A DNA stretch of 30,739 bases from IMG/VR virus record IMGVR_UViG_3300024180_000021, positions 1-30,739 of that record, one strand, 5' to 3'. A program made the translations under genes and the position numbers. The DNA comes from a virus. Positions 1 through 30,739 of the stretch are shown here, piece by piece. Numbering within the stretch: position 1 is the first letter of the stretch; every line of letters begins with the position of its first letter. Below the pieces are notes generated by a model that was given only the letters and a program-made list of their open reading frames with translations, did not search any database and had not been told where the DNA came from.

Positions 1-1
1 A

Positions 2-181
2 CAAAAAACAGCATTAGTATCCGTTTTACATACTGCAGACTTCTTAGCTTCTAAGGTAGAATACGATATGTGGAAAGCAGCTGGAGGAAGCACAACTTCA
101 AAAGTTAAAAAAACATCAGCTTCTACTGGTAGAAAGGTAAATTCTTCCGAAGGCTTATCTAAAATGCTTAAAAATCTATAA
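2..181 (+). CDS. C-terminal fragment, probable HD-domain phosphohydrolase
   Basis: The open frame enters from the left edge and ends at TAA 179-181, leaving 59 visible residues. The stretch VLHTADFLASKVEYDMW resembles the last conserved helix of phage HD-type metal-dependent phosphohydrolases, where a His-x-Ala-Asp motif precedes an aromatic-rich segment. After it comes a Lys/Ser/Thr-rich tail (about residues 28-50) that looks disordered. The metal-binding HD motif itself would lie upstream of the window, so the assignment rests on one short motif. The next gene starts 3 nt downstream, so the two are probably co-transcribed. Confidence 0.45.
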   Translation, partial: QKTALVSVLHTADFLASKVEYDMWKAAGGSTTSKVKKTSASTGRKVNSSEGLSKMLKNL

Positions 182-184
182 AAT

Positions 185-484
185 ATGTTGGTAACTATAA
201 TAATTCTTTCTATATTAATAATTATACTAGGGGTTGCCCTACGTAACCTACTGATTAAAGTAGAGAAGTACGAAGATGTCACTGTGAATCAGACAAGCTA
301 CCTACAGAATATATCAAATCTAATTACAGATTCACAAAAGCACCTAAAGAGTCTTGACGAGCGTGGAGTTTTCAAGTCGGATGATGAGGTCGGTTATTTT
401 TTTGAACAACTAAAAAAAGTGCAAGAAGAACTAAACCGCTACATGCTCCCAGAAAACTATGGCAAGAAAGAAAGCAAAAGCTAA
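185..484 (+). CDS. Small membrane-anchored coiled-coil protein
   Basis: A 99-residue protein of unknown function. Residues 2-22 form one very hydrophobic segment rich in Ile and Leu, a probable transmembrane helix at the N-terminus without a signal-peptidase site. The rest is charged and predicted helical (about residues 25-90), consistent with a short coiled coil on one side of the membrane. The ATG lies 3 nt after the previous stop. The last 26 nt overlap the start of the gp55-like sigma gene, which suggests translational coupling. Nothing in it points to a named family. A membrane-associated phage accessory protein is as far as the sequence goes. Confidence 0.7.
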   Translation: MLVTIIILSILIIILGVALRNLLIKVEKYEDVTVNQTSYLQNISNLITDSQKHLKSLDERGVFKSDDEVGYFFEQLKKVQEELNRYMLPENYGKKESKS

Positions 485-1163
485 TTACTTTACTTCAGAA
501 ACAGAAGAATACATAAAAAAATACAATGTATCAGTAGATCCAGAATATAGGGCTGATATTTTTACAAAACATATTTACCTTCCTTTTTACAAGCTAGCAG
601 AGAATATTATACATACTTTTAAGTTCTACTACACAGATGTAGAACGTATTGAAGACCTAAAACATGAGGTAGTTTCTATGTTATTGGAAGAGAAGATAAT
701 GAAATTTGATCCCGACCACGGTGCTAAAGCTTATTCCTACTTCGGTACAATTGTTAAGCGTTGGTTAATTAACTACAACAATAAAAACTACAAAAAGCTA
801 AAACAGGTAGGTTCTTTCGATGATATGGAGGAATCTTTCGAAGGTAGTATGAATGTGAAACTTCCCGGAGGAATTACATTAAGCCAGTTTTTAGATATGT
901 GGGTTGAGAAAGCTTACGACAAAATGGATGATTTATTTAGTAAAGATAGTGAGAAAAGGATAGCTGATGCTGTACTAACCATATTTAAAACAAGAAACGA
1001 TTTAGATATATTTAAGAAGAAAGCACTCTATATCTACATAAGAGAGATGACTGATTGTGAGACACCCCACTTAACTAAAGTGATCTCTATTCTGAAAGAT
1101 GATTTTTACAGTATATACTTTAAATACCACGAAAAGGGCAGGATCGTAATAAAAGATATATAA
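459..1163 (+). CDS. 55: gp55-like late-transcription sigma factor
   Basis: A 234-residue protein that resembles the T4 gp55 family, divergent sigma factors that direct host RNA polymerase to late promoters. Residues about 45-115 look like sigma region 2: helices rich in aromatic and charged residues, then FDPDHGAKAYSYFGTIVKRW at 83-102, which parallels the 'FDPxxG..F..YA...I+..' signature of sigma-70 region 2. No region 4 is visible, as expected for gp55, whose -35 recognition is lacking. The tail (KGRIVIKDI) does not show an obvious sliding-clamp-binding motif. The start at 459 lies inside the preceding gene. The small acidic gene that follows could be a partner, but this is not shown. Family assignment is from recalled motifs. 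Confidence 0.65.
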   Translation: MARKKAKANYFTSETEEYIKKYNVSVDPEYRADIFTKHIYLPFYKLAENIIHTFKFYYTDVERIEDLKHEVVSMLLEEKIMKFDPDHGAKAYSYFGTIVKRWLINYNNKNYKKLKQVGSFDDMEESFEGSMNVKLPGGITLSQFLDMWVEKAYDKMDDLFSKDSEKRIADAVLTIFKTRNDLDIFKKKALYIYIREMTDCETPHLTKVISILKDDFYSIYFKYHEKGRIVIKDI

Positions 1164-1165
1164 TC

Positions 1166-1177
1166 TATTTATTATAA
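1166..1177 (+). promoter_or_regulatory. Candidate late promoter element TATTTATTATAA
   Basis: An AT-rich element 6 nt upstream of the ATG at 1183, in a 19-nt gap. Very similar elements (TATTTATAATTA, TATTTATATAATA, TATTTATAATAA) lie just before the genes at 3583, 12978 and 18590. No TTG-type -35 sits 20 nt upstream, which would suit a gp55-type late promoter. The short distance to the start codon is a weakness, and AT-rich gaps can produce such matches by chance. Confidence 0.3.
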
Positions 1178-1182
1178 AAGAT

Positions 1183-1548
1183 ATGGATTCAGATAAAGAA
1201 ATATTTAACGGAAAGAAACTATCTGACCTTTTTGAAGAGATTTATACTAACTCAAGAGAGACAAAATCTCAAGTAAAAGGATTGATTGGTGAGCTTAAAC
1301 CACTAATAGAGAATATAGGAGATGCAACTCTCCTTGTTCCTATGATTAAAGAGTATATGGAGATCGGTGTAAAGAATGATGAACACTTAATTAAACTAGC
1401 AACGGTAATACAGAGGTTAGAAGCAATTCAATCAAAAGGAGGAGATGGAGATATGTTCGACTTCTCTGAACTGCAAGATTTATTAGAGGAGCAGGAGGTT
1501 GTAAAAGAAGAATTAGTAGAGAAACCAGAAGAAGATAAAGAAGAGTAA
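1183..1548 (+). CDS. Small acidic helical protein of unknown function
   Basis: A 121-residue protein. Residues 10-85 look all-helical. The last third is strongly acidic, ending in a run of Glu/Asp/Lys, and contains FDFSELQDLLEEQ at about 92-104. It sits between the gp55-like sigma gene and the baseplate hub gene and overlaps the latter by 1 nt (TAATG). In T4 the small acidic protein gp33 acts with gp55 as late co-activator. The location and acidity make a comparable role conceivable, but there is no sequence match that I can point to, and the hydrophobic/acidic clamp-binding motif is not at the very C-terminus as it is in gp33. Confidence 0.7.
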   Translation: MDSDKEIFNGKKLSDLFEEIYTNSRETKSQVKGLIGELKPLIENIGDATLLVPMIKEYMEIGVKNDEHLIKLATVIQRLEAIQSKGGDGDMFDFSELQDLLEEQEVVKEELVEKPEEDKEE

Positions 1549-2729
1549 TGGGATTTAATACTTCATTAAACAGTTTAGTATCATCTAGAGGAGGTAACAG
1601 TAACACTAAATCTTCTAGAAACAGTACAGTATTCGGAAGAGTAGTAGATATTATACTGGATGAAGAACATCCTGAATATAAAAATAAAGGAGGCGGCCTA
1701 TCAATCAATGGAGTATTCTACAAACCTTTAGGGAAGTACCAAAAAGAACTAATCCCCAATAGTCTTCCGTTTGCTTTACAGAGTAGTTCTCAAATAAAAA
1801 CAGTACCCGTAGTGGGTGAGATAGTAGAAATAAAATCAATGCCAAACCTCTCTACATCTACTTCTGAAAATACAAATCAAAAATACTATACATCAATAGT
1901 CAATACCTGGAATAATCCCAACTCTGGAATATACCCTGATTTAGTTAATAATTCAAACATAGACCTATCTTCAGGAGGAGCTTTTAAAGAACTCCCTACT
2001 GTCAACCCAATTAGGTCAACACCTGGAGATGTACAGATAGAAGGTAGACAAGGGCAATCCATCCGTTTTACAGGAGGTAAAGGATCAGGTAACCCTTGGG
2101 TAAATGACGAAAATATAGGTTCTCCTGTAACTATAATAAGTAATGGACAGTCGGAAACAGAAGAAGGATACACAACACTAGAAGAGAATGTAGATGAAGA
2201 CAGTTGTTCGATATACTTAGTAGCTGACCACCAAATTCCTCTAACCCCTGCTAGTGAAAAAAGAGATTCTTACGATGAGAATCCTACTAAATCAAATCAA
2301 TTCAAAGGTAATCAAATACTATTCAACGCTGATAGAGTCTACCTAAATGCAAAACAGGAAGATATTCAACTATCAAGTTTCAAGTCAATAGGATTGAATA
2401 CAGAAGGTTCAATCAATATAGATGGTTCATCCTACCTGTGCTTAGATGCTCCTAAAATGTTTTTAGGAAAAAAAGCTAGAACATCAACAGATAATAATAG
2501 AGAACCTGTATTACTTGGAAATCAGACAGAAGCATTTCTGGAAAATGTTCTAAACCTATTACAGGGAATGGCTAAGGATATGGCAAGAGCAAAAACAATT
2601 AAAGGACACCCTATTCCGAGTATTAATAAAAGAGGGAAACAAGCACAACCAGTCATACGTCAGTTAAAAAACCTAATTAACCCTAACGGGCAATCCCAAC
2701 TGAAGTCTAAAAAAGTATTTACAGAATAA
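1548..2729 (+). CDS. Baseplate hub/central spike protein, gp5-like (no lysozyme domain)
   Basis: A 393-residue structural protein. Residues about 28-100 (VFGRVVDIILDEEHPEY ... VPVVGEIVEI) match the N-terminal OB-fold of gp5-type hub proteins, which seat the spike in the baseplate. Residues 160-176 (GDVQIEGRQGQSIRFTG) and about 256-310 (DRVYLNAKQEDIQL ... LDAPKMFLG) show the short alternating beta-strands typical of the spike stem. The lysozyme domain found between these parts in T4 gp5 is absent, so peptidoglycan cutting, if any, must be done elsewhere. The C-terminus (330-393) is basic. It overlaps both neighbours by 1 nt and heads the baseplate operon that includes gp25 and gp6. Confidence 0.7.
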   Translation: MGFNTSLNSLVSSRGGNSNTKSSRNSTVFGRVVDIILDEEHPEYKNKGGGLSINGVFYKPLGKYQKELIPNSLPFALQSSSQIKTVPVVGEIVEIKSMPNLSTSTSENTNQKYYTSIVNTWNNPNSGIYPDLVNNSNIDLSSGGAFKELPTVNPIRSTPGDVQIEGRQGQSIRFTGGKGSGNPWVNDENIGSPVTIISNGQSETEEGYTTLEENVDEDSCSIYLVADHQIPLTPASEKRDSYDENPTKSNQFKGNQILFNADRVYLNAKQEDIQLSSFKSIGLNTEGSINIDGSSYLCLDAPKMFLGKKARTSTDNNREPVLLGNQTEAFLENVLNLLQGMAKDMARAKTIKGHPIPSINKRGKQAQPVIRQLKNLINPNGQSQLKSKKVFTE

Positions 2730-3565
2730 TGGCTTTATCATCACAAATATCAGCTATAGTAGCAGGTCAGATAGGTAGTATCGAAGGAGAACTAGAAGCT
2801 AAAATACAGCTTGAAGCTAATAAAATGTTAGGGAAGTTCTCAAACCAATGCCCAGATAGTAAAGCATTGGTAGGAATAATTAACACAAAGAATAACCTAC
2901 TATCAGGAGTAAACAACTTTCAAAAAAGATCCAATAAATTTCTTAAATTAGCAAGAAACTTAAGAAGGGCGATTAGAGCAGCAAAAGCTATACTAAGGTT
3001 CCTTAAAGTAAATCCTACACCAGTCGCTACTGGAATACCACCAAGTGATTATGGAGGATTAATATCAGCTAAAACAGCTGGAAATTTAACATCTTTAGCA
3101 GACAGGCTTTACAATATACGGCGCTTACTAGAAAATTTAGACGGAGATGTTTCTTCTATAGAAGACTTAGTAGCAGGAGTAGGACCGAGTTTAAGCAATA
3201 TTAAAGAGGTTCTCTCCAATGTAAATGATAAAGCAGAACAGTGTATAGAGGATTTATCATCTGGTATGAAAACAGATGAAGAAAAGAAAGCGTTAAGAGA
3301 ATTACTAGATAAAATACAACCTCTAGAGAATACCGGCTCAGAAGGAACTCCTAATGAGGACTACCTTTTTAAATCGGATTCAGGTAAAGCCTATAAGCTT
3401 GCAATAATAGAAGATACTAAAGGAGATGGACCTGTTCCAAGAAGATTAGCTGTAGCAAAAGATAACCTAGGTGTAATAGTACTTAGAGGACAGCCATCAT
3501 TTAGCTCCGATACAGCAGTACTCCTCGCAGAATTAAAATTTAGAATAAACAACCAACTTCCATAA
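2729..3565 (+). CDS. Helical baseplate-associated structural protein, unknown
   Basis: A 278-residue protein, translationally coupled to the hub gene (TAATG overlap). Residues about 5-110 are Ala/Lys/Arg-rich amphipathic helices. Residues 115-215 continue with helices rich in Leu, Asp and Glu, including CIEDLSSG. The last 60 residues switch to beta-type sequence (YKLAIIEDT, LGVIVLRGQPSFS). Its position between the hub/spike and gp25 suggests a hub component or a protein at the tube-baseplate junction, but I do not recognise a family. No transmembrane segment is visible. Confidence 0.65.
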   Translation: MALSSQISAIVAGQIGSIEGELEAKIQLEANKMLGKFSNQCPDSKALVGIINTKNNLLSGVNNFQKRSNKFLKLARNLRRAIRAAKAILRFLKVNPTPVATGIPPSDYGGLISAKTAGNLTSLADRLYNIRRLLENLDGDVSSIEDLVAGVGPSLSNIKEVLSNVNDKAEQCIEDLSSGMKTDEEKKALRELLDKIQPLENTGSEGTPNEDYLFKSDSGKAYKLAIIEDTKGDGPVPRRLAVAKDNLGVIVLRGQPSFSSDTAVLLAELKFRINNQLP

Positions 3566-3571
3566 ACTAAC

Positions 3572-3583
3572 TATTTATAATTA
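3572..3583 (+). promoter_or_regulatory. Candidate late promoter/leader element TATTTATAATTA
   Basis: This sits in the 17-nt gap between stop 3565 and ATG 3583, and its last base is the A of the start codon. It matches the elements at 1166, 12950 and 18569. If it is a -10 box, the transcript would be nearly leaderless for the gene at 3583, so it may instead be a translation-leader signal. Confidence 0.25.
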
Positions 3584-4005
3584 TGAAACTCGATCAATTA
3601 AGAAACATCATACGAGAAGAAGTCAGATCAGCTGTTAAGGAAGAGTTACAAGAAGTAATGAACGAAGCAGTTAAAGCAGCAAGTACACCAACATTTACTG
3701 CTGCTCCAGGTAAGGCAATTCAAGTAGAAAAACAAACACCTACATCAACTAATCCATTAATGGAGATGTTAGAGCAGACAAAAGCAAGTATGTCACCTGA
3801 AGAATATAAAAATATATACGCAGGAACATCAGATATGGTTCAAAAACCTAATTTTGCAACATCTATGGCTAACCAAATGGGAATGACACATTCTAACGGT
3901 AAAGCTCCAGGCTTAGATATATCTAAGTTTGATTTTGTACAAAAAGCAGGTTCAGTTTATAATAAGTCTATAGAGAAAGATAAGCAAAAACACGGAGTAG
4001 CATAA
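3583..4005 (+). CDS. Small structural/accessory protein with amphipathic N-terminus
   Basis: A 140-residue protein of unknown function. Residues 1-32 form an amphipathic, charged helix (MKLDQLRNIIREEVRSA ...). Residues 33-140 are low in hydrophobics, rich in Ala, Thr, Lys, Pro and Met, and probably disordered (e.g. APGKAIQVEKQTPT). The opening is of the same style as short N-terminal peptides seen on several accessory proteins further downstream (24138, 24485, 27287). It lies in the baseplate operon directly before gp25 (2-nt gap), so a structural or assembly role is plausible. No family was recognised. Confidence 0.65.
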   Translation: MKLDQLRNIIREEVRSAVKEELQEVMNEAVKAASTPTFTAAPGKAIQVEKQTPTSTNPLMEMLEQTKASMSPEEYKNIYAGTSDMVQKPNFATSMANQMGMTHSNGKAPGLDISKFDFVQKAGSVYNKSIEKDKQKHGVA

Positions 4006-4007
4006 TT

Positions 4008-4418
4008 ATGGCATTTAATAGCAGAAGAATTAATCCATTAGATTTACAACCAAGAAAAGCGATAGGAGTATCCCTACCTCTATCAGGACAAGCTGTATTT
4101 AATTCAACATACGTTACAAAAGACGCTATTAGAACAAACCTAATTAACTACTTTCTTACAGGGCAAGGAGAACGGTATATGAACCCAAGCTTCGGAACAA
4201 TACTTAGGAACTTAATGTTCGAAAATATAAACCAAGGAATGGTGGATAGAATTAAAAATACAGTTAGAGCTGGGTTATCTGAATATTTTCCAACAGTAGT
4301 ACCTGTAGATTTTAGAGTTGAAGCTGAACCAGATTCAAACATAGTTACGTTATTACTTAAATATGCTATCCAGAATACAAACATTGAAGATGAGGTAGTA
4401 ATAAATTTTGAACAATAA
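4008..4418 (+). CDS. 25: Baseplate wedge protein gp25
   Basis: A 136-residue protein with the gp25/GpW_gp25 fold seen in contractile tails and type VI secretion. It has the conserved core TGQGERYMNPSFGT at about 51-64, equivalent to the 'GER...P.FG' signature, followed by LMFE at 69-72. Length fits T4 gp25 (about 130 residues). In T4, gp25 joins the wedge (gp6) and helps start sheath assembly. Its stop overlaps the ATG of the gp6 gene by 1 nt, keeping the usual 25-6 gene order of T4-like phages, which supports the call. Confidence 0.9.
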   Translation: MAFNSRRINPLDLQPRKAIGVSLPLSGQAVFNSTYVTKDAIRTNLINYFLTGQGERYMNPSFGTILRNLMFENINQGMVDRIKNTVRAGLSEYFPTVVPVDFRVEAEPDSNIVTLLLKYAIQNTNIEDEVVINFEQ

Positions 4419-6244
4419 TGGCAGAAATTAGAGATATAAAATACGTAGCAAGAGAGTTTTCGGATTATAAGCAAGAATTAGTAGAGTTTGCGAAAAACTA
4501 CTTTCCAGACTCATACAACGATTTCTCACCAACATCACCTGGAATGATGTTTATAGAAATGGCTGCCTATGTTGGAGATATCCTTTCATTCTATCAAGAC
4601 ACCCAACTTCAAGAAACTTTCCTACAATACGCTAAAGAACCTGGTAACCTATACTCAATGGCTTATATGATGGGATATAGACCTAAAGTGACTAATGCCT
4701 CAGAGGTAGAATTAACAGTATCTCAAAACATCGGTGCAAATCCTACAACAAACGAACCAAATTGGGACCAGGCACTAGTAGTTAGCGAAAACACAACAAT
4801 AACTTCAACCGCTAAAGGACGAGCAAATTTCTTTATAGAAAATAAAATTGATTTTAATTTTTCTAGTTCCTACGATCCTACTGATATTGTAATAAGTCAA
4901 ATTACTGCAGGAATACCATCAGAATTTACTTTATCAAAAAAAGTAAAAGCTTTTTCAGGAACAGTCAGGTCAACATCTCAAACGTTTTCAACAGCAGAGA
5001 AGTTTACAACAATAACGATAGAAGATTCAAATATTATTGGAGTATTGGATATTACAGACGATACTAGTGATGATATGACTACATGGTATGAAGTACCATA
5101 TTTAGGACAAGATAGTGTGTTCATAGAACAAACAAATATAAACTCAGACATAGATAAAGTCCCTAACTCTATACTATTACAGAAGGTTCCTAAGAGGTTT
5201 GTATCTAGGTTTAATTCCAATGGCCACTTAGAAATACAATTCGGTGCAGGAACAGTAGGAGCAGATGATAATACATTTACACCAGACCCTACTAATGTAG
5301 GAATGGGAACTTTACAAGGAATATCAACAATAGATAGAGCATACGATCCATCTAACTTTCTATACACCGGTACATACGGATTAGCACCTTCTAATACAAC
5401 CTTAACAATAAGATACATAGTAGGAGGAGGGGTTGAAGCTAACGTACCTGCTAATACATTAACAGGATATAACGCAACAGTAACAGCAGTTGATAATGAA
5501 TATGAATCAACTTTAAGCTTTAATAACTTACTTGCAGCTACAGGTGGAAAAGATGGCGATACAATCGAAGAAATACGTCAAAACACTCTTAGAGCATTTT
5601 CAGAGCAAAAAAGAACCGTGACCCTTCAAGATTATACTGTTAGAGCACTCTCTTTAGACCCTAAGTTTGGTACTATAGCTAAAGCATTCGTAACACACGA
5701 TGAACTAAACAGCACAAAATCCTCAACAGATTCAATTATAGACAGTAATCCATTAGCGTTATCTCTGTACGTTCTAGCATACAACAACGATAAACACTTA
5801 ATTACAGCAACTGAAACACTAAAAAATAACTTAAAGACGTATATGGCATATTATATGCCGTTAACAGATGCACTGAATATAAAAGATGCATTTGTAGTAA
5901 ACATAGGAGTTAATTTTGACATACTAGTAAGACCTAATTTTAATAGTAGGGACGTACTCCTAAAGTGTAATAATGCACTTCAAGACTTCTTTAAGATAAC
6001 TAAATGGAACATAAATCAACCTATTAACGTATCTACAATATACAGCTTATTAGATAAGGTAACAGGTGTACAGACAGTTAGTAAGGTAGAAGTAGTAAAC
6101 AAACAAGGAGGTAAATACTCAGAGTACGCTTACGATATAAAAGGAGCAACTAGAAATAACGTTATATATCCATCGTACGATACAATGATATTTGAATTAA
6201 AATATGCGAACGAAGATATAAAAGGAAGAACAACAGTATTATAA
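4418..6244 (+). CDS. 6: Baseplate wedge protein gp6 (baseplate J family)
   Basis: A 608-residue protein, close in length to T4 gp6. The N-terminus (FAKNYFPDSYNDFSP ... GMMFIEMAAYVGDILSFYQD, about residues 24-65) is the typical opening of gp6/baseplate-J wedge proteins. The middle carries beta-rich insertions. The segment after about residue 375 (GKDGDTIEEIRQNTLRAF and TLQDYTVRAL) is the conserved baseplate-J core. In T4 the gp6 dimers form the inner ring that ties wedges around the hub and change shape at contraction. It follows gp25 with a 1-nt overlap and precedes the next structural gene by 1 nt. Confidence 0.9.
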   Translation: MAEIRDIKYVAREFSDYKQELVEFAKNYFPDSYNDFSPTSPGMMFIEMAAYVGDILSFYQDTQLQETFLQYAKEPGNLYSMAYMMGYRPKVTNASEVELTVSQNIGANPTTNEPNWDQALVVSENTTITSTAKGRANFFIENKIDFNFSSSYDPTDIVISQITAGIPSEFTLSKKVKAFSGTVRSTSQTFSTAEKFTTITIEDSNIIGVLDITDDTSDDMTTWYEVPYLGQDSVFIEQTNINSDIDKVPNSILLQKVPKRFVSRFNSNGHLEIQFGAGTVGADDNTFTPDPTNVGMGTLQGISTIDRAYDPSNFLYTGTYGLAPSNTTLTIRYIVGGGVEANVPANTLTGYNATVTAVDNEYESTLSFNNLLAATGGKDGDTIEEIRQNTLRAFSEQKRTVTLQDYTVRALSLDPKFGTIAKAFVTHDELNSTKSSTDSIIDSNPLALSLYVLAYNNDKHLITATETLKNNLKTYMAYYMPLTDALNIKDAFVVNIGVNFDILVRPNFNSRDVLLKCNNALQDFFKITKWNINQPINVSTIYSLLDKVTGVQTVSKVEVVNKQGGKYSEYAYDIKGATRNNVIYPSYDTMIFELKYANEDIKGRTTVL

Positions 6245-6245
6245 T

Positions 6246-7379
6246 ATGGCAATTTACAGAATATTTCCAGAGAAAGACACATTCATATATACAGAGCAAC
6301 TAACAAGTAATGCTGGTAAAGATGAAATAATAGAAATCGCAGGGTACCCTGGAACCTTAGATGGTACAGGACAAGCAAGTCGAATATTAACTAAATTCTC
6401 TAGTGAAGAAATAGACGATATAATACTAAATAAAGTCACACCAGCAGCTCTAAACTCTATGAGCTCTAGTATCAAACTATACCTTGCTAGCGCAACAGAA
6501 CTACCCGTAGAATACACCTTATACGCATACCCAATACACACTAACGGCTCATCAGATTGGGATAACGGTACCGGGAAATTCGGTGATATACCTATAAATT
6601 TATCAGGAGCAAATTGGACTTATAGAAAAGCTAATTTACAAGCATCTTGGAATACATCAAACTTTACTCAATATACGACAGCATCTTTCATTGAAGGAAA
6701 AGAAGGAGGAGGTAACTGGTATACAGCATCTAACGGAGAGTCAATGGAATTTTTCCAATCTCACAGTATGTCATCAACACATGATATGGATATAAACGTT
6801 ACACCTGCTATTAAACAGATGTACAGTTCTGATTTAGAAAACAAAGGATTTATAATTAAGCTTCAAAAAGAATACGAACACAGTGTAGATTCAGCTATAA
6901 AACTTAAATACTTCGGTAAAGATACTAATACAATTTACCCACCCGTATTAGAATTCGGTTGGGATGATAGGGTGTTTGACCAGGGTACGTTACCTTTATT
7001 AGATACCGATATGTCTGTAATTGACGTAAAAAACAACAGAGGTGAATACGCAGATGTAGGAAAACAGAGATTTAGAATTACAGCTAAGCCTCAATATCCA
7101 ACTAGAACTTTTACAACATCATCTGTATACCTTAACAACTACGTACTACCTTCAGCATCGTACTGGGGATTGAGAGATGAAAACACAGAAGAAATGGTAA
7201 TTGATTTTAGCACAGATTTTACTAAGATTAGTTGTGATCCTGAAGGATCCTTCTTCGACATTTACATGGATGGGTTGCAACCTGAGAGATTTTATCGTAT
7301 ATTAGTAAAGACAGAGATTAAAGGCAGTGACGTTGTGGTAGATAATCGTAATATCTTTAAAATTGTACGAAATGGCTAA
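6246..7379 (+). CDS. Beta-rich tail/baseplate protein, possible DNRLRE-like domain
   Basis: A 377-residue protein. The opening AIYRIFPEKDTFIYTE followed by an ILTKF strand resembles the start of DNRLRE-type beta-sandwich domains ('P..DT.I ... L..F'), which extend to about residue 235 (PPVLEFGWDD). The C-terminal part (about 255-377) is another beta domain ending EGSFFDIYMDGLQPERFYRI ..., reminiscent of a fibronectin-like module. It directly follows gp6, the place where T4 encodes further wedge proteins, so a wedge or fibre-attachment role is likely. The domain match is tentative. The last 8 nt overlap the next gene if that starts at its ATG. Confidence 0.6.
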   Translation: MAIYRIFPEKDTFIYTEQLTSNAGKDEIIEIAGYPGTLDGTGQASRILTKFSSEEIDDIILNKVTPAALNSMSSSIKLYLASATELPVEYTLYAYPIHTNGSSDWDNGTGKFGDIPINLSGANWTYRKANLQASWNTSNFTQYTTASFIEGKEGGGNWYTASNGESMEFFQSHSMSSTHDMDINVTPAIKQMYSSDLENKGFIIKLQKEYEHSVDSAIKLKYFGKDTNTIYPPVLEFGWDDRVFDQGTLPLLDTDMSVIDVKNNRGEYADVGKQRFRITAKPQYPTRTFTTSSVYLNNYVLPSASYWGLRDENTEEMVIDFSTDFTKISCDPEGSFFDIYMDGLQPERFYRILVKTEIKGSDVVVDNRNIFKIVRNG

Positions 7380-7710
7380 GGAGAGAGTAAGAATAGAAAA
7401 GCAGTCATATAAAAGAAGACAAATACGTACTTCTTTAGATACAGAGTTTAACACGTTTAAAGAAGAAGTAGAAGAAGTAGACTTAGATACAGTAGAGGAA
7501 TTTTTTAGACTTTACGATAAACTATTCTTCTCTATCCCTGTAGATGGTGAAAATAACTCTCATACATACATATTGGAAAAAAGTTCGGAATTAACAGATT
7601 TTGATAAAAATACCGATGATATACAGCCACTACTTGACGAAATAACACAGCTTAGGGAACAACTTTTAGATGCTAATCAACAAATTTTTGATTTGCAAAA
7701 TCAATTATAA
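7372..7710 (+). CDS. Small coiled-coil protein
   Basis: A 112-residue protein from the ATG at 7372 (MAKERVRIEKQSYKRRQIRT). A TTG 9 nt upstream is in frame but less likely. The first 25 residues are strongly basic, the middle is acidic (EEVEEVDLDTVEEFFRLYDKLFF), and the last 30 residues form a leucine-rich coiled coil (LLDEITQLREQLLDANQQIFDLQNQL region). It begins inside the preceding gene and ends 3 nt before the giant structural gene. It could be an adaptor or trimerising partner in the wedge, but that rests only on location. Confidence 0.65.
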   Translation: MAKERVRIEKQSYKRRQIRTSLDTEFNTFKEEVEEVDLDTVEEFFRLYDKLFFSIPVDGENNSHTYILEKSSELTDFDKNTDDIQPLLDEITQLREQLLDANQQIFDLQNQL

Positions 7711-7713
7711 TAT

Positions 7714-10700
7714 ATGGTAGAGATAAAATATAATATATTCGAAATAGATTCAAACAATCTACTAAGATTAGATGTTGTCTCTGACGAAAACTTAAAAAGC
7801 TACTTAGAAGAAGTTACAGTACCGGGTACTTTTATACCAAATGAGGATTTTATTGAACTGTCTTACTATACGTTAGACAATACACAGCTCCTATCTGTAA
7901 ACAACTATACTAGGTACTCGGTATTATCAGGTGACTCTAAAACATCAGTTCAGGGTAACTCAGAAATAGCAATAGACCCTTTAGAAGATTATAAAATATA
8001 CTACAACGATAGTTCAGAAGTTAAAGCCCTCTACCATTTTTTAAGAAATCCCTTTAGAGTACAGGATACAGATTCAACATTCTCTATAGAAAGCATTTCC
8101 CCCGATAGGACAGAGCTAAGACTTATCCCTATAAGTTTAGGAGCTACAACAGTAAACCAACTAACTAGTAAATTAGAAGATAGGTTAGAAAGCTCTACCT
8201 ATAATTTAGACATACATCTATACAGTAATGATGACATATTTTACCCAATTGTAAATGTAGGGTATAGGGACTTTAGAGGTACAACAGCAGTAGTTGTTAA
8301 ATTAGCGGATCCTATCCCACAATCAGTTAAGGTATATAGTGTGTTTTCTATCGTAGAGAAAATATCTAATTCATTAGCTTTTGAAATTAACACAACTCTA
8401 ACAGAAGAGACTCCACCAGTACCGACCCTTAGAGGTGCGAACTTTAATATAGGAGTAGGTGAGCAGACAAATGAAGCATCAGAATACTTTAACTACAACG
8501 AGTTATTTAGTTTTCCTACAAATAATAGCAATAGGGAATTAAACTCTCTATTCAATGAAAAAGGAGCAGAACTTGGATTAGACTATTCGGAATTCAATAA
8601 TTTTATCAATTTCTCATCAATAGAAGAGAGACTTAGAAACTTTAAATATAAGATTGATTTAGTCGAATCTTATCAGACAAGTTTGGATATAATAAATTCA
8701 ACTGGAAATACATACAATGTAGGAGGTATAACAGGTAGTAGAGATTATTATGAAAACTTACTAGACGGAATAGTGAATAACTTTGACCACTATGAGAGAA
8801 GCCTATACTACGAAAGTGGCTCTAATTCTTGGCCAAAATCAAATAACACTAAACCATACAATAACCAACAATCATCAACACCAGAATCAACAACCTGGTA
8901 CTCTGCTAGACTACAAGAAGCAGTGTTATACGATGCTCGAAATCCAAACATACTTACCAATACTATTCCCTCGTACCTGAAGGAGGATGCAAGTAACGAC
9001 CCGTACAACTTATTTATCAATATGATTGGTCAACATTTTGATAACTTATGGGTATATACAGATGCAGTCTCAAAGAAATACGATAACGATAATAGACTAA
9101 ATAGAGGGGTATCAAAAGACTTAGTAGAGGAGCTACTTAAAAATTTCGGGATTAAACTATACACTAGTAATAAATCAGCAGAAGATTTATTTAAGTACTT
9201 TATTGTGAATTCCTACGATATTAGCGATGAATATTTACCATCAGGAATTATAGATTCAGGAGAACAGCCTTTATCTCAAAACGATTACCAAAAAGAAATA
9301 TATAAGAGAATTTACCACAACCTACCAATTCTTCTTAAAAGTAAAGGAACAGAAAGAGGTTTAAGAGCATTGATAAACTGTTTTGGAATCCCTTCTGATA
9401 TACTAAAAATTAAAATTTTCGGAGGACAATCGGCTTTAGATTTACCTTATTTTGGAGGAGAGCAAGCTTGGACAGGTTCAATAGGTAAAATTAGGTTAGA
9501 TAATACAGGTAGTATCGTAGAAGGAAACACACTATCTTACTATACCGGCATAACAAGAGGAGACAGTAAATATACACAAGACCTACACAGAATTGAAGTT
9601 GGATTTTCCCCTTCTGATAATATGGATGCATATATCGTCTCTCAATCAGCAGTTTTATTCCCTGATAATCCTTTTAACATAGATGATTACATAGGAGATC
9701 CTAGAGGATATATCAGCAACATCTACCCTGATTTATACGAATACTCTAAAATCATATTTGAAAATGTAGATTCATATGATTTAAAAGATTTTGTTAGGTT
9801 AATAAAGTTTTTCGATAACGTAGTTTTTAGAATGATCAAAGACTTTGTTCCTGCAAGAGCAGTAACAGATACAGGTATAATTATAAAACCTCACCTACTA
9901 GAGCGATACCACGCCAAATCACCGGTTATGACATGGACAAGACCGGAATATAGCGGCTCTATAGATACAGCATTTATCTCCGGTTCTAATGCAGGAGCAT
10001 ATAAAAATATAGGTATAGGATCTTACGGGAGTTTATTTAAAAGAGAATCATCAACAAGAGCTGCAAACGTTATTCAAACACCTAGAGGAAAGTATAATCG
10101 ATTTGATAAAACTCATGAGGAACCGAAATTTAACGGCGAACTTAAAAGAGCTAACATTAGAGTAACAGACGGAGAATTAAACAGAGATAATCCATTTAAG
10201 AATCTAAAATACCCTATAGTAGAGTACACAGTTCAATTTCATAAAGATCCCGCCGACGATCTATGTTACCTAAATACATCACCCCTTGATCGCTTTCCTT
10301 TAAACCCACAAGCACCATCTGCCAATACATACCCACTTCCTACACTGTTTACCAATGTATCAAACATTATAGACTTTAACATATTAAGGGACGGTACCGT
10401 AACACAGGTACTAGGAAGTAATGTAAGTTACGATTTTACAAACAACAATCAATATTCGCAATACGAAATAATAGAGGTAAATGCATTCCACCCAACTATA
10501 GTAGGTTGTGAGAATACAAGGGAGGTAATATTAGTAGTATGTGATTTAACTTTTCTTGCAGATCAACTGCCGATAACACTTACACCAGATCAAAGTTATA
10601 ACTTTACAAATGCAATACAAACAAGTGTTAACGAAACATTAGAATACACTCTCGGCGGTATAACGATACCTAACCCAAGTAACCATATAATCAACTTCGA

Positions 10701-11613
10701 CGACTACGATAATAATTCAACTATAACACTAACTGTTAAAGATATAAACGATCCTATAGGGTGTATTGTAACCGCAGATTTTATCTTTAGTAACTGTATA
10801 CTTACAAGTCTCTACCCTAAGGCATTTGTAATTCAAGGAAATCCACCTTATATTACCCCTCCTTTTACTTTCGCCGGAGTAACTGAAAATACTATTTTTG
10901 AATTTAGAGTAATATGGGATAACACTAGTGTATTTATATCTAATGCCCTACCACCTTTTGATGCAAATAGATTCAGCGGATGGGTACCTTACGGAGAAAA
11001 CGTAGCAATTCCTGCTACATCTCTAGAAGATATAATAGATACTAATTTCTATTCAGGAGTTAATAATGTTGTAGAACACACCGGAGCATCGCCTGATGTA
11101 TACGAATATACATTTACAGGTATACAAGCCCATATTGACAACAATAGTACCCATAGTCGATTCCATAAGTTCCGTGTACAGTTCAGAGCAACATCACCAG
11201 GTAACAACTGTACAACAATCTCACAGAACCTCCACGTACTAAGCGGCACTGCTACAAACACAACTACCGAATACTATGAAATAATAGATGCATTTTATGC
11301 TCCTACTTCAGCAGGAACTAATCAACAAAATAACAGTATATGCTGTGAAAACAACAACGCACAGATCTATTTAGGTTACTATCAAACACTAGCAGCCTGT
11401 TATAACGATGCTGACGCAACTACAGGAATACCTACTCAAAAACCTTACTCTTCACCACCGACCGCTGCTGGTGAGTACGGCACTCTTGCCCCACAAGGGT
11501 ACTACACTACAGGTAATAAGTATTGCCACTGGTCTTTAACTGGAGGAGGTACTAATGGATTTTGGGGGGATGTACGAAATTGTACAAATACAAATAATCA
11601 ATTTTGTAATTAA
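7714..11613 (+). CDS. Giant baseplate/tail structural protein (1299 aa)
   Basis: The largest gene in the window, immediately downstream of the wedge genes. Residues 1-430 are mixed beta/helix with no recognised family. Residues about 430-720 contain a well-ordered helical block (LFINMIGQHFDNLWVYTDAV; LLKSKGTERGLRALINCFG; LIKFFDNVVFRMIKDFVPAR) that I believe is conserved in baseplate proteins of related phages. From about residue 860 the protein becomes Asn/Thr/Ser-rich beta sequence with paired cysteines, perhaps Ig- or PKD-like modules. The last 90 residues are Cys-, Tyr- and Gly-rich (SICCENNN ... KYCHWSLTGGG). Size and location match large wedge proteins such as gp7 or gp10, but homology is not demonstrated. 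Confidence 0.65.
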   Translation: MVEIKYNIFEIDSNNLLRLDVVSDENLKSYLEEVTVPGTFIPNEDFIELSYYTLDNTQLLSVNNYTRYSVLSGDSKTSVQGNSEIAIDPLEDYKIYYNDSSEVKALYHFLRNPFRVQDTDSTFSIESISPDRTELRLIPISLGATTVNQLTSKLEDRLESSTYNLDIHLYSNDDIFYPIVNVGYRDFRGTTAVVVKLADPIPQSVKVYSVFSIVEKISNSLAFEINTTLTEETPPVPTLRGANFNIGVGEQTNEASEYFNYNELFSFPTNNSNRELNSLFNEKGAELGLDYSEFNNFINFSSIEERLRNFKYKIDLVESYQTSLDIINSTGNTYNVGGITGSRDYYENLLDGIVNNFDHYERSLYYESGSNSWPKSNNTKPYNNQQSSTPESTTWYSARLQEAVLYDARNPNILTNTIPSYLKEDASNDPYNLFINMIGQHFDNLWVYTDAVSKKYDNDNRLNRGVSKDLVEELLKNFGIKLYTSNKSAEDLFKYFIVNSYDISDEYLPSGIIDSGEQPLSQNDYQKEIYKRIYHNLPILLKSKGTERGLRALINCFGIPSDILKIKIFGGQSALDLPYFGGEQAWTGSIGKIRLDNTGSIVEGNTLSYYTGITRGDSKYTQDLHRIEVGFSPSDNMDAYIVSQSAVLFPDNPFNIDDYIGDPRGYISNIYPDLYEYSKIIFENVDSYDLKDFVRLIKFFDNVVFRMIKDFVPARAVTDTGIIIKPHLLERYHAKSPVMTWTRPEYSGSIDTAFISGSNAGAYKNIGIGSYGSLFKRESSTRAANVIQTPRGKYNRFDKTHEEPKFNGELKRANIRVTDGELNRDNPFKNLKYPIVEYTVQFHKDPADDLCYLNTSPLDRFPLNPQAPSANTYPLPTLFTNVSNIIDFNILRDGTVTQVLGSNVSYDFTNNNQYSQYEIIEVNAFHPTIVGCENTREVILVVCDLTFLADQLPITLTPDQSYNFTNAIQTSVNETLEYTLGGITIPNPSNHIINFDDYDNNSTITLTVKDINDPIGCIVTADFIFSNCILTSLYPKAFVIQGNPPYITPPFTFAGVTENTIFEFRVIWDNTSVFISNALPPFDANRFSGWVPYGENVAIPATSLEDIIDTNFYSGVNNVVEHTGASPDVYEYTFTGIQAHIDNNSTHSRFHKFRVQFRATSPGNNCTTISQNLHVLSGTATNTTTEYYEIIDAFYAPTSAGTNQQNNSICCENNNAQIYLGYYQTLAACYNDADATTGIPTQKPYSSPPTAAGEYGTLAPQGYYTTGNKYCHWSLTGGGTNGFWGDVRNCTNTNNQFCN

Positions 11614-11632
11614 TAAAAGTAAAGATAGATAG

Positions 11633-12916
11633 ATGACAGAATCAATATTTATAGCACTACATGCAAATCAAGGAGTTAATGTCCTTAACATACCTGGAAG
11701 ACTACACCTAAACGTTAACCCAGTTGATATTAATAATTCAAATGAAGGGATAATAACTAGTGTAATCGTACACGTAGTAGCAGAGTCAGTAGATGGAAGC
11801 ACAAATAATAGCTCCGGTCAGTTAAATATCGAATCTGTACTAGAACAGGTAGAAACAATAGAATTTAATTTTAATGAAAACCATTATACGTTAGAGATAA
11901 TAAGTACAACATTTTACCCCACAGGTAATCCATTCTTCTACTTTACAATAGACCCAGTATATATAGAAGATATATACGATGCTGCTGCTTATGAAGCTAG
12001 TATAGAAAACGTAACGTTCACCCCTTACTTAGCTGACTTAGATTTTGGATTTAGCGACTCCAATCCACTATTCAGTAACGCTTCAGAACAGAGAGAATCA
12101 ATACGTATAATGGAATCTAATAGATCTGATTCTACAGTAGTACCTAGTAATATTGACGCGCTATTGGATGAAAAAGCCGATAAAGCAACTGTACAAGATT
12201 CACTTTATTACGATACCGGTTGGTCAAATAGCAGGTACAAAGGTTCAAAAACATCTCCTACTGATAACGCAGGAATAGATCCAGCACTATCTGGACGAAG
12301 TTTTAAAGGAGAAGGCTTTTCAATAGAGACTACAACAGATTATATATGTCAATCCGATAATAGGTTACAGCAGGATTTTTTCCATGATGGTAACACACAG
12401 TTACCAAGGTTTACATTAGGTGATACGGCAAATGAAAACGGTATTCTAACTGGTATAGCTTCTGTAGCTATACAACAGCTTGCTGGTGGAACAGAAGGAA
12501 ACCCGCAAGCTGATACTACTATAAATCATACAGAAGTAGAAGAAGGAGTTATACTACCCGGAGATCTACTAACGCTAAACCCATATGGTACAATTACTCC
12601 TGTAGAGCATATGCTAGTAGTGTCGACTGGTCCAACTCTAACCATAGTTATAAGAGATATATTTAACGCAAGAGTACCGCTAATACTAGGAGGTACCTTT
12701 CCTGATTACCAACCAGGAACTATAATACATAAAATTAGCAAGTACAATATATTTAATATAGAGCAATCAGGACAAGCTAGACTGAACAGCGTTGGAACTC
12801 AAAGAATTTATATTGAAGGAAATAATTCAATCATTAATACCAACAAAGAAGGTGTTTTAGTATCACAAAGCTTCTGCCCGGTATTTATAAACTATGTAGA
12901 TTCACCTAACGGGTAA
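11633..12916 (+). CDS. Tail structural protein, unknown
   Basis: A 427-residue protein with a leader free of a Shine-Dalgarno (AAAGTAAAGATAGATAG). Residues 1-150 are beta-rich and lack repeats. A helix-prone, charged stretch at about 173-195 (SNIDALLDEKADKATVQDSL) resembles the short coiled-coil linkers in trimeric fibres. The C-terminal half (200-427) is beta-rich again and includes GRSFKGEGFSIETTTDYICQ and IYIEGNNSIINTNKEGVLVSQ. It sits between the giant protein and a conserved 219-residue tail protein. A short fibre or decoration of the baseplate is plausible, but no family was recognised. Confidence 0.6.
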   Translation: MTESIFIALHANQGVNVLNIPGRLHLNVNPVDINNSNEGIITSVIVHVVAESVDGSTNNSSGQLNIESVLEQVETIEFNFNENHYTLEIISTTFYPTGNPFFYFTIDPVYIEDIYDAAAYEASIENVTFTPYLADLDFGFSDSNPLFSNASEQRESIRIMESNRSDSTVVPSNIDALLDEKADKATVQDSLYYDTGWSNSRYKGSKTSPTDNAGIDPALSGRSFKGEGFSIETTTDYICQSDNRLQQDFFHDGNTQLPRFTLGDTANENGILTGIASVAIQQLAGGTEGNPQADTTINHTEVEEGVILPGDLLTLNPYGTITPVEHMLVVSTGPTLTIVIRDIFNARVPLILGGTFPDYQPGTIIHKISKYNIFNIEQSGQARLNSVGTQRIYIEGNNSIINTNKEGVLVSQSFCPVFINYVDSPNG

Positions 12917-12949
12917 AAAAGTATAAACCGATAAAACATTAATATTAGA

Positions 12950-12962
12950 TATTTATATAATA
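12950..12962 (+). promoter_or_regulatory. Candidate late promoter element TATTTATATAATA
   Basis: This lies in the 61-nt AT-rich gap between genes, 15 nt before ATG 12978. It shares TATTTATA with the elements at 3572 and 18569, and no TTG box lies 20 nt upstream. Of the four similar sites, this one and 18569 have the spacing best suited to a promoter. The rest of the gap (12917-12949) holds no evident hairpin. Confidence 0.35.
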
Positions 12963-12977
12963 TACAACAAATAAAAC

Positions 12978-13637
12978 ATGGGATATTTAGATAATTCAAT
13001 AGTAACTGTCGATGCTATATTGACAAAAAAAGGTAGAGAACTACTTGCAAGAGGAGACGGCTCTTTTAAAATCACACAATTCGCACTTTCTGATGATGAG
13101 ATTGACTATACACTATACAATCCAGACCATCCATTAGGATCAGCTTACTACGGCCAAGCAATAGAAAACTTACCATTATTAGAAGCATTTCCTGATGAAA
13201 CTCAGATAATGAAATATAAACTTACTACCCTACCAAGAGGAACTGCAAAACTTCCAATACTAGATATAGGTTACACAGCTATAAGATTAAAGCAAGGAGC
13301 TTCTTTAGCAATTACCCCACAAACTCTCAACTACTTAGGTTCATCCCAAACCTTTGAAGCAGGAGGATATGTAGCAATCATTGCAGATGCTAGAGTTCTT
13401 CAAACATATAACGGTGTTGGAATTAACACACCAGAAGCTGAAAGACTTAATTCAACTACTACCCTAGGTACTAATGTATCTAAAACAGTAATAGGAACAT
13501 CAATAAACATAACAGGAACTACAATCAACACTTTATTTGCAGGTCAGACTTCTCTTCAAACAACAATAACAGTGATAGGAAGAGATTCTGGAGCTAGAGT
13601 AACAGTACCATTAACGATTGTAAAAGTAAATAACTAA
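12978..13637 (+). CDS. Conserved phage tail/baseplate protein, unknown
   Basis: A 219-residue protein. The opening GYLDNSIVTVDAILTKKGR followed by ELLARGDGSFKITQFALSDDEIDY (about residues 2-45) is a strongly patterned, conserved-looking start that I recall from structural proteins of large marine phages, though without a known function. The middle part (60-130) alternates strands and loops. The end (150-219) is Thr/Ile-rich beta sequence (GTSINITGTTIN) like an Ig-type domain. It starts after a promoter-like element and is followed by two related structural genes 6 and 3 nt apart, forming a small transcriptional group ahead of the fibres. Confidence 0.6.
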   Translation: MGYLDNSIVTVDAILTKKGRELLARGDGSFKITQFALSDDEIDYTLYNPDHPLGSAYYGQAIENLPLLEAFPDETQIMKYKLTTLPRGTAKLPILDIGYTAIRLKQGASLAITPQTLNYLGSSQTFEAGGYVAIIADARVLQTYNGVGINTPEAERLNSTTTLGTNVSKTVIGTSINITGTTINTLFAGQTSLQTTITVIGRDSGARVTVPLTIVKVNN

Positions 13638-13643
13638 TAAGAT

Positions 13644-14663
13644 ATGTCATTTAAAAGATTAGACCCAGAAGATATTTCTATAAGTGCAGAATCAGTAGTA
13701 GCACCACTATGGTCAACAGATACTAAGTACCTAACAACATTTCATACAGCATCAGGACAGGTAGCTGGAAATACAGGTAATTACTTTTACGAAGTATATG
13801 AAAATAACCCTGCAGGAGATGTGCCAGCAAACGTGCAGTTTGCTATAGCGTACGGAAATAAGAACGGCCTTGGCTCAGCACCCTATACATCAGGAGGACA
13901 ATCAGTATCGGGAAAATCTCCTTCATCAACAATTTACGGCCAATACAGAAATTTAATATTTGGAGATGAAGAAACAGGATTTATATTCAACACAGTTGAA
14001 TCAGATTCTATTTATGTAATAAGCGTAGATAGAGCAAGGTATAAAGAAAAACTGCTACCCGGTTCTTTTAATTTACGATTACAGAAAACTGATAACAGTG
14101 CACCACTTAACTTAACCGATAACAGTAAAGACTTAACGACAGTATCTTATGTAGATGCAGGAAGAGTTTACGATATAGTAGAAGGGTTTGACGGTAGTGC
14201 AACATCAGGAACAGGATATTCAACAAATAACGGAAGCTACGGAAAATTTCTACCTGATGTAGGTATTATAATCCTAAACGGAGAAGCGCTACAATCAAAT
14301 TCAGGTATAAGTATAGATCATAACACTGGAGTAGACGGATCAGGAACACCAAACCTACAGCACTTTTATAACGCTATTGAATTTGGAGCTAGTAGCTCTC
14401 TTCAATCAGAAGAAACTATATCATCTAATTACGTATTTGTAAGAGTCCGAAATAGTGAATTTAACTATACTACCAATCCATCAAATATTACAAGCTCAGG
14501 AGAGTTAAGGCATAATATTATGATCAATACTCCCCAAGCATATATCACAACAGTAGGAATGTATAATGATAATAACGACTTACTAGGAGTTGCTAAACTT
14601 TCAAGACCGCTCCTTAAAGACTTTACAAAAGAAGCCCTTATTAGAATTAAACTTGATTATTAA
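13644..14663 (+). CDS. Tail structural protein with shared C-terminal module
   Basis: A 339-residue protein of beta character with no transmembrane part. The C-terminus (about 265-339) contains FVRVRNSEFNYTTNPSNI ..., then AYITTVGMYNDNNDLLGVAKLSRPL. A matching arrangement occurs in the next gene (GEFNHTLN ... PYITSIGLYNDSNELIAVGKMGQPL), so the two are paralogous in this module. Residues 80-110 contain a Gly/Ser-rich loop (YTSGGQSVSGKSPSSTIYGQ). The close spacing with the neighbours and position before the fibres suggest a fibre-attachment or baseplate rim protein. The family is unnamed here. Confidence 0.6.
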   Translation: MSFKRLDPEDISISAESVVAPLWSTDTKYLTTFHTASGQVAGNTGNYFYEVYENNPAGDVPANVQFAIAYGNKNGLGSAPYTSGGQSVSGKSPSSTIYGQYRNLIFGDEETGFIFNTVESDSIYVISVDRARYKEKLLPGSFNLRLQKTDNSAPLNLTDNSKDLTTVSYVDAGRVYDIVEGFDGSATSGTGYSTNNGSYGKFLPDVGIIILNGEALQSNSGISIDHNTGVDGSGTPNLQHFYNAIEFGASSSLQSEETISSNYVFVRVRNSEFNYTTNPSNITSSGELRHNIMINTPQAYITTVGMYNDNNDLLGVAKLSRPLLKDFTKEALIRIKLDY

Positions 14664-14666
14664 TGA

Positions 14667-16343
14667 ATGAGTGCTTACAAAAAACTAAATCAACAAGATG
14701 CGTATATAACTACCTACACTGCCCGCAAATCGTGGATAGCAAGTGGGAGTCAATATAGGGAACTAGGTATACAGAATATCGTAGGTTTATCCGGCTCCGG
14801 AGTATATATTCCGAAAGATGCAGATATAACATATGGTGGAAATGTTTCTAATTCTGGAAGCACTGCGTACAATAAAAGACTAGTTTACGAAAGTAACCAG
14901 CACCTATACTTTAGCAGCTTCAACGATTCAGTTCTTACAACTTCGTCATCTTACGAAAACTACTTACAATCTTCTTACGAAGTAAGTGGTTCTAGGCATT
15001 TAGATAACAGGATAGCTATTTTTTCTCTTCCTAAAGAAATGTACGGAATACATATAGATCCGTTTTCTATTTCAATAACGCCAGATTTCCTAGCAGGAAC
15101 AGGTGGTTCGGATGGCTTTGATAATTACGTAGTCAATAACTACAGCACCGAAGAGGGTGTGGATTCTTTTGAAACTGAAGTAAACCTCTATATTGAAAAT
15201 ACAGATTTTCTATTTAGTTCAACAGGTGCAACTTGTGCATTTCCAACAGAAGACTACTTAGAAGAAGAATCAACCTATGTAGATGAATCAACACCTGCAG
15301 GAGGAGAATATCTAGATAACATAGATACTACACAGAAAAACTGTAATGAGATAGTAGACGATGGAGAAGGTAGGCTATATTTTAAATACTCATCTCCTAG
15401 ATACTACGTCGGTAATGTAATATATCCACACGGTCAAATAATAATAACCGATACAGTAGTAGCTATGTACTACAACCACTACTTTGACGCTGTGTTGAGA
15501 TGGAAGTCTACCTTACCTATATTCACTCATAACTATCACTGTAGGATAAAAAGTGGGGAATTTAACCACACTTTGAACAGAACAGCACTAACAGGAACTG
15601 ACGGACAAATTGCAGATAATATATCAGGCTCATCCTTTAATCCATATATAACTTCTATTGGACTATACAACGACAGTAACGAACTAATAGCAGTTGGTAA
15701 AATGGGACAACCGCTCCCAAAATCACCAGAAACAGATACAGTTATATTAACCAAGTTTGATATGAATTTTGGTGTTAACAGACTACCGGAAGGATATATC
15801 ATACCTACAGTCGTAGAAGAAGAAGAGGATGATACACCGGTACTAGACTGTACTTATAACTTTGTAGTACAAAATGCAATATACGAAACAGGAGAAAGTG
15901 TTAGAAGAAGCTTTAAAAAACCAAGAGCAAAAGGTAAGAGAAGATTAACAGATAACGGTAGCTATAGGTTATATAGAAGAAAATACGCATTTGATCCTCT
16001 AGGGACATACCCAGCTAGCATAGAAATAGTAAAAGACTATAATAACCCAGTAGGTAACGGCTTTATTAAATTGGAAAAAGAAGAGATGAATAACTACAAC
16101 AGAACTATGTGTTATACGGATATTAAAGTAGATAAGTACATATCTCCATCGGGGGTAATAACTTACGAATACGACTTCTATAACTACAACCCAGGTGAAG
16201 ATGCAATAAATCCTAGCTCAACATACCCAGTCGTAAGGTATAGATCAATACCAGGTAGATCAAAACAATTCTTTAAGGATATAATAGAAGACTATTTATT
16301 AAGAAACGAACTACCTTGTGTTTTTCCAATAGTACAAGCATAG
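14667..16343 (+). CDS. Tail structural protein, paralogous module plus basic C-terminal domain
   Basis: A 558-residue protein that starts 3 nt after its neighbour. The N-terminal half begins YKKLNQQDAYITTYTARKSW and is Ser/Tyr-rich. The module at about 285-370 repeats the C-terminal pattern of the preceding protein (GEFNHTLN, PYITSIGLYNDSNELIAVGK). A further domain follows (390-558) with a strongly basic patch SVRRSFKKPRAKGKRRL and a Tyr-rich end. Stop TAG at 16341 is followed by an A-rich stretch and the group I-type RNA. The last domain is not present in the paralogue, so it may be an extension that contacts the fibre. No enzymatic motif was seen. Confidence 0.6.
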   Translation: MSAYKKLNQQDAYITTYTARKSWIASGSQYRELGIQNIVGLSGSGVYIPKDADITYGGNVSNSGSTAYNKRLVYESNQHLYFSSFNDSVLTTSSSYENYLQSSYEVSGSRHLDNRIAIFSLPKEMYGIHIDPFSISITPDFLAGTGGSDGFDNYVVNNYSTEEGVDSFETEVNLYIENTDFLFSSTGATCAFPTEDYLEEESTYVDESTPAGGEYLDNIDTTQKNCNEIVDDGEGRLYFKYSSPRYYVGNVIYPHGQIIITDTVVAMYYNHYFDAVLRWKSTLPIFTHNYHCRIKSGEFNHTLNRTALTGTDGQIADNISGSSFNPYITSIGLYNDSNELIAVGKMGQPLPKSPETDTVILTKFDMNFGVNRLPEGYIIPTVVEEEEDDTPVLDCTYNFVVQNAIYETGESVRRSFKKPRAKGKRRLTDNGSYRLYRRKYAFDPLGTYPASIEIVKDYNNPVGNGFIKLEKEEMNNYNRTMCYTDIKVDKYISPSGVITYEYDFYNYNPGEDAINPSSTYPVVRYRSIPGRSKQFFKDIIEDYLLRNELPCVFPIVQA

Positions 16344-16395
16344 CATGATTAACAGTAAAACTAAAAAAAAAGAAAAAAAATAATGAAATAAAAAA

Positions 16396-16707
16396 CAGTC
16401 CAGAATAAACTGGGTGAATTGCTGGGAAATCTTTAGAGCTCTAACTACCAAAGCGTAACAATGTTAGAGATTAGACAATCAGCAGCCAAGCTACAAGCCA
16501 TCTTGTAGAAGGTTCAGAGACTACTGGAGGGAAAATGGGTTCCCTTAATAACCAGAATTAGCGCCCAGCAGGAGTAATCCTGATGATATAGTCCGATCTT
16601 TATGGAGACATAAAGCTAACAGTAATGAGAGCAGGCAGACAATGGGCCTAAGAAACTCTACCGCTGGAAACATAAAGAAACGCAAAGCTACCGAGTCGCA
16701 CTGGATT
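16396..16707 (+). ncRNA. Group I intron-type ribozyme, IA-like, between genes
   Basis: The 392-nt gap between the genes at 16343 and 16736 contains the conserved group I elements in order. P is GAATTGCTGGGAAAT (16416-16430), Q is AATCAGCAGCCAAGC (16477-16491), R is GTTCAGAGACTA (16512-16523) and S is ATGATATAGTCC (16583-16594). Helices read from the bases: P3 16410-16414/16564-16568; P4 16419-16424/16480-16485; P5 hairpin 16439-16445/16463-16469; P6 16491-16497/16502-16508; P7.1 16524-16527/16552-16555; P7.2 16528-16533/16540-16545; P7 16519-16523/16589-16593; P8 16569-16573/16578-16582; P9 16598-16604/16609-16615; P9.1 16628-16636/16646-16659. P7.1/P7.2 indicate subgroup IA. There is no homing endonuclease inside, no convincing P1, and the flanking genes are complete. 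The 5' segment AGTCCAG (16397-16403) could pair with CTGGATT (16701-16707). Bases 16344-16395 are A-rich only. Confidence 0.9.
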
Positions 16708-16735
16708 AACACCATTACAATAAAAAAATAAAAGA

Positions 16736-18553
16736 ATGAGTATAGTACTTAGAACAAACAAAGGATCAGCTTTGACTTATGATGAGATGGATAGAAATCA
16801 ATCTCAATTTTTCTATTCAAGCTCTAAGTCCCCGGATGGTCTCAAACTGAGACTACACTACACTGGAAGTGATAACTTAGATACAACAGAAGACTACGGA
16901 CCAACAAGGTACCATGAAGTATCCTTTCCCTTATTTGAATCAGAAATACCCGACTCCAATGTAGCAGGAGATAATACCCAGATACAGTTTAATGATAACG
17001 GGAATTTCGGAGCTGACTCTGTATTTGTGTTTACTGATAATAACCATTCCGTAGGTATTGGGACAACTACTCCCCTAAAGCGGTTAGACATAGTAGGAGA
17101 TGGAGCAAGAGGAGGAAATATAGCACTAAGAGGTAGTGTGAATCACGAAGGAGAAATACAATCACTTGCAGGTATTGAATTTTATAATGGAAACACAGAC
17201 GCAACTCTCTTAGGAAAAGTAGGTAGGTTAGAGTATATCGATAGCGATTTTGCAGATGATATATTTATACATTCAGGTGATCATAATATCAGCTCTGGAT
17301 TTGTTCCAGAACCAAACGATCCAAGATCTGTTCATATATCCTTAGGAAGAACAACTCTAAGTACAACCCCAGCAAACCGCATTGGAGCGACATTTAAAAG
17401 AATAGGTAGCAGTCCTTATATAACCGTAGGAATAAACAATACAGATTCTATATTAAATTTATCAGTAGTAGGAAATAACGGTATAGGAATATCCCATACT
17501 AACACAGCTACCAACGATCATTCGAGACTTAAATCGATAAAATCAAATAACTCATACTTCCTGCAGGAAACGGCACTGGGACTAAGAAAATTGCTACCAC
17601 ATCAATCAATTGCTGAAGGGTTGGAAATTAGCTCTCCAAATACAAGCAATGGAGGTAATGTACTAATGGTAATAAACACCGATTCAGAAGCTAAAGAAGG
17701 ATTCAATATAATTACAACCCAAAACTCTTCTGCACCTAATGCAACAGTGCTAGCTACCTTTCAAGCATCCGGTAAGGTAGGTATAGGTACTAATTTTCCT
17801 GCACATACAGGATTAACAATACAGGAACAGCTTTCTATTAAAAGTTTAACAGAATCTGACCCTCTTACAGAAATTAGTAGAACACTAGTTGCAGATTCAA
17901 CCGGATTAGTTAAAGAAGTTGTTGCAGCACCAGTACCAAAAGGAGGTATTATAATGTGGTCAGGAGCTACGAATGCTATACCAGAAGGATGGAGACTTTG
18001 TAAAAATGGAGTAGGAGAGGTAAATGGTGTAACTGTACCTAATTTATCTAATAAATTTATAATAGCATCTAGTAACAGTACTGGAACTCCAACTACAACA
18101 ATACTAGGTACAGGCGCAACCTCTACAGGTGGAAGTAATACACATAATCATGGAGGTAATACACAAAATACTACATTAACATTAAGTCAAATACCTGCAC
18201 ACGATCATATACCTGATACAATGCAAGGAAGATTTAGACACCTTACTGCATGGGTACACCCAAGCCTTGATGGAGCTACTGGAGGTTCTGGTACTAACAC
18301 TAATACAATATACGGAAACTTAGTAGACGGTGTAGGAAATACAGGTACATCTTTTGATGATAACGCAGGAGGTGAAGGTGCAGAGATTATATCACAAATT
18401 GCCTTCCCAGGACCACCAAACGGAATTTCATCCATTAGCAACATGGCTATTAAATCAGAAGGAGGCAACGCTGCTCACAAACACGTTATAGATGCAGCTT
18501 CAAATATACCTCAGTTTTATGCTTTAGCATATATAATTTATGTGGGAGTGTAA
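16736..18553 (+). CDS. Tail fibre with gp12-type collar/tip domain
   Basis: A 605-residue fibre protein. The N-terminus carries ALTYDEMDRNQSQFFYS (about 13-29), a version of the 'LT..EMD.NF' motif common at the virion-bound end of phage fibres and shared with the next gene. The shaft contains VGIGTTTPLKRLDIVGDG and VGIGTNFP segments, typical of Bacteroidota-phage fibres. From about residue 402, GGIIMWSGATNAIPEGWRLC begins a Phage_Tail_Collar domain. It is followed by a His/Gly/Thr-rich region with HNHGG and AHDH, and the end PQFYALAYIIYVGV, as in T4 gp12 where His residues bind metal in the trimeric tip. It probably makes contact with the host surface. It is the first gene after the ribozyme. 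Confidence 0.85.
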   Translation: MSIVLRTNKGSALTYDEMDRNQSQFFYSSSKSPDGLKLRLHYTGSDNLDTTEDYGPTRYHEVSFPLFESEIPDSNVAGDNTQIQFNDNGNFGADSVFVFTDNNHSVGIGTTTPLKRLDIVGDGARGGNIALRGSVNHEGEIQSLAGIEFYNGNTDATLLGKVGRLEYIDSDFADDIFIHSGDHNISSGFVPEPNDPRSVHISLGRTTLSTTPANRIGATFKRIGSSPYITVGINNTDSILNLSVVGNNGIGISHTNTATNDHSRLKSIKSNNSYFLQETALGLRKLLPHQSIAEGLEISSPNTSNGGNVLMVINTDSEAKEGFNIITTQNSSAPNATVLATFQASGKVGIGTNFPAHTGLTIQEQLSIKSLTESDPLTEISRTLVADSTGLVKEVVAAPVPKGGIIMWSGATNAIPEGWRLCKNGVGEVNGVTVPNLSNKFIIASSNSTGTPTTTILGTGATSTGGSNTHNHGGNTQNTTLTLSQIPAHDHIPDTMQGRFRHLTAWVHPSLDGATGGSGTNTNTIYGNLVDGVGNTGTSFDDNAGGEGAEIISQIAFPGPPNGISSISNMAIKSEGGNAAHKHVIDAASNIPQFYALAYIIYVGV

Positions 18554-18568
18554 TAAGAATATAAAAGA

Positions 18569-18580
18569 TATTTATAATAA
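18569..18580 (+). promoter_or_regulatory. Candidate late promoter element TATTTATAATAA
   Basis: In the 36-nt gap between two fibre genes, 9 nt before ATG 18590. It matches elements at 1166, 3572 and 12950 and has no -35-like TTG upstream. Gp55-family late promoters in T4 are also single-box (TATAAATA). This version is the reverse complement of that string on the coding strand. Confidence 0.35.
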
Positions 18581-18589
18581 AAATATATA

Positions 18590-20992
18590 ATGGCAATACC
18601 GGGATTAACATATAGGATAGAAAAAGAAAGTTCTTTGACCCATCTTGAGATGGATAATAATTTTAGATCAGTTATCTATTCTGGTTCTATTCACGATAGT
18701 GGAACTACCCTTCACTTACATTACGATACTGCTGTAGAAGATAAAATCATAATACCCTTAGGAGCAGCATCAGCAGGATTTACTATACTAAATAATACAA
18801 ACGATAATGTATTGACTGCAACAGGTCAAACAGCAACTCTACAAGGAGAATCGGGATTAAAATTTAGCTCTCCAAACAGTTTACTTACTTTAATAGGTAG
18901 AGCATCCATTGATGATGGATTCGGTAATGTTATACTAGGTGCTGGAGCAGGTGATAACCTAACCAGTGGAGATGGAGTGAAAAACGTACTAGTAGGTAGA
19001 GACTCTGGAACTATAGTAGATGGAAATAGAAACGTAGCAGTAGGGTATAGATCACTATTCAGTGCAGATGGACTTGATGATTCTGTAGCAATAGGAGAAC
19101 TAGCATTTAGTACATTAATATCCGGAGCAAATAATGTAGCATTAGGACGACAAGCAGGATCAACATTAACTGCAGGTAGCGGGAATATATACATAGGAAA
19201 TGGAGCTGGTCCAGTTTTCAGTAGTACACAAAGTAATAAGTTGTATATAAACAACCAAGCAAGTAATGTACCTTTAATTCTTGGAGACTTTAGTACAGGA
19301 ACAGTAGTATTTAATTCTACAGTATCAGCCTCTTACTTTAGTGGTTCATATTATGGAGATGGTTCAAACTTAACAGGATTAACAGCAACATCAGAATGGG
19401 ACGGTACTAGAGATGGGGATGGTGAAATAACCGGTTCCTTCACAGTATCAGGTTCAAACGTTATCGTAGACTTTACAGCAGTAGAAGCTATATCAGGCTC
19501 AATATTCTCTGGGTCGTTCTATGGAGATGGAAGTAACTTAACAGGAATAACAGCAGACTCATTTCCATACACTGGTTCAGCAAGGATATCAGGAAGTTTA
19601 AGAGTAGATGGACCTGCTCAAATAACAGGGTCATTCACAGTAAGCGGTTCAAGCCCAGAAATATACCTGAAAGGAGACACCTATATTGACGATAACATAC
19701 GTATAAAAAATATAGCTGAACGTGCTTTCGGTATCGGAGTAAAAGCATTGAATGAATCTAACGCTACTGAAGGAATTGCTATAGGATTTGAATCAGGGGT
19801 AAAAGCTAGGAGTAATAGCACCCTCATTGGAAACTACACAGGGTACAATGCCGGTAATAGTTCTACATATGTAGGTCAAGGAGCTGGAGCTACGATAGCA
19901 GGGAAATACAATACAGCAATTGGTGCTAATACCCTTCAAGGACAGAACGGAAAAGGAGACAAAAATACAGCATTAGGATATGATGCAGGAAACGCTATTC
20001 TAAGCGGTAATAGGAATACCGCTATTGGATATCAATCTTTATATAACCATCCAGACGGTAACCACAATACTGCTATAGGTTATCAAGCTCTATTTTACCT
20101 AGACTCCAAGTTTGACAATAATACTGCAATAGGAAGTAATGCAGGTGAGTTAGCCAAAGGAGACGGAAATGTATTTATCGGATATAAAGCAGGACCTCAA
20201 TCAACCGGTACTGTAAACCTTAACGATAAATTATATATTAACAACGAGCAATCTAATACTCCATTAATAAAAGGAGATTTTAATTTAGGCAGCGTTACTA
20301 TAAACTCACAAGTAACAGCTTCTAAGTTTTTAGGAACTTATTATGGAGATGGTTCTAACCTCTCTGGATTGGAATGGGACGGTTCTCATGACGGTAATGC
20401 AAATATAACCGGATCCTTTATAGTATCAAGCTCAACAGCAGTAGTAGATTTTACTAATACAGCAGCTATATCAGGTTCTAACTTCTCAGGGAGTTTTGCT
20501 GGAGACGGTAGTAACTTAACAGGAGTAGCATCAGAATGGGACGGCTCTCACAACGGTAATGCATCGATATCAGGATCACTTATAGTATCAGGTGCATTAG
20601 ATATAGCAGATACAGTAACGATATCCTCAACAGGATACCCTGGAGGACCAGGAGTAGAATTAATACACGTTAGTAAAACAGGAGTAACAGGAAATACAGT
20701 AATAAAAGTATTTGATACTACATCAACAGGGTATACTGGATTTAAAGCTGATTACTCAACATCAAATTCTTCTTTTAGTGAAAGTAGAACAGGATTTTTA
20801 ATGGGAGCTTGGAATACATCTAGCTCTACGCAGATCGTAGACAAACATACCCTATCTTTAGGTGTTACAAATTCAACAGAATTTACTCTAGTAAAATCAG
20901 CTAATCAAGCTACATTAACAATAGAACCTGCAAATGGATTTTATAGTTACGATGTGAATATAATAATAACAGCATTTAAAAAACAAGTGTAA
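18590..20992 (+). CDS. Long tail fibre with head-type beta-roll and GDGSNLTGL repeats
   Basis: An 800-residue fibre. Residues 10-30 (SSLTHLEMDNNFRSVIYS) repeat the virion-binding motif of the preceding fibre. Two blocks (about 115-220 and 400-545) consist of repeats such as NTAIGYQSL, NTALGYDAG and NVALGRQAG, which match the left-handed beta-roll (YadA-head/Hep_Hag) pattern of trimeric adhesins. Between and after them are copies of YYGDGSNLTGL and EWDGS.DGN..ITGSF.VS (about 245-335 and 580-660). The last 130 residues (AADTV-like start to IIITAFKKQV) form a different beta domain, perhaps the tip. Long shaft plus host-like adhesin repeats suggests receptor binding. The repeats also allow recombination with the next gene. 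Confidence 0.8.
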   Translation: MAIPGLTYRIEKESSLTHLEMDNNFRSVIYSGSIHDSGTTLHLHYDTAVEDKIIIPLGAASAGFTILNNTNDNVLTATGQTATLQGESGLKFSSPNSLLTLIGRASIDDGFGNVILGAGAGDNLTSGDGVKNVLVGRDSGTIVDGNRNVAVGYRSLFSADGLDDSVAIGELAFSTLISGANNVALGRQAGSTLTAGSGNIYIGNGAGPVFSSTQSNKLYINNQASNVPLILGDFSTGTVVFNSTVSASYFSGSYYGDGSNLTGLTATSEWDGTRDGDGEITGSFTVSGSNVIVDFTAVEAISGSIFSGSFYGDGSNLTGITADSFPYTGSARISGSLRVDGPAQITGSFTVSGSSPEIYLKGDTYIDDNIRIKNIAERAFGIGVKALNESNATEGIAIGFESGVKARSNSTLIGNYTGYNAGNSSTYVGQGAGATIAGKYNTAIGANTLQGQNGKGDKNTALGYDAGNAILSGNRNTAIGYQSLYNHPDGNHNTAIGYQALFYLDSKFDNNTAIGSNAGELAKGDGNVFIGYKAGPQSTGTVNLNDKLYINNEQSNTPLIKGDFNLGSVTINSQVTASKFLGTYYGDGSNLSGLEWDGSHDGNANITGSFIVSSSTAVVDFTNTAAISGSNFSGSFAGDGSNLTGVASEWDGSHNGNASISGSLIVSGALDIADTVTISSTGYPGGPGVELIHVSKTGVTGNTVIKVFDTTSTGYTGFKADYSTSNSSFSESRTGFLMGAWNTSSSTQIVDKHTLSLGVTNSTEFTLVKSANQATLTIEPANGFYSYDVNIIITAFKKQV
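19341..20605 (+). repeat. Repeated fibre modules (GDGSNLTGL / WDG-ITGSF)
   Basis: In-frame repeats at the DNA level: TTATGGAGATGG-TTC at 19351 and 20341, related ATGGAGATGGAAGTAACTTA at about 19520, and GGAGACGGTAGTAACTTAAC at about 20501. Each is followed by a GAATGGGACGG-type segment encoding WDG and an ITGSF/ISGSL strand. More divergent copies continue in the following gene near 21070, 21240, 21310 and 21465. The unit is roughly 60-70 residues where two copies adjoin. Confidence 0.75.
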
Positions 20993-21004
20993 ATAAAGTA
21001 GAAC

Positions 21005-22597
21005 ATGGCTAACGAACATATATTTAAGAGTGGAGTTGTAGTTTCCGGAAGTATAGAATCCACTACGGGTTTTGTAGGAGATGGAACAGGATTAACAGGA
21101 ATTACTTCAACAACAGTCTGGAATGGAAAATTAGATGGAGATTCATCAATAACCGGATCACTAACTGTCTCCGGTTCTACAGCAAGAGTTGACTTTGTTG
21201 AAACTGCAGGAGTGACAGGATCTTTCTCAGGCTCGTTCAAAGGTAACGGCTCAGACTTAACCAATATAAACATTAACGGCACTACAGCATCAAACGTTGC
21301 ACTTTCTGGTACGTTTACCGGTAACGGTTCTGGATTAACAGGATTAGAACCTTTTCCTTATTATGGAGATGCTAAAGTAACCGGTTCATTAACTGTCTCT
21401 AGCTCTTTAGTAGATTTTACAGACTCTATAGCTATATCAGGATCTATTTTCTCCGGTTCTTTTGTAGGAGACGGAACAGGGCTATCAGGACTAACAGCAT
21501 CACCTGCTGGAACGAACCATCAGGTACAATATAATAACAATGGAGTAACAGGAGCATCTAACAACTTTAGATTTGATTCCGCTACTTTATACGTTTCACA
21601 ATCAATACAAATAAGTACATCTGGAAGTGGCGCATTAAGACTAACTCAAGATTATAATAGTCCTAATATATCTCTTCTTCAAGCAAGAGGAAGTGGAGGT
21701 ACTAATATGGGTTCTTTCTTATTACAAGGTAGAACACCTTACGGAACTACTAGTAACTATTTAACAGTAAGTAGTGCAGAAGTAGACGCACAACTAGCCT
21801 TAATAAAAGGCGGACGACTATCAGTAGGCGGGTATCCAACAACAACCCCAACCGCAGCACAAGGTAACCTATTTGTAAAAAGAAATACTTCTTCTAACGG
21901 TGCTTCTGCAGATACAGTAGCAACTTTTATAAATTCTGATACAGGCGCATACGGCGGCGGTGGATTTATAGATATAATAGGGAATTCAAATGATTACGCA
22001 TCAGGAGGGATAAGGGTTAAAAACGGAATACATACCGACGGAGAAATATACTACGCGGCCGGATCGAGGAAGATTATTTTACATACAAATAAAAGAGGGA
22101 TTAGCTTAAATAGCTCAGGACTGGAATTTAAAAATAACAATTCAACACAGCTTGTTATAGACCACGACGGTAATGTGGGGATAGGCGTAACTACACCATC
22201 ACAGAAATTAGATGTACAAGGAAAAATAGCCGTTAAAGATAAGGTTTTAGTTGACGGAACCGACTTTGATATAGCTTCCTTAGAATCTACTGCAGGTCAT
22301 AAAATTGCACGTGTAGATACACAAGACGGTATCTTTGATTACGGTAACGAAACCATGCACATTAACTCAGGTAAAGTAGGAATTGGTACTGCATCTCCTT
22401 CTTCTTCAGCTATACTTGATGTTTCAAGTACAACAAAAGGAGTTTTATTACCTAGAATGACTACAACACAAATAAACGCAATATCTTCTCCAGCAGAAGG
22501 TCTTACGGTATTTAATACCCTTTTAAATACTCTGTGCTTTTACAATGGTGTAACTTGGCGTAAAGTTAGTGACTCTAATATGAACCCACTTCCGTAA
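21005..22597 (+). CDS. Tail fibre/tip protein with Bacteroidota-type C-terminus
   Basis: A 530-residue protein that starts 12 nt after the previous fibre. It lacks the LT..EMD motif and begins directly with repeat modules: FVGDGTGLTGI, SSITGSLTVSG, GSFKGNGSDLTNI, TFTGNGSGLTGL and SFVGDGTGLSGL (residues about 20-165). The middle (190-370) is beta-rich. The C-terminal third has VGIGVTTPSQKLDV and VGIGTASPSSSAILDV, and then GVLLPRMTTTQINAISSPAE with a final FYNGVTWRKV. This ending is widespread in fibres and surface proteins of Bacteroidota genomes and their phages and supports such a host. It may form a second part of one long fibre with the preceding protein. There is no obvious endosialidase chaperone signature. 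Confidence 0.75.
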   Translation: MANEHIFKSGVVVSGSIESTTGFVGDGTGLTGITSTTVWNGKLDGDSSITGSLTVSGSTARVDFVETAGVTGSFSGSFKGNGSDLTNININGTTASNVALSGTFTGNGSGLTGLEPFPYYGDAKVTGSLTVSSSLVDFTDSIAISGSIFSGSFVGDGTGLSGLTASPAGTNHQVQYNNNGVTGASNNFRFDSATLYVSQSIQISTSGSGALRLTQDYNSPNISLLQARGSGGTNMGSFLLQGRTPYGTTSNYLTVSSAEVDAQLALIKGGRLSVGGYPTTTPTAAQGNLFVKRNTSSNGASADTVATFINSDTGAYGGGGFIDIIGNSNDYASGGIRVKNGIHTDGEIYYAAGSRKIILHTNKRGISLNSSGLEFKNNNSTQLVIDHDGNVGIGVTTPSQKLDVQGKIAVKDKVLVDGTDFDIASLESTAGHKIARVDTQDGIFDYGNETMHINSGKVGIGTASPSSSAILDVSSTTKGVLLPRMTTTQINAISSPAEGLTVFNTLLNTLCFYNGVTWRKVSDSNMNPLP

Positions 22598-22614
22598 GAT
22601 ATTTAAAAGAATAG

Positions 22615-22643
22615 TTGTAATAGGGTAGATTATTTCATATATT
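22615..22643 (+). promoter_or_regulatory. Promoter: TTGTAA-N17-TATATT
   Basis: In the 69-nt gap after the last fibre gene, a -35-like TTGTAA (22615-22620) and -10-like TATATT (22638-22643) are 17 nt apart, with TTATTTCA ending the spacer. The site agrees with two others (24917, 29431) in box sequence, spacing and a T-rich spacer end (TTATTTTTCT there). It would open the accessory block 29 nt before ATG 22667. No terminator-type hairpin was seen in this gap. Confidence 0.6.
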
Positions 22644-22666
22644 TAATTAACTAAACTTTTAAACAA

Positions 22667-23152
22667 ATGACTGATCCAACTTGGAATTATAAAGGACTAC
22701 CTGTACTCGGTATAAAAAATATGCCTGAAGGAACCTATGGATTTATATACGAGGTTACACACATACCGACTGGTAAAAAATATATAGGAAAAAAAGTACT
22801 CTTTTTTGAAAGAAATAAAAAACTAGGTAAAAGAGAACTAGCTGCTTTAAGAGAAGAACGAAAAGCTAAAGGAATTGGCGGTAGAGTACCGGCTAAAAAG
22901 AAGGTTATAAAAGAATCAGATTGGCAAACATACTATGGCTCCCAAAAAGAAATACTAGAATTAGTAAGAAACGGAGAAGTAAAGCAATTCAAGAGAGATA
23001 TAATTAAATATGTACAGAATAAGAAGCAATTAACTTATTTTGAAACAAAACACCTATTTATAAAAGAGGTATTAGAAACTCGTAATAACTATATAAACGA
23101 TAATATCCTCGGTAAATTTTATAGAAAAGACTTTTCAGATGATAAAAATTAA
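22667..23152 (+). CDS. GIY-YIG nuclease-like protein
   Basis: A 161-residue protein. Residues about 24-45 contain the paired strands GFIYEV and KKYIGKK, the GIY-YIG core motif in relaxed form. Further on are YYGSQKEI and a C-terminal segment with FETKHLFI (candidate metal-binding Glu) and YINDNILG, as in this nuclease family. The stretch 50-90 is very basic (KRELAALREERKAKG) and may bind DNA. Such proteins in T4-like phages act as free-standing homing or degradative endonucleases. It is the first gene behind a promoter-like site and overlaps the next gene by 14 nt. It lies 6 kb from the group I RNA, so any link between them is speculative. Confidence 0.65.
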   Translation: MTDPTWNYKGLPVLGIKNMPEGTYGFIYEVTHIPTGKKYIGKKVLFFERNKKLGKRELAALREERKAKGIGGRVPAKKKVIKESDWQTYYGSQKEILELVRNGEVKQFKRDIIKYVQNKKQLTYFETKHLFIKEVLETRNNYINDNILGKFYRKDFSDDKN

Positions 23153-23903
23153 AGACTTAGTAGGAATTCCATCATTACAATATCATTTAGATAATGATCT
23201 AACACTACATGAGAATGTCTACCGTTATTCTAGCGATAGCTTTATACAATTATTTAGTGAAGCAAGAGACGCTTGGAGAGACGGGTATATTCAACTCAAT
23301 GAAGAAGATACTCAACTGCTAGAAGATACAGATATTGGCTTATACGGAGAGTACGAAGGACAAAAAGTACCCTTAGATCTACCAATGCAGGAAGGTTCAT
23401 ATGAAGAAGGTGGGGAAGATGATAGAAAACATGCCCTTTTACGAGTAGCACCTAGAAACTATGAAGATATGATTGATAAGTTACAAGACATGAACATTAA
23501 CCATAACCGTCAATCAGATACAGTAATAAAAGTATATACAGATAGAATATCAGATAAAGTAATATATAATATAACTCATGATGTTTGGGTAGATAGGTTT
23601 ACACTTAATGAAGCAGAATACAAAGGAAGAGAAGTTCCTTTGAATAAACCAAAAAGAGGAGGACCTAAAAAGTTCTTTGTTTACGTAAAGAATCCTAAAA
23701 CAGGAAACGTAAAAAAAGTTAACTTCGGTGATAGCGGTAACTTATCTGTTAAAATAAAAGAACCAGGAGCAAGAGCATCTTTTGCAGCCAGACATAAATG
23801 TGCACAAAAGAAAGATAAAACTAAGGCAGGGTACTGGTCCTGTAATATAGGAAGGTATTGGAAATCTTTAGGAGGTTCAAAGAATTTTAGTGGATACTGG
23901 TAG
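23139..23903 (+). CDS. Conserved phage protein with Cys/Trp C-terminal domain
   Basis: A 254-residue protein. The C-terminal 80 residues (KKFFVYVKNPKTGNVKKVNFGD ..., then ASFAARHKCAQKKDKTKAGYW, SCNIGRYW) form a domain I recall from many large marine phages, with two cysteines about 15 residues apart and basic residues, perhaps nucleic-acid or metal binding. Function is unknown. The N-terminal part holds IGLYGEYEGQKVPLDLP (about 67-83), echoed later as EAEYKGREVPLNKP (about 158-171), so two copies of a short EY.G..VPL.. motif flank a region RKHALLRVAPRNYEDMIDKL. It overlaps both neighbours by 14 nt. Confidence 0.6.
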   Translation: MIKIKDLVGIPSLQYHLDNDLTLHENVYRYSSDSFIQLFSEARDAWRDGYIQLNEEDTQLLEDTDIGLYGEYEGQKVPLDLPMQEGSYEEGGEDDRKHALLRVAPRNYEDMIDKLQDMNINHNRQSDTVIKVYTDRISDKVIYNITHDVWVDRFTLNEAEYKGREVPLNKPKRGGPKKFFVYVKNPKTGNVKKVNFGDSGNLSVKIKEPGARASFAARHKCAQKKDKTKAGYWSCNIGRYWKSLGGSKNFSGYW

Positions 23904-24141
23904 ACCGTACATAGAAGAAGGAGAAGTAAGAACATTTACAGATAATGTAGATGAGAAAGAACTAGTATGGCATAGAGACTATGAAGACCGTATAATAGAA
24001 CCTGTTCAAGAAACAGATTGGAAATTCCAATACGATAATAATACACCAGAGACATTAAAACGTCTATTTATAAGAAGAGGAGTGTATCATAGATTAATTA
24101 AAGGTACAGGAGACTTAAAACTTAAAGTAATAAAATTGTGA
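23890..24141 (+). CDS. Small cupin-like protein
   Basis: An 83-residue protein using a GTG start inside the preceding gene. The sequence GRPYIEEGEVRTFTDN, then ELVWHRDYEDRIIEPV, WKFQYDN and a closing YHRLIKGTGDLKLKVI has the spacing of a compact cupin: an early H-R-D, an acidic middle strand, and a late His. Related small proteins occur in other large phages as far as I recall, without known substrate. Using the GTG gives the full fold, since no ATG is available before residue 30. Its stop TGA overlaps the GTG start of the next gene (GTGA). Confidence 0.6.
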   Translation: MDTGRPYIEEGEVRTFTDNVDEKELVWHRDYEDRIIEPVQETDWKFQYDNNTPETLKRLFIRRGVYHRLIKGTGDLKLKVIKL

Positions 24142-24485
24142 TAAATTTAACTAAAATAATACTAAACGAAAGTAACTACGATAATCAAGCTAATTCTTTA
24201 CACTCGGAGTTAAAAAGCAAATACGGAGAATTTGACCCTCACGTCAGAATGGCAGAGTATAGTCAAGATAGAAAAGATGATGATCCACTAAAAGGAAAAG
24301 GATTTGGTATGGTAGACTTTATAGTTAAACACGATATACCAGAAGATGTATTTGATAATATTAAATTACATTTAAAAAATAAAGGATACGAAGTACAGAG
24401 CGCTAATAGGTTCTTTGAATCAGAACCTGGAGAAAGAGATTATTATCCTAAAATTAATTTTCATTTCAACTTAGAAACAGAATAA
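24138..24485 (+). CDS. Unknown protein with capsid-targeting-like N-terminus
   Basis: A 115-residue protein beginning at GTG 24138 (INLTKIILNESNYDN). The first 11 residues resemble a short hydrophobic peptide ending in an NE-S junction. The rest is mixed: charged residues 25-50 (AEYSQDRKDDDP) and an alpha/beta part, VDFIVKHDIPEDVFDNIKLHL, ending INFHFNLETE. No family was recognised. The start is chosen because it overlaps the TGA of the previous gene by GTGA and because the resulting N-terminus matches those of the genes at 24485 and 27287. Its stop overlaps the next ATG by 1 nt. Confidence 0.6.
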   Translation: MINLTKIILNESNYDNQANSLHSELKSKYGEFDPHVRMAEYSQDRKDDDPLKGKGFGMVDFIVKHDIPEDVFDNIKLHLKNKGYEVQSANRFFESEPGERDYYPKINFHFNLETE

Positions 24486-24916
24486 TGAAATTATCTAAAA
24501 TCATATTAGAAGGTCCTCTAGAATATGATCCAGGTTTTAGTCGAGAAATAGACAAAATACAAGACCAGGGAGGTAAGTACATAGGTTCTGGAGATTACGG
24601 CTCAGTATACCTACTCAACGGAAAAGCTGTAAAAGTTACAACAGATGAAGTAGAAATAGAACATGCCGAGATTCTTAAAGGAAAAAAAACTAACAACTTT
24701 GTATACATATACGATGTCAAAAAATTAGATACTAAGTTAGGTATCATTACAATGGAGGTTATGGGTGAATATAAAGGAGAAGTACCTAATGAATTTATAG
24801 ATGCATTAGAGAAAGAAGCCTCTAACCTAGGTATAGACCCAGACGAATTAGACCTGAGACCTGACAACTTTATGGTACACCCTAAATCAGGTAAATTAAA
24901 AATGACTGACGTATAG
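24485..24916 (+). CDS. Miniature protein-kinase-like protein
   Basis: A 143-residue protein with an abbreviated protein-kinase fold. The glycine-rich loop is GSGDYGSVY (about 38-46), the candidate VAIK lysine is in KAVKVTTD (about 51-58), the helix C Glu could be in EIEHAEIL, and the catalytic loop is LRPDNFMVHP (about 125-134), where D and N are kept but the usual His-Arg is LR. TDV at the end stands for DFG and the chain stops there, so the activation segment and most of the C-lobe are missing. It begins MKLSKIILEG, like other short leader peptides here. Catalysis is uncertain. It may be an active mini-kinase or a pseudokinase-type binder. Confidence 0.65.
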   Translation: MKLSKIILEGPLEYDPGFSREIDKIQDQGGKYIGSGDYGSVYLLNGKAVKVTTDEVEIEHAEILKGKKTNNFVYIYDVKKLDTKLGIITMEVMGEYKGEVPNEFIDALEKEASNLGIDPDELDLRPDNFMVHPKSGKLKMTDV

Positions 24917-24945
24917 TTGGTATTCCCATTTATTTTTCTTATCTT
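24917..24945 (+). promoter_or_regulatory. Promoter: TTGGTA-N17-TATCTT
   Basis: TTGGTA (24917-24922) and TATCTT (24940-24945) are 17 nt apart with the spacer ending TTATTTTTCT, identical in that ten-base stretch to the site at 29431. TTG-N20-TATCTTTA is near the Bacteroidota consensus (TTG ... TAnnTTTG). It directly follows the mini-kinase stop. The predicted start of transcription near 24952 leaves a leader of about 13 nt before ATG 24965. Confidence 0.65.
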
Positions 24946-24964
24946 TATATATTAATTGTTATGT

Positions 24965-25888
24965 ATGGATTATACTTTTTTATTAGGGTCAATAGAGAAT
25001 GTACTGGGAAAGAGTCAAAAAAGAGCTAGAGACAACTACGCTTTTCATTGTCCTTTCTGCAATCACCGTAAGCCTAAGCTTGAGATTAATATGGTAACTA
25101 ACGAAGAAGGTAAGAACTTCTGGGAATGTTGGGTATGTAAATCTAGAGGTCAATCTATATACTCACTAGTAAAGCAATTAAAACTACCAAAAAGCGAAGC
25201 ACAAGAAGTACTTAAGTATGTTAAAAAGGGTATTAAGTACGAATATAAAAATGATGATGTTGTAGAACTACCAAAAGAGTTCCAATCACTAGTAACAGCT
25301 TCAAATACATCGATAATAGCTAATAAAATTAGAAAGTATTTAAATGAACGAGGACTTAGCCACAATGATTTTATTAAATATAATATTGGATACACAACAA
25401 CTGGAGACTATGGAGGACGAATTATTATCCCAAGCTATTCTGAGTCCAATAGGCTCAATTATTTTGTTGGAAGAACTTACGAAGGAGCTTATTTTAAGTA
25501 CAAAAATCCAGAAGCTTCTAAAGATATAGTATTCTTTGAGAATTTAATTAACTGGGATAAACCGGTAATTCTATGTGAAGGAGCTTTTGATGCTATGTCT
25601 ATACGTAGAAATGCAGTACCGATATTAGGAAAGAGCTTATCACCAGCTTTATGGAAAAGGTTATTAACAGGTAAATTAACAGATATATACATCGCATTAG
25701 ATACTGATGCACAAGTGCAAGCTCTAGAAATAGCAGAAAAACTAATAGCTGCTGGCTTTAGAGTATTTTTAATTGAACTACTAGGTAAAGACCCTTCAGA
25801 GATGGGCTTCAAACAATTTACCGAACTAGTACAGAACGCAACTGAATTAGACTTTTCTAAGATAATGTTGCAAAAACTAAATTTATGA
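24965..25888 (+). CDS. 61: DNA primase, DnaG/gp61-like
   Basis: A 307-residue primase from ATG 24965. An upstream in-frame TTG is less likely given the promoter. Residues about 18-62 form the zinc-binding domain: HCPFCNHRKPK, then FWECWVCKSRG, a CHC2-type ribbon with four cysteines. Residues about 195-280 are the Toprim domain: VILCEGAFDAMSI holds the catalytic Glu and IYIALDTDAQ the D-x-D pair that binds Mg, ending KDPSEMGF. Length fits T4 gp61 (about 340). It would make RNA primers for lagging-strand synthesis with a phage helicase not in this window. It overlaps the following nuclease gene by 4 nt. It is preceded by its own promoter-like site. Confidence 0.85.
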   Translation: MDYTFLLGSIENVLGKSQKRARDNYAFHCPFCNHRKPKLEINMVTNEEGKNFWECWVCKSRGQSIYSLVKQLKLPKSEAQEVLKYVKKGIKYEYKNDDVVELPKEFQSLVTASNTSIIANKIRKYLNERGLSHNDFIKYNIGYTTTGDYGGRIIIPSYSESNRLNYFVGRTYEGAYFKYKNPEASKDIVFFENLINWDKPVILCEGAFDAMSIRRNAVPILGKSLSPALWKRLLTGKLTDIYIALDTDAQVQALEIAEKLIAAGFRVFLIELLGKDPSEMGFKQFTELVQNATELDFSKIMLQKLNL

Positions 25889-26667
25889 TTAGACAAGGTA
25901 CGAATATCCTTAAAGAAAATGCAAAGAACAGATTAGACTTTAAACCACAGTTAAAGCAAATTAATTTTTTAGATAGAAGAGTATACAAAAGAGATGAAGG
26001 CAAATTCTATCCTTCAGTTACTACAATCTTACAGTATATGCCTAAGAACAAGTTCTTTGATAACTGGTTAAAGGATGTAGGACATAATGCTGATTTAATT
26101 ATGCGTAAAGCAGGTAAGGAAGGAACTCAAGTACATGAAGCAGCTGAAGCTTTAGTATTAGGGAAAGAGGTAAACTGGATGGATGATTACGGTAATGCTA
26201 AGTATTCACAAGTAGTATGGGAAATGATACTAAAATTCTACGATTTCTGGTCCACTTATAAACCAGAACTTATATCCGCAGAAGAATTTGTATACTCTGA
26301 TGAGTTTAAATACGCAGGAACTGCTGACTTACTGGTAAAGATGGACGGAGAAACATGGCTACTAGATATAAAAACTTCTAATAACTTACACCGTTCTTAT
26401 AATTTACAATTAGCTGCTTATGCAAAAGCAATAGAAGAAGCAAAAGGAATTAAAATTGATAGAACAGGTATAATATGGTTGAAATCTAGTACAAGATCTG
26501 CTTCTAAGAAGAAAGGAACATACCAAGGTAAAGGGTGGCAAATAAAAATAATTGACGAGATAGAGTATAATTTTGACTTGTTTAAGACGATCTATAAGTT
26601 GTACCTATTGGAAAACCCTAATACGGAACCTATTTATAAGAGTTACCCAACAACACTAAAACTATAA
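25885..26667 (+). CDS. PD-(D/E)XK exonuclease (RecB/Cas4-like)
   Basis: A 260-residue protein. It contains YPSVTTILQYMP (about 47-58), GTQVHEAAEAL with the motif I histidine (about 80-90), YAGTADLLVKMDGETWLLDIKTS (about 145-170, split D ... D-x-K catalytic residues), and the later NLQLAAYAKAIE helix with Gln and Tyr, all in the order of RecB/Cas4-type nucleases. The Fe-S cysteines of Cas4 are absent. Its start overlaps the primase stop by 4 nt, so it is likely used in replication or host-DNA degradation alongside the primase. The following lipoprotein starts 3 nt after its end. Confidence 0.85.
   Translation: MIRQGTNILKENAKNRLDFKPQLKQINFLDRRVYKRDEGKFYPSVTTILQYMPKNKFFDNWLKDVGHNADLIMRKAGKEGTQVHEAAEALVLGKEVNWMDDYGNAKYSQVVWEMILKFYDFWSTYKPELISAEEFVYSDEFKYAGTADLLVKMDGETWLLDIKTSNNLHRSYNLQLAAYAKAIEEAKGIKIDRTGIIWLKSSTRSASKKKGTYQGKGWQIKIIDEIEYNFDLFKTIYKLYLLENPNTEPIYKSYPTTLKL
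26608..26636 (+). promoter_or_regulatory. Weak promoter candidate TTGGAA-N17-TATTTA
   Basis: Within the 3' end of the nuclease gene, TTGGAA (26608-26613) and TATTTA (26631-26636) are spaced by 17 nt, 35 nt upstream of the lipoprotein start. The box spacing equals that of the three stronger sites, but the T-rich spacer end is missing and the site overlaps coding sequence. Confidence 0.25.
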
Positions 26668-26670
26668 GAT

Positions 26671-27522
26671 ATGTTAAAAAAAGGATTGTTACTAATTACA
26701 GTTATATTACTAACTAGTTGCGGAGTACAGTGGAAGTACACAACACTAAACCACCTTGCACAAACACAACAATTTTCTACAGTCCCAGATTTTGCAGTCG
26801 AAATCGATACCTTAACATTTTCACAACTTAGATGGAAATTAAGAACAGATTTTACTTTTAGATACAATATTGCACAATACGCTCTCAGTCAACCAGCTTC
26901 TTTTGATTGGAATAATAGACTACTGGGTAATAGGTATAATTGGAATAGACCTTACTTAGGGTATAGATACTATTGGAATAGAGATCAAATGTGGAATGAT
27001 TGGGTGTGGGGATATACAGGTTGGAATTCTTGGGGATCTCCTTATAGGTGGTCACCATTTGGATATGATAGATGGGGATATGGAATCCACTACGGTTGGA
27101 ATAATCACGGGTGGGGATACAATAACTACAACGGTTGGAACAATTACTATGGACAGGGTTGGAGAAGAGGTAATGCTTCTTATACATACGGAAGAAGAGG
27201 ATATACACCAACAGCAAACACATCAAGCCGTATTGTGAATAGAAAAAGAACTACTAATTATAATAAACAACAAAGAATAAGTAAAAATGATAAAACTGTT
27301 AGAATTAATAAAAGAAGATCAGTCCAAACCCAAAGCAGTAGTAATGGCAGGAGGAGCAGGAGCAGGCAAATCATTCCTAATCAAACAATTAGGACTAACA
27401 GGACTCCCAATGTTCAACCCAGACAAATACGTAGAAGACCCAGCACACCCGTACCACAACAACCTGTCCGCAGCCAGCGGCCAAGTAGACAAAGACGTAG
27501 CAGCAGCAGCGGAAACAGGTAA
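26671..27522 (+). CDS. Tyr/Trp/Asn-rich lipoprotein with basic tail, overlaps next gene
   Basis: A 283-residue protein with a lipoprotein signal: MLKKGLLLITVILLTSCG, lipobox LLTSC with Cys17 as the predicted lipidated residue. Residues about 85-175 are extremely rich in Trp, Tyr, Asn and Gly (NRYNWNRPYLGYRYYWNRD and similar), a low-complexity style familiar from Bacteroidota envelope proteins. From about 190 the chain is Arg/Ser/Gln/Pro-rich and very basic. The final 236 nt (27287-27522) are also read in another frame as the start of the P-loop kinase. A surface lipoprotein made by a lytic-type phage could act in superinfection exclusion, by analogy with T5 Llp, but nothing here proves it. 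Confidence 0.75.
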   Translation: MLKKGLLLITVILLTSCGVQWKYTTLNHLAQTQQFSTVPDFAVEIDTLTFSQLRWKLRTDFTFRYNIAQYALSQPASFDWNNRLLGNRYNWNRPYLGYRYYWNRDQMWNDWVWGYTGWNSWGSPYRWSPFGYDRWGYGIHYGWNNHGWGYNNYNGWNNYYGQGWRRGNASYTYGRRGYTPTANTSSRIVNRKRTTNYNKQQRISKNDKTVRINKRRSVQTQSSSNGRRSRSRQIIPNQTIRTNRTPNVQPRQIRRRPSTPVPQQPVRSQRPSRQRRSSSSGNR

Positions 27523-28228
27523 ATCGCTTGTTTGGGATACTACAGCATCCAATCCTACTAAGATACAAAACTTATTAGATAAAGGATATAGTGTATACAT
27601 GATTATGGTATATACTCATCCTATGATTGCTTTTATAAATAATTTCTCTAGACAAAGAAGAGTACCTAAATCGGCTGTATTCTCTACTTGGCGTAATGTT
27701 TATGATTTGATTGGAAGTTATAAAGATATGCTTGGAGACAATTTTTCTTTATCTATTAACATGCGAAATAATAAGTTCGCAAAAGAGGTAGAAGGATTTA
27801 ATAAAGCAGCAGAGAGAGGGGTAGAAGGAGTTACTAATTACTTAGAAGACTATATGGAACAAAACGGAGGCAAAGATGCTTTTGGTTCTACATTTAGAAA
27901 AGAATACGAACTTCCATCCCAAGAAGCAATTCAGGCATTTAATCAAGAAATGACGGATATAGAATTTGATAGAGAAAATGAATCTATGGTTAAAGAGCTT
28001 AAAAAATACTGGGTTAAATTTTATGATAAAAACGGCACTGGTCCCGGTGATGTGAAAATGAGAAGTAAGATAGCAACTATAGAAAGAAGGTATAACAGTA
28101 ATAAAGAAAGAGAGAGACAAGTACTAGTAGATATTGCAGATATGTTAGTTGATAGAGAGTTTCAAGAAGAATTAAAACATTCAGATGTAGCTGAAATAGA
28201 TAAAAAAGTACAAGCATTTTTAAAATGA
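27287..28228 (+). CDS. P-loop kinase (AAA_33/zeta-toxin-like)
   Basis: A 313-residue protein. The Walker A motif GGAGAGKS lies at about 22-29, followed by a helix and FNPDKYVED (about 43-51), where the Asp pair could bind substrate as in zeta-toxin and polynucleotide-kinase-like enzymes. SLVWDTTASNP (about 80-90) supplies a Walker B-like strand. The part after about residue 170 is helical, charged and unassigned. The start MIKLLELIKED overlaps the lipoprotein gene by 236 nt. No better start exists before the Walker A, so the overlap is real. Its stop overlaps the nucleotidyltransferase ATG (ATGA), suggesting linked function, possibly phosphorylation followed by nucleotidyl transfer. Confidence 0.75.
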   Translation: MIKLLELIKEDQSKPKAVVMAGGAGAGKSFLIKQLGLTGLPMFNPDKYVEDPAHPYHNNLSAASGQVDKDVAAAAETGKSLVWDTTASNPTKIQNLLDKGYSVYMIMVYTHPMIAFINNFSRQRRVPKSAVFSTWRNVYDLIGSYKDMLGDNFSLSINMRNNKFAKEVEGFNKAAERGVEGVTNYLEDYMEQNGGKDAFGSTFRKEYELPSQEAIQAFNQEMTDIEFDRENESMVKELKKYWVKFYDKNGTGPGDVKMRSKIATIERRYNSNKERERQVLVDIADMLVDREFQEELKHSDVAEIDKKVQAFLK

Positions 28229-29430
28229 TAGCATTATATCCAGGGGCATTTAAACCACCACACAGAGGTCATTTCGAAGTTGTAAGAAGACTACTTAACG
28301 GTAACCACGGAGGTAAGGTGTATGATATAGATTCATACGCTGACGCTGGTGTAGGTGTATTAAATGGTAAAGGAGACGAGTTAGATAAGATAGATAAAGT
28401 ATACGTATTTATTGGAGGAGGTACAAGAAATGGAATAACTAAGGAGGAATCAATGGCTGTATGGAAGATATACGCTAAATACCTTCCTGGATTAGTTGTA
28501 ATGGATGGAGAAAAGAATCCAATGTTTGCTGCTAAAGACTATGCAAAAGCTAATCCAAATCAAAAATTCTACGCTATTACAGGTATTAGAGCACAAGAAG
28601 ATCTACCGGATCTAAAAAGGGTTACCACATTTAAAAATAGAGATAACGTAGAAGGATTAGTTATACCGGCCGGTACAGACTCTAATGTAAGAGCAACAGA
28701 TTTTAGAAGTGCCATACTTTCAGGTAATTTAGATGATGTACTGGACTTTTTTCCACAAGCACTGTCTAAGGATGAGATACTAAAAATAATGAACATGTTA
28801 AAAGCAAGTATTATAGCAGAGATAATGCAAGAAGAGTTAGATAGTAAGTTAAACGAAATGTTTAAAGAAGAAGAGGTAAAGAAAGAAGGCTCTTCCGGTA
28901 CAGCTATAGCTCCTAAGAGTGTTATGAGATCAGCAGACAAAGCTAAATTAGTAACTCTTTACAATAGGTTAAGAAATAGCATTGGAGATCAATACTACGA
29001 AATAGGTTTTCATCATGATCATATTATAATAAAGAATAAGGACGAAGACCAGAGAGTAGGGTTTGATTATACTCCTTTTATGGGCTCTATACTTGAATAT
29101 ATGATAGATGAAGGTATGAAAATAACTCCTCTACCGGAAGTAAAGATTAAAAGAGATATAGCAGAATCTTCTAACTTCTTCGGAAGAACAGCATACTACG
29201 ATCCGAATAAAAAAGAAGTCGTTCTCTATGTTCAAGGAAGGCACCCTAAAGATGTAATGAGGTCTTTTGCACATGAAATGGTTCACCACAAACAGAATTT
29301 AGAAGGTAGACTAGGAGCAATAGGAACTACTAATACAAATGAGGATACTAATTTAATGGAACTTGAAAAAGAAGCTTACCTAGAAGGAAACATAACTTTT
29401 AGAAATTGGGAAGATTCTATTAAAAACTAG
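28225..29430 (+). CDS. Nucleotidyltransferase fused to HExxH protease-like domain
   Basis: A 401-residue two-domain protein. Residues 1-190 are a cytidylyltransferase-like/NadR-type domain: the opening YPGAFKPPHRGHFEVVRRL carries the HxGH-type nucleotide-binding motif as HRGH, and the closing IPAGTDSNVRATDFRSAI holds the conserved Ser/Arg loop. A charged helical linker follows (about 193-235, IIAEIMQEELDSKLNEMFKE). Residues 290-401 form a zinc-peptidase-like domain: FAHEMVHHKQNLEGRLG is an HExxH motif, with a likely third ligand in LEKEAYLEGN. Nothing shows what the domain cleaves. Such fusions are uncommon, so the linker may be a cleavage site. It overlaps the kinase by 4 nt. Confidence 0.75.
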   Translation: MIALYPGAFKPPHRGHFEVVRRLLNGNHGGKVYDIDSYADAGVGVLNGKGDELDKIDKVYVFIGGGTRNGITKEESMAVWKIYAKYLPGLVVMDGEKNPMFAAKDYAKANPNQKFYAITGIRAQEDLPDLKRVTTFKNRDNVEGLVIPAGTDSNVRATDFRSAILSGNLDDVLDFFPQALSKDEILKIMNMLKASIIAEIMQEELDSKLNEMFKEEEVKKEGSSGTAIAPKSVMRSADKAKLVTLYNRLRNSIGDQYYEIGFHHDHIIIKNKDEDQRVGFDYTPFMGSILEYMIDEGMKITPLPEVKIKRDIAESSNFFGRTAYYDPNKKEVVLYVQGRHPKDVMRSFAHEMVHHKQNLEGRLGAIGTTNTNEDTNLMELEKEAYLEGNITFRNWEDSIKN

Positions 29431-29459
29431 TTGCCTTATTGAATTATTTTTCTTATATT
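29431..29459 (+). promoter_or_regulatory. Promoter: TTGCCT-N17-TATATT
   Basis: TTGCCT (29431-29436) and TATATT (29454-29459) with a 17-nt spacer ending TTATTTTTCT. It sits directly after the TAG at 29428-29430. The distance from the -10 box to ATG 29478 is 24 nt, nearly identical to the primase promoter (25 nt), and both genes open with ATGGAT. Confidence 0.65.
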
Positions 29460-29477
29460 ATGTATATAAAAACGGTT

Positions 29478-29864
29478 ATGGATATACAATCAATACAAGA
29501 AGTAGTTAAGGAAATATTACCAAAGGTAATTAAAAAGTACGGTTATAGCAAATTTGCAGAATGTACCCCTTATATTGAATACGAAAAGAGTATTTACGCA
29601 AGACTTGCAGGAGAAGACGACGATGGAGAATTAGGGGAAGAATGTCCTGATGCTGAATATGATCGTATCGATAATTCAATTATTTTCTACTACCCTCAAA
29701 TGACTAGCAGAAAACATATAATTGAAACACTAATACATGAATACCAACACTACCTTCAGTCACCTAGCTGGATGACTAGGTATTATAATATGGGGTATAG
29801 ATACGATAACCACCCTTATGAATTAGCAGCAACATCAGAAGAAATAAATTGGAATAAGATATGA
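29478..29864 (+). CDS. Small HExxH metallopeptidase-like protein
   Basis: A 128-residue protein. ATG 29478 (MDIQSIQEVVKEIL) is preferred over the in-frame ATG 29460 and TTG 29439, since those would overlap the promoter's -10 or the predicted transcription start. The zinc motif is IHEYQHYLQSPSW (HExxH, about 91-103), and HPYELAA further on supplies a probable third ligand (Glu). The first 35 residues form a helix (KEILPKVIKKYGY). The central part is acidic (AGEDDDGELGEE). Its last 4 nt overlap the next gene. The substrate is unknown, with a peptidase or peptidase-derived fold most likely. The preceding gene also ends in an HExxH domain, but the sequences differ. Confidence 0.65.
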   Translation: MDIQSIQEVVKEILPKVIKKYGYSKFAECTPYIEYEKSIYARLAGEDDDGELGEECPDAEYDRIDNSIIFYYPQMTSRKHIIETLIHEYQHYLQSPSWMTRYYNMGYRYDNHPYELAATSEEINWNKI

Positions 29865-30406
29865 GCAATAGTATAGTAGACTTACTAGAGGCATACCCTC
29901 TACCGGAAGAAAAAGAAAAACCACCATATAAGATATACTGTGATATGGACGGAGTACTAACTGATTTTGAATCTAGATTTGAACACTATTCTGGGATGAC
30001 TCCTAAAGAATACGAAAAGTCAAAAGGTCAAGCAGCTTTTTGGAATCTTATTGACGTAGAAGTAGGAGTTAAATTCTGGGCTGGAATGGACTGGATGCCT
30101 CAAGGTCAGAAGCTTTGGAACTTTATCTCACCGTACAACCCCGACTTATTAACTTCTCCTTCTAGAGATAATAATTCTAGGTTAGGTAAAAACATCTGGG
30201 TCAAGAATAAACTAACTCCTAAACCTAAAGTTATATTCGCTTATTCAAAAAACAAGCAAAATTATGCTAATGAAAACAGTATTCTAATAGATGATAAACC
30301 CTCTAATATAGACGAATGGGCAGCTAGTGGTGGAATAGCAATAAGATGTAAAGACGGAGATGTTACTACTGTAATTAATAAATTAAAAGAATTAGGATAT
30401 GAGTAA
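29861..30406 (+). CDS. HAD-family 5'-nucleotidase-like phosphatase
   Basis: A 181-residue protein. Residues about 24-33 YCDMDGVLTD are the HAD motif I, with D-x-D-G-V, the first Asp being the nucleophile. LLTSPSRDN (about 97-105) can be motif II (Ser/Thr), KNKLTPKPKVIF holds the lysine of motif III, and ILIDDKPSNIDEW (about 141-153) is motif IV with two acidic residues binding Mg. This arrangement and length match 5'(3')-deoxyribonucleotidases of the NT5C type, which could adjust the nucleotide pool. A short leader SNSIVDLLEAYPLPEE precedes the domain. It overlaps the preceding and following genes by 4 and 8 nt. Confidence 0.8.
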   Translation: MSNSIVDLLEAYPLPEEKEKPPYKIYCDMDGVLTDFESRFEHYSGMTPKEYEKSKGQAAFWNLIDVEVGVKFWAGMDWMPQGQKLWNFISPYNPDLLTSPSRDNNSRLGKNIWVKNKLTPKPKVIFAYSKNKQNYANENSILIDDKPSNIDEWAASGGIAIRCKDGDVTTVINKLKELGYE

Positions 30407-30739
30407 TGAATCTCTACTTAAAAAAGAATTTAAAAAATCAGATGTAGAGAGAGTACGTAATCTAGTAAATAAAGATTTTACAGCTGGTACAAAACAACAA
30501 TCTGGATATAAAAAGTCTATAAAAAAGTATGCTGAAGGAGATATATGGGAAGACGGAGGTCGACAGTGGACTATAAAAAATGGAATAAAACAAAACATAA
30601 CAAAACTAGACTCAGCAAAAAAAGCTTTAAGAATTCCACTAAGATGCCCTAATTGCGGTGGTCCTATGAAACATCATTTAGCAAAAAAAATGTATAAGAT
30701 CCACGGCTTTTGTTTTGATCCATGTACTGTTGAGATGGA
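30399..30739 (+). CDS. Zinc-finger phage protein, 3' end cut by the window
   Basis: The frame opens at ATG 30399, overlapping the HAD stop by 8 nt, and stays open for 113 codons to the window edge. The first 45 residues are helical and basic (SNESLLKKEFKKSDVERVR). Then comes YAEGDIWEDGGRQWTIKNG, and about 85-113 hold a zinc ribbon: CPNCGGPMKHH with a later CFDPC. I recall similar proteins in large marine phages without a known function. Nucleic-acid binding is a natural guess but unproven. No stop is seen, so true length is unknown. Confidence 0.65.
   Translation, partial: MSNESLLKKEFKKSDVERVRNLVNKDFTAGTKQQSGYKKSIKKYAEGDIWEDGGRQWTIKNGIKQNITKLDSAKKALRIPLRCPNCGGPMKHHLAKKMYKIHGFCFDPCTVEM

Follow-up and report, generated by a model that had tools for sequence, protein, structure and literature searches.

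A lipoprotein tail probably encoded inside the start of a P-loop kinase gene in uncultured marine phages

Among uncultured marine phages there is a large family in which the gene of an envelope lipoprotein overlaps the beginning of the gene for a P-loop kinase. The lipoprotein gene would read past the kinase start codon, so that kinase DNA, in another frame, would code for the last ~75 residues of the lipoprotein. A true double-coding overlap of this kind is the best explanation of the evidence as a whole, with a probability of roughly 0.9. That selection acts on both frames, as the first-pass annotation had proposed, appears close to certain from comparisons of homologues at the level of codons, frames and residues.

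The locus belongs to a 30,739-base record of an uncultured virus, and this whole stretch is called the window below. The features discussed are the following.

25885 to 26667, plus strand: PD-(D/E)XK / Cas4-like exonuclease, the conserved upstream neighbour
26671 to 27522, plus strand: lipoprotein coding sequence, 283 aa, with a lipobox signal peptide, a Trp/Asn/Tyr-rich body and a basic Ser/Pro/Gln/Asn-rich tail
26671 to 26721, plus strand: signal peptide and lipobox (LTSC, predicted lipidated Cys17), sequence MLKKGLLLITVILLTSC
27287 to 28228, plus strand: zeta-toxin-like P-loop kinase coding sequence, 313 aa (assigned by Pfam Zeta_toxin and Foldseek)
27287 to 27522, plus strand: putative double-coding segment of 236 nt, kinase residues 1-78 and, in the other frame, the lipoprotein tail
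27290 to 27292, plus strand: kinase Ile2 codon, ATA; ATT at Ile2 would be a TAA stop in the lipoprotein frame
27350 to 27373, plus strand: kinase Walker A / P-loop GGAGAGKS, residues 22-29, within the overlap
27520 to 27522, plus strand: lipoprotein stop TAA, formed by the T of kinase codon Gly78 (GGT) together with AA from the following codon, Lys79 (AAA)
28225 to 29430, plus strand: downstream gene with a nucleotidyltransferase-like N-terminus (YPGAFKPPHRGH) and an HExxH region, both from weak profile hits

The two genes and their surroundings

The two genes lie on the same strand, and each lipoprotein codon begins at the third base of a kinase codon. The earlier coordinates of the overlap, 27287-27522, are exact.

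The kinase matches the Pfam family Zeta_toxin (PF06414) with an E-value of 8.5e-9 and 35.6 bits, above the gathering cut-off of 22.3, and the match takes in the Walker A motif. An AlphaFold model has an alpha/beta fold (mean pLDDT 83). The best PDB folds found by Foldseek are PezT, zeta toxin, phosphoseryl-tRNA kinase and small-molecule kinases, at low TM-score. What the kinase shares with the zeta toxin / PezT family is the above-gathering profile score and the presence of PezT and zeta toxin among its closest folds; it differs from them in its low overall structural similarity (TM-score about 0.3) and in its long extra C-terminal helices. No relatives of the kinase were found by tblastn of the GenBank phage collection or by a profile search over GTDB genomes, and tblastn of the same phage collection found none of the lipoprotein.

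Since the P-loop of the superfamily lies in the kinase frame, this frame is the older of the two. A kinase start further downstream would abolish the overlap, a concern raised in the first-pass annotation. Such a start is ruled out by the P-loop and the conserved N-terminus, which both lie inside the overlap; the N-terminal pattern MIKL....PKA is kept in homologues both with and without it.

The zeta toxin / PezT family is marked by UDP-GlcNAc kinase activity and a cognate epsilon/PezA antitoxin. The lipoprotein and the nucleotidyltransferase-like gene are the neighbours of the kinase that were examined, and no antitoxin was identified among them. The nucleotidyltransferase-like gene shares 4 nt (ATGA) with the kinase end, and its HExxH motif reads HEMVHHKQNLEG. 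It is possible that the kinase and this gene form an NAD-related kinase/adenylyltransferase pair with a metallopeptidase-like domain attached. A small open reading frame at 29439-29864 carries a second HExxH-like motif (HEYQHYLQ) and has a weak SprT-like match under the cut-off.

In the window, the lipoprotein has no cysteine beyond the lipobox Cys17. Among 67 overlapping homologues, the lipobox pattern is present in 64, and a cysteine after the lipobox is found in none of these 64. AlphaFold models the protein with a pLDDT of 42 overall, too low for a fold search, and yields no structure past residue 115, where pLDDT stays below 50 up to the C-terminus. In Bacteroidota lipoproteins, acidic residues following the lipobox cysteine act as a surface-export signal. 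The window lipoprotein has no acidic residues immediately after this cysteine, which argues against surface export and leads one to expect a periplasm-facing protein.

The closest cultured relative of the flanking genes is the Flavobacterium phage Immutovirus immuto (NC_055915.1), with 59% identity in the primase and 61% in the baseplate protein, and so the host is probably a member of the Bacteroidota. This phage has the same gene order (primase-exonuclease-...-NadR-deoxyribonucleotidase), and its NadR-annotated gene stands at the position of the 28225-29430 gene. Neither the lipoprotein nor the kinase was detected in it. Its gp089 was considered as a kinase candidate and is not homologous.

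Constraint on the second reading frame

IMG/VR was searched with the kinase and the lipoprotein. Kinases of at least 230 codons were kept and made non-redundant at a 97% nucleotide cut, giving 83 sequences. The overlap is present in 68 of them, with the lipoprotein stop 158-254 nt into the kinase and mostly at 236-239 nt. It persists down to about 45% kinase identity relative to the window. Codon statistics are based on the 67 sequences with an overlap of at least 200 nt, leaving out L195 (158 nt). At L062:3998-5563, compared with the near-identical L063, a frameshift joins lipoprotein and kinase into one open reading frame of 521 codons, probably by a sequencing or assembly indel.

The codon usage of the window kinase changes at the end of the overlap. 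In a comparison of codon phase inside and outside the overlap, as suggested earlier, a third-base T is found in 1 of 71 codons between codons 6 and 76 and in 85 of 228 afterwards (Fisher p=3e-11), and the ratio of C to T in two-fold-pyrimidine and Ile codons is 15:1 in the overlap against 14:54 after it (p=7e-8). A recount of these codons in kinase residues 30-77 gave 15 out of 15 ending in C, just as had been reported, and the described return to T past the lipoprotein stop is borne out by codons 79-130 (T in 12 of 15).

The homologues show the same pattern; because the sequences are related, p-values overstate their independence. The mean frequency of third-base T in codons 6-76 is 0.087 in overlapping sequences and 0.34 in overlap-free homologues, while downstream it is 0.35-0.38 in both groups. 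When sequences are aligned on the lipoprotein stop, the frequency is 0.01 in the five codons before it (-5 to -1) and 0.47 in the five after it (+1 to +5). The codon-usage boundary at the lipoprotein stop is sharp to the codon.

Stop codons follow the same division. In kinase codons 5-78, the lipoprotein frame has 0.49 stops per sequence with the overlap, a figure that counts the terminal stop where this falls in codons 5-78, and 9.13 without it (5-11 in the overlap-free homologues). For the other forward frame the values are 8.84 with the overlap and 8.40 without. Given the kinase protein and its own codon usage, the probability of an open frame is 10^-4.6 for the window; across 51 overlapping homologues it averages 10^-5.4 per sequence. 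Where overlapping homologues have Ile2, the second kinase codon is ATA or ATC in 46 of 46 and ATT in none, whereas the overlap-free L126, L129 and L176 use ATT. Codon identity at conserved residues was also compared in pairs at 40-55% protein identity. It is 0.563 against 0.477 expected when both members have the overlap, and 0.371 against 0.372 expected when one member has it and the other does not; only overlapping pairs are clearly above expectation in the overlap segment.

A more specific question is which residue would be read in the lipoprotein frame if the kinase third base were T. Where this residue would be Cys, T is found at 0 of 597 sites in the overlap, compared with 36-77% downstream. 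Where it would be Phe, Leu, Trp or Tyr, T is used at 3-9% of four-fold sites in the overlap and 30-57% downstream. Where it would be Ser, the corresponding values are 32-37% and 44-66%. Sixteen representatives below 70% identity give a similar result: in the overlap, T giving Cys, Phe, Tyr, Leu or Trp is used at 21 of 357 sites and T giving Ser at 78 of 214, against 633 of 1227 and 153 of 255 downstream. The residues of the lipoprotein frame are thus under selection, beyond its mere openness.

Exact-sequence conservation of the tail peptide is present and modest. Over aligned codons of the 67 sequences, peptide identity is 0.443 compared with 0.386 in synonymous shuffles, an excess of 0.057 against about 0.02 in downstream controls. 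A doubly synonymous test, using A/C third-base changes before GA or GG that keep Arg, found no excess of tolerated changes, and so does not speak for selection on single Arg codons. Together, the modest peptide conservation and this null result suggest that selection holds the tail chiefly to a composition (polar, basic, disordered and without Cys) and weakly to an exact sequence.

Losses of the overlap and the origin of the tail

The 15 sequences without the overlap serve as natural experiments. All were inspected, and the lipoprotein frame is full of stops in each. Nine have a long Asn/Ser/Arg/Pro-rich lipoprotein tail of their own, with a stop from 8 nt before to 4 nt after the kinase start. 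Two have a lipoprotein of only 92 aa, with a stop 8 nt into the kinase, and four lack the lipoprotein and have the exonuclease gene directly upstream of the kinase; in these phages, with a short lipoprotein or none, the arm is dispensable. Homologues with a broken lipoprotein frame, named earlier as evidence that would count against the overlap, therefore exist, and in none of the 15 does the lipoprotein run into the broken frame. The frame breaks exactly once it is no longer used.

On a tree built from kinase residues 85 onward, the overlap state requires nine parsimony changes, and several overlap-free lineages are nested in overlapping clades. Supports for nested losses are 0.93 (L206 with L207), 0.91 (L133 with L124), 0.91 (L247 group), 0.99 (L176 group) and 0.98 (L177 group). 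In L092/L206, which is 89% identical to its close relative L039/L207, the old tail can still be recognised although stops now interrupt the disused frame, and the lipoprotein has a tail of its own. Constraint is relaxed once the second frame is abandoned: synonymous divergence in the overlap segment compared with downstream is raised in L133 (0.62 against 0.31 for L124/L133) and in L176 (0.58 against 0.40 for L236/L176), but not in L206, where the closest pair, L206/L207, has 0.38 in the segment against 0.37 downstream and just new stops. A regain of the overlap in L124 is possible; it would need an open frame of 75 codons.

The first-pass annotation had described the basic tail as overprinted on the kinase start. 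The overlap does encode tail, but the basic low-complexity stretch begins upstream of it (RKRTTNYNKQQRISKNDK...), and its Arg and Ser are largely imposed by the kinase. Read in the lipoprotein frame, overlap-free homologues likewise have 19% R and 14% S, together with 12 stops per 100 codons, so these residues are largely a by-product of the kinase sequence. Pro, Gln and Gly together make up 31% of the frame with the overlap and 8% without it, and result from codon choice.

In phages that lack the kinase, homologous lipoproteins also have a C-terminal stretch of 70-130 residues in which Asn, Arg, Ser, Thr and Pro abound and which is Cys-free except in the frame-disrupted L084 and L089. Since these lipoproteins have such arms, there seems to be a demand for a long arm of polar, basic character, with the overlap as one route of supply. 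The two exceptions (L084:4190-4402 and L089:3980-4546) are broken-frame homologues, reflecting degradation or sequencing errors. The ending [SN]RRKN-stop, in the lipoprotein's own DNA, is frequent in kinase-less phages (L071, L076, L086, L091, L046), and many overprinted tails, L088 and L235 among them, finish in a very similar RRKN or RRQN. Such an ending might act as a signal at the C-terminus; where the kinase is absent, it might instead simply result from the AGGAG ribosome-binding site of the next gene.

Between the window and L006, the kinase is 94% identical and the lipoprotein body 33%, so the lipoprotein diverges, or is swapped, far more rapidly than the tail overprinted on the kinase. 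Ahead of the overlap the bodies come in two size classes, one of about 100-130 aa and another of 150-235 aa, with the same tail. A claim that they are unrelated modules was dropped, since clustering gave one cluster, the result of their common Trp/Asn/Tyr-rich composition. The window/L006 contrast and the two body classes with one tail hint that the kinase 5' end may serve as a shared tail donor, from which an upstream lipoprotein in the right frame gains a ready-made disordered polybasic C-terminal arm. This is a tentative suggestion and, on balance, a doubtful one. If it were true, lipoprotein bodies would diverge or swap while the kinase-locked arm stays.

Alternative explanations and significance

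Several other models could be proposed for this arrangement. The open frame might serve translational coupling only, with ribosomes having to traverse the kinase start for unwinding or dosage and the peptide being irrelevant. The lack of stops fits this model, and the arrangement on the same mRNA makes coupling plausible. However, openness alone does not predict that Cys, Phe, Tyr and Trp are avoided while Ser is tolerated, nor that the lipoprotein stop lies as far as 236-239 nt into the kinase, nor that relatives without the overlap have DNA of their own for a polar basic tail, which leaves coupling alone a slim chance. Selection on the kinase mRNA, independent of the lipoprotein frame (an early-codon ramp, low structure or local composition), deserves even less weight. 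The overlap does sit at the kinase 5' end, where codon ramps occur, and third-base T is slightly lower (0.23) in codons 3-18 of overlap-free homologues. Yet in homologues of the same kinase that lack the overlap, T makes up 34% of third bases here and the frame contains 5-11 stops; the effect is cut off at each lipoprotein stop, whatever its position, and depends on the residue read in the other frame. Accidental run-on, a recent neutral extension after loss of a stop codon, is similarly hard to credit. A single third-base change in Ile2, from ATT to ATA or ATC, would delete the stop that ends the L126 and L129 lipoproteins. But the overlap is kept across kinase identities down to ~45%, where synonymous sites are near saturation, although the average probability of an open frame in any one sequence is about 10^-5.4. 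Run-on may remain a fair account of how the overlap originated, not of how it is maintained.

A phage lipoprotein that overlaps its neighbour in another frame is also the classic layout of the Rz/Rz1 spanins (PMC6139136), which raises the possibility of a spanin-like pair, the lipoprotein being an o-spanin that overlaps the gene of its i-spanin partner. Rz/Rz1 and other embedded or overlapped spanins (PMC6139136, PMC5295617) resemble the present case in that a phage lipoprotein shares DNA in another frame and has a disorder-prone composition. At least one periplasmic Cys, forming intermolecular disulfides, is found in 507 of 528 two-component spanins (PMC6139136), whereas the only Cys of the mature lipoprotein here is the lipidated one, with no other in 64 of 64 homologues. 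The partner is a soluble P-loop kinase with a conserved Walker A motif, an alpha/beta model and no membrane segment seen, rather than an i-spanin. The C-terminal tail of the lipoprotein overlaps the 5' end of this next gene, and no lysis genes or recognised lysis cassette were identified nearby. A spanin pair is accordingly most improbable.

In the double-coding explanation, lipoprotein and kinase would both be translated from one mRNA. The product would be a lipoprotein of the outer membrane that probably faces the periplasm, in a host belonging to the Bacteroidota, and its tail would supply a long, Cys-free, disordered and positively charged arm. Avoidance of Cys fits an exported protein. 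Because lineages without the overlap mostly have a comparable Asn/Ser/Arg/Pro arm encoded in DNA of their own, it is likely that the arm is required, mainly for its composition. As a guess, it might bind anionic envelope polymers or DNA, for instance in superinfection exclusion or envelope remodelling; any one specific role is unlikely to be the right one.

Long overlaps and overprinting are already known phenomena, and in bacteria and their phages long overlaps on one strand are frequently put down to annotation errors. To our knowledge, few such overlaps have evidence that both frames matter. No report of this lipoprotein/kinase pair was found in the open-access literature. What sets the case apart is how deeply it is conserved, that it covers a catalytic motif and that it comes with natural controls.

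Viral overlapping genes are in general rich in Arg, Ser, Pro and C, poor in T and disorder-promoting (PMC6195259, PMC8227390), the same composition as in this overlap. Overlaps in DNA viruses are mostly short, with a median of per-genome mean lengths of 15.6 nt (PMC8903798), while this one has 236 nt, spans the P-loop of an enzyme and comes with many overlap-free homologues.

The divergent homologues and nested losses amount to natural one-frame knock-outs, which make it possible to measure, at each site, what double coding costs and what logic it follows. The residues allowed in the second frame become visible: Ser is accepted and Cys never. The locus is a clean benchmark for overlap-detection methods, and it indicates that DNA coding for a catalytic domain can provide a phage protein with a long disordered arm.
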